Shown here: positions 1-62,415 of the stretch, piece after piece
How the letters are laid out: each line of letters starts with the position of its first letter
Numbering within the stretch: position 1 is the first letter of the stretch
Assembly: GCA_016292255.1 (NCBI GenBank)
Contig: JAEEZZ010000148.1
Location: 1 to 62,415 of the forward strand
Direction of reading: 5' to 3'
DNA: 62,415 bases
DNA from: Oscillospiraceae bacterium
GTDB taxonomy: Bacteria > Bacillota > Clostridia > Oscillospirales > Oscillospiraceae
Program-made: the position numbers and the translations under genes
Notes under the pieces: generated by a model
Databases searched by the model: none
The model's input: the letters and a program-made list of their open reading frames with translations, nothing else
Told to the model about the DNA's origin: nothing

Positions 1-300
1 TACGATGGGGAAAGAGGAGTCACGCGCACTTACTTCTGGCCACAGGCAAAGACGATATTCTCTGGAAACCGTATCTGCAAAAGAGGCTAAGAATCGACGG
101 CATCCGGTGTGGAAAACACCTAGGCAGTCATTTTGGATATTCGAGGGATTACAGTGCGGACTCAGTGGCAATCGGGTACTGTGCACAGGCGACGGCACAG
201 CACAGGCATGAAAAGGGAACTGCCCGTTCGGTGACGACGGGTTGCCTGCGGGGAAAACCAACCCGACCTAAGCCGCAAGATTTACTTCGAGTATTGCCAC
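1..300 (+). ncRNA. Possible structured noncoding RNA upstream of the dxs operon
   Basis: No convincing protein gene is seen here; the short open frames lack family resemblance. The sequence folds locally: GGTGT/ACACC around 105-119, CTGTGC/GCACAG at 179-184 and 195-200, and CGGGTTG/CAACCCG at 238-244 and 259-265. The last stem shares bases with a competing CCCGT/ACGGG pairing, so the element could switch. I did not see the conserved blocks I would expect of RNase P RNA or tmRNA. It could be a clostridial ncRNA such as the raiA-motif type, a long leader of the operon, or merely spacer. The 5' end may lie outside the window. Confidence 0.35.
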
Positions 301-330
301 CACCCTTTCACACAGTTGAGGATTTATCAC

Positions 331-939
331 TTGAAACAAACAAACGAAGCATCCGAGAAATCGGATTCACGACATCGAAAAACCCGCAGCGGCGGCAAGT
401 CCGCCTCTCATATACGCTGGCTCGTTACCATTTTCCTGCTTGCGATGACCATCTCCGCAGCTTTTTCCTTTCTGTCTCAGGAGCTGCTGAGCGCGGCGTC
501 CCTGTTTGGGGCCTTTGTAATTTTGCTGACCATCATTGCCATAGGCATTTTCTTTGATCTGCTGGGCGTGGCGGTCACCGCCGCAGAGGAAAAGCCCTTC
601 CATTCCATGGCTGCCCGGAAGGTTCCGGGCGGAGCCGAGGGGATCTGGCTGCTCCGCAATGCAGGCAGGGTATCCTCTGTCTGCAACGACGTTGTAGGCG
701 ATATCTGCGGCATTATCTCCGGTGCGGCCGCCGCCGTTGTAGCGGCGGAGGCATACGCCAGTATGCAGCATCCCTCTCTGAGGGTAATCCAGTTGCTGCT
801 TTCGGCGCTGGTTGCTGCGCTGACGATCCTCGGCAAGGCGTTCTGCAAGCAGATCGCCCTGGATTATTCCACCACCATCGTGCATCGCGCGGCAAAGCTG
901 ATCTGGCGCTTCAAGCACCTGTTTTCCAGAAAAAAATAA
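331..939 (+). CDS. Conserved membrane protein of unknown function upstream of dxs
   Basis: About 202 residues. A polar basic N-terminus of about 30 residues is followed by two hydrophobic segments (roughly residues 30-50 and 58-80), a central soluble stretch rich in small residues, and a further hydrophobic helix near 145-165. The TTG at 331 is chosen because GAGG lies nine bases before it at 318-321; a TTG at 316 is the alternative. It sits nine bases before dxs and is probably co-transcribed with it. Similar proteins next to clostridial dxs are sometimes annotated as CorB-like transporters, but I see no CBS or transport motif, so the function is left open. Confidence 0.7.
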   Translation: MKQTNEASEKSDSRHRKTRSGGKSASHIRWLVTIFLLAMTISAAFSFLSQELLSAASLFGAFVILLTIIAIGIFFDLLGVAVTAAEEKPFHSMAARKVPGGAEGIWLLRNAGRVSSVCNDVVGDICGIISGAAAAVVAAEAYASMQHPSLRVIQLLLSALVAALTILGKAFCKQIALDYSTTIVHRAAKLIWRFKHLFSRKK

Positions 940-948
940 GATACAGAA

Positions 949-2790
949 ATGACTGATTTCATGCATTTTCCATCTACAGAGGAGCTTCGCGCCATGAAAG
1001 GGCCGGAGCTGAAAGCCCTCTGCAATGATATTCGCAGCTTCCTGGTGGAGCAGGTCTCCGCGTCCGGCGGCCATTTGGCGTCCAATCTGGGCGTCGTGGA
1101 GCTCACGGTCGCCATCCACCGTGTTTTTGATACATCCAAAGACCGACTGGTTTTTGACGTAGGGCACCAATCCTATGTGCATAAGCTTTTGACCGGCCGC
1201 GCCGACCGTTTTCCGACGCTTCGGCAGCTGGACGGCCTTGCCGGGTTTCCGAAGCCCAGCGAGAGCGTGCATGACGCCTTTATCGCCGGCCATGCGTCCA
1301 ACTCGGTATCCGTTGCCCTGGGAATGGCCCGGGCCCGGACACTGCGGGGGGAAGACTACAATGTGATCGCGCTGATGGGAGACGGTGCTCTGACGGGCGG
1401 CCTGGCCTACGAGGGCTTGAATGACGCGGGCTCCAGCGGGGAGCCGCTGATCGTCATCCTCAACGACAACGGGATGTCCATTATGCCCAACGTAGGCGCG
1501 ATGGCGAAGCACCTCTCCAATATCCGGCAAAGGCCCAGCTACTACCAGCTCAAAAAGGCCTGGCGTTCCGCCACGGAATCGACCGGCGTGGGCCGCGCCA
1601 TTTATAACGGCGTCCACCATTTCAAGGAGGGCTTGAAAAAGCGCCTGATCAGCTCCAATATGTTCAACGATATGGGCTATGAGTACTTCGGCCCTGTGGA
1701 CGGACATGACGTGGAAAAGCTGACCTGGCAGCTGATGCAGGCCAGAGATCTGAAAAAGCCCGTGATCCTGCACGTGATCACGCAAAAAGGAAAGGGCTAT
1801 CAGCCGGCGGAGGAGAACCCCGATCTGTTCCACGGCATCGGCGCCTTCGATCCGAAGACCGGCGCCGCCGCAGGAGGCGGGCCCATCTGCTTCTCCAAGA
1901 CCTTCGGAACCACCCTTACCGCCCTTGCGGACGCCGACCCCAGGATCTGCGCCATCACTGCCGCCATGCAGAGCGGCACAGGCCTGGATCCCTTTGCCGC
2001 CAAGCATCCGGAGCGCTTCGGTGACGCGGGCATAGCGGAGGGCCACGCCGTGGCAATGGCCGCCGGCCTTGCCAAGCAGGGGATGATCCCTGTGGTTGCG
2101 ATCTATTCCACCTTCCTCCAGCGGGCCTATGATATGCTGATCCACGATGTTGCGATCCTGCAGCTTCATGTGGTGTTTGCGGTGGATCGGGCCGGCCTGG
2201 TTGGGGCTGACGGCGAGACCCACCACGGGGTCTTCGACGTAGGCTTTTTGCGGCAGGTCCCCGGTATGCGGATCCTCTGCCCCGCGAACCAGGCCGAGCT
2301 TGCAGCGATGCTGAGGACTGCTGTTCTGGATATGGACGGCCCGGTTGCGGTTCGCTATCCCCGCGGCTGTGACGGCCGCTATACGGAAGTCTGCAAGGAT
2401 CCCGTCCTGCGGCAGGGAAAGGATCTGACTCTCTGCGCCTACGGCACCATGATCAACACCGTTCTGGATGCCGCGGATCTTCTGGCCGCCCAGGGGATCG
2501 ACGCGGAGGTGGTGAAGCTGAACGGGATCCGTCCGCCGGACGGTGCCTGCCGCATCTCCGCGCAGAAGACCGGCGTGCTCCTGTTCGCGGAGGAGTGCCC
2601 CACCCACGTGGGTATCTATGACGAGATCGCCGCCGATCCCGCTTTGTCTGCCGTCAGGAAGCGCTGCCTGGATCTTGGCGAGGGCTTCATTCAGCACGGC
2701 CCCGTTCCTGCGCTGCTTCATCGAGCTGGCCTGGACGCGGAGAGCCTCTGTCGGGCAGCGCTGGAGCTGTGCAGGGAGGTGGAAGGATGA
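949..2790 (+). CDS. dxs: 1-deoxy-D-xylulose-5-phosphate synthase
   Basis: The 613-residue product is normal length for DXS, the thiamine-diphosphate enzyme that condenses pyruvate and glyceraldehyde 3-phosphate in the first step of the MEP isoprenoid pathway. The TPP-binding signature GDGALTGG followed by EGLND lies near residues 144-160, DVGHQSYVHK near 65, and the transketolase pyrimidine domain carries GIAEGHAV and DRAGLVGADGETHHG. A C-terminal transketolase domain closes the protein. The start at 949 has no strong ribosome site; ATG at 961 is an alternative. The stop overlaps the tlyA start by ATGA, which suggests translational coupling. Confidence 0.96.
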   Translation: MTDFMHFPSTEELRAMKGPELKALCNDIRSFLVEQVSASGGHLASNLGVVELTVAIHRVFDTSKDRLVFDVGHQSYVHKLLTGRADRFPTLRQLDGLAGFPKPSESVHDAFIAGHASNSVSVALGMARARTLRGEDYNVIALMGDGALTGGLAYEGLNDAGSSGEPLIVILNDNGMSIMPNVGAMAKHLSNIRQRPSYYQLKKAWRSATESTGVGRAIYNGVHHFKEGLKKRLISSNMFNDMGYEYFGPVDGHDVEKLTWQLMQARDLKKPVILHVITQKGKGYQPAEENPDLFHGIGAFDPKTGAAAGGGPICFSKTFGTTLTALADADPRICAITAAMQSGTGLDPFAAKHPERFGDAGIAEGHAVAMAAGLAKQGMIPVVAIYSTFLQRAYDMLIHDVAILQLHVVFAVDRAGLVGADGETHHGVFDVGFLRQVPGMRILCPANQAELAAMLRTAVLDMDGPVAVRYPRGCDGRYTEVCKDPVLRQGKDLTLCAYGTMINTVLDAADLLAAQGIDAEVVKLNGIRPPDGACRISAQKTGVLLFAEECPTHVGIYDEIAADPALSAVRKRCLDLGEGFIQHGPVPALLHRAGLDAESLCRAALELCREVEG

Positions 2791-3596
2791 AGAGCAAGGA
2801 ACGCCTGGACGTTCTGCTGACCGAGCAGGGTCACGCGGAATCCAGAGCCAAGGCGCAGGCGCTCATTATGTCCGGCCTGGTTTACGTGGACGGACAGAAG
2901 GTGGATAAGCCCGGCTTCTCGGTGGAAGCGACCCAGAAGATCGAGGTTCGCGGCGCGGCCTGCCCCTATGTCAGCCGCGGCGGGCTGAAGCTGGAAAAGG
3001 CCCTGCGGGACTTTGGCGTGCATCCCACCGGCTTCGTCTGTTCCGATTCCGGCGCCTCCACCGGCGGCTTTACCGACTGCCTGCTGCAGCAGGGCGCGAA
3101 AAAAGTGTTTGCCATTGACGTGGGCTACGGTCAGCTTGCCTGGAAGATCCGGAACGATCCGCGAGTCGTGTGCATGGAGCGCACAAACATCCGCAACGTG
3201 ACGCCTGCCGACCTGGGGGAAGCGCTGGACCTGTCCGTGATAGACGTTTCCTTCATTTCCTTGAAGCTGGTGCTGCCGGTGATCTACGAGCTGCTGAAGC
3301 CTGAGGGACAGGTGCTCTGCTTGATCAAGCCGCAGTTCGAAGCCGGGAAAGAAAAGGTTGGGAAGAAGGGCGTCGTCCGGGATCCAGCGGTGCATCGGGA
3401 GGTTTTGGAGAATTTCCTTGCTGTGTCCCGCGAGCTCGGGTTCACCCTGCGGAATCTCACCTTCTCGCCGGTCAAGGGCCCGGAGGGCAATATCGAATTC
3501 TTGGGCCATCTGTCCAAGGCTCCGGCTGCCGTCCCCTTTGAACCGGACATCCCGACCATTGTTTCCAACGCCCATGAGGAGTTGAAAAAAGAGTAA
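2787..3596 (+). CDS. tlyA: TlyA-family rRNA 2'-O-methyltransferase
   Basis: The 269-residue product has an N-terminal S4 RNA-binding domain (about residues 1-60, with RLDVLLTEQGHAESR) and an FtsJ-like SAM-dependent methyltransferase domain with the glycine-rich segment SGASTGGFTDCLL. TlyA enzymes 2'-O-methylate cytidines in 16S and 23S rRNA; the family is also called YqxC in Bacillus. The ATG at 2787 overlaps the dxs stop, and GGGAGG lies just upstream inside dxs, so I prefer it to the upstream in-frame ATG at 2769. Its position between dxs and nadK is the usual clostridial arrangement. Confidence 0.93.
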   Translation: MKSKERLDVLLTEQGHAESRAKAQALIMSGLVYVDGQKVDKPGFSVEATQKIEVRGAACPYVSRGGLKLEKALRDFGVHPTGFVCSDSGASTGGFTDCLLQQGAKKVFAIDVGYGQLAWKIRNDPRVVCMERTNIRNVTPADLGEALDLSVIDVSFISLKLVLPVIYELLKPEGQVLCLIKPQFEAGKEKVGKKGVVRDPAVHREVLENFLAVSRELGFTLRNLTFSPVKGPEGNIEFLGHLSKAPAAVPFEPDIPTIVSNAHEELKKE

Positions 3597-3597
3597 G

Positions 3598-4458
3598 ATG
3601 AAAAAAATCGTTATGACCCCCAACCCCTATCGGGATCGGGATTTCGCCTGCGTCTTAGAGGCAAAGCGGATCCTGGAATCCGTCGGCGTTGCGGTAAAGA
3701 TCTGCCTTGCCTTCGACGTGGATCCCTGCTTTGAGCTTCCTGCGGGCGTTCCGCTTTCGGATCTGCAGGAGGAGATCAAGACCGCCGATGCGCTGATCTG
3801 CTTCGGCGGCGACGGCACGATCCTCCACGCGTCCAAGCTGGCGATGCGGCGCGAGATACCGATCCTCGGCGTCAACATCGGCACAGTGGGCTTTATGGCC
3901 GAGCTGGAATCCAGCGAAATGGAGCTGCTTCGCAAGCTTGCGACGGATGATTATTCCATCGATGAACGAATGACCATCTATGTCCGGTTGATCCATGAAG
4001 GCAAGGTGATCCATCGGGACGTGGCGCTGAACGACGCCGTTGTGACCAAGGGAGCCGTTGCCCGGGTGATCCAGACCTCCGTGTTCCTGGACGGTGTGGA
4101 GGCCATGAACTTTTCCGGCGACGGCTTGATCGCCGCTACGCCTACCGGCTCCACCGCCTATTCCATGTCTGCCGGCGGCCCGATCGTGGAGCCCCAGGCT
4201 GACAATATCATTCTGACCCCGATCTGCGCCCATAATCTCCAGCCCCGCAGCCTAATCGCCTCCCCCAACCGGCGGGTAGAGATCCAGGTGGGGCGGATCA
4301 ATCGCCGCAACGCCTTCTTGTCCGTAGACGGCGGAAAGGCCCTGCGTGTCTTCACCGGCGATAAGATCCTTCTGGAAATGGGCAATCAAAAGACCAAACT
4401 GTTGAAATTGAAGAACACTACGTTCTTTGATATAGTGAAGTCGAAACTCAACCAGTAA
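3598..4458 (+). CDS. nadK: NAD kinase
   Basis: The 286-residue ATP-NAD kinase makes NADP+. The diagnostic GGDGT motif lies near residues 65-69 (CFGGDGTILHA), followed by NIGTVGFM, NDAVVTKG near 142 and PTGSTAYSMSAGGPIV near 182. It starts one base after the tlyA stop and is clearly in the same operon. Nothing unusual was seen in length or motifs. Confidence 0.96.
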   Translation: MKKIVMTPNPYRDRDFACVLEAKRILESVGVAVKICLAFDVDPCFELPAGVPLSDLQEEIKTADALICFGGDGTILHASKLAMRREIPILGVNIGTVGFMAELESSEMELLRKLATDDYSIDERMTIYVRLIHEGKVIHRDVALNDAVVTKGAVARVIQTSVFLDGVEAMNFSGDGLIAATPTGSTAYSMSAGGPIVEPQADNIILTPICAHNLQPRSLIASPNRRVEIQVGRINRRNAFLSVDGGKALRVFTGDKILLEMGNQKTKLLKLKNTTFFDIVKSKLNQ

Positions 4459-4487
4459 CTTAGAGACGAGAAATGGAGTAAAACATT

Positions 4488-4940
4488 ATGAAATCACAAA
4501 GACAGACCAAGATCATGGAGATCATCGCCTCCAAGGACATCGAGACCCAGGAACAGCTTCTGGAGGAGCTTCGTCAGGCAGGTTTCCACAGCACCCAGGC
4601 AACCATCTCCCGCGATATCAAGGAGCTTCGGATCCTGAAGGATCTGACTGCAATGGGAACCTATCGGTATTCCATCGGAACGAAGGAAACCTCCGGCGCA
4701 TTTTCCAACCGGCTGAATGCCATTTTCAAGGAGAGCGTGATCAGCTACGACTATGCACAGAACATCGTCGTGGTCAAGACCCTTCCCACGCTGGCTCCCG
4801 CGGCCGGGCGTGCCATCGACGCCATGAATATGTCTGTGGTCGTCGGTACCCTGGCCGGCGACGACACCCTGCTGATCATCATGCGGGATGTGCAGTCCGC
4901 CATCGGCTTCTGCATCGAGATCAAGAAACTGCTTGACTGA
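4488..4940 (+). CDS. argR: Arginine repressor
   Basis: The 150-residue protein has the ArgR layout: an N-terminal winged helix-turn-helix (about residues 5-65, with TQATISRDIKELRI) and a C-terminal hexamerisation and arginine-binding domain with the GTLAGDDTLLII signature. In Clostridia argR usually sits between nadK and recN, as here. It is expected to bind ARG boxes at arginine biosynthesis genes when arginine is plentiful; no such operon lies in the window. A GGAG lies 11 bases before the start. Confidence 0.95.
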   Translation: MKSQRQTKIMEIIASKDIETQEQLLEELRQAGFHSTQATISRDIKELRILKDLTAMGTYRYSIGTKETSGAFSNRLNAIFKESVISYDYAQNIVVVKTLPTLAPAAGRAIDAMNMSVVVGTLAGDDTLLIIMRDVQSAIGFCIEIKKLLD

Positions 4941-4943
4941 TCT

Positions 4944-6590
4944 ATGCTGACACTCCTGCACATCGAAAACATTGCTGTCATCGAAGCCGCTGACATCAGC
5001 TTTGACCGGGGGTTCAACGTCCTGACCGGCGAGACCGGCGCAGGCAAATCCATCATCATCGACGCCATCTCCGCCATCCTCGGAGAACGCGCCTACCGGG
5101 AGGTGATCCGTACCGGTGCCGACCGCGCGTTCGTGTCCGCCGTTTTCGATGGGATCCCGGAACTGGCCTGGTTTTCCCAGTACCAAGTTCCCTATGAGGA
5201 CGAGCTTCTGATCCAGCGGGAGATATTTCTCGACGGACGGAACCTTTGCAAGGTCAACGGGCGGGGCGTGACGGTAAGCCAGCTTCGCGCGCTGGGAATG
5301 CAGCTCATCTCGATCCACGGTCAGCATGACTCACAGCAGCTCTTCGACGAGCAGACCCATTTGGGGATGCTTGACGCCTTTTCGGCGGACGGAGAGCTGC
5401 TGGAGGAGTATGCTGTCGCATGGGAGAAGGTCAAGGCCTGCAAGGCGGCCATGGATCGCCTGTCTATGGACGAGAATGAAAAGGCCAGGCGGCAGGAGAT
5501 GCTCCAATACCAGATCAAAGAGCTGGAAAAGGCCGACCTGCACCCGGGCGAGGATGAAGCGCTGGAGCAGCGGCAGCGACTGCTGATGCACGGAGAGAAG
5601 CTCTCCGCCGCGGTACAGGACGCGATCACCTCCCTGGATGGAGACGAAGACAGCAACGGCGCTTCCGAACTGCTGGACGAGGCAATATCTCGTCTGGCAG
5701 GCGTTTTGCGCTTTGACGAGGGCCTGTCCGGCGTGCATGACAAAATGCGGGAGCTCAGCTTTACGCTCTCCGATCTCTGCGAGGAGCTTCGGGATTACCG
5801 GGACGGTCTCGGCTATTCCGAGGAGGAGATCGACGGGATCGGCGCCAGATTGGATCTGATCCAGAAACTCAAACGAAAATACGGCTCCGACTGTGCCCAG
5901 ATGCTGGACTATCTGGCCAAGGCCAAGGCGGAGCTGGACGATATTATCTTTGCAGACGAAAAGCTGAAGCAGGCTGAGAAAGCGTATTCCGCCGCGGTGG
6001 ATGCGGCCTCAGCCATCGCACTTCGTCTGCGAAGCGCCCGCAAGGAGGCGGGCGCAAGGCTCGAACAGCGGATCTGCGACGAGCTGTCCGAGTTGAATAT
6101 GCCCAAGGTGCAGTTCCTCTGCGAGTTTACCCAGGTTCCTCTGGGCCCGGAGGGGCTGGACGCGCTGCGCTTTTTGATGAGCGCCAACCTGGGCGAGGCG
6201 GTGAAGCCCCTTGCCAAGGTCGCGTCGGGCGGTGAGCTTGCCCGGATCATGCTGGCCATGAAGAACGTCATGGCCGCCCACGACCGGGTCTCCACCATGA
6301 TCTTCGACGAGGTGGACGCCGGCGTCTCCGGCCGGGCCGCCCAGAAGGTGGCGGAAAAGCTCCGCAAGGTGGCGGAGGGACGCCAGGTTCTCTGCGTGAC
6401 CCATCTGCCCCAGATCGCTGCCCTGGCTGAGCACCATTTGCTGATCGAAAAGACCGAGCGGCAGGGGAGGACCTATACGGAGGTCAACGCCCTGGATCGG
6501 CCCGGCCGTGTCCGGGAGCTTGCCCGTATGATCGGCGGCGCGGAGATCACCCCGACGACGCTGAAAAGCGCGGAGGAAATGCTTGTTTAA
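4944..6590 (+). CDS. recN: DNA repair protein RecN
   Basis: The 548-residue SMC-like ATPase acts in double-strand break repair. Walker A GETGAGKS lies near residues 29-36, a long coiled coil spans about 150-360, the ABC signature VASGGELAR lies near 428, and Walker B MIFDEVDAGVSG near 452. The start follows the argR stop by three bases and lacks a clear Shine-Dalgarno, which suggests coupling. Length and motif order are typical. Confidence 0.95.
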   Translation: MLTLLHIENIAVIEAADISFDRGFNVLTGETGAGKSIIIDAISAILGERAYREVIRTGADRAFVSAVFDGIPELAWFSQYQVPYEDELLIQREIFLDGRNLCKVNGRGVTVSQLRALGMQLISIHGQHDSQQLFDEQTHLGMLDAFSADGELLEEYAVAWEKVKACKAAMDRLSMDENEKARRQEMLQYQIKELEKADLHPGEDEALEQRQRLLMHGEKLSAAVQDAITSLDGDEDSNGASELLDEAISRLAGVLRFDEGLSGVHDKMRELSFTLSDLCEELRDYRDGLGYSEEEIDGIGARLDLIQKLKRKYGSDCAQMLDYLAKAKAELDDIIFADEKLKQAEKAYSAAVDAASAIALRLRSARKEAGARLEQRICDELSELNMPKVQFLCEFTQVPLGPEGLDALRFLMSANLGEAVKPLAKVASGGELARIMLAMKNVMAAHDRVSTMIFDEVDAGVSGRAAQKVAEKLRKVAEGRQVLCVTHLPQIAALAEHHLLIEKTERQGRTYTEVNALDRPGRVRELARMIGGAEITPTTLKSAEEMLV

Positions 6591-6620
6591 CGCAAATAAT
6601 TGGAAAGAGGATACGAAACA

Positions 6621-7847
6621 ATGGGAATTTATGAAGAACTTGTCGCCCGTGGGCTGCTCGCCCAGGTAACGAATGAGGCCGAGATCCGGGAGATGATCAA
6701 CGCCGGAAAAGCCACCTTCTACATCGGCTTTGACTGCACGGCAGACAGCCTCACCGCCGGGCATTTTATGGCCCTGACCCTGATGAAGCGGCTGCAGATG
6801 GCCGGCAACAAGCCCATCGCTCTGATCGGCGGCGGCACCACCATGATCGGCGACCCCTCCGGCCGTACCGATATGCGGAAGATGCTCACCAAGGAGGACA
6901 TTAACCACAACGCCGAATGCTTCAAGAAGCAGATGTCCCGCTTTATTGAATTCGGTGAGGGCAAGGCGCAGATGGTCAACAACGCCGACTGGCTGCTGGA
7001 TCTGAACTACGTGGAGCTGCTGCGGGAGGTGGGCGCCTGCTTCTCCGTCAACAATATGCTTCGCGCCGAGTGCTACAAGCAGCGGATGGAGAAGGGTCTG
7101 TCCTTCCTGGAGTTCAACTACATGATCATGCAGTCCTACGACTTCTACTACCTCTTCCAGCACTACGGCTGCAATATGCAGTTCGGCGGCGACGACCAGT
7201 GGTCCAATATGCTGGGCGGCACAGAGCTGATCCGCCGCAAGCTGGGCAAGGACGCCCACTGCATGACCATCACCCTGCTGACGGATTCCCAGGGCAAGAA
7301 GATGGGCAAGACCGCCGGCAACGCCGTCTGGCTGGATCCCAACAAGACCAGCCCCTTCGAGTTCTTCCAGTACTGGCGCAACGTGAGCGACGCGGACGTG
7401 CTCAAGTGCATCCGTATGCTCACCTTCCTGCCCCTGGAGCAGATCGACGAGATGGACAAGTGGGAGGGCGAGCAGCTCAACAAGGCCAAGGAGATCCTGG
7501 CCTACGAGCTGACCAAAATGGTTCACGGCGAAGAGGAGGCCGAAAAGGCCCAGAACGCGGCCAGAGCCCTCTTTGCGGGCGGCGTGTCCGACGAGAATAT
7601 GCCTACCACCGAGCTTTCCGAGGCTGATCTGACCGACGGCCGGATCGACGTGATCACGGTTCTGACGCTCTGCAAGCTGGCAAGCTCCCGTTCCGATGCC
7701 CGCAAGCTGATCCAGGGCGGCGGGATCACGGTCAACGAGGAAAAGGTCACTGCCTTCGATCTGAGCTTCCAGGCCGATGAGCTTCGCAGCGGTCTGCATA
7801 TCCGTAAGGGAAAGAAAGTCCACCACAAGGCGATCCTCAAAGGCTGA
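6621..7847 (+). CDS. tyrS: Tyrosyl-tRNA synthetase
   Basis: The 408-residue class Ic synthetase charges tRNA-Tyr. The HIGH-like segment DSLTAGHF lies near residue 40, the tyrosine-binding YMIMQSYDF segment and GGDDQWSN follow, and the KMSKS-type loop reads KKMGKT. The C-terminus carries an S4-like domain (SRSDARKLIQGGGITVN). I chose ATG 6621 over the upstream TTG at 6600 because GAGG sits at a proper distance before it. No T-box leader is apparent in the short gap after recN. Confidence 0.96.
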   Translation: MGIYEELVARGLLAQVTNEAEIREMINAGKATFYIGFDCTADSLTAGHFMALTLMKRLQMAGNKPIALIGGGTTMIGDPSGRTDMRKMLTKEDINHNAECFKKQMSRFIEFGEGKAQMVNNADWLLDLNYVELLREVGACFSVNNMLRAECYKQRMEKGLSFLEFNYMIMQSYDFYYLFQHYGCNMQFGGDDQWSNMLGGTELIRRKLGKDAHCMTITLLTDSQGKKMGKTAGNAVWLDPNKTSPFEFFQYWRNVSDADVLKCIRMLTFLPLEQIDEMDKWEGEQLNKAKEILAYELTKMVHGEEEAEKAQNAARALFAGGVSDENMPTTELSEADLTDGRIDVITVLTLCKLASSRSDARKLIQGGGITVNEEKVTAFDLSFQADELRSGLHIRKGKKVHHKAILKG

Positions 7848-7894
7848 AAAACCACATTTGACATAGAGAAATAAACGTCAAGGAGGCTTTAGCT

Positions 7895-9205
7895 GTGTCT
7901 CAGATTACGACCCAATTCCGCTCATCCTTCAACGGTTACAACCGGGAGGACGTGGTCGATTTTATCGACCGGATGACCCACGCGCATGAGGATGCGTTGG
8001 AACGACTGCAAAAGGCGAACGCCAAGCTCAAGGAGGAGCTGGAGGAGGCAAATCAAGCACTTTCCGCTGCAAAAGAGAACAATGAGGCAGAAAGGGCACT
8101 TGCCGACGCGCAGGCGCTGGCTGAGGATCTTCGCAGTCAGAATGATGATCTTGCAGATCAGAATCAGAGTCTGAAGGAGCAGTTGACGCGCCTGCGTGCG
8201 GAGCGCGACGCAGAGACGGTTCCTCTGCTCAAGGAGCACGAAGAAGCGCAGAATCGTCTGAAGCAGGAGAACGCCATGCTTCGGGCGGAGCTGGCTGAGG
8301 TGAATCATGCCCTTTCCACCGCACGGAATAATACCGAGGCAGAAACGGCCATCAACAACGCCCGGAATATGATCGCAGTGCTCCGGAATGACAGTGAGCA
8401 GCTTTCTGGCCGCGTCCGAAGCCTGGAGGAGGAGTTGGAGCAAGTCCGTTCGGAGCATTCGGCTGAGACAGAATCTATGAACCGCGCCCATGAGGAGGCG
8501 CTCTCCGAGCTGCAAAACGCCAACGCGGAGCTTCAGGAAGAGCTGGCCGCCGCCAAGGAGGCGCTGGCCGCCGCATCGGATCACCGTGAGCAGACGGAGG
8601 AGCTGGAACAACTGCGAAATGCGAACGCCGAGCTGCGTGAGGCGCTGACCGCTGCCAAGGAGGAGCTGGCGGCCGCTAAGGAGGCGGCTGAGGCCCCTGT
8701 TGAAGATCCCGAAATGGAGCAGGCTCTCTGCGAGGCCCACACTGTGATCGCGGATCTGACCGGCAGCAAGGAAGTGCTGGAGGCCCGAGTCCAAAGCCTG
8801 GAGGAGGAGCTGGAGCAAGTCCGCTCCCAGCGGGAGGCCGATGCCGCGCTTCTTGCCCAGACCCAGGAGCAGCTGAACGCCATGGATGCTCCTGCACAGA
8901 AGGCTGACGCAAGAGATTATGCGGAGCTGGAGCTGGCGGCGTACCGCCGGGCCGAGCAGACGGAGCGTCTGGCGCGTGACCGGGCCAGGGACGTCTATCG
9001 CAAGGTGCAGGATACCTTCGAGCAGGCAAACGATACCATGAGCACCTGCCACGGAGAGCTGGAACAGCTCTGCCAGGTGCTGAGCACGAATGTCAATGAG
9101 ATGCTGTCCGTGCTGAGCAGACTGAACAGTACCTATCAACAGACGGAGGAATCCTTCGCGGAGATCGGCGCGCGCGACCGCCAGCTGCTGGAGGAGAGTA
9201 TTTAA
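7895..9205 (+). CDS. DivIVA-domain coiled-coil protein
   Basis: The 436-residue protein starts at GTG with AGGAGG at 7881-7886. The first about 35 residues match the DivIVA membrane-anchor region (FNGYNREDVVDFIDRM). The rest is almost unbroken coiled coil, with repeated Glu-Leu-rich blocks such as SLEEELEQVRS occurring twice at about residues 175 and 300, which suggests internal duplication. DivIVA proteins mark negatively curved membrane at septa and poles; a scaffold role in division is inferred. It overlaps no neighbour, but the next gene begins two bases after its stop. Confidence 0.85.
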   Translation: MSQITTQFRSSFNGYNREDVVDFIDRMTHAHEDALERLQKANAKLKEELEEANQALSAAKENNEAERALADAQALAEDLRSQNDDLADQNQSLKEQLTRLRAERDAETVPLLKEHEEAQNRLKQENAMLRAELAEVNHALSTARNNTEAETAINNARNMIAVLRNDSEQLSGRVRSLEEELEQVRSEHSAETESMNRAHEEALSELQNANAELQEELAAAKEALAAASDHREQTEELEQLRNANAELREALTAAKEELAAAKEAAEAPVEDPEMEQALCEAHTVIADLTGSKEVLEARVQSLEEELEQVRSQREADAALLAQTQEQLNAMDAPAQKADARDYAELELAAYRRAEQTERLARDRARDVYRKVQDTFEQANDTMSTCHGELEQLCQVLSTNVNEMLSVLSRLNSTYQQTEESFAEIGARDRQLLEESI

Positions 9206-9206
9206 G

Positions 9207-10655
9207 ATGGAACGCGAAAACATGACCATGCTCTGTGACTACTATGAGCTCACCATGGCAAACGGCTATTATCTGACCGGAAAGAAGGACACGATCTCCT
9301 ATTTTGACGTCTTCTTCCGCTCGATCCCGGACAAGGGGGGCTTTGCGATCACAGCTGGTCTTCAGGAAGTGGTGGAGTATATTCAGAACCTTCACTTTAC
9401 GGAGGAGGATATCTCCTATCTGCGATCCAAAAACCTCTTTGACGAGGGTTTTTTGGACTATCTGCGCGGCTTCCGCTTCACCGGGGACCTCTGGGCCATT
9501 CCCGAGGGAACGCCGGTATTCCCCAATGAACCGATCCTGACCGTCCGTGCTCCCGCCATGGAGGCACAGTTCATTGAAACCTACGTATTGCTGGCGCTCA
9601 ACCATCAGAGTCTGATCGCCACCAAGGCCAACCGGATCGTCCGGGCTGCTGAGGGCAGGACCGTGCTGGAGTTCGGCTCCCGCCGCGCCCAGGGGGCCAG
9701 CGCCGCCATCAACGGAGCCCGCGCCTGCTACATCGGCGGCGTCAACGGCACCGCCTGCACCATTTCCGACGAGCGCTACGGCGTTCCCGCGGGCGGCACC
9801 ATGGCGCATTCCTGGGTGCAGATGTTCGATTCCCAGTATGAGGCCTTCAAAAAGTACTGCGAGATCTACCCCAACAACGCCGTCCTGCTGGTGGATACCT
9901 ACAACACCCTGCGCTCCGGCATCCCCGATGCCATTCGGGCCTTCAACGAGGTGCTCAAGCCCCTGGGGATCAAAAAGTGCGGCATCCGCATCGACTCCGG
10001 CGATATGGCCTACCTGACCCGTAAGGCCCGGGAAATGCTGGACGAGGCAGGCTGGACAGAGTGCAAGATCTCCGTCTCGAACTCCATGGACGAGTACCTC
10101 ATTAAGGATATTCTGAACCAGGGCGCGCAGATCGACCTGTTCGGCGTCGGAGAGAGAATGATAACGGCAAAATCCGAGCCGGTTTTCGGCGGCGTCTACA
10201 AGGTCTGTGCCGTGGAGGACGAACAGGGGAAGATCATTCCCAAGATCAAGGTCAGCGAGAACGTGGGCAAGATCACCAATCCCCACTACAAGAAGGTCTG
10301 GCGCTTCTATGGCCGGGATACCGGCAAGGCCATCGCGGACTATCTGAGCCTCTACGACGAGACGGTGGACGACAGCGGCGACTTTGAGATCTTTGATCCC
10401 GAAAACGTCTGGAAGCGGAAGGTGGTCTACGATTTCGAGGCCAAGGAGCTCCAGGTCCCCATCTTCCGGAAGGGCGAGCTGGTCTACGATCTGCCCAGCC
10501 TGGAGCAGATCCGCGCCTACTGTGCCCAGCAGGTGGATACCCTCTGGGACGAGGTCAAGCGTTTTGACAATCCCCACAGCTACTATGTGGATCTGAGCCA
10601 GAGGCTCTGGGATATCAAGCAGATGATGCTGCTGGAAGCAGGCGGAAGGCTGTAA
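9207..10655 (+). CDS. pncB: Nicotinate phosphoribosyltransferase
   Basis: The 482-residue enzyme joins nicotinate to PRPP in the Preiss-Handler NAD salvage route. N-terminal LCDYYELTMANGYY, the substrate segment EFGSRRAQG near residue 155 and the phosphate-binding part with RIDSGDMAYLTRKARE near 265 are family features. It begins two bases after the DivIVA-like gene, with a ribosome site inside that gene. Together with nadK in the same run it gives two NAD(P) metabolism genes close together. A strong terminator follows. Confidence 0.93.
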   Translation: MERENMTMLCDYYELTMANGYYLTGKKDTISYFDVFFRSIPDKGGFAITAGLQEVVEYIQNLHFTEEDISYLRSKNLFDEGFLDYLRGFRFTGDLWAIPEGTPVFPNEPILTVRAPAMEAQFIETYVLLALNHQSLIATKANRIVRAAEGRTVLEFGSRRAQGASAAINGARACYIGGVNGTACTISDERYGVPAGGTMAHSWVQMFDSQYEAFKKYCEIYPNNAVLLVDTYNTLRSGIPDAIRAFNEVLKPLGIKKCGIRIDSGDMAYLTRKAREMLDEAGWTECKISVSNSMDEYLIKDILNQGAQIDLFGVGERMITAKSEPVFGGVYKVCAVEDEQGKIIPKIKVSENVGKITNPHYKKVWRFYGRDTGKAIADYLSLYDETVDDSGDFEIFDPENVWKRKVVYDFEAKELQVPIFRKGELVYDLPSLEQIRAYCAQQVDTLWDEVKRFDNPHSYYVDLSQRLWDIKQMMLLEAGGRL

Positions 10656-10691
10656 GAAGCGCTTTCTGGCCTACGGCGTCAAACGAACAAA

Positions 10692-10724
10692 AAAGGGAGC
10701 CTGCCGCACGCAGGCTCCCTTTTA
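10692..10724. terminator. Bidirectional intrinsic terminator
   Basis: A 12-bp near-perfect stem AAAGGGAGCCTG / CAGGCTCCCTTT with a seven-base loop, flanked by A-run on the left and T-run on the right, so it can end pncB transcription and the converging minus-strand acetyltransferase gene. Confidence 0.9.
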
Positions 10725-10751
10725 ATATGCAGTTCACGTTGCCACATAGAT

Positions 10752-11660
10752 TTACCTTCGGAAAAATGTATAGTGCCGGGCTTTTTCAAATCCCAGCTTC
10801 TCATAAAAGGGAAGATCCGAGATCACATAGGCCTCCCGGGCGCCAAGGGCCCTTGTCCGTGACAGGGCCTCCGTCAGCAGCGCGGCGGCGAGCCCCTTTC
10901 CCCGATGGGCGGGGACCGTGCAGACCGGCTCCACGTAGGCGTAATCCGTATCCGGCCGATACCACACGCAGCAATAGGCCGTCAAAGTGCCGTCCGTGGA
11001 GACAGCGGCGAGGCTCAGATCCCTGTTCAGATGGGGGCGGCGTTGGGGGACGATGGGGTCGTTTTGCAGAAATTCCCCATGATCCGTGCCGTGGTCAAAG
11101 CCTTGCCACAGGAGCCATTGGAAGTCCTCCGAACGCTCCGCCGGATCCAACGCAGCGAAGCCGTATCCCTCCGGCAGCACTGCACGGCGGAGTTTGTCCA
11201 AATCCAGCCGCAGAACGGTTTCACTCTGGTCGTCTGGTGTGAAGCCCGCGGCCTGGGCAGCCGTGATCTCCCTTTGACTGCCATCCCGGAGGGCGATCCC
11301 CAGGCCGGTATCATCCTTCAATTCCCGGTAGGCGTAATCCAGGATCTCCGGGAACAGCGCTTCGTATTCCGGCAGCGCGGCACAGGAGGCCTCGCCGAAA
11401 TACATATCATAGATCGCTGCACCGACGATGCGCCCTTGTTCCCACCAGAGGCCGATAGACCGGATCGCTTGCTTGTCAAATTCCGGGTGCTCCATCATCC
11501 ACTCAAAGCGCGCCCAATTCCAGTTGATATTCTGCTTTTCTTTTTTGTTCAATGCGATCAGAAACGCGCAGACCGCCTCGTAATCCTCCTCCCGATAAGG
11601 GCGGAATTCTGCGGAGGGCAGGGCATTACCGACGCTCAAAGCTGTATCCGGCTGTTTCAT
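10752..11660 (-). CDS. GNAT-family N-acetyltransferase, probably double-domain
   Basis: The 302-residue protein is about twice the length of a single GNAT. The C-terminal half carries a clear acetyl-CoA site (VCTVPAHRGKGLAAALLTEAL) and the usual end (YEKLGFEKARHYTFF). The N-terminal half looks like a degenerate second GNAT fold with no clear acetyl-CoA loop. GAGGG precedes ATG 11660. The substrate is unknown. It lies 15 bases downstream of another acetyltransferase on the same strand, and the two are likely co-transcribed. Confidence 0.8.
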   Translation of the reverse strand: MKQPDTALSVGNALPSAEFRPYREEDYEAVCAFLIALNKKEKQNINWNWARFEWMMEHPEFDKQAIRSIGLWWEQGRIVGAAIYDMYFGEASCAALPEYEALFPEILDYAYRELKDDTGLGIALRDGSQREITAAQAAGFTPDDQSETVLRLDLDKLRRAVLPEGYGFAALDPAERSEDFQWLLWQGFDHGTDHGEFLQNDPIVPQRRPHLNRDLSLAAVSTDGTLTAYCCVWYRPDTDYAYVEPVCTVPAHRGKGLAAALLTEALSRTRALGAREAYVISDLPFYEKLGFEKARHYTFFRR

Positions 11661-11675
11661 TGCAGTTTCCCTCGC

Positions 11676-12308
11676 TTATGAAAAGATTTGTCCCGGCAGG
11701 CGCAGCTTTTCCTTTGGCGGGAAGTTTTGGTCGAAGGCTTCCACGTCCGCGTCGTCCACATAGTAGCCCTGCGGCGTCCGGTACACGCCTGTGACGTCCC
11801 GGAGATAGCCGGGGATCAACTCCTTGCAGAGGAAGAACGAGTCGTCCGCGCCCTTCGGCAGATCGTGATAGCGGATGCCGAAGTTCCGGGCGTAATCAAA
11901 ACCGCTCTTGCCGTAGAAGCCGATGTTGCCCTCAAACAGCACCGCGCCGAAGCCCATGGCAGCCGCATTTTCCAGAGAGTGATCCAGCAGCTTTTTGCCG
12001 TATCCCTGCCGTTTCAGCTCCGGCGTGATGCAGATGGGGCCCATGGTTAGCACAGGGATGAGCTTGCCGTCGTCGGCCTCGATCACCGTTTTCATAAACA
12101 TATTCTGCCCGATCAGCCGCCCGTCCAGCTCCATGACAAAGTCCAGCTCTGCAACAAAGGCCGGATCGTCCCGCAGTACGTGGATCACATAGTGTTCGCT
12201 GCAGCCGGGGCGGTAGACGTTCCAGAACGATTCCCGGATGAGCAGTTCCACCGCTCTGTGCTCGTCCTGCCTCTCCCGGCGAATGACAGCGTTGTTTGTT
12301 TGCGTCAT
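11676..12308 (-). CDS. GNAT-family N-acetyltransferase
   Basis: The 210-residue product has the acetyl-CoA binding loop near residues 93-105 (ITPELKRQGYGKKLLDH) and a typical C-terminal NIGFYGKSGF. The frame is open far upstream, but ATG 12308 is preceded by AGGAGGG and overlaps the stop of the upstream XRE gene as ATGA, so that start is chosen. Proteins of this type in Clostridia act on unknown small molecules. Confidence 0.82.
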   Translation of the reverse strand: MTQTNNAVIRRERQDEHRAVELLIRESFWNVYRPGCSEHYVIHVLRDDPAFVAELDFVMELDGRLIGQNMFMKTVIEADDGKLIPVLTMGPICITPELKRQGYGKKLLDHSLENAAAMGFGAVLFEGNIGFYGKSGFDYARNFGIRYHDLPKGADDSFFLCKELIPGYLRDVTGVYRTPQGYYVDDADVEAFDQNFPPKEKLRLPGQIFS

Positions 12309-12916
12309 GGTAAAACCCTCCTGTTCCAGATCAGCATAGCCTTCACAACTAAAATCGCCAGGCAGAGGATCCCGGCATAAGGCTGCCGGGTCAGAATGAA
12401 AACCGCCGTGCCTGCAACGGACAGCGCCAGCCCGGCCACGAGCCGACGGTGATTCCATACAGGCGTCTCCAGGCGGCTGAGCACGAAGCCGAGGAGCCCG
12501 CTCAGAACTGTCAGACCAATCACAGCCAGAAAGACGGCCTTGATCCACGGGCTGAGCCCGGTGAGCTCAAACAGCGACACGGAGCCGGGCGTTCCCGCCC
12601 CGCTGCCGAAGATGGGCAGAAACAGCAGCAGCGCCAGCATCAGATCCAATGCGTCGCAGACCAGCGAGAGGTATTTGTTCAGGCTTTCCTGCTTCTCCTC
12701 CTTCGCGGCGGAGATGATTTCCTCCGGGCAGATCAGCTCGTCGATGGAAACGGAGAAATAGCGGGAGATCTGCTTCAAAGAGTCCAGGTTGGGATAGCCC
12801 CGCCCGGATTCCCATTTGGAGATGGCCGTCCGGGATACGAACAGCGCTTCCGCCAACTCCTCCTGGGTCAGACCCTTGCCTTTCCGCAGATCCTGCAGCT
12901 TTTCATTGAATTCCAT
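12305..12916 (-). CDS. XRE-family regulator with C-terminal membrane segments
   Basis: The 203-residue protein has an N-terminal helix-turn-helix (about residues 1-60, LTQEELAEALFVSRTAISKWE), a short linker, and four hydrophobic stretches in the C-terminal half (near 90-110, 125-150, 157-175 and 180-197). Membrane-tethered XRE regulators are common in Firmicutes and often control adjacent genes; control of this small operon is inferred. AAGGAGG lies just before ATG 12916. It overlaps the PAP2 gene by 14 bases and the acetyltransferase gene by four, so the three are tightly coupled. Confidence 0.85.
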   Translation of the reverse strand: MEFNEKLQDLRKGKGLTQEELAEALFVSRTAISKWESGRGYPNLDSLKQISRYFSVSIDELICPEEIISAAKEEKQESLNKYLSLVCDALDLMLALLLFLPIFGSGAGTPGSVSLFELTGLSPWIKAVFLAVIGLTVLSGLLGFVLSRLETPVWNHRRLVAGLALSVAGTAVFILTRQPYAGILCLAILVVKAMLIWNRRVLP

Positions 12917-13580
12917 GGTTCCTCCTTTTGCCGTCCACGGCTCGGACGGCGGCACGGTAGAGGAGAAAAAGTCCCGCGCTGAGCAGAACGGAAGCGATAA
13001 TGTCCGTTGCCCAATGCACGCCGGCAATCAGCCGCCCCAGCACCATGAACGCCGAAAACCCGGCGGCAAACCATACGGCGGACTTCCGAAGCAGCGGGCT
13101 TTGCACCCGCCTATCCGTCTGGAACCAAAGCGTAGGCATGACGCTCAGCACCAGCAGGGTAGTGGACGAGGGATAGGACGCCTCCAGGTGCCCCTCAATC
13201 AAGATCGGACGGTAGTTGATGGGAATCATCTCAAAAATCAGATACGCCGCGATAACCAGAATATAATACCCACCCAGCAGGATCAGATCCCCGTCGACCC
13301 GGAGCAGACTTTTTCGCCGAATAAGCTGCACAAGTCCAACGACGCCGAAGCCCATGCAAATAATGATCGGAACGAGCCCGAGCCAGTCTGTTATCGTGTA
13401 GAGGCCCATGTGTACGCCGCTCAAGCGGTGGAACCACAGGTTGAACGCCGCAAACCCGACCTCCGTTCCGTTGGGCCCCGCAGCCTGTACGTCAATCCGC
13501 CGGATTAGAGCCGTCCATAGCGCGAAGGCCAGCAGCAGTCCGATCCCGACCCACAGGTCATTTTTTGTGTGTTGCTTCAT
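12903..13580 (-). CDS. PAP2-like membrane phosphatase, atypical active site
   Basis: The 225-residue protein has about six hydrophobic segments and the PAP2 lipid-phosphatase layout: YRP near residue 130, a PSS segment, and GRLIAGVHWATDI near 190. The second motif reads YPSSTTLL, so the histidine of the usual PSGH is absent, while the motif-three histidine and aspartate are present. Activity is therefore uncertain. ATG 13580 is chosen because GGAAGGAAC precedes it; the frame extends 14 codons further. It is first in an operon with the XRE regulator and an acetyltransferase. Confidence 0.78.
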   Translation of the reverse strand: MKQHTKNDLWVGIGLLLAFALWTALIRRIDVQAAGPNGTEVGFAAFNLWFHRLSGVHMGLYTITDWLGLVPIIICMGFGVVGLVQLIRRKSLLRVDGDLILLGGYYILVIAAYLIFEMIPINYRPILIEGHLEASYPSSTTLLVLSVMPTLWFQTDRRVQSPLLRKSAVWFAAGFSAFMVLGRLIAGVHWATDIIASVLLSAGLFLLYRAAVRAVDGKRRNHGIQ

Positions 13581-13700
13581 GTTCCTTCCACCTTTCCGTT
13601 TCAGCTGTGCATAGCGTAGCACAGCGCCGGAAAAAAGAAAAGAGCCGCGTCGTCACACCCGTGACACGAAGCGTGTCACGCCGCCTGCCTGCGCTTACCC

Positions 13701-13729
13701 TGTCATTCTGAGCCGCAGGCGAAGAATCC
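13701..13729. repeat. Dispersed repeat, TGTCATTCTGAGC ... GAAGAATCC type
   Basis: The same two blocks, TGTCATTCTGAGC and GAAGAATCC, recur at 22930-22967 with a longer GC-rich middle. It is an intergenic dispersed repeat, and a palindrome GTGACACGAAGCGTGTCAC lies just to its left. Confidence 0.6.
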
Positions 13730-13740
13730 GTATGATTCCA

Positions 13741-14571
13741 TCAGGTTTCCGTTCCAGTGATGATGCGCTGGATCTCCCGCGCCATGATCAGATAATAATG
13801 GTACTTGCGGATCTCGTCCCAGTTCCGCTGGGTGCATTTGAATCCGTAGGAGTAGTCCGGCATCTCGTAGGGACTGCGCATGAAGTAGTGGAGCAGGGAT
13901 TCATTGTCGAAAATGACCTCCTGGTCTTCCTTGATCATCCCCGGCAGCCCCAGCAGGTGAGCCGCCAGCTTGCGGCCGGGATCCGTCCAGAGCCTTCTGC
14001 CCAGATTGTGGATCTGCACCGCCCCATCGTTGAGCTGAATGTACATGGAGTTGATGTAGGGGTGATCCTTTATCTGCAAGCGAAGGGTAAAGGTCACCAT
14101 GTAGAGGATGTGGGCCGGGTCGTAGCTGACCTGCTGTCCGTCCACGGTCTGCTTTTCCTCCCGGCTGGTCTGGGTGACGTCGATCTCAAAGTCCTCCACC
14201 TGGTCAAAGTCGATCAGATCCGGCCCCAGGTCGATCACGTCGTCCAGCGATTTGACCTTCCGCTGGGAGCCGAACAGGCCGCTGCTCGTGTCCGGGAAGG
14301 CGACGAATTTCCGCGCCTTGTCGTCGATCAAAATGACGCCGAACTCGCCGAAGACCTTGTCAAAGTGATAGTTTTTCAGCTCCTCGGCCTGACGCTGGCG
14401 GATCTGAAGCTGGTTCTCCAGCTGCTCCCGACTGCTGTTTTTGTAGTCTTCAAACCAGACGGACAGCTTTTTCGTGCATTCCTTGCAGACCTTGCCGTCC
14501 TGGCACTTTTTGTCCAGCAATCCGGTTTTGCCGCCGCAGAGGCAGCAGGCTTCTTTCTTGAACAGAGACAT
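13741..14571 (-). CDS. DUF4428-type zinc-ribbon protein
   Basis: The 276-residue protein begins with a cysteine-rich ribbon (CCLCGGKTGLLDKKC ... VCKEC, about residues 9-33), like DUF4428 proteins of Clostridia. The rest is a soluble alpha/beta domain with no catalytic motif I recognise. The four cysteines suggest one zinc ion. AAGGAG precedes ATG 14571. The gene stands alone between repeats and a divergently oriented repair gene. The function is unknown. Confidence 0.78.
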   Translation of the reverse strand: MSLFKKEACCLCGGKTGLLDKKCQDGKVCKECTKKLSVWFEDYKNSSREQLENQLQIRQRQAEELKNYHFDKVFGEFGVILIDDKARKFVAFPDTSSGLFGSQRKVKSLDDVIDLGPDLIDFDQVEDFEIDVTQTSREEKQTVDGQQVSYDPAHILYMVTFTLRLQIKDHPYINSMYIQLNDGAVQIHNLGRRLWTDPGRKLAAHLLGLPGMIKEDQEVIFDNESLLHYFMRSPYEMPDYSYGFKCTQRNWDEIRKYHYYLIMAREIQRIITGTET

Positions 14572-14797
14572 ATTATTACTCCTTTCTGTTTTTCCCGTAG
14601 GTCAGGCTTCACGATCAGAGGATCCTCCTGCACAGCCGTACAGATCCCACGTTTTTTCAAGGGTCCTGCTTTCCAACTCCATGATACCGCAGAAATGGGA
14701 AAATGTAAAGAAAAGCAGTTTAACTTTGAATCAATTTTTTGCCGCAATAGACTGCAATTCAATCGTGGATTGACTATCTTTTTTTCGACCAATGATG

Positions 14798-14803
14798 TAT
14801 AAT
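14798..14803 (+). promoter_or_regulatory. -10 element TATAAT for the AlkD-like gene
   Basis: A consensus TATAAT sits about 24 bases before the GTG start at 14827. No good -35 is present at 17 bases; a TTGACT occurs 22 bases upstream. Confidence 0.45.
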
Positions 14804-14826
14804 TGCCGTATGGGAGGTGAAACGCG

Positions 14827-15528
14827 GTGACAGAGGATCAAGGGATGATTGATGAGATCAGATCAGAACTATTCCGAATGCAGGATCTCAAATACCGGGA
14901 TTTTCAAAGCAAACTGACTCCGACGGTCGATCCTGCACGTTTTATAGGGGTACGAACGCCCGAACTGAGAAAGCTGGCAAAGCAGTTGGGCAAGCGGGAG
15001 GACGTTGGAGTTTTTCTGAATGCCCTGCCCCATACGTTTTTTGACGAGAACCAGCTTCACGCATTTATCCTTTCGGAAATGAGAGACTATCCGGAATGTA
15101 TGGAGGCGGTCGATGCCTTTTTGCCATACGTCGATAATTGGGCGAGCTGCGACCAAATGTCCCCCAGGATCTTTCGAAAGCACAAACCGGAGCTGCTGGC
15201 GGCGATCCGTCGTTGGATTGCATCCGACCAGACCTATACGGTACGCTTTGGCATCAAGATGCTGATGGATCATTTTCTGGACGAGGATTTCAATATCGAC
15301 TTTTTGAGCATGGCGGCGGATGTACATTCCGGGGAGTATTACGTCCGCATGATGCTTGCCTGGTTTTTTGCTACGGCGCTTGCCAAACAGTATGCGCCCA
15401 CGCTTCCGTTCATCGAAGAACACAGACTCGATCCCTGGACGCATAACAAGACGATCCGGAAAGCAATAGAAAGCGATCGCATCAGCTCCGAACAAAAAGC
15501 GTATCTGCGAGGGCTGAGGAAAGCGTAA
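14827..15528 (+). CDS. DNA alkylation repair protein (AlkD-like HEAT-repeat glycosylase)
   Basis: The 233-residue all-helical protein matches the DNA_alkylation_repair family: GVRTPELRKLAKQLG near residue 40, the motif YVDNWASCDQMSP near 100 and MLAWFFATALAK near 180. AlkD enzymes remove N3- and N7-alkylpurines without base flipping. It starts at GTG 14827 with GGGAGGTG upstream. The family is common in Clostridia as a stand-alone gene. Confidence 0.86.
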   Translation: MTEDQGMIDEIRSELFRMQDLKYRDFQSKLTPTVDPARFIGVRTPELRKLAKQLGKREDVGVFLNALPHTFFDENQLHAFILSEMRDYPECMEAVDAFLPYVDNWASCDQMSPRIFRKHKPELLAAIRRWIASDQTYTVRFGIKMLMDHFLDEDFNIDFLSMAADVHSGEYYVRMMLAWFFATALAKQYAPTLPFIEEHRLDPWTHNKTIRKAIESDRISSEQKAYLRGLRKA

Positions 15529-15603
15529 TCTTTCCAAGAAGGCTGATGGAAGACAAGGAATCAAAAAAGCTGAGTATGGTTTCTGCCAAGCTGAGGAGGA
15601 AAT

Positions 15604-16269
15604 ATGAGCGAGTATGTTTTTATTCAGGACGACTACACCGTCCGCTACAACGACAAGATCGTGGGGTACTACTACGTGATGAGCGACGGGAGTGCCGAAT
15701 ACAGGACGGCCTATGGCAGCCCCTGGGAGATCGAGGCGGAGCTGAATGCGCTGGGCCTTGCAAAGAAGCGTGAAAGCGACAAGGCGTTCCGGCCATTTAC
15801 GGAGCTGATCCGGGACGAAAACCGGGTGCCGGGACGGAGGCAGATCCTTTACCGCAGCGGGCCGGTCTTGCTGGAGCGGAAGTCCAGGCAGACAGGGGAG
15901 CGGTACTCCGTCTACCGCCGTAACGCGGAGAAGAATGAGCCCGACTATTCCCCCCTGCCCCACGACGCCCCCCATCGGGAGGGGCCGAAGACCCCGGAAG
16001 GGATGCGGGAGTGGGCGTCCTGGTACGCTTTCAACAAGATGGACGACGGCACCTACGAAGCCGAGCTGGATGAGGCCTGGTGCTGGGGCGGAGGCCACAA
16101 CGACGGCGGCACCATCCACAGGGAGATCCCGGAGGAATGGTTCGCGCTGCCCTACGAGGAATTCCTGGAAAACGTCGTCACCCTCGCCGCTGCGGCCCAC
16201 TACGGCTTCACCTCGGAGATGCTCCTGGAAAAGAAAGGGCTCAGGGAATTCTTGGGCTATGATAAATAG
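15604..16269 (+). CDS. Uncharacterised protein
   Basis: The 221-residue soluble protein is rich in aromatic and charged residues (FIQDDYTVRYNDKIVGYYY at the start; WCWGGGHNDGG near 160). There is no signal peptide, no membrane segment and no motif that I recognise. GAGGAGGAAAT directly precedes the ATG, so it is well expressed at the translational level. It follows the AlkD-like gene by 75 bases and may share its transcript. Confidence 0.75.
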   Translation: MSEYVFIQDDYTVRYNDKIVGYYYVMSDGSAEYRTAYGSPWEIEAELNALGLAKKRESDKAFRPFTELIRDENRVPGRRQILYRSGPVLLERKSRQTGERYSVYRRNAEKNEPDYSPLPHDAPHREGPKTPEGMREWASWYAFNKMDDGTYEAELDEAWCWGGGHNDGGTIHREIPEEWFALPYEEFLENVVTLAAAAHYGFTSEMLLEKKGLREFLGYDK

Positions 16270-16296
16270 CGGCAGGGGAAATGCCTTTTTCTCTTG

Positions 16297-17151
16297 TTAA
16301 ATGATCGTCTCCCTAAGCTCAGCAGGCAGCGCGGGCACGGCTCCAAGCTGGGTCACAACGTAGTCGGACAGCAGCGTTGCCGCGGCCAGGGATGCCTCGA
16401 TCCCGTCCCCCTTCAACAGGTGGTGCAGGTAACAGGCACCGAAGGCGTCCCCCGCGCCGACGGTGGAAACGGCCTTTGCCGCGGGCCTCGGGGAGCGGAA
16501 GAAACCCTTTTCCCGGTCCCGCACGGCAGAGCCGTCCCGATCGAGGGTCAAGACGACTTGACGCAGGGATGGATAGCGCGTAAGCAACTCCGCTGTGCAG
16601 CGCTCGGGGTCGGCGCAGGGAAGGATCGCAGGGGCCTCTTCCCGGGATAATTTCAAAATCGTGGCCCCTGCGATGCTCTGCTCAATGATTTCCGGGCTGT
16701 AAAAGGGCTTGCGGAGGTTGACGTCACAGAAGACCTCCCGGTACTTCCCTTTGAGCAGCGCACGGAGGCTGGCACGGGAAACTGCTGAGCGCTGGGCCAG
16801 TGTGCCGAAGCAGAGAACGTCGTATTTTGTATCCATGCAGGGCGCGGGGATATAGTCGTAGGCAGTATCCTGAGCCAGATCGTAGGATGGGACCCCGTCC
16901 TGCAGCGTCACCCGGCAATAGCCGGTGGGCTTGGAGAGCACCGCCGTGTAAGTGATCCCGATCTGTTTTTTCCGCAGCTCCTCAAGGGCCGAGATCCCCA
17001 GCGCGTCGTCTCCCACAGCGGAGACGAGATCCACGGTTTCCCCCAGAGATGCCAGGTGCGCCGCAAAATTGAAGGGCGCCCCGCCGATCTCGGTCTTTTC
17101 CCCAAAGAGGTCGTAGAGTACCTCACCGAAAACCAATATTTTGCTTTCCAT
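16297..17151 (-). CDS. PfkB-family carbohydrate kinase, probably fructokinase
   Basis: The 284-residue ribokinase-fold enzyme has the N-terminal signature GGAPFNFAAHLASLG near residue 24 and the catalytic VGAGDAFGACYLHHLL near 240, in which Asp is the catalytic base. It lies 17 bases downstream of a D-lyxose/mannose isomerase gene. Together they fit a route from mannose to fructose to fructose 6-phosphate (or lyxose to xylulose to its phosphate). Substrate specificity cannot be read from the sequence. Confidence 0.87.
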   Translation of the reverse strand: MESKILVFGEVLYDLFGEKTEIGGAPFNFAAHLASLGETVDLVSAVGDDALGISALEELRKKQIGITYTAVLSKPTGYCRVTLQDGVPSYDLAQDTAYDYIPAPCMDTKYDVLCFGTLAQRSAVSRASLRALLKGKYREVFCDVNLRKPFYSPEIIEQSIAGATILKLSREEAPAILPCADPERCTAELLTRYPSLRQVVLTLDRDGSAVRDREKGFFRSPRPAAKAVSTVGAGDAFGACYLHHLLKGDGIEASLAAATLLSDYVVTQLGAVPALPAELRETII

Positions 17152-17168
17152 TTGAGATCAGCCCTCCG

Positions 17169-17849
17169 CTATTTCGCCGCGGGATACTCGTTGCAGAGCA
17201 GGCGGTAGGGGAGCTCGTCCTCCTCTATTTTCGGGAATCTGCCCATATCCTCGTAGAAGCGGTTGTCGCAGTTGTCGTCGTTGACCTTGGACACTTCACC
17301 GATCAGCACCTTGCCGCTTCCTTTCTCCGCCCAAAAGGCGTGGTAGAGCCGGGGCGTAAGGGTAATACTCTCGCCGGGCTTCAGCACCAGCTTGGTACCG
17401 GCAGGCAGAACGCGCACGCGTCCGTCGGTGCTGACCGTCACAGGCGTGTCGGAAAGCCCTTCGTTTTCGTCGCTGTTATACAGCTCGATCACGAGATTCC
17501 CGCCGCCGCGGTTGATGATGTCCTCCGTCTTGCTGAAATGAAAGTGCATCGGGCTGTACTGATCCTCTTCGGAAATGAGAAGCTTTTCCGCGTAGGTCTT
17601 GGGGCAGTCCGGGTCGCCGAATTTGCCGTTGCGGATGGTGAACAGGAAGAGGCCGATTTTGCGGAAATCGCCCCTGCCGTAGTCGGTAACGTCCCAGCCC
17701 AGCATACGCTGGCGAATTTCGTCGAATTCGTGTCCCTTCTCCTTCCACGCCTCCGGCGTAAAGTCGGCAAAGGGTGGGAGGTGGAAGCCCATCTTCTGGA
17801 TGAAGCGTTCGTTTTCCCGGATAAGTGCGTTGATCTCAGATCGTTTCAA
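17169..17849 (-). CDS. D-lyxose/D-mannose ketol-isomerase
   Basis: The 226-residue cupin-type enzyme has the metal ligands in SPMHFHFSKTEDI (two His and a Glu, near residues 100-110) and in LYHAFWAEKGSG (His near 170). The length matches bacterial D-lyxose isomerases. These enzymes interconvert D-lyxose with D-xylulose and D-mannose with D-fructose. It is first in an operon with the PfkB kinase. Confidence 0.88.
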   Translation of the reverse strand: MKRSEINALIRENERFIQKMGFHLPPFADFTPEAWKEKGHEFDEIRQRMLGWDVTDYGRGDFRKIGLFLFTIRNGKFGDPDCPKTYAEKLLISEEDQYSPMHFHFSKTEDIINRGGGNLVIELYNSDENEGLSDTPVTVSTDGRVRVLPAGTKLVLKPGESITLTPRLYHAFWAEKGSGKVLIGEVSKVNDDNCDNRFYEDMGRFPKIEEDELPYRLLCNEYPAAK

Positions 17850-17967
17850 CGGATTTTCCTCACTTTCGTTGCGCTTGTGTCGCTATCATAGCATGACAGA
17901 TCACGGAAAACAAGGTTTCTTTCGCAAAAAACGTTGGCAGTAGAGAAAGAAATAAAACGGAAACGAA

Positions 17968-18006
17968 ACCCCCTCGCCGCAGGCAATTCGACCTGCGGCG
18001 AGGGGT
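17968..18006 (-). terminator. Intrinsic terminator of the P-loop kinase-like gene
   Basis: A stem of about 15 bp (ACCCCCTCGCCGCAGG / CCTGCGGCGAGGGGT) with an eight-base loop; on the minus strand it is followed by a T-rich GGTTTCGTTT. The whole block, including the flanking AATAAAACGGAAA, is similar to 21718-21768. Confidence 0.75.
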
Positions 18007-18079
18007 AATTTGCGTCAAAAAATCACGTTCCCTCTGATGGATCCAGCTGCGACGTTCACCACCTTATGAAAGCATCGAG

Positions 18080-18721
18080 CTATTCTTTCAACCCAAAGGC
18101 TTTCTCCGCCAAAGCGACCGTCTGTTCAATGGTTCTGCGTTCATCCCTATAGATTACGTGAAACCCTGACTTTTCAAATTCATCATACCCTTCCTGTGAA
18201 CAAATCAATTTAAGGCCCTGCCGGTAGTTTTCCATCGCCTTTTCAGGATCTGGTTCTTCCATAATCAATTGATACAAGAACTGTTTCTCCGGATCTGGTC
18301 GGTCAAAAAACCTGTGCAACGGAATTTCGGGATCAGCAAGCATCACAAGGGTATGGTCCAAAGGGGCTATCTTTCTTAAGGTTTCAATACCAATATTCGT
18401 ATCAACAAAAACCTTTTTCCCCTGATTGCATATCTCCGGCAGCATTCTGAGCTCCAGTACTTCGCATTCTTTCCTCACGCCATCGATCCAGTCTTTATAT
18501 TGCTGTGGCGTTCTTCTGATAAAATCATGCCAGTCTTCAAGGTCTCTTGTATAGGTCAGGCAGGGGAACTCTTTGGTATCAAGTACGCCGGGATAATTGT
18601 CATGATAGTTTTCTTCGCATGCAATCCCCCTGTATTTTTTCGCCAATTCTTTAACCATTGTCGATTTCCCTGCATAAGAGGTCCCGATTATGAAGTAAGC
18701 ATTTTCAAGAAACAAATTCAT
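18080..18721 (-). CDS. P-loop nucleoside/nucleotide kinase-like protein
   Basis: The 213-residue protein has a Walker A motif GTSYAGKST at residues 13-21, a DTNIG segment near 107 and a lid-like region with HRFFDRPDPEKQ. The layout resembles small-molecule kinases rather than AAA+ ATPases. The substrate is unknown. The gene is flanked by a terminator on one side and decayed sequence on the other. Confidence 0.7.
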   Translation of the reverse strand: MNLFLENAYFIIGTSYAGKSTMVKELAKKYRGIACEENYHDNYPGVLDTKEFPCLTYTRDLEDWHDFIRRTPQQYKDWIDGVRKECEVLELRMLPEICNQGKKVFVDTNIGIETLRKIAPLDHTLVMLADPEIPLHRFFDRPDPEKQFLYQLIMEEPDPEKAMENYRQGLKLICSQEGYDEFEKSGFHVIYRDERRTIEQTVALAEKAFGLKE

Positions 18722-18886
18722 ATCCGTAACACACTTTCCTCAGATATCCTGCAACCGGATTTGCGATCTGTTTGGGTAGAGTAGAACGAAATCCTGCGAA
18801 CGGTGCGGCCAATGGCGTGCCAGCGGCTCCCCGGAGCCTGAGACCACGAAGAGCCCTCTTACCGACGCGGGACGCATTTGGAAGCC

Positions 18887-19060
18887 TTATCTGCTTTGCG
18901 CCTGCACGTAGCGATCCATGGTCTCTGCCGCCTGCTTTGCGGCCTGGACTGCGTGAACGACGGTCAGAGGCCCGGTGACAACATCGCCTGCGGCAAATAC
19001 GCCGTCTACAGTGGACATTTGGTTCTCGTCCACGATCAGAAGGCCCTTGGCGTTTCCCAT
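18887..19060 (-). pseudogene. C-terminal remnant of an FAD/NAD(P)-dependent oxidoreductase
   Basis: Fifty-seven codons in the minus strand encode the FAD-binding end of a GltD/thioredoxin-reductase-like enzyme: GVFAAGDVVTGPLTVVHAV, then AKQAAETMDRYV and a stop. Upstream of the in-frame ATG at 19060 the frame continues only as non-homologous sequence, so most of the gene is missing. No intact copy is in the window. Confidence 0.7.
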
Positions 19061-19285
19061 GCCGATGATTGGCCTTCTTCATGTCGGCGCAGCCCAGCAG
19101 AACCAGAATGGAGGCCATTTCTGATAATCCCGCAGGATATCAGTTGCTGTCAATTATTGAGACACAGAAATCAAGGAGAAGATAATTCTTAGAAGCATGC
19201 ACGTATGCGCACGAAAAATGATGAAAGACCTTGGAAGGGCAGCGAAAAAATGCCGGCTGTGCACGCGCCTGGTTGGCTTGCTCCG

Positions 19286-20494
19286 TTAAGGTTTCCGAAT
19301 GCAGAGGTTCAGAATCAGCGAGAGTCCCGCCAGGCAGAGCAGAAGAATAAAGGGAGCGGCGTAGCCTCCGGTGGATTCCACCAGACTCCCGGCAGCCGTG
19401 GCCGCGAAGGACGCGCCCATGAGGTTGAAGTTCATCACAGAGTAGTTCAGAGGGAAGTGCTTTGTCCCATAGAAGCCGGATGTGAAAGCCGAGGTGATGG
19501 TAGGGGCGGAGCCGTAGGAAAAGCCCGTCGCGCAGAGCCCTGCAACGCACAGGGGCAGAGACTTGGTCAGCACAGCCGTCAGGGCGATCCCGGCGGCAAG
19601 AATGGTCAGACCGTTCGCCAGCAGCATGGTCCGCTTTCTGCCGTATCTGTCGAACACGAGTCCGACGGCGATCCGCCCCAGGCCGTTGCAGACGGAGAGG
19701 ATCCCAACCAGCGTGGACGCAAAGGCGGCCTTCGCCCCCACGGAGAGCGCCAGATCCCGGGCAAAGGAAAAGACTGTATTGCCCACCGCTGCAAGACAGA
19801 CGATGCAGAAGAAAGCCAGCCAGAAGGAGGGCCTGCGGACCATTTCTCCTGTTTGGTAATCCTTCAGCTCGAAGGACTCCTCGCCCGCGGAACGCTTTTG
19901 CGGCGGCTGGGGCAGGACCTCGTTTTCTCCCGGCCTGCGAAGCAGCAGCGCCGTGACGGTCAATACCACAGCCAACAGGATCCCGACGGTGAGAAACGCC
20001 GTCCGCCAGCCGGGCCCTTCGATCAGAGCGGAGGCCAGCTTGCCTACCACCAGGGCAGAGGTGCCGAAGCCCATCAGCAGCGCGCCGGAGCAGAGTCCTT
20101 TTTGATCCGGAAACCAGGCGCTGACAGTGGAAATGATCACGTTATAGGAAATGCCGATCCCAAAGGCGGCGGTGACGCCGTAGCTGAGGTAGAGCGTCAC
20201 GACACCGCCGCTGAGCCTGGAAGTCAGGAAAAAGCCGAGCCCGCTGAGGACTGCCGCCGCGAGCAGCGAGATCCGGCTGCCCAGACGCTTGCTGACCAGA
20301 CCTCCGAAAAACCCGCCCAGGCAGTAGAAGCACATGGTCAGCGTAAAGTTCAGGGCCAGCTCCGACCCGGACCAGCCGAACTCCTCAGCCAGAGGCGCTT
20401 TTAAAATGGACCAGGCGTAGATTACGCCGGCGACCATCAGAGAAATAGTTCCGAGAATCAAATAGGCCCAACGGACCGTGGCGTTCTTTTTCAT
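19286..20494 (-). CDS. MFS transporter, oxalate/formate antiporter (OFA) type
   Basis: The 402-residue protein has twelve predicted membrane helices, with MFS loop signatures GLVSKRLGSR after helix 2 and VFDRYGRKRTM after helix 8. The N-terminus (WAYLILGTISLMVAGVIYAWS) is characteristic of the OFA subfamily, which carries organic acids. The actual substrate is unknown. GGAGGAG precedes ATG 20494. Nearest neighbours give no pathway clue. Confidence 0.88.
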   Translation of the reverse strand: MKKNATVRWAYLILGTISLMVAGVIYAWSILKAPLAEEFGWSGSELALNFTLTMCFYCLGGFFGGLVSKRLGSRISLLAAAVLSGLGFFLTSRLSGGVVTLYLSYGVTAAFGIGISYNVIISTVSAWFPDQKGLCSGALLMGFGTSALVVGKLASALIEGPGWRTAFLTVGILLAVVLTVTALLLRRPGENEVLPQPPQKRSAGEESFELKDYQTGEMVRRPSFWLAFFCIVCLAAVGNTVFSFARDLALSVGAKAAFASTLVGILSVCNGLGRIAVGLVFDRYGRKRTMLLANGLTILAAGIALTAVLTKSLPLCVAGLCATGFSYGSAPTITSAFTSGFYGTKHFPLNYSVMNFNLMGASFAATAAGSLVESTGGYAAPFILLLCLAGLSLILNLCIRKP

Positions 20495-20812
20495 GCGAAA
20501 CTCCTCCGTGAATCAACATGCCGCAATTATACCACAAGAAACGAAGCAGTTTCAAGAGGGGAAAAAGATCCGAATGGTTAATTGATTTTTTTATATTTCC
20601 ATGGGAAGCTGCTCGGGTGCAATCAGCACGTTTGCGAAAAAACCTGCACATTTCAAGAGGCCTTGTCAGCAGGAACATGGTAATAAACGCAGTCTTGAAA
20701 AAACGACCCGGCTGTGCTACACTGTCAGCGTTACAGAAGGGGCGTTTCTCGTCTCAATAAAGGAACTCAAATTGCCCTGCGGGACGCTTGCAAACTTCGA
20801 GGAGGCAATTCA
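20495..20812. other. Divergent intergenic region with a plus-strand promoter
   Basis: No gene was seen in these 318 bases. It contains the likely control region for the MFS gene (leftwards) and a plus-strand promoter annotated separately. Confidence 0.6.
20695..20723 (+). promoter_or_regulatory. SigA-type promoter
   Basis: TTGAAA at 20695-20700, a 17-base spacer and TACACT at 20718-20723. It would give a leader of about 85 bases before the gene at 20813. Confidence 0.65.
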
Positions 20813-21313
20813 ATGAAGAAAAAAGCTCTGATTGTGACCGTTGGAATACTATTTGTTGTGCTGCTTGGGACGATATTCACTGGTACAACAAGATATTCCT
20901 GTACTTCTATGGAAAAACTGTTTGCAAACGACAAGCTATTGTTTCATAATGCAGCAGAGATGCTTCTGGATCATCCTTGTGATGGTGGGATACGGATCAG
21001 GAAAGAGGATCCGCAGAACGAGTTAGTAACGGTTGTCCAAGTTGGGGAGCTTTTCATTGAAACAGAAGGAGCTGCTTTTTCAAGTGACATTAACGAGGAA
21101 ATCTACGCAGCGGTAGCTCCGCTTTTTGAAAAAAACGATGTTACAGGAATTGCGGGTGGCTCCGGTCAAATTCAATTTGCAATCAATTCTTATATGGGGG
21201 AAGAATCATCCATTATTTTTTCCACCAATAACAAGCCGAGAGGATCTTTCCCGACACTCATTGAGCAGAAAAAGCTCGAAGAAAACTGGTATGCGATTAT
21301 CTGTCAGGACTGA
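20813..21313 (+). CDS. Uncharacterised membrane-anchored or secreted protein
   Basis: The 166-residue protein has a basic N-terminus (MKKKAL) followed by a single hydrophobic segment, IVTVGILFVVLLGTIFTG, which is a signal anchor or uncleaved signal peptide. The remainder is an extracytoplasmic domain with no motif I recognise and only two cysteines. ATG 20813 follows GGAGG at good spacing, so the 33 extra upstream codons are discarded. Confidence 0.75.
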   Translation: MKKKALIVTVGILFVVLLGTIFTGTTRYSCTSMEKLFANDKLLFHNAAEMLLDHPCDGGIRIRKEDPQNELVTVVQVGELFIETEGAAFSSDINEEIYAAVAPLFEKNDVTGIAGGSGQIQFAINSYMGEESSIIFSTNNKPRGSFPTLIEQKKLEENWYAIICQD

Positions 21314-21414
21314 CTTGGAAGAAGAAAAAACTATGAGCCCAGATGAACGGAAACGGGACTGTATTTGTCAAGGGATATGTTTGTCGTGATATTTCGGATA
21401 AAGGAGCAGCAAGG

Positions 21415-21723
21415 ATGAAACCGAAAAAAGGCAATAATTGGACCGCATACTATGACCCCGACACGAAGCGGTTTTTTGCGGAGATCATATACACCAGCCG
21501 CGAGGGGCGGGAGCAGTACAACTACGAGATCACGAAGGACCTTTACAACCGGCTCGGCACCTTCCGGGACGACGTGGTAAACGAGCGGCTGATCCATACC
21601 GCAAAGCGGACGTATTCCTTCGAGAATACCATGTATGGCACCCTCGGCCCGGAGCGAGTCGTTTGGGACGAAGAAGCCAACGAAGCCATGCACAAAGCGG
21701 TACAAAAGCAGAAAAAGAAATAA
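21415..21723 (+). CDS. Uncharacterised small protein
   Basis: About 102 residues, lysine- and tyrosine-rich, with WTAYYDPDTKRFFAEI near the start and a lysine-rich tail (VQKQKKK). No membrane segment or known motif is seen. ATG 21415 is preceded by AAAGGAG; an upstream ATG at 21343 in the same frame is less likely. Confidence 0.6.
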   Translation: MKPKKGNNWTAYYDPDTKRFFAEIIYTSREGREQYNYEITKDLYNRLGTFRDDVVNERLIHTAKRTYSFENTMYGTLGPERVVWDEEANEAMHKAVQKQKKK

Positions 21724-21768
21724 AAACGGAAATGAACCCCTCGCTGCGGGCAACTCAAGCTGCGGCAA
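21718..21768. repeat. Second copy of a terminator-like repeat
   Basis: AATAAAAACGGAAATGAACCCC followed by a G+C-rich hairpin half resembles 17951-18006 base for base over about 45 positions, but the right arm is degraded (CTGCGGCAATGG instead of CTGCGGCGAGGGG). Both copies lie at the 3' end of a gene. Confidence 0.55.
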
Positions 21769-21792
21769 TGGTATCTGGGAGGATCGCAGACG

Positions 21793-22545
21793 GTGAATGA
21801 TTATTTGAGCAATCTGAAAAAAATAGAGTTTGTCATTATAATGGCGTGTACCGGAAGGTGTAAACACTGTTCAGAGGGTGACCACGATGGATTCACAGGG
21901 CATATCGATGCAGATGCAGCAGCGGAAGCGATCGAAAAGATCTGTGCACATTACCGGATCAAAACCGTGATGACATTTGGCGGCGAGCCGCTCCTATACC
22001 CTGATGTGGTCTGCAAGATACACAAAACGGCATCCGATTTGGGAATCGAAAAGAGACAGCTGATCACAAACGGGTTTTTTTCTAACGATCCGGAAAGAAT
22101 AGAAGCCGTTGCGAGAGATCTGAAAAACAGCGGCGTCAATGATCTGCTTTTGTCAGTAGACGCGTTTCATCAGGAGTACATTCCCCTTGAACCGGTTTTC
22201 CATTTTGCCAAAAGCGCCGTGCAAGCCGGGATTCCCGTCCGGCTGCAGCCTGCGTGGCTTGTAAGTCCCGAAGACCAGAATCCGTACAATGCCCGGACGC
22301 GGGAAATCATTCGAGAATTTGATCCCTTGCATATCTCGCTCAATCAGGGCAACGTGATCTTTCCTTCCGGGAACGCCCTGAAATACCTGCGCGAGTATTT
22401 CGATGAAAAGGCGCCGGTTTCAAACCCTTATGAGGAAGACCCTAAAGACGTCAGAACGATCTCTTTTGACCCGGATGGGGGAGTTTTGAACGGGAACATT
22501 TATCAAACGGGTATTCTTGAAATTGTTGAGAAATATAAACCGTGA
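21793..22545 (+). CDS. Radical SAM protein
   Basis: The 250-residue protein has the cluster motif CTGRCKHC (Cys 19, 23 and 26), the SAM-contact GGEPLLYPD near residue 65, and a QGNVIFPSGNAL segment. It is short and has no cysteine-rich SPASM extension at the C-terminus, though SFDPDGGVLNGNI resembles the start of one. It starts at GTG 21793 after GGGAGG. A neighbouring substrate peptide is not obvious; the small lysine-rich protein upstream is a weak candidate. The function is unknown. Confidence 0.82.
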   Translation: MNDYLSNLKKIEFVIIMACTGRCKHCSEGDHDGFTGHIDADAAAEAIEKICAHYRIKTVMTFGGEPLLYPDVVCKIHKTASDLGIEKRQLITNGFFSNDPERIEAVARDLKNSGVNDLLLSVDAFHQEYIPLEPVFHFAKSAVQAGIPVRLQPAWLVSPEDQNPYNARTREIIREFDPLHISLNQGNVIFPSGNALKYLREYFDEKAPVSNPYEEDPKDVRTISFDPDGGVLNGNIYQTGILEIVEKYKP

Positions 22546-22556
22546 TATTGTAAAAG

Positions 22557-22593
22557 AATCCTTGATAATCTTTGGATTTTCAAGGATTTTTCG
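22557..22593 (+). terminator. Intrinsic terminator after the radical SAM gene
   Basis: AATCCTTG / CAAGGATT stem followed by TTTTTCG. The block is related to the hairpin at 58047-58094. Confidence 0.7.
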
Positions 22594-22597
22594 ATGG

Positions 22598-22661
22598 TCC
22601 GAGTGTTCATAACGGATTTGAAAACAAAGCGAGTGCCTGAAATCCGTTATAGACGCTCGCA
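22598..22661. repeat. Long inverted repeat, block B copy 1
   Basis: CGAGTGTTCATAACGGATTT pairs with AAATCCGTTATAGACGCTCG across a 20-base loop (17 of 20 positions). It lies directly at the 3' end of the tRNA fragment and is homologous, in the same orientation, to 58093-58164. Confidence 0.7.
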
Positions 22662-22662
22662 G

Positions 22663-22707
22663 TGGTCGGAGTGGCGGGATTCGAACCAACGGCCTCTTGG
22701 ACCCGAA
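22663..22707 (-). pseudogene. 3' half of tRNA-Pro(CGG), attachment-site-like
   Basis: Read on the minus strand, it runs from an anticodon loop TTCGGGT through CCAAG, the T loop GGTTCGAATCC and the acceptor end CACTCCG-A-CCA. The 5' half of the tRNA (acceptor 5' strand and D arm) is absent upstream. A tRNA fragment running from the anticodon loop to CCA is the usual scar left where an integrative element entered a tRNA 3' end. Confidence 0.7.
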
Positions 22708-22782
22708 CGCATCTGGGACCCTTCAACCGGTCATTTCAGGCCATTTCCGCCGGTCTCCGCCTGCTAAAACCTGCTCTTCGCC

Positions 22783-22850
22783 GGTCTTATCTCCATTGCT
22801 CCCGGCTCCAGATTTCCGCTAAGTAGTCAGATATGTGGTCAAACCCGTTT
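22783..22850. repeat. Repeat block C copy 1
   Basis: CGCCGGTCTTATCTCC ... TTTCCGCTAAGTAGTCAG followed by TGTGGTCA. A homologous block in the same orientation lies at 57921-57985 (TTTCCGCTAAATAGTCAG, TGTGGTCA). Confidence 0.65.
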
Positions 22851-22900
22851 TCACAGGCTATCCAGGTCCCAGAACCGACCTTGCATCAGCTCCCTGTAGC

Positions 22901-23003
22901 GGCGCACACCATGCGCCACCCACGATCCTTGTCATTCTGAGCGGAGCGTAGCGGAGTCGAAGAATCCGCTTCTCCCGTCCTGCAGCGGCGCACATCGTGC
23001 GCC
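22901..23003. repeat. Pair of REP-like palindromes
   Basis: GGCGCACACCATGCGCC (22901-22917) and GGCGCACATCGTGCGCC (22987-23003), both preceded by a GTAGC- or GCAGC-type pentamer. The TGTCATTCTGAGC ... GAAGAATCC repeat lies between them at 22930-22967. Sister palindromes occur at 39382-39398 and 46684-46700. Confidence 0.75.
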
Positions 23004-23321
23004 ATGGCCCCGGTTCCCGGCGGTCAAAATCTGCGACGCAGTAGACAAAGACTACGCCCTGCGAGGCATCATCCCTCTGCCTGATCCAGAAGCGCCCTTG
23101 CGCGTTTCTGGATCTTGCTATATTGAAGGTTTTTCGCAGTATACCATACAAATCCATGAAAGGGAAGTAGTTCTTTCTCTTGCCGGATAGTTTTTGTATC
23201 CTTCAACCCACCCTCCGGCTTGATGCATATATTATTCGTATTTGTATGTGTTGGACCCACCCCCGGGCCACCATGGACCCCCTTGAACTACTCAACCTAT
23301 AAGTATAATAACAGAAAGAAT

Positions 23322-23441
23322 TTACAGTATTAGAGAGAAAAAAACTGTATCGATGCCGATGCTTAAGATACTGTGGTTTTCCGTCTTGACCTGAGAAATA
23401 CCGAATCCAGCCAACAGAAGCCCGCATAGCAATACAACCAT
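23322..23441 (-). pseudogene. Possible membrane-protein remnant
   Basis: A 39-codon minus-strand frame with a hydrophobic N-terminus (MVVLLCGLLLAGFGIS) then a stop. It resembles the first helix of an integral membrane protein; the frame is closed by a stop 14 codons upstream. It is probably decay rather than a gene. Confidence 0.25.
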
Positions 23442-23620
23442 CCGCCAGGTGCTCAGTTGTCGGATAAACAGCCCTCTTTCTCAGGTCTTGACTCGTATAA
23501 TTCCTGCACTTTTTTAGGCCTTTTCTGCTGTCAAAGGCTCTGTGACAAGGATAATATTTTTATCCAGACCTTTGCATTATGATGATACTCAAACCGGGAA
23601 GTACAAATATCCCTTTCCTG

Positions 23621-23649
23621 TTTACTTTTCTGACCATTTTTGCTATAAT
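23621..23649 (+). promoter_or_regulatory. Promoter of the type I restriction operon
   Basis: TTTACT at 23621-23626, a 17-base spacer and a perfect TATAAT at 23644-23649, about 70 bases before the hsdR start. Confidence 0.7.
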
Positions 23650-23720
23650 ATACATTGGATTGTTGTAATTTCACAAATTGTTTGTGTTTGCGGAGTATGA
23701 GACGAGATGGAGGGAGCTGT

Positions 23721-26096
23721 ATGGATACGATCTTGCCCAAAAGCCAGATGACCGAAGAGGATATCAAGCTGAACTATATCACCCCCGCCCTGGTCTCCCG
23801 CGGTTGGCAAAACAAGATTACGATGGAGACCAAAGTCCAATTCACGGACGGTAAGGTCAACATCCGGGGCAACATCATTGCCCGCGATACGCCGAAAAAG
23901 GCGGATTATATCCTCTATGTCAATGCCAATAACCCTATCGCCGTGGTGGAAGCCAAGGACAATCACCACACGGTTTCCTTTGGCCTGCAGCAGGCTATGA
24001 GCTATGCGAAGATGCTGGACCTTCCCTTCGCCTACAGCTCCAACGGCGACGCCTTCTACGAGCACGACTTCCTCACCGGCCAGGAGCGGCAGATCCCCCT
24101 GGATCAGTTCCCAACCTACGACGAGCTCTGCGCCAGATTCCGGGCGGAGGTCAACGGCGGCGCCGGACTCACGCCGGCGGAGACCGCTGTCCTGCGCCAG
24201 CCCTATTATACGAGCCTGAACACCTATCCGCCCAGGTACTACCAGCGGATTGCCATCAATCGCACCGTGGACGAGATCGCCAAGGGGAAGCAGCGTCTGC
24301 TCCTCGTCATGGCCACCGGCACCGGAAAGACCTACACGGCCTTCCAGATCGTCTACCGGCTGCTGAAATCCGGACTGAAAAAGAAGGTCCTCTATCTGGC
24401 TGACCGGAATATCCTGGTGGATCAGTCCATCCAGCAGGACTTCTCTCCGCTGGAAAAGACCATCCATAAGATCAACTTTGCCAAGGATGATCCGAGCTCC
24501 ATTACCTCTTATGAGGTCTATTTCTCACTTTATCAGCAGTTGACAGACCGGGAGGACGAGAAAGACGATGATGACGCTGCCTCCAGACTGGCGGCCCTGT
24601 TCAGCCCGACCTTCTTTGACCTGGTCATTGTGGACGAATGTCACCGGGGCTCTGCCAAGAAGGATAGCAATTGGCGCAAGATCCTGGAGTATTTCAGCAG
24701 CGCGACCCAGATCGGCATGACCGCCACGCCGAAGGAGACCAAATACATCTCCAACATCGACTATTTCGGCGATCCGATCTTTATCTACAGCCTGAAGGAG
24801 GGCATCGACGACGGCTTCCTTGCCCCCTTTAAGGTCGTCAATATTACCATGGATATCAGCGACGGCTGGCGGCCCAGGGAAGGCCAACTGGATTATTACG
24901 GCTTTCCGATCCCGGATCGAATTTACAACAACAGCGACTACGACTACAATATCGTCCTGGAGGATCGCACCTGGCGGGTTGCGCGAGAGATCACGAACTA
25001 TCTGAAAAGCACAGACCGCATGGCAAAGACCATCGTCTTCTGCGCCACGGAGGAGCATGCAGAGCGCATGCGGATTGCCCTAACGAATTTGAATTCCGAC
25101 ATGGTGAAGAAATACCCGGACTATGTGGTGCGCATCACCGGCGGCGACGCCTACGGCAAGAGCAAGCTGGACTACTTCATCTCTGTTGGCGTGAAGGTGC
25201 CTGTGATTGCCACGACCTCCAAGCTGCTCTCCACCGGCGCGGACTGCAAGATGACCAAGCTGATCGTACTGGATCAGATGATCAACTCCATGACGGAATT
25301 CAAGCAGATCATCGGACGCGGCACCCGTCTGCGGGAGAAGGACGGCAAGACCCATTTCACCGTCATGGATTTTCGGGGGGTGACCCGTCTCTTCGCGGAT
25401 CCCGATTGGGACGGTCCCATCGAGCAGGATCCGGACTACGACCCGAACCGTCCCCCGAAGGACCCGGACGCAGAACCGCCCGCGCCGCCCGATCCCGATG
25501 ATCCTCCCGCCATCCTTCTGCCCAAGCCCTATGTGGACGAGGACGGCTGCCATGTCCATGTGATCTATAAGACCGTCTCCATCTATGACGCCAAAGGTAA
25601 GCTGCTGCGACAGGAGAGCGTCATCGACTACACGAAATCCAGCATCCTGGGGACCTACGCCTCCCTGGATAACTTCATCCGCCAATGGACCGCCGAGGAG
25701 AAAAAGGATAAGATTCGCGCCCTCTTCCGAGAGCGCGGCATCGACCTGGAAGCCCTGAAAGCCGACCAGAGTATGGCCGACGTGGACGACTTCGACTTCA
25801 TTTGCCACGTGGCCTTTGACCGCAAGCCCCTGACCCGCAAGGAGCGGGCCGACAACGTCCAGAAACGTGACTTCCTGAGCAAATACGGTCCCGACGCCCG
25901 AAAGGTGCTGGAAGCGCTGATAGAAAAGTATTTGAATACCGGCGTCTACGAGATGGAAAGCATGGACGTACTGAAAATAGATCCTTTGAAACAGCTCGGA
26001 GCACCCTCTAAGATCGTAAAATATTTCGGCGGCAAGGAAGGCTATCTGACTGCCGTAAAAGAATTGGAAAAAGTGCTGTATGAGGTAGCAATATGA
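23721..26096 (+). CDS. hsdR: Type I restriction enzyme, R subunit
   Basis: The 791-residue motor-nuclease subunit translocates DNA and cleaves unmethylated targets. The N-terminal nuclease shows DYILYVNANNPIAVVEAKD (Asp and Glu-x-Lys, near residues 60-78). The helicase core has Walker A MATGTGKT near 197, VDECHRG near 305, TATPKET near 337 and QIIGRGTRLREKDGKT near 530. A proline- and aspartate-rich linker (near 580-600) precedes the C-terminal helical domain. ATG 23721 is chosen over upstream frame starts because GGAGGGAG precedes it. The stop overlaps hsdM by ATGA. Confidence 0.93.
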   Translation: MDTILPKSQMTEEDIKLNYITPALVSRGWQNKITMETKVQFTDGKVNIRGNIIARDTPKKADYILYVNANNPIAVVEAKDNHHTVSFGLQQAMSYAKMLDLPFAYSSNGDAFYEHDFLTGQERQIPLDQFPTYDELCARFRAEVNGGAGLTPAETAVLRQPYYTSLNTYPPRYYQRIAINRTVDEIAKGKQRLLLVMATGTGKTYTAFQIVYRLLKSGLKKKVLYLADRNILVDQSIQQDFSPLEKTIHKINFAKDDPSSITSYEVYFSLYQQLTDREDEKDDDDAASRLAALFSPTFFDLVIVDECHRGSAKKDSNWRKILEYFSSATQIGMTATPKETKYISNIDYFGDPIFIYSLKEGIDDGFLAPFKVVNITMDISDGWRPREGQLDYYGFPIPDRIYNNSDYDYNIVLEDRTWRVAREITNYLKSTDRMAKTIVFCATEEHAERMRIALTNLNSDMVKKYPDYVVRITGGDAYGKSKLDYFISVGVKVPVIATTSKLLSTGADCKMTKLIVLDQMINSMTEFKQIIGRGTRLREKDGKTHFTVMDFRGVTRLFADPDWDGPIEQDPDYDPNRPPKDPDAEPPAPPDPDDPPAILLPKPYVDEDGCHVHVIYKTVSIYDAKGKLLRQESVIDYTKSSILGTYASLDNFIRQWTAEEKKDKIRALFRERGIDLEALKADQSMADVDDFDFICHVAFDRKPLTRKERADNVQKRDFLSKYGPDARKVLEALIEKYLNTGVYEMESMDVLKIDPLKQLGAPSKIVKYFGGKEGYLTAVKELEKVLYEVAI

Positions 26097-27616
26097 CCTA
26101 CTTATCAACCTTTGTAAAACGCCTGCGGGATATCATGCGCAACGACGCCGGCATCAACGGTGACGCCCAGCGCATTGAGCAGATCGCCTGGATGCTCTTT
26201 CTCAAGGTCTACGACGCCAAGGAGCAGGACTGGGAGCTGGACGAGGACGACTACGTCTCCGTCATCCCCGAGCCCTGCCGCTGGAGCAATTGGGCCGCTG
26301 ACGACCGCAGCGGCGCGGCCATGACCGGCGACACCCTGCTGAACTTCGTCAACAACGTCCTTTTCCCTGTGCTGAAAGGCCAGAACGCGACGGACGCCGC
26401 CGGGAACACCATCCCCGGTGTGACCGTCACCCCGGAGACGCCCATCAAGAAGGCCATCGTCCGCACCACCTTCGAGGACGCCAACAACTACATGAAGGAC
26501 GGCGTCCTCCTCCGCCAGGTCCTCAATGTCATCGACGCCCTGGACCTCAGCGACTACGAGGAGAGCCACGCCTTCGGCGAGATCTACGAATCCATCCTCC
26601 GGGAGCTCCAGAGCGCGGGCTCCTCCGGCGAGTTCTACACGCCCCGGGCCGTTACCGAGTTCATGGCCCGGATGATCGTGCCCAAGATCGGTGAGCGCAT
26701 GGCGGACTTTGCCTGCGGCACCGGCGGCTTTTTGACCTCCTGGCTCAAGGAGCTGGAAAAGCGGGTCGCCACCGTGGAGGACCGGGCAGCCTTCGGCCAG
26801 TCCGTCTACGGCGTCGAGAAGAAGCAGTTTCCTTATATGCTCTGCGTCACCAATATGCTCCTCCACGGCGTGGACGTGCCCCAGGTCTACCACGACAACA
26901 GCCTCCTGAAGGACGTGCTGGACTACACCGAGGACGACCAGTTCGACGTGATCCTCATGAATCCCCCCTACGGCGGCAGCGAGAAGGCCGAGGTCAAGAA
27001 TCATTTCCCCGCCGATCTCGCCAGCTCCGAGACCGCGGACCTCTTTATGTCCGTGGTCATGTACCGGCTGAAGGAAAACGGCCGCGCCGCCGTCATCCTC
27101 CCCGACGGTTTCCTCTTCGGCACCGACAACGCCAAGCTGAACATCAAACGCAAGCTGCTGACGGAGTTCAATCTGCATACCGTCGTCCGCATGCCCGGCA
27201 GCGTCTTCTCGCCCTATACCTCCATCACAACGAATATCCTCTTCTTTGACCGCACCGGCCCCACGGAGGAGACCTGGTTCTACCGTCTGGACATGCCCGA
27301 TGGCTACAAGCACTTCTCCAAGACCAAGCCCATGAAGCCGGAGCACTTCGCCCCCGTCGTCGAGTGGTGGAACGACCGGAAAGAACTCTCCGCCGACGGC
27401 TTCGACAAGGCCAAACGCTTCCCAGCCTCCCGTTTCCTGGACGAAAAGGACTTGAACGGCAACCTGGACCAGTGCGGCTACCCCCACGAGGAGGAAGAGA
27501 TCCTGGCCCCCCTGGACCTGATCCAGCGCTACCAGGAGGAGCGGGCCAGCCTCAACGCCGAGATCGACCGCGTCCTGGCCGAGATCACCGCCCTGCTGGG
27601 AGGGAACCAGCCATGA
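26093..27616 (+). CDS. hsdM: Type I restriction-modification methylase, M subunit
   Basis: The 507-residue adenine-N6 methyltransferase has an N-terminal HsdM helical domain (LRDIMRNDAGINGDAQRIEQ), SAM-binding motif I FACGTGGFL near residue 205, and catalytic motif IV NPPYGG near 292. It partners HsdS to methylate the recognition site and HsdR to restrict. The C-terminal residues form a coiled region typical of the HsdS contact. ATGA overlaps on both sides show a tightly coupled operon. The coding DNA is notably GC-rich compared with the DNA that follows hsdS. Confidence 0.95.
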   Translation: MTYLSTFVKRLRDIMRNDAGINGDAQRIEQIAWMLFLKVYDAKEQDWELDEDDYVSVIPEPCRWSNWAADDRSGAAMTGDTLLNFVNNVLFPVLKGQNATDAAGNTIPGVTVTPETPIKKAIVRTTFEDANNYMKDGVLLRQVLNVIDALDLSDYEESHAFGEIYESILRELQSAGSSGEFYTPRAVTEFMARMIVPKIGERMADFACGTGGFLTSWLKELEKRVATVEDRAAFGQSVYGVEKKQFPYMLCVTNMLLHGVDVPQVYHDNSLLKDVLDYTEDDQFDVILMNPPYGGSEKAEVKNHFPADLASSETADLFMSVVMYRLKENGRAAVILPDGFLFGTDNAKLNIKRKLLTEFNLHTVVRMPGSVFSPYTSITTNILFFDRTGPTEETWFYRLDMPDGYKHFSKTKPMKPEHFAPVVEWWNDRKELSADGFDKAKRFPASRFLDEKDLNGNLDQCGYPHEEEEILAPLDLIQRYQEERASLNAEIDRVLAEITALLGGNQP

Positions 27617-29028
27617 CGCCCCGGGAACTGAAAAACAGCATCCTCCAGCTTGCCATCCAGGGCAGGCTCGTCGAGCAGCGCCCCGAGGAAGGGACCGCTG
27701 CGGAGTTATACAGTCGGATGGAGGCTTGTTGTTATAAATCTGGAAAGATAAATCAAATGATTTACGATAACGAAGTTCCTTTCGATATACCGGATTCATG
27801 GATTTTTGTACGTATTAAAAATGTTGCGGTATTACATAATGGGCGCGCCTATTGTCAGAAAGAATTGCTTGATAAAGGGAAATATCCTGTTTTACGTGTT
27901 GGTAATCTTTTTACTAGCAATAGTTGGTACTATTCAGACTTGGAATTAGAAGAAGAAAAATACTGTGATTATGGCGATCTGCTTTATGCATGGTCCGCAT
28001 CATTTGGCCCGTTTATATGGAAAGGAAATAAGGTAATTTACCATTATCATATTTGGAGAATTGATTGTTCGGTGTGCATCGATAAAGAATACCTTTATTA
28101 TTTCCTCCTGGCTGACACTGAGAATATCAAAAGAAGCGGTCACGGTTTAGCGATGATTCATGTAACAAAAGCGGGAACTGAGGAGAGACTACTTCCCCTC
28201 CCGCCGCTGGCTGAGCAGAAGCGCATCGTTGCCAGGATCGAAGAACTGCTGCCGCTGGTGGACCGATACGAACAGGCGTGGAACCGCCTGGAGGACCTGA
28301 ACAAGCGCTTCCCTGGCGACCTGCAGAAATCCCTCCTCCAGCTTGCCATCCAAGGCAAGCTCGTCGAGCAGCGCCCCGAAGAAGGCACCGGCGAGGACCT
28401 CTTCCAACAAATCCAGCGCGAAAAGCAATCCCTCATCAAAGCCGGAAAGCTCAAAAAAGAAAAGCCCCTCCCGGAAATCACCGAGGACGAAATCCCATTC
28501 GACATCCCGGAGAGCTGGAAATGGGTAAGGTTATGCCAGGTCGGGATTACTCAAACTGGAAACACACCATCAAAAACTCATCCGGAATATTTGGGCACAG
28601 ATATTCCTTTCATTTCTCCAGGAGATATCCAACATAATACGATTTTCTACGGCAAACAAGCACTTTCTTTGCTTGGAAAACAAGTAGCAAGAGTAGGTTG
28701 CGTCGGAACGATTCTTCAAGTTTGTATTGGAGGCTCAATCGGAAAAGGGGCAATAGCAGATAGGGAGGTTACATTTAATCAACAGATCAACGCAATAACT
28801 CCGATTATTGTAAACAGTGATTATTTGCTTTCAGTGATGACTTCCCATTATTTTATTAGTTCGATGAAAGAAAAAGCAGGAGGAACTGCTACACCGATAA
28901 TTAATCGGGGTCTTTGGGACAGTTTGCTTGTTCCACTACCACCTATAAATGAGCAAAAACGTATTATTTCTAAGTTGGGTTTAGCTGTAAATAACATATT
29001 TTTTTCTATGATACAGTCAATAGCATAA
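27613..29028 (+). CDS. hsdS: Type I restriction-modification specificity subunit
   Basis: The 471-residue protein has two target-recognition domains separated by conserved helical spacers. The spacer LQLAIQGRLVEQRPEEGT occurs near the N-terminus and again, as LQLAIQGKLVEQRPEEGT, near residue 242. Each TRD ends in the usual PLPPLAEQKRI or PLPPINEQKRI. The spacers are GC-rich and the TRD segments (about 27725-28190 and 28530-29028) are AT-rich, so the TRDs look imported into an older framework. ATG 27613 overlaps the hsdM stop; an open frame extends upstream but inside hsdM. Confidence 0.92.
   Translation: MTPRELKNSILQLAIQGRLVEQRPEEGTAAELYSRMEACCYKSGKINQMIYDNEVPFDIPDSWIFVRIKNVAVLHNGRAYCQKELLDKGKYPVLRVGNLFTSNSWYYSDLELEEEKYCDYGDLLYAWSASFGPFIWKGNKVIYHYHIWRIDCSVCIDKEYLYYFLLADTENIKRSGHGLAMIHVTKAGTEERLLPLPPLAEQKRIVARIEELLPLVDRYEQAWNRLEDLNKRFPGDLQKSLLQLAIQGKLVEQRPEEGTGEDLFQQIQREKQSLIKAGKLKKEKPLPEITEDEIPFDIPESWKWVRLCQVGITQTGNTPSKTHPEYLGTDIPFISPGDIQHNTIFYGKQALSLLGKQVARVGCVGTILQVCIGGSIGKGAIADREVTFNQQINAITPIIVNSDYLLSVMTSHYFISSMKEKAGGTATPIINRGLWDSLLVPLPPINEQKRIISKLGLAVNNIFFSMIQSIA
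27641..28390. repeat. Direct repeat pair inside hsdS
   Basis: About 57 bases at 27641-27697 and 28334-28390 match closely (shared TCCTCCAGCTTGCCATCCA and CTCGTCGAGCAGCGCCCCGA). They encode the two spacer helices and flank the first target-recognition domain, so recombination between them could swap or delete it. Confidence 0.85.
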
Positions 29029-29088
29029 ACGTATCTGATTAGTTTTATTTGATAACGCTACTTATGCAAAAATGGAGCTGGGGAAGAA

Positions 29089-31137
29089 ATGAAAAAATTA
29101 GATTTACATGTGCATACAATGGTTACAAAAAGTGATAAGTATTTCGACTTTTCATTAGAATCATTAAAACAGTATATTTGCAACTTAAGAATTAATGGGA
29201 TAGCGATTACAAATCATAACATGTTTAATTATCAACAATACAGTGACATTCGTGATGTGTTATTACGAGAATACAATTGCGAAGTACTACCGGGGATAGA
29301 AATAAATATTGGCTCAAAGGGATTTGGCCATATTATATGTATTACTGCTCCAGAAGATGCTCTTGATTTTTCAGTAAAATGTGACCAGATTAATTCTCGA
29401 ATCAACGCACCAACGGATTATGTTTCGTTTTCTGATATAAAATCAATATTCGTTGATTTAGGAAAGTATTTATGGATTCCCCATATCGAAAAGGCTCCTG
29501 TTGTAAAAGACGACATTCTCGATGCGTTTGGAAATGAAATATTATGCGGAGAAGTAGGAAGCATAAAAAAATTCATCTATAAAATTAATGATGAACGGTC
29601 ACTTGTTCCTGTATATTTTAGTGATATACGTCCTGATATCAAAAACAGTTCATTCCCCACCAGACAAACGTTCTTTGATATTAATGCAGTGACACTGAGT
29701 GAGATAAAAAAATGTCTATTATCTAAACGTGGCGTTGCGCTGTCAGAAACAGAAGGCAATAGTCGCTTTGAAGTGCTTCAAGATTTACCTATCTCCACTG
29801 GATTAAATGTTGTTATCGGTGAAAGATCTTCCGGAAAAACATATTTGATGGATAGCATTAATACGCAGTATGAGCATGTAAAATATATAAAACAATTTGA
29901 TTTGATTGAACGTAATCCTGATAAAGCGGCACAGCAGTTTATTCAGGACATTGCAGCAAAACGGAGTGGTTTTGCCGATTCATACTTTAGAGATTTCAGT
30001 GATGTTGTGAACGATGTCAAAAGTATTTCCTACAATGAAGACCAGGCAAATCTAGATATATATATTAACTCACTAATAAAGTTCGCAAAAGAAACAGACC
30101 GCGCAGATATGTTTTCCAAATGCACTCTTTATAACGAGTCACAATTTATGGAAAATAGCCTCAGCACGTTAAAAAGCCTTATTGAGTCAGTGAAAAATTT
30201 ACTCGAAGTTAAGGAATATAGAGATATTATTGATAGACATATTGAGCGTAAAGACTTAATTACATTGCTTATTGAGTTAATCCAAATTTATCGAAATGAG
30301 GTAAAGCGGAATCTTGAAGCCAAGTGGGTCAACACTGCTGTAATTGAAATAAAAAAATCTTTACATATCCGGAGTGCGGCAACCAGCGTTCCTGAAATTA
30401 AATTTTATGATATCCAGCTAAATAGACAGAAAATCAGACGATTCAACCAACTTGCTTCGATAATTAAGAGACAGAAAATTCTGCAAACCCAAAAGCTTGG
30501 ACGTTTTACGGTTCAAATAGAGAAAAGAGCATTCAATGGGGCAAATGAGTTCAGGACATTGTGCGGTAAAAAGACAGCAGCTTTTGCACCATTAGTTGAA
30601 TCATACAAAGAAAATCCGTTTATGTTTTTACAAAGCCTTGTTGACTTGATTGAAGTTCCGGAAACTGATTATTACAAATATTTTGCACTTGTTGAATACA
30701 AAATTCTAAACGAGTACGGATTTCCTGTTTCTGGTGGGGAACGTGCAGAATTTAGGCTTTTACAAGAGATAAATGGCGCTATCGGGAACGATATGCTCCT
30801 TATTGATGAACCAGAATCATCTTTCGATAATCTGTTTTTGAAGAATAGTGTAAATAAACTAATTAAAGATCTTTCTCGGATAATACCGATTATAATAGTT
30901 ACACATAATAGTACAGTAGGTGCATCAATAAAGCCTGATTATATTATCTATACGCACCGCGATATACATTGTGATCCTGTTGTGTATGAAAGATATTTTG
31001 GTTTACCAAGCGACAAAGAGCTTGTTTCAAAAACAGGGAAAAAGATTAAAAATATTAAAGCTTTACTGGATTGCTTGGAAGCAGGAGAGTCAGCATATTA
31101 TGAGAGGAAGAATAATTATGAAGTACTTAATCATTAA
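29089..31137 (+). CDS. PHP-domain protein fused to an ABC/SMC-type ATPase
   Basis: The 682-residue protein starts with a PHP-type metallo-phosphoesterase domain: DLHVHT at residues 5-10, ITNHNMF near 43 and an HIEKAP segment near 133. An ATPase domain follows with Walker A GERSSGKT near 244, a coiled middle region, the ABC signature SGGERAEF near 548, Walker B LLIDEPESS near 570 and the H-loop VTHNS near 604. PHP-ABC proteins (TrlF-like) are known near defence loci. The gene is strikingly AT-rich, follows hsdS by 60 bases and overlaps a small partner by 20 bases. An anti-phage effector role is inferred, not shown. Confidence 0.78.
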   Translation: MKKLDLHVHTMVTKSDKYFDFSLESLKQYICNLRINGIAITNHNMFNYQQYSDIRDVLLREYNCEVLPGIEINIGSKGFGHIICITAPEDALDFSVKCDQINSRINAPTDYVSFSDIKSIFVDLGKYLWIPHIEKAPVVKDDILDAFGNEILCGEVGSIKKFIYKINDERSLVPVYFSDIRPDIKNSSFPTRQTFFDINAVTLSEIKKCLLSKRGVALSETEGNSRFEVLQDLPISTGLNVVIGERSSGKTYLMDSINTQYEHVKYIKQFDLIERNPDKAAQQFIQDIAAKRSGFADSYFRDFSDVVNDVKSISYNEDQANLDIYINSLIKFAKETDRADMFSKCTLYNESQFMENSLSTLKSLIESVKNLLEVKEYRDIIDRHIERKDLITLLIELIQIYRNEVKRNLEAKWVNTAVIEIKKSLHIRSAATSVPEIKFYDIQLNRQKIRRFNQLASIIKRQKILQTQKLGRFTVQIEKRAFNGANEFRTLCGKKTAAFAPLVESYKENPFMFLQSLVDLIEVPETDYYKYFALVEYKILNEYGFPVSGGERAEFRLLQEINGAIGNDMLLIDEPESSFDNLFLKNSVNKLIKDLSRIIPIIIVTHNSTVGASIKPDYIIYTHRDIHCDPVVYERYFGLPSDKELVSKTGKKIKNIKALLDCLEAGESAYYERKNNYEVLNH

Positions 31138-31417
31138 CTCAGGAAGAGCCTTTTTTAGAAATTCTAAAGGAGAAAACAACAGTATTGACAGTATTTCAAA
31201 AGAGGACATTCTATTTCTTTTGGATGAAGCAACTAATGAAGATATAATATTCCAGATGGACGAACCAATAGACGGAATAATTCAGAACGCTGCACATAAA
31301 ATCATATATGATGCTTTGTATGGGAAGTTTTCTGAGTTGCTAAAAAATAAACATCGTTTTATAGATGAAACTAATCGGTTGTTTGAAGAAGCATTTCAGA
31401 AATATCAAAATGAATAA
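31118..31417 (+). CDS. Small uncharacterised partner of the PHP-ATPase
   Basis: A 99-residue AT-rich gene whose ATG overlaps the end of the PHP-ATPase by 20 bases; GAGGAAG precedes it. The protein is acidic, soluble and helical (IDSISKEDILFLLDEATNE; RLFEEAFQKYQNE) with no known motif. The overlap and shared base composition suggest the pair moves and works together, perhaps as a regulator or antitoxin-like partner. Confidence 0.65.
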   Translation: MKYLIINSGRAFFRNSKGENNSIDSISKEDILFLLDEATNEDIIFQMDEPIDGIIQNAAHKIIYDALYGKFSELLKNKHRFIDETNRLFEEAFQKYQNE

Positions 31418-31496
31418 TCAATGTATGATTTACATCAAAAAAGACAACGTTGCTATTTGCCTTATGTCCTTGGATAGCTGGCATGTCTCCGACGGC

Positions 31497-31617
31497 CTAC
31501 TTTCTTGTTCCGGCAAGAAAGTTGGCAAAGAACCGGCCAGAGGGGGAAGATTCCGAATCTCTCCCCCCTCTGGATTCCCCTCATTTAAACGGCCAAAAGG
31601 GGTCAACCCCCTTTTGG
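31497..31617. repeat. Three-hairpin noncoding element
   Basis: Three hairpins in 120 bases: ACTTTCTTG/CAAGAAAGT (31499-31522), CCAGAGGGGG/CCCCCTCTGG with an inner AGATT/AATCT (31537-31573), and CCAAAAGGGG/CCCCCTTTTGG (31593-31617). It fills the gap before the phosphatase gene and looks like a dispersed mobile palindromic repeat. Confidence 0.75.
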
Positions 31618-31685
31618 AAATCCCCGCACAGACCTGTACGCTGGTTTCAATACTTGAACTGGCACAAAAGAGGAAGCATTTATTT

Positions 31686-32141
31686 ATGACAAAGATACTA
31701 TTTATTTGCCATGGGAATATCTGCCGAAGTCCGATGGCGGAGTTTGTAATGAAGGACATGGTCCGAAATAGGGGAGTAGAGGCGGAATTTGAGATCGCGT
31801 CCGCGGCCACCAGCCGGGAGGAGATCGGCAATCCGGTCTATCCCCCTGCGCGTCGGAAGCTGGCGGAGCATGGGATCGGGTGCGCCGGGCATCACGCCAG
31901 GCAAATGACCCGTGCCGATTACGACGATTACGACCTGATTGTCTGCATGGACCGTGCCAATATCCGCAACGCCCAGCGCGTCGTCGGCGGCGACCCGCAT
32001 CGCAAGCTCCGCCTGCTCCTGGACTTCACGGAGCGGGCAGGGGAGGAGGTTGCCGATCCCTGGTACACCGACAACTTCGACGCCACCTGGCGCGACGTGA
32101 CCGAAGGATGCGCCGCCCTGATCAAAACACTACAGTCATAA
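31686..32141 (+). CDS. Low-molecular-weight protein-tyrosine phosphatase
   Basis: The 151-residue protein has the catalytic P-loop CHGNICRS (Cys-x5-Arg-Ser, Cys near residue 8) and the general-acid loop ADPWYTDNF near 125, where Asp is the proton donor. The frame runs open 107 codons further upstream through the hairpin element, but ATG 31686 with the conserved N-terminus MTKILFICHGN fits the family. It probably removes phosphate from tyrosine or arginine residues of unknown partners. Confidence 0.92.
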   Translation: MTKILFICHGNICRSPMAEFVMKDMVRNRGVEAEFEIASAATSREEIGNPVYPPARRKLAEHGIGCAGHHARQMTRADYDDYDLIVCMDRANIRNAQRVVGGDPHRKLRLLLDFTERAGEEVADPWYTDNFDATWRDVTEGCAALIKTLQS

Positions 32142-32500
32142 TGCTGCAGAGCAGCTCCTATCTGCGCAAAAGCTGTCCCATGTGGAACAGAAGCCGGAAA
32201 ACCCTTGCCGGGCCTCAGATTTCCGTGTTCCACTTCCGTGAAAACAGCTGTCCCGCAGGCGGAACGCAGATGGAACGGATGGGCTGCTGTTCCACTTGCG
32301 TTCCACCTGTGTTCCACAAAAATCCGCGTATGTGGAACGCCGCAATCCCTTGCTGCGTCTCAAAAATCGGCCCCTGTTCCACTTGTTCCACCAAATTTCA
32401 ATATACCCCTGTATCTGCAAGCGCAAAACAACCGCGGTCACATTTTCTGGCAATTGGATGAAATCATTCGCGCAGCAAAGGCGTTGGAAGAAGGATCGAC
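32142..32500. other. Gene-free segment with clustered GTTCCAC heptamers
   Basis: No convincing gene was seen. Between about 32178 and 32395 the heptamer GTTCCAC or its complement GTGGAAC (or a one-base variant) occurs about nine times on both strands. Open frames here translate the repeat as Trp-Asn or Val-Pro runs and look spurious. Confidence 0.6.
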
Positions 32501-32860
32501 ATGAAAACAACAGCGGAATTGATCCAATATGTGGATCAGGTCTACGGCGTAAAGCCGGAATATCTGTGGCCGGACTACCCAGAGACCTTTGTGTTCCGCC
32601 ATGGGGACAACCGGAAATGGTTTGGCGTCGTGATGGACGTGGAGCGCGGAAAACTGGGCCTCCCCGGAGATGGAAAAGTGTTTTTGCTGGACGTGAAGAC
32701 TGGGCCCATTATTGGCGGGTCCTATCTCGGTCAGCCGGGGATCGTCCGCGCCTGGCACATGAACAAAACCCACTGGCTGGGCGTCCTGCTGGACGGCTCT
32801 GCTGCGGAGCAGACGATCCGGGAACTGCTGGACATCAGTTATTCTATGACGGTATCCTAA
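32501..32860 (+). CDS. MmcQ/YjbR-family protein
   Basis: The 119-residue protein matches the YjbR fold (cyaY-like) by its N-terminus (YVDQVYGVKPEYLWPDYP), a central VFRHGDNRKWFGVVMDV and the C-terminal NKTHWLGVLLDGS. YjbR proteins are called putative DNA-binding, but the function is not established. It is first in a run of plus-strand genes of mixed function. Confidence 0.85.
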   Translation: MKTTAELIQYVDQVYGVKPEYLWPDYPETFVFRHGDNRKWFGVVMDVERGKLGLPGDGKVFLLDVKTGPIIGGSYLGQPGIVRAWHMNKTHWLGVLLDGSAAEQTIRELLDISYSMTVS

Positions 32861-32899
32861 AAGAGACTCGCAATGGCTGCGAGTATCAGGAGCAAAAAT

Positions 32900-33940
32900 A
32901 TGAATCAATCGAAAATCCGGGCAATACTCTTCGCCCTGCTTGCGGCGGAGTTCTACGCCGTCAACGTGCCGGTCTCCAAGCTGCTGCTGGAAGAGATCGG
33001 CCCCACCATGCTGGCGGCCCTGCTGTACCTCGGGGCTGGGCTGGGGATCGGGCTTTTGTGGCTTTGCAACCCGAAGGACCGGGCGAAGGCCGAAAAGCTG
33101 AACAAAAAAGATCTGCCCTTTGTGATCGGGATGATTGCGCTGGACATCGCCGCGCCGATCTTCCTGATGCTGGGCATCCGGTACGGCAACGCCTCCTCGG
33201 CGTCCCTGCTGGGCAACTTCGAGATCGTGGCCACCACGGTCATCGCCCTGCTGGTGTTCCGGGAGGCCGTCTCCGGGCGGCTCTGGCATGCAGTCGGGCT
33301 GATCACCCTGGCCAGCGCCTTGCTCTCCTTCGAGGGAGCGGAGAGCTTCCGGCTCTCCACGGGCTCGCTGCTGGTGCTGCTGGCGGCCTCCTGCTGGGGC
33401 CTGGAAAACAACTGCACCCGGAAGATCTCGTCGAAGAGCACCTATGAGATCGTCATTCTGAAGGGCGTTTTTTCCGGCCTCGGAGCCCTGGCCATCGCCC
33501 TGCTGCGGGGCGAGGAGTTCCCTGCGGCCAAGTGGATCGGGGCGGCCCTCGTCCTGGGCTTCGTGGCCTACGGGCTCAGCATCTTCCTCTACGTCCGGGC
33601 CCAGAGCACCCTCGGTGCGGCGAAGACCAGCGCCTATTACGCGGTGGCTCCCTTCATCGGCGCGGCCCTCTCCTTCGCGTTTTTGCGGGAGAAGCTGTCG
33701 GCCCTGTACCTGGCCGCCCTGGCGGTAATGATCGCGGGCACGGCCTTAGTCGTGATTGACACTCTGAAGTGCCGGCACACCCACCTGCACACCCATACCA
33801 TCACCCACACCCACGACGGATCGACCCACACTCATACGATCACCCACGAGCATTCGCACAACCATTATCTCTCCGAAGAGGAGCACCGGCATCATCACGA
33901 GCTGCAGCATTCCCATTCGGAACAGGAGTTGAATCTATGA
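32900..33940 (+). CDS. DMT/EamA-family transporter with histidine-rich tail
   Basis: The 346-residue protein has ten membrane helices in two EamA repeats (about residues 7-145 and 155-287). After the last helix there is a cytoplasmic tail with 18 histidines between residues 293 and 339, many in HTH or HSH spacing. Such tails bind Zn, Ni or Co in other transporters, so metal export or sensing is possible, but the transport core gives no substrate clue. ATG 32900 follows CAGGAG; an upstream ATG at 32873 is less likely. Confidence 0.87.
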   Translation: MNQSKIRAILFALLAAEFYAVNVPVSKLLLEEIGPTMLAALLYLGAGLGIGLLWLCNPKDRAKAEKLNKKDLPFVIGMIALDIAAPIFLMLGIRYGNASSASLLGNFEIVATTVIALLVFREAVSGRLWHAVGLITLASALLSFEGAESFRLSTGSLLVLLAASCWGLENNCTRKISSKSTYEIVILKGVFSGLGALAIALLRGEEFPAAKWIGAALVLGFVAYGLSIFLYVRAQSTLGAAKTSAYYAVAPFIGAALSFAFLREKLSALYLAALAVMIAGTALVVIDTLKCRHTHLHTHTITHTHDGSTHTHTITHEHSHNHYLSEEEHRHHHELQHSHSEQELNL

Positions 33941-33994
33941 CCGCTCATGAAACATACCACAGAAACTCGCCACCGGAAATGGAGAATGAAAAAA

Positions 33995-34630
33995 ATGGCC
34001 TTTGATTTCAAGAAGGAATACAAAGAGTTCTATCTGCCGAAGGACACGCCGTCCATTGTGACCGTACCGCCCGTAAACTATCTCGCGGTCCGGGGAGAGG
34101 GCGACCCCAACGAGGAAGGCGGGGCGTATCAGCAGGCCATTGGGCTGCTGTACGGTATCGCCTACACGATCAAAATGAGCAAAAAGGGCGATCACCGGAT
34201 CGAGGGTTATTTCGATTACGTCGTCCCGCCGCTGGAGGGCTTTTGGCGGCAGGAGGGCGTGACGGGGATCGACTACGCCCACAAAGAGAAATTCCAGTGG
34301 ATCTCCGTGATCCGTCTGCCGGACTTCGTGACCCGGGCGGATTTCTACTGGGCGATCCAGGAAGCTACGAATAAAAAGAAAATGGACTTCTCGTCCGTGG
34401 AGTTCTGGACTTATGACGAGGGCCTGTGCGTCCAGTGCATGCACAGCGGGTCCTACGACGACGAGCCCGCCACCGTGGAACGCATGCACCGCTTCCTGGA
34501 GGCGCAGGGCTTTGCCCTAGACCTCACGGATCAGCGCCTCCACCATGAGATCTACCTCAGCGACGCCCGGAAAACCCCGCCGGAGAATCTGAAAACCGTG
34601 ATCCGGCACCCGATCCGAAAGACGGAATAG
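33995..34630 (+). CDS. GyrI-like domain protein
   Basis: The 211-residue protein matches stand-alone GyrI/SOUL-like small-molecule binding proteins of Clostridia (FKKEYKEFYLPKDTPSIV, PVNYLAVRGEGDPNE and a central KFQWISVIRLPDFVT). No DNA-binding domain is attached. GGAG lies ten bases before ATG 33995, which I prefer to ATG 33947 and 33986. Ligand unknown. Confidence 0.82.
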   Translation: MAFDFKKEYKEFYLPKDTPSIVTVPPVNYLAVRGEGDPNEEGGAYQQAIGLLYGIAYTIKMSKKGDHRIEGYFDYVVPPLEGFWRQEGVTGIDYAHKEKFQWISVIRLPDFVTRADFYWAIQEATNKKKMDFSSVEFWTYDEGLCVQCMHSGSYDDEPATVERMHRFLEAQGFALDLTDQRLHHEIYLSDARKTPPENLKTVIRHPIRKTE

Positions 34631-34638
34631 GAGGAATC

Positions 34639-35331
34639 ATGCACGAGCTGTTGACGAATAAGTCCGTCCTGTTTCTGGACGTCGGCAATACGATCGATTA
34701 CCCGGCTTCCGGGGACTGGATGTTTACGAACCTGTTCTTTGACCTCGCCGGAGAACGGCTGAAGGAATGCGCCGCGGAGCAGATCCGCAGGGCATGGATG
34801 ACGGGGGTGGAATACCTGCTAAAGAACCATGCGGTCCGCGATGAGGAAGAAGAAGCTGGGCAGTTTTATCAATACTACCGGATCGTCTCCGAAGCACTGG
34901 GGCTGAGGTTGACGGAGGACGAGATCAAAAGGCTCGCCGAGGACAGAACCTACAATATGGACAACTACGTCCTTTATCCCGGCGCGAAAGAGGCTATCGA
35001 AGCCCTCAGCAAAACCTATCGCCTCGGGATCATCTCGGATACCTGGCCCAGCATCGAAAACCAGCTGCGTACCCTGGGCGTGCGGCAGTACTTTTCCTTT
35101 GCCACTTACAGCTTCGCGCTGGGCGTTTTCAAGCCGGACCCGCGGATGTACCTGGACGCGCTGCGGAAATGCGGCTGCGACGCCCGGGAAACCGCTTTTG
35201 TTGACGACAGCCCGCAAAACCTGGAGGGCGCGGCGAAGCTCGGCATCACGCCGATCCTGATCGCCGCGAACCCGGCCTCGGATGTGGAGACGCCGTATCG
35301 AAAGATCCACGCGCTTTCCGAGCTGCCTTAA
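34639..35331 (+). CDS. HAD-superfamily hydrolase
   Basis: The 230-residue protein has a helical cap, motif II IISDT near residue 133, a Lys in FKPDPRMY near 160 and motif IV FVDDSPQNLEGA. Motif I reads LDVGNT instead of DxDxT, so the nucleophile Asp is present but the second Asp, the usual general acid, is Gly. It could act on a substrate that supplies its own proton or have reduced phosphatase activity. It follows the GyrI-like gene by eight bases. Confidence 0.85.
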   Translation: MHELLTNKSVLFLDVGNTIDYPASGDWMFTNLFFDLAGERLKECAAEQIRRAWMTGVEYLLKNHAVRDEEEEAGQFYQYYRIVSEALGLRLTEDEIKRLAEDRTYNMDNYVLYPGAKEAIEALSKTYRLGIISDTWPSIENQLRTLGVRQYFSFATYSFALGVFKPDPRMYLDALRKCGCDARETAFVDDSPQNLEGAAKLGITPILIAANPASDVETPYRKIHALSELP

Positions 35332-35370
35332 GGCGGCACACCTGCTCGGGAAGAACGAAAGGAGCACACG

Positions 35371-36432
35371 ATGAATCAGGAATGGGCAGACAAGAACAAA
35401 AAGATGCAGGCCCTGCTCGGGAAGGAAGCGAGCTTCCGGGAGGGGATCGAGGTCCTGATTGAGCTTCGGAACGATTTGTTCGGGCTGATCGCATCCATCG
35501 CGGAAAATTATCCGCCGGAGGCCTTTTCGGCGATGCCCTTTGCCGGCGCCAAGGGCTATCAGAGCAAGACCCTGGCCTATTCCATGTGGCACATCTTCCG
35601 AATAGAGGACGTTGTGGCCCACACGCTGATCAGGCAGGACGCCCAGATCCTCTTTGCGGGCGGTTGGCAGGAACGGATCAAGAGCCCGCTCATTACCACC
35701 GGCAACGAGCTGCAGGGGGCGGAGATCGCCGCGTTTTCGGAGCAGATGGACGTAAAAGCGCTGTGTGAATACTGCAAAGCCGTCATGGAATCGACGAACG
35801 GGCTGCTACGGGAGCTGGAATACAAAGACCTGAAACGCCGGTTTTCAGAGGAGGATCGGCAGAGGCTGATCGACAGCCGCTGCGTCAGCACCGACGAAAA
35901 CGCGTTCTGGCTCATCGACTACTGGTGCGGGAAGAACCTCCTGGGCCTGCTGAAAATGCCCTTCAGTCGCCACTGGATCATGCACGTCGAGGCCATGTGC
36001 CGGATCAAAAACAAGCTGTGCCAAAGGGCCCGCAAGGGCGTGGACCCCATTGCCTACTGCGGCCTGTCCTGCGATCACTGCTTTTTGACGGAATGGTGCG
36101 GCTCCTGCCGGACGGCCTACAACGCCTGCTCCTACGCGACCTGCTCTCCCAACGGGATCTGCCCGACGGCTGCCTGCTGCAAAGAGAAGGGGATCGACGG
36201 CTGCTGGGCCTGTGACGGACTACGCGACTGCCGGACCGGCTTCTATGCCAGCGCGGAGGACACCAACGCCATCAAGGCTCTGGCCATGTTCATCGGAAAA
36301 TACGGAAAACAGGAGCTGCTCACCGTCCTGGACCGGCTGCACCAAACCCGCGAGTTTCAAGTCATTCAGGAGATCATCGGTCTCGACCCGGAGAAAGGAC
36401 TGCAGATCCTGGAAGAGAATCGGCTGCAATAA
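35371..36432 (+). CDS. DinB-like/DUF3795 fusion protein
   Basis: The 353-residue protein has two parts. Residues 1-220 form a helical region with spaced His residues (YSMWHIFRIEDVVAH; SRHWIMHVEAM) that resembles a DinB-like four-helix bundle. Residues about 222-300 are cysteine-rich (YCGLSCDHCFLTEWCGSC followed by ACSYATC and CCKEKG), like DUF3795, and probably bind zinc or an Fe-S cluster. The fusion occurs in Clostridia; the function is unknown. Confidence 0.75.
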   Translation: MNQEWADKNKKMQALLGKEASFREGIEVLIELRNDLFGLIASIAENYPPEAFSAMPFAGAKGYQSKTLAYSMWHIFRIEDVVAHTLIRQDAQILFAGGWQERIKSPLITTGNELQGAEIAAFSEQMDVKALCEYCKAVMESTNGLLRELEYKDLKRRFSEEDRQRLIDSRCVSTDENAFWLIDYWCGKNLLGLLKMPFSRHWIMHVEAMCRIKNKLCQRARKGVDPIAYCGLSCDHCFLTEWCGSCRTAYNACSYATCSPNGICPTAACCKEKGIDGCWACDGLRDCRTGFYASAEDTNAIKALAMFIGKYGKQELLTVLDRLHQTREFQVIQEIIGLDPEKGLQILEENRLQ

Positions 36433-36614
36433 AATGGATCTCCTCTGCCGGAATGGCGCGGCGGCACGATCCGCGCCGTCATTGCGCCGCAGAAATGCCG
36501 GAACTGCTGTGAGGGACGATTGCAAGGCGATAATGGGAGCAACATTCATCCGCTCTATACCATGCGCGTATCGGGAGCGGGAGAACCCGAAAAACCCTGC
36601 TTGACGAGGGAATT

Positions 36615-37040
36615 ATGGATATCAGAAAAATCAAATCAAGCAGAGCGATCGAGGCCTTTATCGAAGCGGAACAGGAAAAATATGAAGCCGAAAATGGGGT
36701 CTCGTGCAATTACACGCCGTTTTGCTTTGCGGCGACGATCGGCGATGAAATCGTTGGAGTTGTTTCCGGCGCAACATTTTTCTCAGAGATCTATATGGAC
36801 GAATTGGTTGTGAAAGAGGCTTACAGAAGGAAAGGAATAGGAACGCAGATGATCAAGGCGGTCGAAGCGTTCTATCACGGCAGGGGCTTTCACAACATAA
36901 ACTGCTGCACCAATGGATTTCAGGCGTCTGCCTTCTACGAAAAATGCGGATTTGAACTGGAATTTGTAAGAGAAGATAAATCGGATCCGAAGCTGAATAA
37001 GTACTTTTACATCAAATATCTTGATTATGACGATGGATGA
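36615..37040 (+). CDS. GNAT-family N-acetyltransferase
   Basis: The 141-residue single-domain acetyltransferase has the acetyl-CoA loop VVKEAYRRKGIGTQMIKAV near residue 67 and the C-terminal FQASAFYEKCGFE. GAGGG precedes ATG 36615. The stop overlaps the next gene. Confidence 0.86.
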   Translation: MDIRKIKSSRAIEAFIEAEQEKYEAENGVSCNYTPFCFAATIGDEIVGVVSGATFFSEIYMDELVVKEAYRRKGIGTQMIKAVEAFYHGRGFHNINCCTNGFQASAFYEKCGFELEFVREDKSDPKLNKYFYIKYLDYDDG

Positions 37041-37401
37041 ACTGTTTTTCTTTGACGGGAAACCGGAGGAGCGGGCGCTGTATGAGGCGCTGCTGGACCG
37101 GATCGCGGCGCTCGGGGCCTTTTCGGCGGTTGTCCATAAGACCCAGATCTCCCTGAAAAACCGCCGGGTCTTCGCCTGCGTGTCCATGCTGCGGGTGCTG
37201 CCGAAAATGCAACTGCCGCCCCATTTTCTCGTATTGACGCTGGGCCTGTCGTACCCGCTGGGATCCCCGCAGATCGCCGCGAAAACCGAAGCCCAACCAA
37301 ATCGCTGGACGCACCATATCGTCCTCGGCGGCCCGGACGACCTCGACGACGAGCAGCTGGACTGGCTCCGGCAGGCGTATGAATTCGGAAACAGGATCTG
37401 A
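37027..37401 (+). CDS. DUF5655-type protein
   Basis: The protein has about 124 residues; ATG 37027 or 37033 are both possible and both overlap the preceding gene. Family features are FSAVVHKTQISLKNRRVFACVS and the C-terminal WTHHIVLGGPDDLDDE. DUF5655 proteins are small, soluble and uncharacterised. Confidence 0.78.
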   Translation: MTMDELFFFDGKPEERALYEALLDRIAALGAFSAVVHKTQISLKNRRVFACVSMLRVLPKMQLPPHFLVLTLGLSYPLGSPQIAAKTEAQPNRWTHHIVLGGPDDLDDEQLDWLRQAYEFGNRI

Positions 37402-37428
37402 ATGGATCTAATGTGAGGGTGTCGACAG

Positions 37429-37965
37429 ATGACAAACATTGTGCTGAAAGCGCGGACTCCAGAGGACCGGGAGCAATTCATCCTGGACAACCAGGAGGCC
37501 TTCAACTATGGCGCATTGGAGGAATTCGGCCGCCGGGACGACCACTTTGAGGAAGAGGGTGAGATCATCTCCCGGGAGACCATCGAGCGCTCCATCGACG
37601 GCGGCGAGGCCTGGCGCATCTGGCTGGACGGGAAAAAGGTCGGTGGCGTGGTGCTCCGCGTCGAGGGCGACCGGGGCGATCTGGACCTGCTCTTCGTCTC
37701 TCCGAAGGCCCACAGCAAGGGCATCGGTTACGCCGCCTGGTGTGAAGTGGAAAAGCTGCACCCGGAGGTGCGGGTATGGGAGACAGTCACACCCTATTTT
37801 GAGAAACGCAACATCCACTTCTACGTCAACCGCTGCGGCTTCCACATCGTGGAGTTCTATAACAGCCACCACCCCGATCCCAACGACCCCGAGGCGGCGG
37901 AGCAGATGGACGAGCAGTTCCCGGACGGCATGTTCCGGTTTGAGAAAAGAATACAGGATGGCTGA
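37429..37965 (+). CDS. GNAT-family N-acetyltransferase
   Basis: The 178-residue protein has the acetyl-CoA loop FVSPKAHSKGIGYAAWCEV near residue 90 and the C-terminal FYVNRCGFHIVEF. GAGGGTG precedes ATG 37429. It is the second GNAT in this run and its substrate is unknown. Confidence 0.85.
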   Translation: MTNIVLKARTPEDREQFILDNQEAFNYGALEEFGRRDDHFEEEGEIISRETIERSIDGGEAWRIWLDGKKVGGVVLRVEGDRGDLDLLFVSPKAHSKGIGYAAWCEVEKLHPEVRVWETVTPYFEKRNIHFYVNRCGFHIVEFYNSHHPDPNDPEAAEQMDEQFPDGMFRFEKRIQDG

Positions 37966-38001
37966 CGGAGATCGGACTTTATGAAATAGGAGGACAACAC
38001 C

Positions 38002-38520
38002 ATGAAAACTCTGATCGCTTTCTTTTCCCGGGCAGACGAAAACTACTTCGGCGGCGCACTGCGGTATATTGAGGTGGGAAATACAGAGATCGTTTGCAAT
38101 CTAATAAATGAAATGATCCCCGCTGATATTTTCAGGATCGAAATGAAGGAACCCTATTCCCCGGACTACATGATCTGCATCGAAGAGGCAAAAAAGCATC
38201 TGCGGGAGAAGGCTCGGCCCGAGCTGGTCCGTTACCCGGACAGCCTCGACGCCTACGACACCATCATCCTGGCCTATCCCAATTACTGGGGTACGATCCC
38301 CATGGCCGTAGCGACCTTCCTGGAACGGTATGATTTCACCGGCAAGACGATCCTCCCTCTCTGCACCAACGAGGGCAGCGGAATGGGCGGCAGCGAGAAA
38401 ACGATCCGGCAGTGCGCGCCGGGAGCAACCGTCAGGAAGGGCCTTCCCATCACCGGAAGCTATGCGGCCAATTCCGGAGAGAGCGTCCGCAGCTGGCTCG
38501 ATGCGAACGGTCTGCTGTAA
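38002..38520 (+). CDS. Flavodoxin
   Basis: The 172-residue FMN-binding protein starts MKTLIAFFSRADENYFGG, where the usual phosphate-loop Ser-Arg-x-x-Asn is present, and has LAYPNYWGTIPMAV near residue 91 and CTNEGSGMGGSE near 125. It is of the longer flavodoxin-4 type common in Clostridia. A reduction partner is not evident. AGGAGG precedes the start. Confidence 0.87.
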   Translation: MKTLIAFFSRADENYFGGALRYIEVGNTEIVCNLINEMIPADIFRIEMKEPYSPDYMICIEEAKKHLREKARPELVRYPDSLDAYDTIILAYPNYWGTIPMAVATFLERYDFTGKTILPLCTNEGSGMGGSEKTIRQCAPGATVRKGLPITGSYAANSGESVRSWLDANGLL

Positions 38521-38608
38521 GGAGCATATAACGCTTGCTGAGGAAACGGATAAGGTGAAAACCACATCACACAGAAATCCATGGAACCTGAAGAAGGAGA
38601 GAAACGGA

Positions 38609-39022
38609 ATGCCTGAACGACCCATCGTAAAGGACCCCATTTTTCTGGCCCGGAAGTCCAGACCGGCGACAGCGGAGGATCTGCCCATTGCCCGGGATCT
38701 GCTGGACACCCTGGCCGCGCATCGCGACGGCTGTGTCGGCATGGCCGCCAATATGATCGGGGAAGCGGTGAGGATCATCGTTTTCGACAACGAGGGCACC
38801 GACGCCGTGATGTTCAACCCGGAGATCGTGAAGGCCTCAGAACCCTACGAGACCGAAGAGGGCTGCCTCTCCTTGATCGGCGTGCGCAAGACCAAGCGCT
38901 TCCGCAAAATCAAAGTCCGGTATCAAAACGAGCAGATGCAGCTCCGGCTGAAAACCTTCACCGGCTGGACCGCCCAGATCATCCAGCATGAGATCGACCA
39001 CAGCAACGGAATCCTGATCTGA
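38609..39022 (+). CDS. Peptide deformylase-like protein
   Basis: The 137-residue protein has motif II EEGCLS near residue 88 and motif III QHEIDHSNG near 125, the Cys and two His that bind the metal plus the catalytic Glu. Motif I reads GCVGMAANMIG, so the usual Gln is Asn. The protein is shorter than the main deformylase (about 150-190 residues) and is probably an accessory copy. ATG 38609 follows AAGGAGA; the frame extends far upstream without support. Confidence 0.85.
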   Translation: MPERPIVKDPIFLARKSRPATAEDLPIARDLLDTLAAHRDGCVGMAANMIGEAVRIIVFDNEGTDAVMFNPEIVKASEPYETEEGCLSLIGVRKTKRFRKIKVRYQNEQMQLRLKTFTGWTAQIIQHEIDHSNGILI

Positions 39023-39051
39023 AAAAGTTTGTGGTTTCCGATTCTTTGGTC

Positions 39052-39080
39052 TGGACTTTTGGGAAAAAGTGTAGTATGTG
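39052..39080 (+). promoter_or_regulatory. Conserved promoter of A/B module, copy 1
   Basis: TGGACT, a 17-base spacer and TATGTG, followed by TTGTGTCG. The same arrangement precedes the relic (42682-42710, TGGACT and TGTTTG) and copy 2 (46331-46359, TGGACT and TATGTG), with identical 17-base spacing. Confidence 0.6.
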
Positions 39081-39117
39081 TTGTGTCGGAAACCTACAGA
39101 AAGAGGAGGCACGACAC

Positions 39118-39438
39118 ATGGCAAGAATATCCATCAGCGACCTGTACCTGGGCGAGGGCCCGGGCGAGAAGTACGGCGGGATCCTGAACACCGTCATGCA
39201 GGAGTTTTTCACCAGCGGCGTCCCTGAGGGATGCGACGAGAGAACGTGGATCGAGCTGCTGACCGTAAAGCAGACCTTTCTCACGGCAATGCAAATGGCA
39301 GAACTAGGCGACGAGGTATCGGAATTGACCGATGCTGCGTCGCCTTGTTGTATCAGCGAGACCGAAGAGCGTACCTGTAGCGGCGCACAGTGTGCGCCAC
39401 GCGCTCCTCTCGCAGGACGGGAGGAGGTGAGAAAATGA
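39118..39438 (+). CDS. Module gene A, copy 1 (unknown function)
   Basis: The 106-residue protein begins MARISISDLYLGEGPGEKYG, then helical WIELLTVKQTFLTAMQMAELG. From about residue 80 the frame runs through a REP palindrome (39382-39398), so the C-terminus (CSGAQCAPRAPL) is REP-encoded. AGAGGAGG precedes the ATG, and its stop overlaps gene B by ATGA. Copy 2 is at 46384-46740 and a relic is at 42735-42809. No motif is recognised. Confidence 0.65.
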   Translation: MARISISDLYLGEGPGEKYGGILNTVMQEFFTSGVPEGCDERTWIELLTVKQTFLTAMQMAELGDEVSELTDAASPCCISETEERTCSGAQCAPRAPLAGREEVRK

Positions 39439-39725
39439 GCATGCTGGAAGAGATCTGGACCTGCGGTCTGACCTATAAGGATCGGCCCGTAAAGTCGGGC
39501 TCTTCCTTGGAGCGGACGCTCTGCCTGTACGCGAAGAACCAGGACAAGCTGAAAGCGATGCTGAACGCAGAGGAGACGGAGCAGTACCAAAAAACGATGG
39601 ATGCCTTCAACGACGTCGTCAGCGTGACGGAAGAGGAAGCTTTCGAGTTAGGCTTCACGCTGGCCGCCAGGCTGATGATCGACGTGATGCGCTCGGCGGA
39701 GATTCCGTCCATCGACGATGACTGA
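39435..39725 (+). CDS. Module gene B, copy 1 (DUF6809-like)
   Basis: The 96-residue helical protein starts MSMLEEIWTCGLTYKDRPV and ends FELGFTLAARLMIDVM then a short acidic tail (PSIDDD). The layout matches DUF6809-type proteins of Clostridia: SxLEELxxG at the start and FxxGFxLxxRLMxDV at the end. GGGAGGAGGTG lies before the ATG. The function is unknown; the acidic tail is conserved in copy 2. Confidence 0.75.
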   Translation: MSMLEEIWTCGLTYKDRPVKSGSSLERTLCLYAKNQDKLKAMLNAEETEQYQKTMDAFNDVVSVTEEEAFELGFTLAARLMIDVMRSAEIPSIDDD

Positions 39726-39759
39726 CGGTCAAAAACGAAGACACTGTAAACAAAGACTG

Positions 39760-39790
39760 CCGCCTCCGTCCGATTCCCGGACGGAGGCGG
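39760..39790 (+). terminator. Terminator after module copy 1
   Basis: A 12-bp stem CCGCCTCCGTCC / GGACGGAGGCGG with a seven-base loop, followed by TCAATTCATT. It may also end the converging transporter transcript. Confidence 0.8.
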
Positions 39791-39858
39791 TCAATTCATT
39801 CAGCTTATTCCAAATGAAATGAATGGCTGATGCGCTATGATGAAGGATGCGTGTCTGA

Positions 39859-41109
39859 TCAGAACAGATTCGCCAGGCTGCCGAGGGAGGTCGCACCGAC
39901 CCAGGCGGCGGCCAGAACCACCAGGACGCCGAGTATCAGGAGCCAGGTTGGATGGCGGTAGTCCGTTCCCATGATCTGCTTATTCTGCGAGGCAACCAGA
40001 CAGACGCCCAGGGTCAGGGGCAGGATCAGACCGTTCACGGCGCTGGCCAGCACCAGCAGCTTCGCCGCGCCGCCCAGAACCGTCATGACCGTCGTGGAGA
40101 CCGCGATGAAGCCGATGATCCACAGATTCTCGTGCTTCTCGATGGAAGGGTGGAAGGTCTTCAGGAAGGTAACCGAGGTGTAGGCAGCACCGATCACCGA
40201 GGTGATCGACGCAGCAAGGATCACCAGGCCAGCAAATCGGTAAGCCAGATCTCCGGCCCCGATCTTGAAGGCGTAAGCGGCGGGATTGCTGATGCCGCTG
40301 TAGGCTGTCGCTCCTTCAAAAGCTTCGTTCTTAGACGGATCTGTCAGATCGATGCCCGCGAACCGGGTCACAACGCCCAGGATTGCCAGGAACAGAAGGA
40401 CACGGAAGATCGCGGCGATCAGGATCCCCGTGACGGCGCTCCGGTCTACGAGCTTCCGGTTTTCTTTCCCGGTCAGTCCGGCGTCGATCAATCGATGGGC
40501 TCCGGCGAAGGTGATATAGCCCCCGACGGTGCCGCCCAGAAGGGTCAGGATCGCCGGGAAGAGCTCGCCCGGCTCCGCGGAGGGGAGGAAGGTGTTTTTG
40601 ACTGCCTCTCCCACCGGCGGCTTCGTCAGAAATACCAGCACAAGGATTACCAGGATCATCCCCGCGCCGAGATATTTGACGACCTGATCCACGATGGACT
40701 TGGCCCGCTTGGAGAGGAAGATCACGATCGCCAGAAGTCCGGTGATCAGACAGCCAACGGTATCGGGGAGGCCGAAGAGCGCATTGAAACCCAGTGCGCC
40801 GCCGCCCACGTTGCCGATATTGAAGGCCAGACCTCCCAGCGCGATCATACCGGCCAGGAAGAAGCCCAGGCCCTTGACCAGACTGTTGGCGGCGTCCTGC
40901 CCGCGCAGGCCGGAATAACACAGCACCCGCCAGATGTTCACCTGGGCAATGGCGGACATGAGCAGGGAGATCAGAATGACAAAGCCGAAGCTGGCCCCGA
41001 GGGAGCATGTGAACACGGCCGTCTGGGTCAAAAAGCCCGGCCCGATGGCCGAGGTCGCCATCAGAAAGGCTGCGCCGATCAGCGCGCCGCGCGTTGTTTT
41101 CTTATCCAT
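39859..41109 (-). CDS. NRAMP-fold transporter lacking the DPGN motif (YcsG-like)
   Basis: The 416-residue protein has eleven predicted membrane helices. The helix-1 metal motif DPGN of true NRAMP transporters is replaced by IGPGFLTQT, and the helix-6 MPH motif by FAGAHR, so divalent-metal transport is unlikely. Homologues (YcsG in Bacillus) sit near 5-oxoproline genes. Here the gene overlaps by eight bases a pyroglutamyl-peptidase, which releases 5-oxoproline, so uptake or export of that compound or a related one is a plausible inference. Confidence 0.82.
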   Translation of the reverse strand: MDKKTTRGALIGAAFLMATSAIGPGFLTQTAVFTCSLGASFGFVILISLLMSAIAQVNIWRVLCYSGLRGQDAANSLVKGLGFFLAGMIALGGLAFNIGNVGGGALGFNALFGLPDTVGCLITGLLAIVIFLSKRAKSIVDQVVKYLGAGMILVILVLVFLTKPPVGEAVKNTFLPSAEPGELFPAILTLLGGTVGGYITFAGAHRLIDAGLTGKENRKLVDRSAVTGILIAAIFRVLLFLAILGVVTRFAGIDLTDPSKNEAFEGATAYSGISNPAAYAFKIGAGDLAYRFAGLVILAASITSVIGAAYTSVTFLKTFHPSIEKHENLWIIGFIAVSTTVMTVLGGAAKLLVLASAVNGLILPLTLGVCLVASQNKQIMGTDYRHPTWLLILGVLVVLAAAWVGATSLGSLANLF

Positions 41110-41734
41110 GCGTTTTTCCTGATACTTCGGGCTGCGGTTCCGCTTCTACGGGGATCCGCTCAATAGCCAGGACTAAGGCGCGGGCGGCAACGGAAGGTTC
41201 CATGGAGGGCGTACCGCGGAAGGCCGGAACGTGGATAAAGGCTGCGCGGACGCCGGTCCCCCGGAAATGATGGAGCACGCGGTAATACAGGTCGTTGCAG
41301 ACGTAGAGCCCGGCGCTGTAGGAAAGCGCCGCGGGGATGCCTTCTGCGCGGATCGCCTCGGTCATGGCCCGCAAGGGAAGGGTGGAGAAATAGGCCTCCC
41401 TGGCCCCGGGGACTACCGGAACGTCCTGGGGAGACCGGCCTGCGTTGTCGGGGATTGGGGCGTGCTGCAGGTTGAGCGCGACAAGCTCCGGGGTGACGGC
41501 AACCCGTCCGGCAGCCTGGCCCACGCAGATCACGACCTCTGCTCCGATCTCCTCTGCCAGGGCGATCGCCCGATCTCCGGCAGTGCCGAATTCCACGGGA
41601 AGCAGCGCTTTCTGCAGACGCCACGGACCGACGGTATCCGGCAGAGCGTCCACTGCCAGCATCGAAGCGTTTTCCGCTTCCCCTCCAAAGGGCTCGAAGC
41701 AAGTGATCAAAAGCGTGCGGTGATCCTGTTCCAT
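41102..41734 (-). CDS. pcp: Pyroglutamyl-peptidase I
   Basis: The 210-residue cysteine peptidase removes N-terminal pyroglutamate. The start reads LLITCFEPFGGEAENAS; the catalytic Glu lies in TPELVALN, the Cys in SAGLYVCNDLYY near residue 143 and the His in FIHVPA near 165. ATG 41734 is chosen over TTG 41743 because AGGAG lies nine bases before it. It is first in an operon with the NRAMP-like transporter. Confidence 0.93.
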   Translation of the reverse strand: MEQDHRTLLITCFEPFGGEAENASMLAVDALPDTVGPWRLQKALLPVEFGTAGDRAIALAEEIGAEVVICVGQAAGRVAVTPELVALNLQHAPIPDNAGRSPQDVPVVPGAREAYFSTLPLRAMTEAIRAEGIPAALSYSAGLYVCNDLYYRVLHHFRGTGVRAAFIHVPAFRGTPSMEPSVAARALVLAIERIPVEAEPQPEVSGKTHG

Positions 41735-41931
41735 GTTGCTCAACTCCTGTTTTTTTGTTTGCGGTATCTGTCAATGTATTTTAAACCAGCCGCTTTCGTT
41801 TGTCAAGGACAGGGCGGCGGAAACGGTGACAGAATAAGCAGGGTTAGAGCCCGAATAGACAGAACGCGTTGACAGCCATGCCGGCGGGTAATAAGATGAA
41901 CGCAGAAATATATTTTTTACAGGAGGCTGCC

Positions 41932-42355
41932 ATGAACCGGAACGACACCTGTTATCAGAACTACGTTAAAACCTTGAAGGAAGAGCTGCGGCCAGCCATG
42001 GGCTGCACGGAACCCATCGCAATCGCCTATGCTGCAGCCAAAGCCCGGGCTGTCCTTGGCGCGGTTCCCGAACGTCTGCTGATTGAGGTCAGCGGCAACA
42101 TCATCAAAAACGTCAAGAGCGTGGTGGTCCCCCATACCGGCGGACTGCGGGGGATCCCTGCCGCCGCTGCCGCGGGTATCGTGGGCGGCGACGCGGACGC
42201 GGAGCTGGAGGTTCTGTCCAAGGTAACGCCGGAGCAGATTGCAGCTATGCCTGCCTTCCTGGAGCAGACTCCCATTGAGGTGCGCTATGCCGAGACCGGC
42301 CACATCTTCGATATCATGGTTACGGTGTATCACGGCGAGGATACGGCATGTTGTA
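41932..42355 (+). pseudogene. Truncated cysteine desulfidase / UPF0597 (YhaM-like) gene
   Basis: The N-terminal about 141 residues are intact and conserved: LKEELRPAMGCTEPIAIAYA with a cluster-type Cys, SGNIIKNVKSVVVPHTGG and GIVGGDADAELEVLS. At about 42350 the family sequence stops and the first CRISPR repeat begins, without the remaining two thirds of the protein (normally about 430 residues). AGGAGG precedes ATG 41932. The remaining part was not found elsewhere in the window. It is either a real truncation or an assembly join. Confidence 0.75.
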
Positions 42356-42631
42356 ATACGCCCCACGCACGTGGGGATGAACCGGACGCTATCAGATACG
42401 TGATGGGGGAATATGGCATACGCCCCACGCACGTGGGGATGAACCGCCGGTTGCGGCCGATCTTCACTCCGTTCTGCCATACGCCCCACGCACGTGGGGA
42501 TGAACCGCGCAAATTACAAATTCTTTGAGGAACGAGAACATACGCCCCACGCACGTGGGGATGAACCGAACGACATTCAGATCACGCTGGCCGAGATCGA
42601 CCATACGCCCCACGCACGTGGGGATGAATAG
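42356..42631 (+). CRISPR. Five-repeat CRISPR array, type I-E-like repeats
   Basis: Five 29-base repeats start at 42356, 42418, 42479, 42540 and 42603. Each begins ATACGCC, has the palindromic arms CCCCACG and CGTGGGG around CA, and ends GATGAACCG. Spacers are 33, 32, 32 and 34 bases. The last repeat ends GAATAG, the usual degeneration at the trailer end, which puts the leader on the left. There is no AT-rich leader there, only the broken gene, and no cas gene in the window. The repeats resemble type I-E. Confidence 0.92.
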
Positions 42632-42734
42632 AAGTTCAAGTTTTGCGGAATGCTCCCCAAAAAGCAGGGAAAACTTTTGCCTGGACTTTTGTGAAAAAGT
42701 GTGGTGTTTGTTGTGTCGCAAGGAGGTGCGATAC

Positions 42735-42809
42735 ATGGCACGAATATCAATCAGCAATATGATGGACGTGATGCAGACCATGGAGCTCCCGTCCATCGAC
42801 GATGTCTGA
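42735..42809 (+). pseudogene. Internally deleted relic of the A/B module
   Basis: The first seven codons of gene A (MARISIS) run in frame, after one junction codon (Asn), into the last 16 codons of gene B (MMDVMQTMELPSIDDV). The conserved promoter lies at 42682-42710, and the 3' flank TCTGACGGTCAAGAA TTAGTTTGCTGTA matches copy 2. About 600 bases have been deleted compared with copy 2. Confidence 0.8.
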
Positions 42810-42848
42810 CGGTCAAGAATTAGTTTGCTGTACTCTATAATACAAGGA

Positions 42849-42905
42849 AGACGGTAAGGTCGATTTCGGAGCAGTTTCTTGCGTCACGTTAGAAGCAGGG
42901 TGAAA
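42849..42905. repeat. Right-end repeat of the mobile module, relic copy
   Basis: AGACGGTAAGGTCGATTTCG and the following 40 bases are homologous to 48151-48209, where this sequence begins with the last codons of the replication-initiator-like gene. Here it follows the A/B relic directly, so everything from the end of B to the end of that gene is missing. Confidence 0.7.
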
Positions 42906-42992
42906 TAATGCTTGTTTTTTGGTGGGAATATGATACAATAAGGTTGGATTGAGCAAAGCGACACAGCGCAGCTTGGACATGCCGGAGGAAAG

Positions 42993-44543
42993 GTGCGTGC
43001 GAGACGACTTATGGAAAAACATGAGCTTGAAACAACCATGGATTTTGAAAGCTTCCGGCGAGATAACCGCCGCAAGGTCAATCGCACTCTGAATCAGACA
43101 CTCTGGTTTTGCATCCTGACCGGTCCTGCTATCGCCCTTGGGATTATGTGCGGTGTATTCCGTCAAACAAGCTATCTCGCCTGTGCGATTGTCACTGTTG
43201 CGGTGGCTCTGGTAGCAGGCGGCGATTCGCTGATATTGAAAAAACTGCCTTACAGCTATGTCCCAAGCGTCATTGCGTTGGTTGCGCTTGATTTTCTCCT
43301 TTGCTACATGAGCTTTGCCCATATATCGATCCGGCTGACATGGTTTGTCGTTCCGCTCCTCAGCCTTCTGCTTTTGGATTCCTGGGCTTACATCGGCGTG
43401 TCGTTTCTGAATTATCTGATTATGGCCCTCGGTATGTGGATGGAGGCGATGTATATCGTCGAGCTTCGCACGGATTTCAAAACGACGTTGGAGGGCTTCA
43501 TCAACATCTTTTCCGGGTGCACCATCGAAGCCGCGGTGATGTTTCTTGTCGGTCTGATGCTCAGCAAAGCTACGAATAGTTATTATCGAAAGATGATCAG
43601 TCAGTATGCTGAGGCGGAAGAGCAAAAGCGAACCCTGCAGGAGAATCTTGGTATTTTGGACTCCATGGCTGAAATCTATGATTATGTCAACTTAATTAAT
43701 TTCACCGAGTCCACAGAGATGTCCTTGCGTGAGGAAGTCTTACGCAAGCTTCCCATTGTACCGGGGCAGGATCACACCCATATGACGCAGGGGCTGAGAG
43801 CGCACATTACTGCGGATATGGTGGATGCTTTCTGGAGATTTACAGACATTACCACCGTTCCTGAGCGCTTGATTAACCGCAAGAGCATCTCTGATGAATT
43901 TGTCAGCAGCCGTATCGGTTGGTTCCGCGCGCAGTATATTCGCGTACAGGGCGAAATGGACCGGAAGCCGGATGTTGTAATCTATACGATCCAGAACATT
44001 GACGCAGACAAGCGGAGAGAAGAGCACCTGATCCGAATTTCCAGAACGGATGAGCTTACTGGAATGTTTAATCGCCATTGCTATGAGGTAGATGTTGCGG
44101 AGCTGCAGGAATCAGGAATTGACAGAGAGTTGACTGTCATTTCTGCGGATGTCAATGGACTGAAGTTGGTGAATGACAGTATGGGGCATGCCGCGGGAGA
44201 CGAACTGATCTGCGGTGCAGCCTATTGCTTGCTTTCAGCGCTGGGAAACCGTGGAAAGGTGTATCGTACCGGCGGAGATGAGTTTATGGCGATCGTTTAT
44301 GCTTCAGACTGCGAGGCCTTGCTGCGCGAGATCCAGGACAATGTGTCTTCCTGGAAAGGGAAAATTGTTGATTCAGTTTCCATCTCTGTCGGCTGCGCGA
44401 CACATGCGGAGTTCCCAAGTGGAAGCATTGAAGAGCTTGAACGGATTGCAGACGCCAGAATGTATGAGGATAAGGAGCGGTTTTACCGTCAGAATGGACG
44501 GGAACGGAGAATGTTTAATCCGAATATTATCCCCAAAAAATAG
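42993..44543 (+). CDS. Membrane-bound diguanylate cyclase (GGDEF)
   Basis: The 516-residue protein has six hydrophobic segments in residues about 35-200, a coiled linker, a PAS-like region (about 210-345) and a GGDEF domain near 350-500 with an intact active site RTGGDEFMAI. It should make cyclic di-GMP. The start is GTG 42993 with GGAGG close upstream; ATG 43011 is the alternative. The first 200 residues resemble a sensor with unknown signal. Confidence 0.88.
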   Translation: MRARRLMEKHELETTMDFESFRRDNRRKVNRTLNQTLWFCILTGPAIALGIMCGVFRQTSYLACAIVTVAVALVAGGDSLILKKLPYSYVPSVIALVALDFLLCYMSFAHISIRLTWFVVPLLSLLLLDSWAYIGVSFLNYLIMALGMWMEAMYIVELRTDFKTTLEGFINIFSGCTIEAAVMFLVGLMLSKATNSYYRKMISQYAEAEEQKRTLQENLGILDSMAEIYDYVNLINFTESTEMSLREEVLRKLPIVPGQDHTHMTQGLRAHITADMVDAFWRFTDITTVPERLINRKSISDEFVSSRIGWFRAQYIRVQGEMDRKPDVVIYTIQNIDADKRREEHLIRISRTDELTGMFNRHCYEVDVAELQESGIDRELTVISADVNGLKLVNDSMGHAAGDELICGAAYCLLSALGNRGKVYRTGGDEFMAIVYASDCEALLREIQDNVSSWKGKIVDSVSISVGCATHAEFPSGSIEELERIADARMYEDKERFYRQNGRERRMFNPNIIPKK

Positions 44544-44872
44544 AGCGCCGATCCCATTGCGAGATAACGTCATTTCGTAAGACAACAGAAAGAATACCCC
44601 GTATCCTAAAATGGGTACGGGGTATTTTCTTGAAGCGTTATCCGGCAGTTCCTGTTATGATCCGTAGTAAATTAAAAAACATAGTCGAGTTGCAAAACAT
44701 TGCATAGAATACAAAGACACCAGCGTTCCCCGAAAAAAGGGTTGGCTGGTGACTTTTTTGGCATAATTAGGCTATTACAAAGAAAGAATGCGTAGAAAAG
44801 TGAAAAGCGTGAAAAAATGTCTGTCACCCCAAAAGAGAATTCTCACCTCCGGTTCGGCCGGAGACAGTTTAA
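44544..44872. other. Intergenic region between convergent genes
   Basis: No gene was seen. It contains two terminator-like hairpins; the second, at about 44718-44757 (ACCAGC ... GCTGGT then ACTTTTTT), has an interrupted stem. Confidence 0.6.
44593..44628 (+). terminator. Terminator after the diguanylate cyclase gene
   Basis: AATACCCCGTATCC / GGGTACGGGGTATT stem with a T-run after it. Confidence 0.85.
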
Positions 44873-46030
44873 TCATAGGAGCCGCTTGCTCAGTTGTTCC
44901 GGGTCGAGCTCGTCCAGGTCGACCACCTCAATGTCCAGTTCAGCAGCACGATTTCTTGTGACGGTGCAGGCCCGCTCGGCGCTTACGATGATCGCCCTTG
45001 CTACCTCACCGCCGAAGCGGTCCCGCAGAATCGCCAATTCGTTGAGTGCTTCCGTGCGGATCTCGGAGGTCTTGCAGCTGATAAATACGGGCTTGATACC
45101 CCGGACCGCGACAACGTCGATCTCATTGCTGACGCCGTCCCGGGTGTTCTGCCCATCCCAGTCCACGACGACGCTGACGCGCACGTCTTGATATCTCCCG
45201 CTTTTGACGCATGCCTTCCAGACGTAGAGCTCCAGCACGCTGCCCACGTCGCGCAGCCAGGCGCGGATCTGCGCGTCGGCAAAGGAAAAGCGCACCTGCT
45301 CTCCCGGCAGCAGCTCCAGCTCCCGCAAAAATCCCAATTCAGACAGATCCCGCAACGCTTCCTCGTTGGCGGTGAGCATGCCCCGGTCTCCCTTGACCTG
45401 CCAGGGCGCGACAACAAAGAGCGAGAGCGGACCTTCTTTTGGCGTTGGGGAGACACGTTGCAGGTAGGAGACGATCCTCTGCCATTGATGCCGATACTTC
45501 AAAAACAGTTTGAAAAAGCCGTCGATCTTCCCGGTGTACTGCTCCAAAACCGTATTGTCGACCCTGCCTTGCCGGACCGAGCCGCCTGCCGCGGCAAAGC
45601 AGTCTGGGGCGGAGAGCAGCACGTCGCAGAGGACATTGTGTGCGAACGGCGCATTCTGGATGTCGAAAAAAGTGTTGCGCTTTCTGGAGTAAGTGAAAAC
45701 CGGAAGCGGCTGCTCGGCGCAGAGCAGGCCTCCTGCAAACAGCGCCGCATCCGAACCGCCCGAGATGTCTAAGGCGCAGTCTGGGTACTGCTGCACCACG
45801 GTCTCCAGCGCGCGCTTGACCGAAGCAGCGTTCAGCGTCGCCGTCTCCCGGAACAGAATCTGAGTCTCAAGCCCACGCTGCATGAAATAGTTCTTCAGCT
45901 TCTGCTGCAGGGCGCGGTTCTCTGAGATCTCCTTGTCGCAGAGAAAAACCGTCCGCTCCGGCCGAAACATCTCAGTTCCCAGTACATTCGCGATCGGACG
46001 CTTATCGAAGAGCTCAATCAAAGTCTGCAT
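44873..46030 (-). CDS. Card1-like CARF nuclease (DUF1887 family)
   Basis: The 385-residue protein has an N-terminal Rossmann-like CARF domain with LDISGGSDAALFAGG near residues 88-101, and a C-terminal PD-D/ExK-type nuclease: GSVLELYV near 263-270, NEIDVVAVRG near 302-310 and FISCKTSEI near 317-324, so the residues are Glu 267, Asp 305 and Lys 320. In DUF1887 proteins the CARF domain binds cyclic oligoadenylate made by type III CRISPR complexes and switches on DNA or RNA cutting. No Cas10 gene is in the window, so the trigger is unknown. GAGGAGGA precedes ATG 46030. Confidence 0.78.
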   Translation of the reverse strand: MQTLIELFDKRPIANVLGTEMFRPERTVFLCDKEISENRALQQKLKNYFMQRGLETQILFRETATLNAASVKRALETVVQQYPDCALDISGGSDAALFAGGLLCAEQPLPVFTYSRKRNTFFDIQNAPFAHNVLCDVLLSAPDCFAAAGGSVRQGRVDNTVLEQYTGKIDGFFKLFLKYRHQWQRIVSYLQRVSPTPKEGPLSLFVVAPWQVKGDRGMLTANEEALRDLSELGFLRELELLPGEQVRFSFADAQIRAWLRDVGSVLELYVWKACVKSGRYQDVRVSVVVDWDGQNTRDGVSNEIDVVAVRGIKPVFISCKTSEIRTEALNELAILRDRFGGEVARAIIVSAERACTVTRNRAAELDIEVVDLDELDPEQLSKRLL

Positions 46031-46383
46031 GGCATTTCCTCCTCTTGGGTACAGCATAGCGCACGATTCTCCGAAAAAAATCACTGAATAATGCAAATCC
46101 GCCCCGAATTCTTTTGCTCTTTCTGCTAATTGCGGTAGAGTACGGTAGCGATGAAGCCACAGCGTCTGCGGTTGAAATCATTGATCGGTACATAATCGAT
46201 TGCTTTGCTTTCCAGTAAAACGGAAACCTAGTATCGACATTATACCACAAAAGCGTTAACGATTCAACGATCTGCGGGAGGTAAATTCTGAACAGGTCTT
46301 TCAAGAGATGAAAAGTATAAATCTTTGGTCTGGACTTTCGACAGAAGATGTGATATGTGTTGTGTCGCAAGGAGGTGCGAAAC
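46031..46383. other. Noncoding region between Card1-like gene and module copy 2
   Basis: No convincing gene was seen. It holds the divergent control regions of the Card1-like gene and the module, with the conserved module promoter at 46331-46359. Confidence 0.6.
46331..46359 (+). promoter_or_regulatory. Conserved promoter of A/B module, copy 2
   Basis: TGGACT, 17 bases, TATGTG, then TTGTGTCGCAAGGAGGTGCG carrying the ribosome site of gene A. Confidence 0.6.
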
Positions 46384-46740
46384 ATGGCACGGATATCAAT
46401 CAGCGACCTGTACCGGGGCGAGGGCCCGGGCGAGAAGTACGGCGGAATTCTGAACGCCGTGGTCCGGGATGTTTCCAACAAAGGCACCCCGGAAGGGTAC
46501 GACGAGAGAACGTGGATAGAGCTGATGATCGTAAAGCACACGTTTCTTACGGCAATGAAAATGGCAGAACAAGGCGACGTTGTTTCGGAACTGACCGAAG
46601 CGGCGTCGCCTTTCTGCACGGCAGAGCAAGGAGCACAGCTATGCAGTAGTGCACACAAGAGCGCCACGATACCACCCGGTAGCGACGCACAGTGTGCGCC
46701 ACATCCTCAAAACGGGACGAGAGAGGAGGTGGAGAAATGA
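46384..46740 (+). CDS. Module gene A, copy 2 (unknown function)
   Basis: The 118-residue protein shares the MARISISDLY start, GEGPGEKYGGILN and the central DERTWIEL with copy 1, but residues 29-36 differ (RDVSNKGT against QEFFTSGV). The C-terminal part from about 80 contains the REP palindrome at 46684-46700, as in copy 1 but longer. Its stop overlaps gene B by ATGA. AAGGAGGTG precedes ATG. Confidence 0.65.
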   Translation: MARISISDLYRGEGPGEKYGGILNAVVRDVSNKGTPEGYDERTWIELMIVKHTFLTAMKMAEQGDVVSELTEAASPFCTAEQGAQLCSSAHKSATIPPGSDAQCAPHPQNGTREEVEK

Positions 46741-47027
46741 GCATGCTGGAAGAGCTGTGGTTGGGCGGCCTGGACTACCAGGGGCGGCCTGTGAAGAAGG
46801 GTTGCGCCATGGAGCGCAAGATGTGTCTCTACGCCAGGAACGCGGAAAAGATGAAGGGAATGCTGACCGGTCCTCAAGCGGAGCAGTACGAGAAAACCAT
46901 CGATGCCTTCAACGACGTTCTCGGGCAGTCCGAGATCGAAGCCTACGAGTTCGGCTTCACCCTGGCCGTCCGGTTGATGATGGACGTCATGCAGACCATG
47001 GAGCTCCCGTCCATCGACGATGTCTGA
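46737..47027 (+). CDS. Module gene B, copy 2 (DUF6809-like)
   Basis: The 96-residue protein has the same length and ends as copy 1: MSMLEELWLGGLDYQGRPV at the start and FTLAVRLMMDVM then PSIDDV at the end. About half of the residues are identical to copy 1. GAGAGGAGGTGG precedes the start. Confidence 0.75.
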   Translation: MSMLEELWLGGLDYQGRPVKKGCAMERKMCLYARNAEKMKGMLTGPQAEQYEKTIDAFNDVLGQSEIEAYEFGFTLAVRLMMDVMQTMELPSIDDV

Positions 47028-47212
47028 CAGTCAAGAACTGGTTTGCTGTAAACAAAGAATAGAAAACCGTGGTCTGGCAGCAAGCCGGGCCACGGTAATT
47101 TTTTTGTTGCAAAGCGTATCTGTCCGAATTATGGTACCGGAAATATGCTCTAATGTGGGTGTAGGATCAGCCGTAGTGTTTTTGATTTCAAAAAAGTTGG
47201 AGGGTTTGAAAA

Positions 47213-47422
47213 ATGAAGGAAAGCGAATACAAGAGTTATGATGATTTGCCGCTGATGCTGAACGCGGAAACGCTGGCGAAGGTCTTCGGCATCGCGGTCT
47301 CCAGCGCGTATGAGTTGATGCACGAGAAAGACTTCCCGACGGTGCAGATCGGCAGTCGTCTCGTGGTACCGAAGCAGGCGTTCATTGATTGGGTGAGCAC
47401 GCACACCGGAGGCGCAGAATGA
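47213..47422 (+). CDS. Small HTH protein, excisionase-like
   Basis: The 69-residue protein has a helix-turn-helix of the DNA-binding 17 (excisionase) type: LNAETLAKVFGIAVSSAYELM, then FPTVQIGSRLVVPKQAFIDW. GAGGG precedes ATG 47213. Its stop overlaps the next gene as ATGA. Such proteins steer recombination of integrative elements, and two recombinases lie just downstream. Confidence 0.82.
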   Translation: MKESEYKSYDDLPLMLNAETLAKVFGIAVSSAYELMHEKDFPTVQIGSRLVVPKQAFIDWVSTHTGGAE

Positions 47423-48159
47423 TTCCGTGGAATCAGCAGCGCCCCGATCCCAGGCTGTATTACTTCGCCGTGCCGAATGCGATCTTCGACGACGGGATCA
47501 ACGCTGTCGAGTACGCGATCATGGCGTACCTGTACAGCCGTGTAGCCCGGAAGCTGGACGCGCCGAACCTCATGACTGTCATGCACAATCTTTCTGTCAG
47601 TCGGAACACGCTGAAAAAGTACGTGCGACGATTGGTAAAACGAAATTGGTTGATCGTGCAGCACCGTCGGTTTTCTTTTGCACTTGCGTTTTCTATGAAG
47701 GACACGATCCACTTGTCTGCTGCGCCTCGGCCTCGCGTCGGATATTTCTTTCCCATGCCGGTTGCTGTTTTCGGTTTGGGCTTGTCTGCGGGAGAGCTGG
47801 CGGTCTACGGTTATCTGTTGTCCCGCGAGGATCGGGAGAGCTTCGAGTGCTGGCCCAGCAGCAAGACAATCGGCGCGGCGCTGCACATGTCCAAGAACAC
47901 GGTACTGAAATACGTTCACCGCTTGGAAGAAAAAGGTTTCATTGTGACGGAGCCCACCCAGGTACGACGCAGGGACGGGACCAAATGGAACGGCAATCTG
48001 AAATACCACATCCGTCCGATCCAGTCTGTCGTGAAAGCCTGGAACGAAAAACAAGCGGAGAGAGCGCGGGAGGAAAGCCGTCTGTTTCGGGCGATGAAAA
48101 TTGCCGCCCACAGGCCGGGCTTCACGGTCAGCGCGAGTATCCCGAAAGAGAGACGGTAA
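47419..48159 (+). CDS. Replication-initiator-like winged-helix protein
   Basis: The 246-residue protein looks like two tandem winged helix-turn-helix domains: NLSVSRNTLKKYVRRLVKR near residues 60-80 and ALHMSKNTVLKYVHRLEEKG near 155-175. The repetition of SxNTxxKYVxRL is the mark of RepA-like or primosomal helix-turn-helix proteins in integrative elements and plasmids. ATG 47419 overlaps the excisionase stop. The last codons are the left part of the repeat 48151-48209. Confidence 0.72.
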   Translation: MIPWNQQRPDPRLYYFAVPNAIFDDGINAVEYAIMAYLYSRVARKLDAPNLMTVMHNLSVSRNTLKKYVRRLVKRNWLIVQHRRFSFALAFSMKDTIHLSAAPRPRVGYFFPMPVAVFGLGLSAGELAVYGYLLSREDRESFECWPSSKTIGAALHMSKNTVLKYVHRLEEKGFIVTEPTQVRRRDGTKWNGNLKYHIRPIQSVVKAWNEKQAERAREESRLFRAMKIAAHRPGFTVSASIPKERR

Positions 48160-48209
48160 GGCCGATTTCGGAGCGATATTGGATGTCGCGTTTTAGATAG
48201 CAGGAGAAA
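48151..48209. repeat. Right-end repeat of the mobile module, intact copy
   Basis: Homologous to 42849-42905; it begins with the final codons and stop of the initiator-like gene. Confidence 0.7.
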
Positions 48210-48500
48210 GGCTTGGCGTCGTAGACGCTTTTCAAGCCGGTTCACAATCGCCGGCAACGCCGACGTTGTAAGGGTTTTTCGGGCTTTTCGACTGTTACCA
48301 AAAGTGGGGTCATAAACAACGTGTAAATCAAGAAATGGAGTCACAATGCCCGTTTTCCCAGTGTTTTCCACGAGTTTTTTGGAGTCATGCATGTTATCCG
48401 GCGCTTTTATACGAAATGATAACTTTTTGTGTCTGGACGGATTGACGCTGGATATCTGCAAAGGCTTGTGATAGTTTGTGTGGCAGGAGGTGAAAGGATA
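48160..48500. other. Noncoding region upstream of the recombinases
   Basis: No gene was seen. It has three GGRGTCAY octamers (48306-48313, 48337-48344 and 48381-48388), repeated once more after the recombinases at 51114-51121; they could be recombinase arm sites. Confidence 0.5.
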
Positions 48501-49622
48501 ATGGCAAAGCGAAGAGCGAAGGGCGAGGGCTGTGTCTGCAAGCGGGCCGACGGACGCTGGCAGGGTCGCGTCATCATCGGTCGAAAGGAAAACGGTTCTC
48601 CCATCTATAAATTCGTTCTGGCAAAGACGCAGAAGGAGCTCATGCCGAAGATGCGTGCAGTGCTGGAGCAGTACGACGGCGTCCATCTCACAGTGGACAG
48701 CAATCTGACCCTGGCCGAATGGCTGAAGCGCTGGCTCAAGGAGTACGCCGAAACCTGTCTCCGCCCATCTACGATCCGGAACTACCGGCACATCTGCAAC
48801 AACTATCTGATCCCGGCGCTGGGAAACAAGCAGCTCCGCAAGCTCACGACGCCGATGATCCAGGCAGTCTACAATTCTCTGCAAACGAAGCGCGGTCTCT
48901 CCAACGAAACCGTGCGCGGTGTCCACATGATGCTCCACGAAGCGCTGGAAGCTGCAGTCCGCGGGCAGATGCTCCCGTCCAATCCCACCAACGGGACCAC
49001 GATCCCGAAGAAAGAATACGCGCAGAAACAGATTCTGAACAACGAACAGCTGGATCGCTTTCTGGAAATAATCAAAACGGAACCGGCCTGGTACGATTTC
49101 TTCTACACGGAAATCACCACCGGGCTTCGTCGCGGCGAGATCTGCGGCCTGCGCTGGGAGGACCTGGACGAGATCACGGGGCAGCTCCACATCCGCAGAA
49201 GCGTCCGGACTACGGCATCGGGCTATGAGGTGGGCGAAACGAAAACGAACCGGGGCAAGCGCACGATCCTTCTGCCTGCCAGCACGCTCAGTCTGCTGGT
49301 CAAACGGCACAGAGATTCATCCAGCCCGTGGATCTTCCACGATCCCAAGAACCCGGCGCAGCCCATCTCCACCAACGCAGCCTACCAAAAGCTGAAGGAG
49401 CTGCTGAAGAAGGCGGAGCTACCATCCATCCGCTTCCATGATCTTCGTCACACCTTCGCTACCCACGCCCTGCAAAGCGGCGTGGACGCCAAAACGCTCT
49501 CCGGCATCCTGGGCCACACCGACGCCAGCTTCACCCTGGACACCTACACCCACGTCACGACAGACATGCAGAAGAACGCTTCCAATATCATCGGAAACTT
49601 CATGGAGGAGGTGCTGCCATGA
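48501..49622 (+). CDS. Tyrosine recombinase/integrase 1
   Basis: The 373-residue enzyme has an N-terminal arm-binding domain (GEGCVCKRADGRWQGRVIIG), a SAM-like core-binding domain and the catalytic domain with Arg in TGLRRGEI near residue 215, HDLRHTF near 312 and GHTDASFTLDTYTHV with the nucleophile Tyr. AGGAGGTGAAAG precedes ATG 48501; the frame extends 24 codons further upstream. Its stop overlaps integrase 2 by ATGA. Confidence 0.94.
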   Translation: MAKRRAKGEGCVCKRADGRWQGRVIIGRKENGSPIYKFVLAKTQKELMPKMRAVLEQYDGVHLTVDSNLTLAEWLKRWLKEYAETCLRPSTIRNYRHICNNYLIPALGNKQLRKLTTPMIQAVYNSLQTKRGLSNETVRGVHMMLHEALEAAVRGQMLPSNPTNGTTIPKKEYAQKQILNNEQLDRFLEIIKTEPAWYDFFYTEITTGLRRGEICGLRWEDLDEITGQLHIRRSVRTTASGYEVGETKTNRGKRTILLPASTLSLLVKRHRDSSSPWIFHDPKNPAQPISTNAAYQKLKELLKKAELPSIRFHDLRHTFATHALQSGVDAKTLSGILGHTDASFTLDTYTHVTTDMQKNASNIIGNFMEEVLP

Positions 49623-51049
49623 GCAAGCGTAGAAAGAAAGGTGAAGGCACGCTGGTCTTCCGGGAGGACGGACGCTGGGAGGGCCGCGTCGTGGTCGGCT
49701 ACGACGAAAACGGTCTTCCGAAAACAAAAAGCGTCCTGGCCCGCACGAAAGCGGAGTGCCAGGAACGCTTGGACGCGCTGATCGCGGAGCAGGATCAGGC
49801 GGCGGGTAAACTGACGAAGCCATGCTCCTCGGGCATGCCCTTTGGAGAGTGGATCAGCTATTGGTACGAGAACTTCGTCAAGCCCGCCCTGCGACCCACC
49901 ACGCAAATGGGCTACGAGAACAGCATCTACAAGCACATCATTCCCGTACTGGGCAAGGTCCCGCTGGCGGAGCTAAATCAAGAATGCCTGCAAAAGTTCT
50001 ATGCCCAGCTCAAGAAAAGTGGACGCCTGCGGGAAACGGAGCACTTCGGCCCCGGCCTCTCGGATCGTTCCGTGCGCGCGTGCCACGACGTGATCCGCAT
50101 GGCCATGGACCGGGCCGTCACGGAAAAGCTCCTGCGCAGCAATCCCGCCGACGCCTGCAAGCTGCCGCCCAAGCGCGGAAAGGAGATGCAGGTTCTGCAC
50201 CGGGACGAGATCCAGCGCTTCCTGATCCAGGCGAGGGAGGAGGGCTTCTACGAGATGGCGGTGCTTGAGCTGTCCACCGGTATGCGCCGGGGCGAGATCT
50301 GCGCCTTGCAGTGGAACGATCTGGATTTCACCACCGGAGAGCTTCGGATCTGCCGTCAGGTCTATCGCGCCGACGGGCAGCTCACGGTCTCCCAGCCCAA
50401 GACCAGGACCTCGCTGCGCACCGTTATCCTTCCACCTGCGGTTCTTTCGATTCTGAAAGCGAAAAAGGAACGAAGCAGCTCCCAATGGATCTTCCCGTCA
50501 CCCCTGGACGATGCCGTCCCGTGCTCACCCGACGCGATCCGCAAAAAGTTGAAACGGATTCTGGAGCACGCGGAGTGCAAAAGCGTCCGATTCCATGATC
50601 TGCGTCACACCTTCGCCACGGAAGCCCTGGAGCACGGCATGGACGTGAAAACTCTGTCGGCCATCATCGGCCACGTGAATTCCGCCACCACGCTGAACGT
50701 GTACAGCCACGTGACAGACCAAATGCGGAAGCAGGCGGCGCAGAAGATCGACGCCGGGATAGGGACCTGTGAGGCACGAGAAGGCGATTTGTCGCATCTT
50801 CCGTCCCAGGAGGGGAATGGACCCGTCCGGAAGCCCTTCGAGCCCTATAAGGGCTCCCGCCGCAAACCCGGCACCGGCTGCCTGCATCAGATCAACGACC
50901 ACCTCTGGGAAGGAAAGTACGCCCCCCGCGGCCCCGACGGCAAACGCATTTGCAAAAATGTCTATGCTCCGACAAAAGAGGAATGCGAAGAAAAGCTGCA
51001 AGCAATGATTGCGGAAATCAATAACAGTGCACAACCTGCCCAGAAATAA
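49619..51049 (+). CDS. Tyrosine recombinase/integrase 2 with a second arm domain
   Basis: The 476-residue enzyme has catalytic residues in TGMRRGEI near 222, HDLRHTF near 330 and GHVNSATTLNVYSHV near 352-366. It has an arm-binding domain at the N-terminus (GEGTLVFREDGRWEGRVVVG) and about 60 extra residues at the C-terminus (about 418-470) that again look like an arm-binding domain: HQINDHLWEGKYAPRGPDGK and APTKEECEEKLQAM. This second copy is unusual. Tandem recombinases may act as a pair. Confidence 0.9.
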   Translation: MSKRRKKGEGTLVFREDGRWEGRVVVGYDENGLPKTKSVLARTKAECQERLDALIAEQDQAAGKLTKPCSSGMPFGEWISYWYENFVKPALRPTTQMGYENSIYKHIIPVLGKVPLAELNQECLQKFYAQLKKSGRLRETEHFGPGLSDRSVRACHDVIRMAMDRAVTEKLLRSNPADACKLPPKRGKEMQVLHRDEIQRFLIQAREEGFYEMAVLELSTGMRRGEICALQWNDLDFTTGELRICRQVYRADGQLTVSQPKTRTSLRTVILPPAVLSILKAKKERSSSQWIFPSPLDDAVPCSPDAIRKKLKRILEHAECKSVRFHDLRHTFATEALEHGMDVKTLSAIIGHVNSATTLNVYSHVTDQMRKQAAQKIDAGIGTCEAREGDLSHLPSQEGNGPVRKPFEPYKGSRRKPGTGCLHQINDHLWEGKYAPRGPDGKRICKNVYAPTKEECEEKLQAMIAEINNSAQPAQK

Positions 51050-51160
51050 AGGTTCATTACTGCTGCATGTGTAGGGTTCATTTTCAACAAATAATTACGA
51101 AAACACTTTTGTCGGGGTCATATACTTTAGCTCTTGTACAGAAGAAGTATTCTGACGCGG

Positions 51161-51502
51161 TCAGTTCATCAGAGAAGCAATGACCGCCGTCTCCTTGAGG
51201 ATATCCCCGTGTAGTATTTCATAATCGCCGGGCGTTTTGCTCCGGAGAAGCTCAGTCAATTCGCACACGGGAGCGGCGATCGGATCAAGCGCAAGATTGT
51301 TTACACCGCCCTTCCACTTGTGAGCGACTTCGAACGCGCGGTCAAGATCGCCTTCCTTCAAAGCCGCGCCGAGTGCGTCGGCGGAGATCTCCTGTATACA
51401 GATCTTTACAAGGCGCAGATAAAGCGACTCGTTGTTTGCGCAACGGGACAATCCCTTTTCGACGTCGGCGCCGTATTCCTTCAGTTTTTCAACGGTAAGC
51501 AT
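51161..51502 (-). CDS. Histidine phosphotransfer (HPt) protein
   Basis: The 113-residue all-helical protein has the HPt site AHKWKGGVNNLAL with the phospho-His at residue 61. It is last in the minus-strand signalling operon, 26 bases after the REC-GGDEF-EAL gene, and is the expected shuttle from the hybrid kinase to a receiver. No ABC or response regulator of its own was seen. Confidence 0.85.
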   Translation of the reverse strand: MLTVEKLKEYGADVEKGLSRCANNESLYLRLVKICIQEISADALGAALKEGDLDRAFEVAHKWKGGVNNLALDPIAAPVCELTELLRSKTPGDYEILHGDILKETAVIASLMN

Positions 51503-51528
51503 ATAGTATTCCTCCGATAAAGTATTAT

Positions 51529-53232
51529 TTACACGAAAACAGGCTGTTTGAATTTGATGAACTTATCAAATTCATCTGCGGGAAGCGGACGTGAAAAATA
51601 GTACCCCTGGATGATATCGCACCCCATCCGTTTCAATACGGAGACCTGCTCGGCGGTCTCGACGCCCTCGGCTATCGTCGGGACGCCGAAGGAATCCGCA
51701 AGCCGTATCATCGCTTCGAGCAATCTCGTGTCGATACGTTCTCCAAAAGCGCTCCGAATAAACTGCATATCAAGTTTAAGAGCGTCGATCGGCATATACG
51801 ACAGCATGCTGAGAGACGAATAGCCTGAACCGAAATCGTCCATTTCTATCTTAAATCCGAGCTTGCGGAGTTTTTCCACCTTCTCCACGATATGCTCCGA
51901 GTTTTCCGTATACGCGGATTCCGTGATCTCAAGCAGCAGTTCTTCAACGCTCAGTCCGTTTGCTTTGACGATGCCGAGAAGCCTGTCGGTGAGGTTCGGA
52001 TCATATAGGTCTATTCGGGAAACGTTTACCGATACCGGTATGGAAACGTTGAGCCGCTTTTTCCAGTCGCTTATCTGCGCCGCCGTTTCGGACCATACGT
52101 AACGGTCGAGCTCCTGAATCAGTCCGTTCTTTTCAAACAGCGGTATAAACGTGCCGGGGCTGATGACCATGCCGAGCTTCGGGTGTTTCCAGCGAACGAG
52201 CGCTTCGGCGCTGCTCAGAACCGGCTCGTCCCCGCGCACGTTGAACTTTGGCTGATAAAATACGACAAATTGTTTGTCCCGAATGGCAGCCGAAAAATCG
52301 TTTATCAGCCGGTCGGCAAGCATCTCCGCCTCGCGCATAGAGTTGTCGTAAATACCTATGGGACTTGCCAGATTGTCCCTTACGCTGTCTGACGCCATTT
52401 TCGCACGGTCGAATCGGCGCTCAATGTCAAGCGTTTTGTCCACGTCGGAGTAAACGCCCATTCTGAGCCGGACGTGATTTTCACCGTCTCCGAGCGGTAC
52501 GGAAAGAGCGTTCAGAATAACGCCGTAATCCGCACGATGCGGGCAATAGATCATAAACTTATCCGCGTAGCTCCGGCAGACGATGCCTCCTGCTTCATTT
52601 ACGATGTCGAGCGCCTTTCTTGCAATGTTTTTCAGGATTTCGTCGCCGTGCGTTTTGCCAAAGCGGTCGTTGATCGTGCGGAAGCGGATTATATCGAATA
52701 CGATCGCGTCCGTCGGCGCGTCTTTGTGATACAGATCGAGCTGTTCCGCGTAGCGATAGAAGAACTCTTTGTTATACAGCCCCGTAAGGTGATCGCGTTC
52801 CGTAAAACGCAGTATATCACGGTTTTCGAAAAGTTCTACCGTTCTGAGAATACGGGCGAGAATGACTTTTGACGCCGGGTATGGCTTCGGAATAAAATCG
52901 ATCGCACCGAGCGACAGGCATTCCACCTCCGCCTCGCTGTCCGAGGTCATTACGATAACGGGCAGGCGGGAATACGCCGGAACGCTCCGGATTATTTTCA
53001 GCACCTCGATGCCTTTTATACCCGGGAGATTCAGATCGAGCAGAACGATGCTCAGCGTTTCATACCGCTCGCTGATGATTGTGAGCGCCTCCTCGCCGGT
53101 CTCTGCGACGATCAGGTCGTAGGTACCGCTCACGCTTTCCCTGATCATCTCCTGATTGATGATATCGTCCTCAACGAGAAGTATCCTTCTTCTCTCCTCG
53201 GATATCCGGAACTTTGATTTGTTATCGGTCAT
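51529..53232 (-). CDS. Response regulator with degenerate GGDEF and intact EAL domains
   Basis: The 567-residue protein has REC (residues about 16-130, phospho-Asp 66 in LLDLNLP), then a GGDEF domain near 145-300 whose active site reads SYADKF, so cyclase activity is lost. The EAL domain near 315-555 keeps SSAEALVRW, NVSRIDL, LEITES, DDFGSGYSS and IAEGVET, so it should degrade cyclic di-GMP. ATG 53232 follows GAGGAAAA; the frame extends 12 codons further. Phosphorylation of Asp 66 probably controls the esterase. Confidence 0.92.
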   Translation of the reverse strand: MTDNKSKFRISEERRRILLVEDDIINQEMIRESVSGTYDLIVAETGEEALTIISERYETLSIVLLDLNLPGIKGIEVLKIIRSVPAYSRLPVIVMTSDSEAEVECLSLGAIDFIPKPYPASKVILARILRTVELFENRDILRFTERDHLTGLYNKEFFYRYAEQLDLYHKDAPTDAIVFDIIRFRTINDRFGKTHGDEILKNIARKALDIVNEAGGIVCRSYADKFMIYCPHRADYGVILNALSVPLGDGENHVRLRMGVYSDVDKTLDIERRFDRAKMASDSVRDNLASPIGIYDNSMREAEMLADRLINDFSAAIRDKQFVVFYQPKFNVRGDEPVLSSAEALVRWKHPKLGMVISPGTFIPLFEKNGLIQELDRYVWSETAAQISDWKKRLNVSIPVSVNVSRIDLYDPNLTDRLLGIVKANGLSVEELLLEITESAYTENSEHIVEKVEKLRKLGFKIEMDDFGSGYSSLSMLSYMPIDALKLDMQFIRSAFGERIDTRLLEAMIRLADSFGVPTIAEGVETAEQVSVLKRMGCDIIQGYYFSRPLPADEFDKFIKFKQPVFV

Positions 53233-53352
53233 GTAGTTTTCCTCCGTGCCGCATACGCGAAGCCTCACACTTACTCTTTGTCTTCCGCAACCTTCACAAT
53301 TCGGTTATATTGTTGTTTTGAAATTCGGTGGTTATTACCGTTATTATCTCAC

Positions 53353-54645
53353 TCATTCAAAACTTCCGTATTTTGCCACAGCTTCGTCAATTGTCAGCTT
53401 TTCGTTGCCGACCTGATAAGAGGCGCTTCGGATTTGAGAGAAAAGCGTATCCTCGATCCCGAGCGCGGTCGGCGAGATGACAAGGTCCGGCGCGACTTCG
53501 GCGATGGGAGCGTATACCTTATCGAAAGACAGATCCTTCGACGGCGTGATCAGACGTTTGATCGACGCCATCTGATTCAGTTCCGTATTCGAAATGAGGA
53601 AGCGCATAAACTCATTCGTCATGTCCAGATTGTCGCAGTATTTGTTGACCGAAAATTGAATCGAAGGACTGTCAAGGAAGTATCCGCCCTTGTCGGTCGT
53701 CGGGATCGGAGCAAACGAATATGAAAACGGGTGTGCCTTAAAGGCTTCCGACTGGCTTTCGCGTTTGCCCGTGCCGGATACCGTGTCGCCGGTGCAGATC
53801 ATCATCGGGACGTCTCCCTCAAAGAACCGCAGTATGACGGCAGTGTAATTATCACCGATTTCAGCGCATTTCTCCAGATTGACGCATCCTTTATCGATCA
53901 ATTGAGAGAGCGTTTCGAGCGCCGGACGCATATATTCGCCCGCCGCGGGATCACACTTGTTGGCGAGAGCAACCGCCTCCGGATGCTCAGCAAGCGTCCC
54001 CGCAAAAATCGGATAAGCGACGGTATTCATCAAGCTGCCGTTCGACTTTGCGCTGTATCCCATCATCGGGCTTTCGTATCCTTTTTCTTTAAAAGACTCG
54101 CATACGGTCAAAAGTTCCTGCAGCGTCGTCGGCACCTTGAGTCCTTCTTTTTCAAACAGACTGTTATTGATCAGCATCCCGTATGACGTGGAAAAAATCG
54201 GGACCATCAGAACGCGCCCCTGAGAATCGCGGTTCATAAGACCGGGCCGGATGCAATCGAGATTCAATCCGAGAGACGCGTCGGCAAGGTTTTCCATTTG
54301 TGCGAAAACCTCATCGTACGCCGAGTTGCCGATCATCGCTTTGGACGAAAAGAAAATGTTCGGCGCATCGTTTCCCTTAAGGACGGTAGCGATCATGTTG
54401 TTGTAATCGCCGTCGATTTTCGTGTAGCTCATTTCGACGTTCGGGTAATACTCCTTGAAACGGTCAAACTCAGCCTCAAGAGCCTCGAAATTGCTGTAAC
54501 TGCCCACTACGCTGATCTTGCATGCGGTGGATTTATCCAATTTAGGTACAAAGCCTTCTGCTGTGTCTGGCTGATTTTCCGGACCGCACGCCGCTAAGCC
54601 GAGAATCATTACCGCTGTCATAATAACGCTTAAAATCCTTTTCAT
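53353..54645 (-). CDS. Extracellular solute-binding lipoprotein
   Basis: The 430-residue protein begins [20 protein letters not shown], a type II signal with lipobox LAAC and the Cys at 20, so it is a membrane-attached periplasm-facing or cell-surface lipoprotein. The rest matches family 1 sugar-binding proteins ([31 protein letters not shown]). There is no permease gene beside it; it overlaps the hybrid kinase gene by ATGA. A role as ligand sensor for that kinase is inferred. ATG 54645 replaces a 54-codon upstream extension. Confidence 0.88.
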
Positions 54646-57182
54646 TTTTGGTTTTTCCTCCCTTTTATCTTGCGGATTTCTTTTATTACGAGTTTGATGT
54701 CCACGGGCTTGGCGATATGCCCGTCCATTCCCGCGTTCAAACATTCGGTAACGTTTTCGGAAAACGCGTCCGCCGTCATCGCGATGATGGGTATCGACGC
54801 GGCCCACGGGTTATCCAGTTTGCGGATCGCTCTTGTAGCGTCCAGTCCGTTCATTTCAGGCATCTGTATATCCATAAAAATCAGCGTGTAACGACCTTCC
54901 TCGGCATTCCTCATCATATCAACGCAAACGCGGCCGTTTTCCGCACGATCCGCGGTAATGCCGAACATACCGAGCGTTGCCTGAATGACCTCCCAGTTGA
55001 TATCGTAATCCTCCGCCACAAGGACGTGCAATCCCTCGAGATCCGAGTAATCGTCCTCCGGTTCGACTGATTTTACCTCTCTTCCCACAAGTTGGCTGAT
55101 TTTATCATAAAGCGTGGATCGGAAAAGGGGCTTGCTGACAAAGCCGTTGGCTCCCGCCTTTTTCGCCTCGTCTTCGATGTCCGATCTGTCGTAGGCGGAC
55201 ATCAGTAGAACGGGGATCTTTTCGTCTATTTCCGACCGTACACGGCGCACCGTGTCGATCCCGGTCATATCGGGCATCTTCCAGTCGAGAATAATGACGC
55301 CGTAGTCCCGTCCTTCACAGTGGCGAGCGGAAATCATCCCGATCGCGTCGCTGCCGCTCTTCGCGCATTCCGCAGTAGCGCCCAAGGATTCAAGCATATC
55401 CGCCGTCGCCTGAAGCATCACTTCATCATCGTCGACGACCAGAACGTTGATCGGATCGAGCCGCATATTGTCTCTTTGTCTGTCGGACACCGGAATATCT
55501 ATGACGACGGTAAACGTCGTTCCTTTGCCTTGCTCGCTCTGGCACTCTATCGTTCCGCCCATCAGATCAACCATCTTTTTCGTGATGGCGAGACCGAGCC
55601 CGGTCCCCTGGATACTGTTCACGCGGCTGTCCGTCTGGCGGGAAAACGGCTGGAACATCCTTTCCATGAACTCCGGACTCATACCGATACCGGTGTCTGA
55701 TACACGATAGGTCATCCTCACACAACCGGCGACCGGACTTTCGTCCTCCATAATATCCACGCTGACGCTGCCGCCGGGTTCCGTGTATTTGACGGAGTTT
55801 GAAAGGATATTGATATATATTTGATTCAACCTGAGTTGATCCGCGTACAGATACTCTTTTTCCATTCGATGGACGCGGAAATTGAAATCTATATTCTTTT
55901 CTTTTACCATCGGCTGAGACAGGTTGACGAGATTTTCCACCGTTTCAACCACGGAAAACGTCACCGGCGATAAATTCAACTTTCCGCTTTCCACTTTCGA
56001 GATATCCAGAATATCGTTGATAAGCGTCAGCAAGTGGTTGCCGGCAAGACTGATTTTGCGGAGGTTTTCCCCCGTTGACTCTATATCGTTGAGATTTTTT
56101 TGCGCTATCGCCGTAAGACCGATGATCGCGTTCATCGGAGTACGGATATCGTGCGACATGGTTGAAAGGAAATCTGTTTTTGCTTTGTTTGCGGAATCCG
56201 CTTCCATTGCCGCTTTCCGCAGTTTTTTATTGAATTGCTGAACGAAGAGCAAATCTATAATGAACAGCACGAGCAGCCCGGCGGAAATGACGCCGATCAG
56301 AAGCCAGTTCTCCGTGTTCGCGTTCAGATCCGAAGCGGGAAGCAGACCAAGCAACGTCCACCCCAGCGTATCCGCCACCGGAGTATAGGCAAGGAGCATT
56401 TCTTTTCCCCTTGAGTTGAGCATCGTAAACGATCCCGTGGAGGACGTCATATTTGTATGAAGCCTGTCGAGAAGAGCCGGATCGGAAACGTTGTATGATT
56501 TGTAAAATTCAAAGAAGTTTGAATTCTTCAGCGTTTTGCTTTTTATAATATAGTCGCCGTCATAATCGATCAGAGTGATTTCCGCGTTCTCGAATTCCTC
56601 CTGCGGGAATATCCACTTCTGTTCCAGCTCGGATATCGGCAGCACGCGAAGCAAAACGGCAGCTTTCATGGTGCCGTCGTCGGGATCGCGGAGCGTGATC
56701 CTGTTGCAGAAAGCAAGAGATTGTTCGCCGTTCATTGGATTGGTATAGGCGCGCGAAATATTTATTGACGTGCCGATCTCCGATATCCACGACGTATCGT
56801 TCATAAAATCCATTGCGTCGTAAGATACGGCGTATTCTTCGGACGTGCTGAGATGAGGCCGCGTCGATAATCCCTTTTTGCTGTCAAGATAAATCAGATG
56901 GGCGGACGCGTTCGGAAGCACGTGTGAAATGCGAATAAAGGCAACTGCTTCTTCCATAGACATTTCTCTGCTGTTGATATAACGCGCCCAGACGTCGCAA
57001 ATGCGCTGTTCACCTTCAAGATAGTTTTCGGTAACGTGTTCCATTGCGATCGTGGTGTTTTCAAAATGCTCGGTCTGCCTTTGCTGATTGTTCCTGTTTT
57101 CGAACACGGTATAGACCGCAACGAAAGCAAGGATCGCGATCATAATGAGAACGTTGATGATGATTATTCCTATTTTCTTCAT
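54642..57182 (-). CDS. Hybrid sensor histidine kinase with two receiver domains
   Basis: The 846-residue protein has an N-terminal helix, a double-Cache-like extracellular region (about residues 30-290), a second helix at 293-315, HisKA with His 344 in [14 protein letters not shown], HATPase_c near 430-560 ([25 protein letters not shown]), and two receivers with phospho-Asp in [10 protein letters not shown] and [10 protein letters not shown]. The output goes through an HPt protein, probably the one encoded three genes on. The start is ATG 57182 (alternatively TTG 57191). Confidence 0.92.
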
Positions 57183-57211
57183 AATACGCAATCGCCTTTA
57201 TTCTAAGATTA

Positions 57212-57388
57212 TCAAAGCGCCGGCTCAATGCAATTCTGAAATAATCTTTTCCGGATCCGGCTCTTATTAAAATAGCTCACTAACCGTCCGCACAGCCGTA
57301 TCCGTATTGTATTTTGTGCTTTGCCCCGCCAGAGCGTTCCGAGCACGAGAAGCAATACTATGAACATGCTGAAGACCGTTATGATCAC
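57212..57388 (-). CDS. Possible small single-helix membrane protein
   Basis: A 58-codon minus-strand frame starting at GTG 57388, with one hydrophobic helix (VIITVFSMFIVLLLVLGTLW) and a basic tail. There is no good ribosome site and an in-frame stop lies just upstream. It fills the gap before the kinase gene and could be a small membrane partner; chance is also possible. Confidence 0.3.
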   Translation of the reverse strand: MIITVFSMFIVLLLVLGTLWRGKAQNTIRIRLCGRLVSYFNKSRIRKRLFQNCIEPAL

Positions 57389-57416
57389 GACTGTTTTTTA
57401 CTTTACGGCATAGCAA

Positions 57417-57638
57417 TCATTTGGTTTTTTCTTCGCGCTTGATATATCTCAACTCAACGTCATAGCCGAGCGCTTCCATTATCTGAATAAAGGTTTTGTT
57501 GATGATCCCGCCCGGTTTTTTGATCAACCGGTTCACGTATGACGAGGGACTGCCGATCGCTTCTGCAATTTTCAACTGCGTGGTCTGGTTTTCGATGCAT
57601 TTGGTCTTTACGTCTACCTCAACGTTGTTGATCAACAT
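57417..57638 (-). CDS. Small HTH DNA-binding protein
   Basis: The 73-residue protein has a short helix-turn-helix (TQLKIAEAIGSPSSYVNRLIKK) and a C-terminal strand (YDVELRYIKRE), like small XRE-type regulators of mobile or phage origin. GAGGTG precedes ATG 57638; GTG 57647 is inside that site. It may control the signalling operon or be a stray. Confidence 0.72.
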   Translation of the reverse strand: MLINNVEVDVKTKCIENQTTQLKIAEAIGSPSSYVNRLIKKPGGIINKTFIQIMEALGYDVELRYIKREEKTK

Positions 57639-58046
57639 TCGGTTCACCTCGTTTGCAATAAATTATCTAATCTGATAATTTATTATACTTTAAGAATTCT
57701 TTGAAGTCAATGGGTTTAACGAAAAATCATCCGCGCAGGGATGAGTTTTTTAATGGTGCTTCGTAATACAGATGGAAGGTTGCTGAAACCGTATTTTGAT
57801 TGAGCATATTGAGAATCAATTATTGTGACGCTTAAAGAGAACCGCTTCAGGGCGAAGCGCTTGTCTGGGCAACGAAAATAGGGGAGAACAGGAGCCCGGA
57901 ACCGGCAAAACAACGCCCTCTTTGCCGGTCTTGTCTCCGTCTGCTCCGCGTCAGCGTTTCCGCTAAATAGTCAGTTCTGTGGTCAGCATTTTGGGCGTTT
58001 CCGGGTTTCGGCGTTTCTCACAAATACAAGGACTTTGTAAAAGAAG

Positions 58047-58094
58047 AATCCTCAGATTTTTGTGCTTGCTGTACGAAAATCTGAGGATTTTTGG
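58047..58094. terminator. Strong bidirectional hairpin terminator
   Basis: AATCCTCAGATTTT / AAAATCTGAGGATT perfect 14-bp stem with T-runs on both strands. It is related to the terminator at 22557-22593. Confidence 0.8.
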
Positions 58095-58164
58095 TCCGGG
58101 TGTTTATAACGGATTTGAGAAGCAGCACGGGCGTCCGTAATCCATTCCGAACGCCCGCAATGGA
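58093..58164. repeat. Block B copy 2
   Basis: GGTCCGGGTGTTTATAACGG and on to GCCCGCAATGG; homologous to 22595-22665 in the same orientation, but followed here by unrelated DNA instead of a tRNA fragment. Confidence 0.65.
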
Positions 58165-58245
58165 AGGGCAGCGCAAAAAATGCCGGATTGAAACGGAGCT
58201 CTTAATCTGATCAGAGCCAAAATGTCGTTACAGCCGTCTTGATGC

Positions 58246-59613
58246 TCAAAAATCCGCGATGACAGATCCGCCCTGCTTTTCCAGGGAGAACGCGATGGCT
58301 TGCATCAGCTTCATCACGGGCAGGTGCTCCCGCAGGTCGCTGACCGTCTCCTCGTCCCGCAGCCAGCGGTTCATGATCCGCTTGTTGCTGGTGCTGTTGT
58401 AAACCTCGGGATAGAACGTTTTTGTCTCGTATTCCTCGTCGGGCAGCAGCTTGGGATTGGCCCTTGTAATGACAATCGGCTTGACCGGAACGTGCTCGAC
58501 GAATTTCCCGTCGTCCTGAGGGATCTTGTAGCACTTGACGCTGGCAGCGAAGAGTGTGGAGAGCTGGATCTCCATATCCAGATTGGACACCCTGCCGTTC
58601 TTATTATACAGCCCCTCCGGGAAATCTGTCCAGGTTCTGACAGACGGGGTGGTCTGCTCCATGGCGATCGTGCCCAGCGTGATGACCCGTTTCGTTTCCT
58701 TGTCCCGCAGGCAGAAGGTCGAGGTGATGTCCGTCTCGCCCCAGGCAATGCCCTTCCCTTCGGTTTTCCACCAATCCGGGCAGTTGTCGTCGAAGCGCTC
58801 GCTGATCGGCTTGGGGATCCGGTCGTTCTGATCGGTGGGATATGCCGCATAAGAGGTGAAGGCGACCTCAAACTGCTTCTCGGGATAGATCAGCTTGTTC
58901 AGCTGCAGAAAGCGCGCCAGCAGATCCACGTAGTGATAGCCTCCGTGCATCAGCATGCCGTAGCCGTAACGATAGGGGTGATCCTCCCGCGTCAGGTATT
59001 CCCGGTGCAGATTCCACACGCCGCCTGCGTGCTTGATATGGAACGAGGTCAGCGGCGCATCGTATTTCAGCATTCTCTCCCGGATCATCTGATACACGAC
59101 GTCGGCGTAGATCTCGTGACATCTGCCGAGCGTCATGACCGAGACATGGCAGTGGTTTTTCTCCGCCCGCTCCACGTAGGCTTCCATCCGCTGGACCATC
59201 AGCTCCGGGCAGAATTTCCCGTCCTTGAGCGGCAGCAGCACCGGCTTTTCCACCAAACAGGAAATGCCGTGCTCTACGCAGTATTTCAGATACCGCTCGT
59301 GATAGCTGGCCTCCGTTGCGATGTATAGCTTGATCTCGCCGTGCGCGGCTTCAATTCTGCGCGCGATGCCGTCGAATTCCGCCATTTGCTCCGCCTCGTG
59401 CAGCAGATCGGGCGTTTGCAGATAGTAGGTTTTTTCCGGCTGGATGAGGGCCCGGGCCAATCTCTTTTCGATCACATCACGTTCTTTCGCGAGATCGACG
59501 ATCGAAAACCCGTCGAGAATCCCGCCTTTGATCGCTTTGTCCACAATCTCCAGATACTTGTTCAGGACGATCTCATCAAATCCCACAACGACCAAATGAC
59601 ATTTTCTTGACAT
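58246..59613 (-). CDS. Gfo/Idh/MocA-like oxidoreductase
   Basis: The 455-residue protein has a Rossmann-type start (HLVVVGFDEIVLNKYLE) without the classical GxGxxG, the family's CLVEKPVLLP near residue 140, and a catalytic His segment GMLMHGGYHYVDLLARF near 240. It is longer than usual (about 340-400) because of an extended C-terminal region. Sugar or inositol oxidation is likely but not shown. ATG 59613 follows GGGGAG. It follows the MATE-GHKL gene by 23 bases and probably belongs to the same transcript. Confidence 0.78.
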   Translation of the reverse strand: MSRKCHLVVVGFDEIVLNKYLEIVDKAIKGGILDGFSIVDLAKERDVIEKRLARALIQPEKTYYLQTPDLLHEAEQMAEFDGIARRIEAAHGEIKLYIATEASYHERYLKYCVEHGISCLVEKPVLLPLKDGKFCPELMVQRMEAYVERAEKNHCHVSVMTLGRCHEIYADVVYQMIRERMLKYDAPLTSFHIKHAGGVWNLHREYLTREDHPYRYGYGMLMHGGYHYVDLLARFLQLNKLIYPEKQFEVAFTSYAAYPTDQNDRIPKPISERFDDNCPDWWKTEGKGIAWGETDITSTFCLRDKETKRVITLGTIAMEQTTPSVRTWTDFPEGLYNKNGRVSNLDMEIQLSTLFAASVKCYKIPQDDGKFVEHVPVKPIVITRANPKLLPDEEYETKTFYPEVYNSTSNKRIMNRWLRDEETVSDLREHLPVMKLMQAIAFSLEKQGGSVIADF

Positions 59614-59636
59614 GCGATAATCTCCCCTTTGCCGGT

Positions 59637-61481
59637 TTAGTCCGATGCTTCTTTGCCCGACACCACGTAGGCTTCCTCTTTCTCCTCCGTGTTCAGCCAA
59701 AGAATCAGATTGTTGCTGTTAAAGGCGTTGAAGTAGCAGGTATCCTCCGCGAGACCCATGACCATGCGGATGCCGATCCCCACGTCGAGGTCCGTATCCG
59801 AATTGGCGTGATACCAGGCCGTGGGGTCGAAGGCCTTGCTATAATCACGCAGCGTCAGGCAGATCTTGTTGTCGCTGACAAACAGGCGATATTCCGCGCC
59901 GGATGTATTCCGAGCGTCGGGGTTGCCGTGCTGAACGATATTGCCTCCCATTTCCTCCATAAACAACGCCATCCGCGTCGCGCTTTTCGCATCGGTCCCC
60001 TGAATCAGGCAAAATCCCTCTATCCGCCGGCTTTCGCGCACGACGTCCTCCATTGTAGAGACGACTCCGTAGATGTTGCTGCTGTTGCCGCCGAAGTCAT
60101 CGGGCAGGAGCATCAACTGCTCCGCCTTGCTGGGAAACTGCTTATTTTTGATCCAAATGGTCAGTACGATCGCTCCAAGCAACAGGAATTTGCCCAGCGC
60201 GATAGAAGCAAGCAGGCCCTTCGAGCCGAACAGGAATGACAGCGCCGCCGCGCAGATGACGGGGAGAGCAAACCGATCCAGAATGTTCAGAAGAATGACC
60301 GTGCGGCGATTGCGGATGCCCTTCAAGTAGTTGATATAGATACAGATCGGGGTGTCCGCAAGCAGAGAAAGCGCCATGCAGCGGATTGCAAAGATGCTGA
60401 GCGAAGCCGTCTCCGGGTCTGACGTATAAAACCCGGCGATCAGCGGAGCAAGGAGGAAAACAGCCCCGAAGGTGCCGACGGCAAATCGCATCGAAAGGCC
60501 CATGCCGTATTGAAAAACACGCTTGAGCCCGACCTTGTCGCTGATGCTGTGATAGATGCCCGCCATGGAGACCATGGTGCTTGCAAGCCCGTCTGAGATA
60601 CAGAAGAGAACCATGTTGAAATCGCACTGGACGCCTCTGGCGACGATGGCCGCCGTGGAAACTGCGAAGAACAGATTGAGGCGGTTAATGCTGACGTCCC
60701 GCAGACTGATGGCCAGGCTCTGCACCAGCGTCGGCGAACCGGATTTTGAAAGCTCGGCGATTTCCTTCGGGCGAAATGCTTTCAGCGTAAACCGGGAACG
60801 GCCGCCTTTGCGCAGCAGAAACACGACGAGTATCCCGCACTGGATCGTCAAAGATACGGCTGTGGCGAGGCCCATGCCGAAGGTTCCGCCGTGCAGAACC
60901 AGCGCATTGAGAAAATCCAGCGCGATGTCCGTGACACACAGAACGATCGCCGAGATACTGAAGATCTTTTTCCCGTTGTCGAGGACGACCATCGGTCCGA
61001 TGATCTGCACGACGATCAACGCCGGGATCCCAAACAGATATCCCCGCATATAGGAAAGCATATTTTCGTATAAGACGGGTTTGGCGGCCTTTGTCACGCC
61101 GCAGTAGGCCATCAGAGGATCGGGGATCACGACGCAGAGCAGGATCAGAATCGCGGCGATCAGCAGTCCAACCAGAACGCTGAAGGAGAAGATGCTGTTG
61201 GCCTGATCCTTTTTCCCTTTGCCGATACAGCCTGCACATACGATCTGATTTCCGGAGGCAATGAAAGATGCCAGCATCAGAAACAGACCGTTCAACGGCC
61301 CGAACAAGGCAATCGCGGAATAGGCGTCATTTCCCAAAAACCTGCTGGTGATCACGCCGTCCAGGAACTGCGCCGCTGTGCCGACCAGCACCGTGAACAT
61401 CATGGCGATGGAAGCAGAGAAGAACATTTTGGAAACGACGTCTTTTTTTCGGTTGAATCTGAATTTTTCCAAAGCCTTCAT
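59637..61481 (-). CDS. MATE-family transporter fused to a GHKL ATPase-like domain
   Basis: The 614-residue protein has twelve membrane helices in residues about 18-450 that fit the MATE family (LVGTAAQFLDGVITSRFLG, GPLNGLFLMLASFIASGNQ). After them comes a soluble domain (about 470-600) with MALFMEEMGGNIVQHG, resembling the N-box of RsbW/SpoIIAB anti-sigma kinases, and DVGIGIRMVMGL as the G2 box. The aspartate-glycine G1 box is replaced by RDYSKAFDPT. A transporter with an attached ATP-binding regulator domain is unusual; the domain may bind a sigma or anti-anti-sigma factor. Confidence 0.85.
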   Translation of the reverse strand: MKALEKFRFNRKKDVVSKMFFSASIAMMFTVLVGTAAQFLDGVITSRFLGNDAYSAIALFGPLNGLFLMLASFIASGNQIVCAGCIGKGKKDQANSIFSFSVLVGLLIAAILILLCVVIPDPLMAYCGVTKAAKPVLYENMLSYMRGYLFGIPALIVVQIIGPMVVLDNGKKIFSISAIVLCVTDIALDFLNALVLHGGTFGMGLATAVSLTIQCGILVVFLLRKGGRSRFTLKAFRPKEIAELSKSGSPTLVQSLAISLRDVSINRLNLFFAVSTAAIVARGVQCDFNMVLFCISDGLASTMVSMAGIYHSISDKVGLKRVFQYGMGLSMRFAVGTFGAVFLLAPLIAGFYTSDPETASLSIFAIRCMALSLLADTPICIYINYLKGIRNRRTVILLNILDRFALPVICAAALSFLFGSKGLLASIALGKFLLLGAIVLTIWIKNKQFPSKAEQLMLLPDDFGGNSSNIYGVVSTMEDVVRESRRIEGFCLIQGTDAKSATRMALFMEEMGGNIVQHGNPDARNTSGAEYRLFVSDNKICLTLRDYSKAFDPTAWYHANSDTDLDVGIGIRMVMGLAEDTCYFNAFNSNNLILWLNTEEKEEAYVVSGKEASD

Positions 61482-61741
61482 CGATAAAACAACTCCTGAA
61501 TTGTGAAACTCATATTCTTTCCGTGTGTGAGATAATGCTGTACGGCAGTCTTCCTCTGTGCTTCGGTAAACTTGGGTGTCCGGAAAACTTTCTTCTTCAG
61601 CCGTCCTTCCTTATACTCCTGATACCATTTTGCGAGCATTCTCCGATTTGGATATCCTAGCTCACGAACTACTGCAGCAGGGCGTTTCCCGTACTTCTCA
61701 TATAGCCGTATCGCCTTCATTCTGTCTTCGTATGAATACAT
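61478..61741 (-). pseudogene. IS3-family transposase OrfA remnant
   Basis: The 87-codon frame encodes the N-terminal helix-turn-helix region of an IS3/IS150-type OrfA: MYSYEDRMKAIRLYEKYGKR, VVRELGYPNRRMLAKWYQEY and TEAQRKTAVQHYLTHGKN. Family proteins continue into a second helix-turn-helix, but this frame ends after TIQELFYR. No orfB or terminal repeats are nearby. Its stop overlaps the MATE gene start by ATGA. Confidence 0.78.
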
Positions 61742-62060
61742 CTTGGCCTCTCCTTATCTCAGTTTGGTCCAAGATTTCGTCCGCGTCCCCAAGCGGCGAT
61801 TTCTGCCGGGCCCGAACATTATATTGCGCTTCGCGCAGTTTGGGGCGAATATAATATAACTGTCCCGAAGGGACAATATAACTGATCCGTCAGGATCAAT
61901 AGAACTTTGCGCCAACGGCGCAAAAAATAACTCACTCTTCGTCCGGTGGACGGCGGAAGCGCCCGAGCAAACGCATCGGGCGTGAGACGACCATATTTCA
62001 AGCCGAATGGGCCGCAGGAGAAGCTGCAATAATCATACAAATTGCGTTTTCCGCCGTCCG
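61742..62060. other. Noncoding region with a ladder of hairpins
   Basis: No gene was seen. Short perfect hairpins follow one another between TATAAC-type spacers; open frames across them are artefacts of the repeats. Confidence 0.6.
61824..61981. repeat. Ladder of six small hairpins
   Basis: TGCGC/GCGCA (61825-61837), TGTCCC/GGGACA (61861-61875), TGATCC/GGATCA (61883-61898), TTTGCGCC/GGCGCAAA (61906-61924), CGTCC/GGACG (61940-61952) and GCCCGA/TCGGGC (about 61961-61981). Several are preceded by AATATAAC or close variants. Each arm differs in sequence but the layout repeats. Confidence 0.8.
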
Positions 62061-62415
62061 TCATGGATTCAACTGTTTGAAATTCGCGGCATTAGACTTA
62101 TAGAGTTTTTTGAAGACCCTGTAATTGCGCTCGTAAACTTCTTTATTCTTCGTATTCGGAACGTAGACGCGGTTTGCATTAACGAGCCTGCGCGCAAGTT
62201 CAAGCACATCCTCGCCTTTGACGCCCGCCGCAACAACGAGTGCCGTTCCAATCGCGCCCGCTTCCTGGGCGTTGTCGACTGTCTCTATCGTTCTGCCCGT
62301 AATGTCGGCAAGTATCTGGCAGGTAACGGGAGATACGGCTCCGCCGCCGACGAACCGGATCGTATCGGATGTTTTGACCTTTTTCTCAACACTTTCCAGA
62401 AGCCAGCGCAGGTGA
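62061..62415 (-). CDS. FGGY-family carbohydrate kinase, C-terminal end (partial)
   Basis: The minus-strand frame from the window edge to TGA 62061-62063 gives 117 residues of the C-terminal domain of a xylulokinase-like FGGY kinase: RFVGGGAVSPVTCQILADIT, then NAQEAGAIGTALVVAAG and a tail with VYVPNTKNKEVYERNY. The N-terminal part and start lie beyond 62415. A sugar kinase near a Gfo/Idh oxidoreductase suggests a sugar-use region. Confidence 0.85.
   Translation of the reverse strand, partial: HLRWLLESVEKKVKTSDTIRFVGGGAVSPVTCQILADITGRTIETVDNAQEAGAIGTALVVAAGVKGEDVLELARRLVNANRVYVPNTKNKEVYERNYRVFKKLYKSNAANFKQLNP

Follow-up and report, generated by a model that had tools for sequence, protein, structure and literature searches.

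An orphan Card1/Can2-like CARF nuclease with an acidic sensor pocket in an Oscillospiraceae bacterium

The CARF nuclease P0001, encoded in a window of 62,415 nucleotides (the whole stretch of DNA analysed) from an Oscillospiraceae bacterium, is most likely a stand-alone, ligand-gated nuclease that, judging from its pocket residues, does not read cyclic oligoadenylate (cOA). Its branch is mostly found without type III CRISPR and has a sensor without the Lys of the cOA site, and P0001 itself departs from cA4-activated type III effectors in two defining respects: it has neither the basic CARF residue nor the linkage to a type III locus. We estimate a probability of about 62% that P0001 is an orphan Card1/Can2-like nuclease, acting as a single gene and gated by a ligand other than cOA, possibly one of the SAM type. 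By comparison with Can2, two P0001 chains would pair via their CARF domains, a ligand fitting the pocket of D9, D88 and D94 would rearrange the nuclease domains, and these would cut nucleic acid with a metal at E267, D305, K320 and E331. CARF domains are mostly treated as cOA readers, and this charge-reversed clade, mostly Cas10-less or placed in SAM-AMP-type loci, provides a concrete test of whether CARF domains can read SAM-type signals. The acidic clade also gives access to a long-standing problem, the function of orphan CARF nucleases such as VC1899.

P0001 belongs by sequence to the Crf4/CARF4 family (Card1/Can2, PF09002), which agrees with the preliminary description of a DUF1887-type protein with a CARF domain. 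Residues 263–376 match PF09002 (Card1_endonuc) with an E-value of 3.9e-13 and 49.6 bits against a cut-off of 26.4, and this is the sole PF09002 match of the genome. The PADLOC model CARF4--CARF_PDDEXK covers residues 1–384 (best E 1.7e-47). With a profile of orthologues, both the CARF and the nuclease domains align with Can2 (7bdv), residues 13–106 of which fall over the CARF domain of P0001. The nearest PDB sequences are VC1899 (1xmx), Can2 and the DUF1887 protein 8bao, the best match being VC1899 (E 8.6e-4, and 2.3e-8 with the profile). An AF2 model built from two sequences had a mean pLDDT of 39.6, too poor for placing D305, K320 and E331. Like Can2/Card1, represented by SthCan2, P0001 has a CARF domain followed by a Card1-type nuclease, a similar length and aligned equivalents of D305 and K320; unlike them, it has Asp94 for Lys99, keeps none of the four cA4 contacts, carries SxK...E rather than ExK and lies outside a type III locus. 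The features are listed in Table 1.

Table 1. Positions in the window of the P0001 gene, its domains and key residues, and the nearby CRISPR array
Feature	Position	Strand	Remarks
P0001, CARF + PD-D/ExK-type nuclease gene	44873..46030	-	ATG start, ORF of 385 aa
N-terminal CARF domain	45581..46030	-	about residues 1-150, limit approximate; PADLOC CARF4, Can2 alignment
Card1-like endonuclease domain	44903..45244	-	PF09002
D88-I-S-G-G-S-D94, CARF strand-4 motif	45749..45769	-	Asp94 for the hallmark Lys/Arg; Can2 alignment
Glu267, conserved, start of nuclease core	45230..45232	-	invariant in orthologues
Asp305, presumed metal-binding, NEID motif	45116..45118	-	invariant in orthologues
S318-C319-K320, SxK instead of ExK	45071..45079	-	invariant in aligned orthologues
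Glu331, proposed stand-in for the missing Glu of ExK	45038..45040	-	invariant in aligned orthologues
CRISPR array of 5 repeats	42352..42632	+	presumably I-E-like by repeat sequence

The CARF hallmark is a basic residue just past strand 4, in the pattern [DN]x[ST]xxx[RK], and CARF families without this Lys or Arg were proposed to bind distinct ligands (PMC4012209). In P0001 the basic residue, which is characteristic of cA4-activated Card1/Can2 effectors, is absent from the corresponding D88-I-S-G-G-S-D94. The cA4 contacts that Can2 shares with Can1 have been reported as Ser19, Thr42, Lys99 and Tyr118 (PMC7969007). In a hand-counted profile alignment, D9 corresponds to Ser19, D32 to Thr42 and D94 to Lys99, while T113 of P0001 sits in a column that holds Tyr in 6 of 13 type III-linked relatives; all four contacts are thus replaced. 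All 29 full-length orthologues have Asp at position 9; at position 94, 28 have Asp and one Glu, and at position 32 Pro is found in 21 and Asp in three. At position 94 the 13 type III-linked relatives have Lys (9), Thr (1) or Glu (3), and 18 other relatives from genomes without RAMPs have Asp or Glu (13), Pro (4) or Arg (1), so that Lys94 is present in 9/13 type III-linked relatives versus 0/47 others. These residue counts exclude partial rows (L034, L106, L117 and L136), long fusions or degenerate CARF domains (L114, L131, L133, L134 and L135), and L118, a second match of the same gene as L112. From these residues we infer that cOA is not the ligand of P0001 and that the ligand is cationic or of the SAM type.

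Orphan PF09002 proteins as such are already known from VC1899, and it was noted in 2014 that every CARF family has genes unlinked to CRISPR (PMC4012209). VC1899 of Vibrio cholerae, the founding orphan, was described as a weak RNase that is not regulated by cA4 and has acidic pocket residues (PMC7969007). It resembles P0001 as an orphan CARF nuclease with an acidic pocket, but it has Arg at the Lys position and an ECK motif, whereas an acidic residue is conserved at that position in the broad clade of P0001. A literature search of partial coverage found no description of a conserved acidic-pocket CARF clade, nor of a CARF nuclease in SAM-AMP loci. A further orphan Card1-like clade without RAMPs (L100, L102, L105 and L109, from four genomes, family f87) has the pocket motif D-x-SNG-x-P in place of GGTK.

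The preliminary description had also assigned a complete-looking PD-D/ExK nuclease with Glu267, Asp305 and Lys320. The three residues were placed correctly and are unchanged across the 28 aligned orthologues, but the presumed ExK is in fact Ser-Cys-Lys, followed by Glu331 further on, a departure from the canonical motif; S318-C-K320 and Glu331 are likewise invariant in these copies. Ser318 occurs in 59 of 60 alignment rows, and Lys320 accompanies it in 57 of the 59. Glu331 is present in 55 of the Ser318 rows, the remaining four having Lys331 and a Glu at 328, and the 331 place is without Glu in all seven ExK relatives (L112, L114, L134, L135, VC1899, Can2 and 8bao). A permuted PD...K...D/E site, in which the acid has moved past the Lys, has been described in CCGG-family restriction enzymes (PMC6344858). 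Since the motif of P0001 resembles this site, its nuclease is probably complete, as a permuted variant E267/D305/SxK320/E331 with Glu331 as the moved acid; the likeness to Cfr10I and NgoMIV is an analogy of the active site, their domain architecture being unlike that of P0001. SxK is common among type III-linked relatives too, and therefore does not mark the orphans. Proteins of about 1400 aa with a C-terminal Card1-like endonuclease domain were also encountered (L131, L133, L134 and L135), two of the four with the ECK form.

P0001 is a maintained gene under purifying selection and without a recurrent neighbour. Its dN/dS (Nei-Gojobori) is 0.13 against the copy of G359 and 0.16 against that of G258, for which Ks is near 1; the values for the CARF part alone, 0.07 and 0.12, respectively, are the lowest. 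P0001 is the only gene on its strand here: a GGDEF gene on one side converges with it, and a pair made up of a small ORF and a DUF6809 gene diverges from it on the other. At 29 loci, 105 neighbour ORFs were collected (at most two per side, excluding those above 900 aa and those truncated at a contig end), some of which may be spurious because they were called mechanically; each Pfam family was limited to 3 of them at most, and each PADLOC family to a single one. Among these neighbours are threonine/serine exporters, MgtE, HypA and SHMT.

Homologues were found by protein search in 48 of 400 genomes of the family, and an orthologue in 30, including the source genome, that is, in 29 of the 399 others. 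The orthologues span 15 genera with 47–90% identity to P0001. The 90%-identical one (L094) comes from the MAG Oscillospiraceae bacterium RGIG552 from dairy-cattle duodenum and was the only relative in one scan of named genomes. No viral relative was confirmed in two viral-contig scans, and P0001 had no match in plasmid or phage records.

Holding the gene is not associated with Cas10. The Cas10 palm family PF22335 matches 24 of the 400 genomes, several near the cut-off, where GGDEF proteins may score, and the source genome is the only one of the 30 orthologue holders with a match (1/30 versus 23/370, Fisher p = 1). RAMPs were detected in one of 31 genomes searched (the 30 holders and G021), again the source genome, and in 0/15 of the high-quality ones among the 31 (at least 90% complete and at most 5% contamination), most genomes being incomplete drafts. 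The genomes of the 90%- and 78%-identical orthologues are among those without detected RAMPs, and the acidic-pocket genome G007, also without RAMPs, has a marginal PF22335 match of 27.7 bits. Across the phylum, PF09002 was found in 20 of 398 genomes, including the source genome, and 13 of the other 19 have RAMPs; in all 13 the two share a contig, within 6 kb in 12 and at 18 kb in one. In two of the family's more distant holders, G372 and G294, the Card1-like protein and the RAMPs are encoded on separate contigs, so that an unlinked pair is not unique to the source genome.

The preliminary description reported no Cas10 in the window and a CRISPR array near the gene, and both statements hold: the only PF22335 match in the window is weak (E 0.03) and falls in the GGDEF protein, and the array has five repeats. 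By its repeat sequence the array is presumably I-E-like; it has no match among the Rfam CRISPR families. An ORF at 41869-42528 that matches no Pfam family continues directly into the CRISPR repeats, as though cut off by the array. The statement that the protein occurs without type III CRISPR is true of the window, but elsewhere in the genome (G000; 2.94 Mb in 168 contigs, 86% complete) contig C52 carries a type III-D locus, together with the genome's only PF22335 match over the cut-off.

The C52 locus (L035, L093) encodes Cas10d, a Csx10-like Cas5, two Cas7, Csx19, RT-Cas1 and Cas2, together with two arrays. Its Cas10d is palm-bearing (PADLOC E 3.2e-91), Csx19 exceeds its NCBIfam cut-off, and the RT-Cas1 fusion has 633 aa; Cas6 was not identified among the scanned ORFs of C52. 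The arrays are nearly alike in repeat, with an Rfam CRISPR-DR2 match below the gathering score. C52 also encodes Csx20, a 718-aa CARF-HEPN protein and a 213-aa CARF protein. Csx20 has been reported to break down cA4, and cA3 at higher enzyme concentration (PMC12409355). Because a degrader of cA4 accompanies the locus, the III-D system probably signals by cOA. It is unlikely that C52 entered the bin by contamination: its tetranucleotide correlation with the window is 0.959, whereas shorter stretches taken from 18 other genomes do not exceed 0.911, although a repetitive stretch of the source genome itself, on contig C102, reaches only 0.896. At C102:8000-20000 (L036) paralogues about 540 aa long stand in a row and appear as a lineage-specific expansion; one or more of them has a GGDEF-type end.

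Of the Cas10 and CD-NTase genes for which a whole-genome search had been proposed, Cas10 was thus found, as Cas10d, while the CD-NTase family SMODS (PF18144) matched 0/30 holders and 1/20 non-holders. With mCpol (PF18182) also at 0/30 holders, these two cyclase families lend no support to P0001 being a CBASS or Panoptes effector. According to the preliminary description, a type III locus in the same genome with a matching operon would make P0001 an ordinary displaced accessory; such a locus exists, and a matching operon was not found. Since the III-D system has CARF proteins of its own, the nuclease lies on another contig and 29 of the 30 holder genomes have no detected Cas10 or RAMPs, P0001 is unlikely to be an accessory of the C52 system.

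The acidic proteins form one clade (31 rows, support 100/99) in a tree that holds 15 of the 29 full-length P0001-clade rows, and in a quick tree with all 29 the acidic clade has 43 rows, 41 of them from RAMP-less genomes. The three type III-linked proteins with Glu94, those of G716, G803 and G969, are one sub-clade (support 100/100) and come from a single bacterial family. G716 came from the phylum draw; G803 and G969 were retrieved when the 189 genomes of the order to which G716 belongs were searched for related proteins. Their proteins are 65% and 46% identical to that of G716, respectively. The same search yielded a broken nuclease remnant in G800 and, in G854 (E 1e-7), a nuclease part of an 876-aa frame; both genomes are without CorA. 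In G716 (L138) the gene order is CARF nuclease, CorA, Cmr1, Cas10, Cmr3, Cmr4, Cmr6, a 187-aa DEDD-like protein and Cas6. Support for calling this protein DEDD-like is weak (PADLOC DEDDh E 0.007): the G716 protein has no Pfam match and its G803 copy no PDB match, while a homologue also adjoins CorA in G498. G803 (L145) has the same operon, flanked by arrays and with an additional small ORF in the place of Cmr5. In G969 (L146 with L152) the nuclease is the last gene of a Cmr operon, directly after Cas6, and the end of a second contig carries CorA and a 128-aa protein matching the SAM-AMP lyase 9gad (E 2.3e-14); the last 87 bases of this contig are the first 87 of the Cmr contig, as expected of neighbouring contigs. 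The CorA-linked relative had no plasmid match.

III-B loci with CorA and NrN, DEDD or lyase have been described as the signature of SAM-AMP signalling (PMC10600005, PMC12255297, PMC11229360). The type III-linked relatives found in the P0001 clade belong to genomes with such loci, whereas in 29 of the 30 genomes with a P0001 orthologue Cas10 was not detected. CorA, searched with the G716 protein, is confined to two of the 398 genomes of the phylum sample, namely G716 and G498. It is present in the genomes of 3/3 acidic versus 0/10 non-acidic type III-linked members (p = 0.003, a value that ignores both shared descent and the way the trio was found). The trio amounts to about one event, because it is one sub-clade, two members were found via the first and Asp occupies position 9 in only one, the others having Ser. 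CorA is absent from 10 of 10 checked acidic-clade genomes without linked type III, six of which are orthologue holders. The source genome has no CorA either, and P0001 is therefore not placed in a SAM-AMP-effector locus, as its relatives are in one operon in G716 and G803 and on two contigs in G969. That one Cas10 should make both SAM-AMP and cA6 was considered hard to envisage in PMC11229360; together with the CorA operon, this doubt makes the CARF nuclease of these loci a candidate reader of SAM-AMP. The cationic part of SAM would be well matched by an acidic residue where the phosphate-binding Lys is otherwise found. Alternatively, the CARF nuclease and CorA of one locus might read different products.

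A bolder interpretation, which we regard as tentative and rather doubtful, is that the acidic-pocket Crf4 nucleases are a new class of CARF sensor for SAM-AMP and that the orphan branch has moved to a related ligand. Here the Asp or Glu replacing Lys would meet the positively charged methionine/sulfonium part of SAM-AMP, and the acidic Crf4 nuclease would serve as a second, nuclease effector in CorA loci. The orphans, P0001 included, would read a related adenosyl-sulfonium ligand made without Cas10 and would cut nucleic acid when this metabolite changes, for example during infection. The suggestion of the preliminary description that the protein answers another nucleotide signal gains indirect support from the Asp or Glu at position 94 in 29/29 orthologues and from the relatives in CorA genomes; a CD-NTase product as that signal is unsupported.

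The changed pocket might also mean decay, P0001 being a degenerate relic without ligand or regulated activity, "cast adrift" as was suggested for VC1899 (PMC7969007). The loss of all four Can1-conserved cA4 contacts of Can2 fits such a history, but the gene is kept in 30 of 400 genomes and 15 genera, the nuclease residues are invariant in 28 aligned copies, positions 9 and 94 show conservation of their acidic residues and not a scattered pattern, and the dN/dS of 0.13-0.16 is lowest in the CARF domain; a relic is accordingly improbable. If instead P0001 were a displaced accessory, cOA from the III-D Cas10 would activate it in trans. The palm-bearing Cas10d in the same genome makes such cross-talk possible, inter-locus signalling has been considered possible for effector-less loci (PMC11229360), and G372 and G294 also pair a Card1-like protein with RAMPs across contigs. 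However, the III-D system, for which cOA is the likely messenger, has its own Csx20, CARF-HEPN and CARF proteins, P0001 is without the Lys of the cOA site, its 90%- and 78%-identical orthologues persist where no RAMPs were detected, and the separation seen here departs from the 13/13 shared contigs of the phylum, so that activation in trans is quite improbable. A stand-alone nuclease triggered by RNA damage, its CARF domain reading an RNA end or tRNA fragment like RtcR, is very improbable. The divergent CARF domain of RtcR was found to bind tRNA fragments with a cyclic phosphate end (PMC7790460), and RtcR CARF domains are mostly without Lys or Arg (PMC4012209); yet RNA binding is not what an acidic pocket would readily suggest, and the 25 commonest of the 102 neighbour Pfam families include no rtc family. 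An orphan nuclease gated by a ligand other than cOA is the reading we prefer.

In the surroundings of P0001, a small gene pair occurs twice in the window, at 39031-39725 and 46357-47027, and its second member is a DUF6809 gene where scanned (at 46692). An apparent fused remnant of the pair lies at 42525-42809, and the copies flank the array as well as the CARF nuclease. In addition, a tandem pair of recombinases of the phage integrase family is present at 48429-51049, about 2.4 kb from the nuclease gene.
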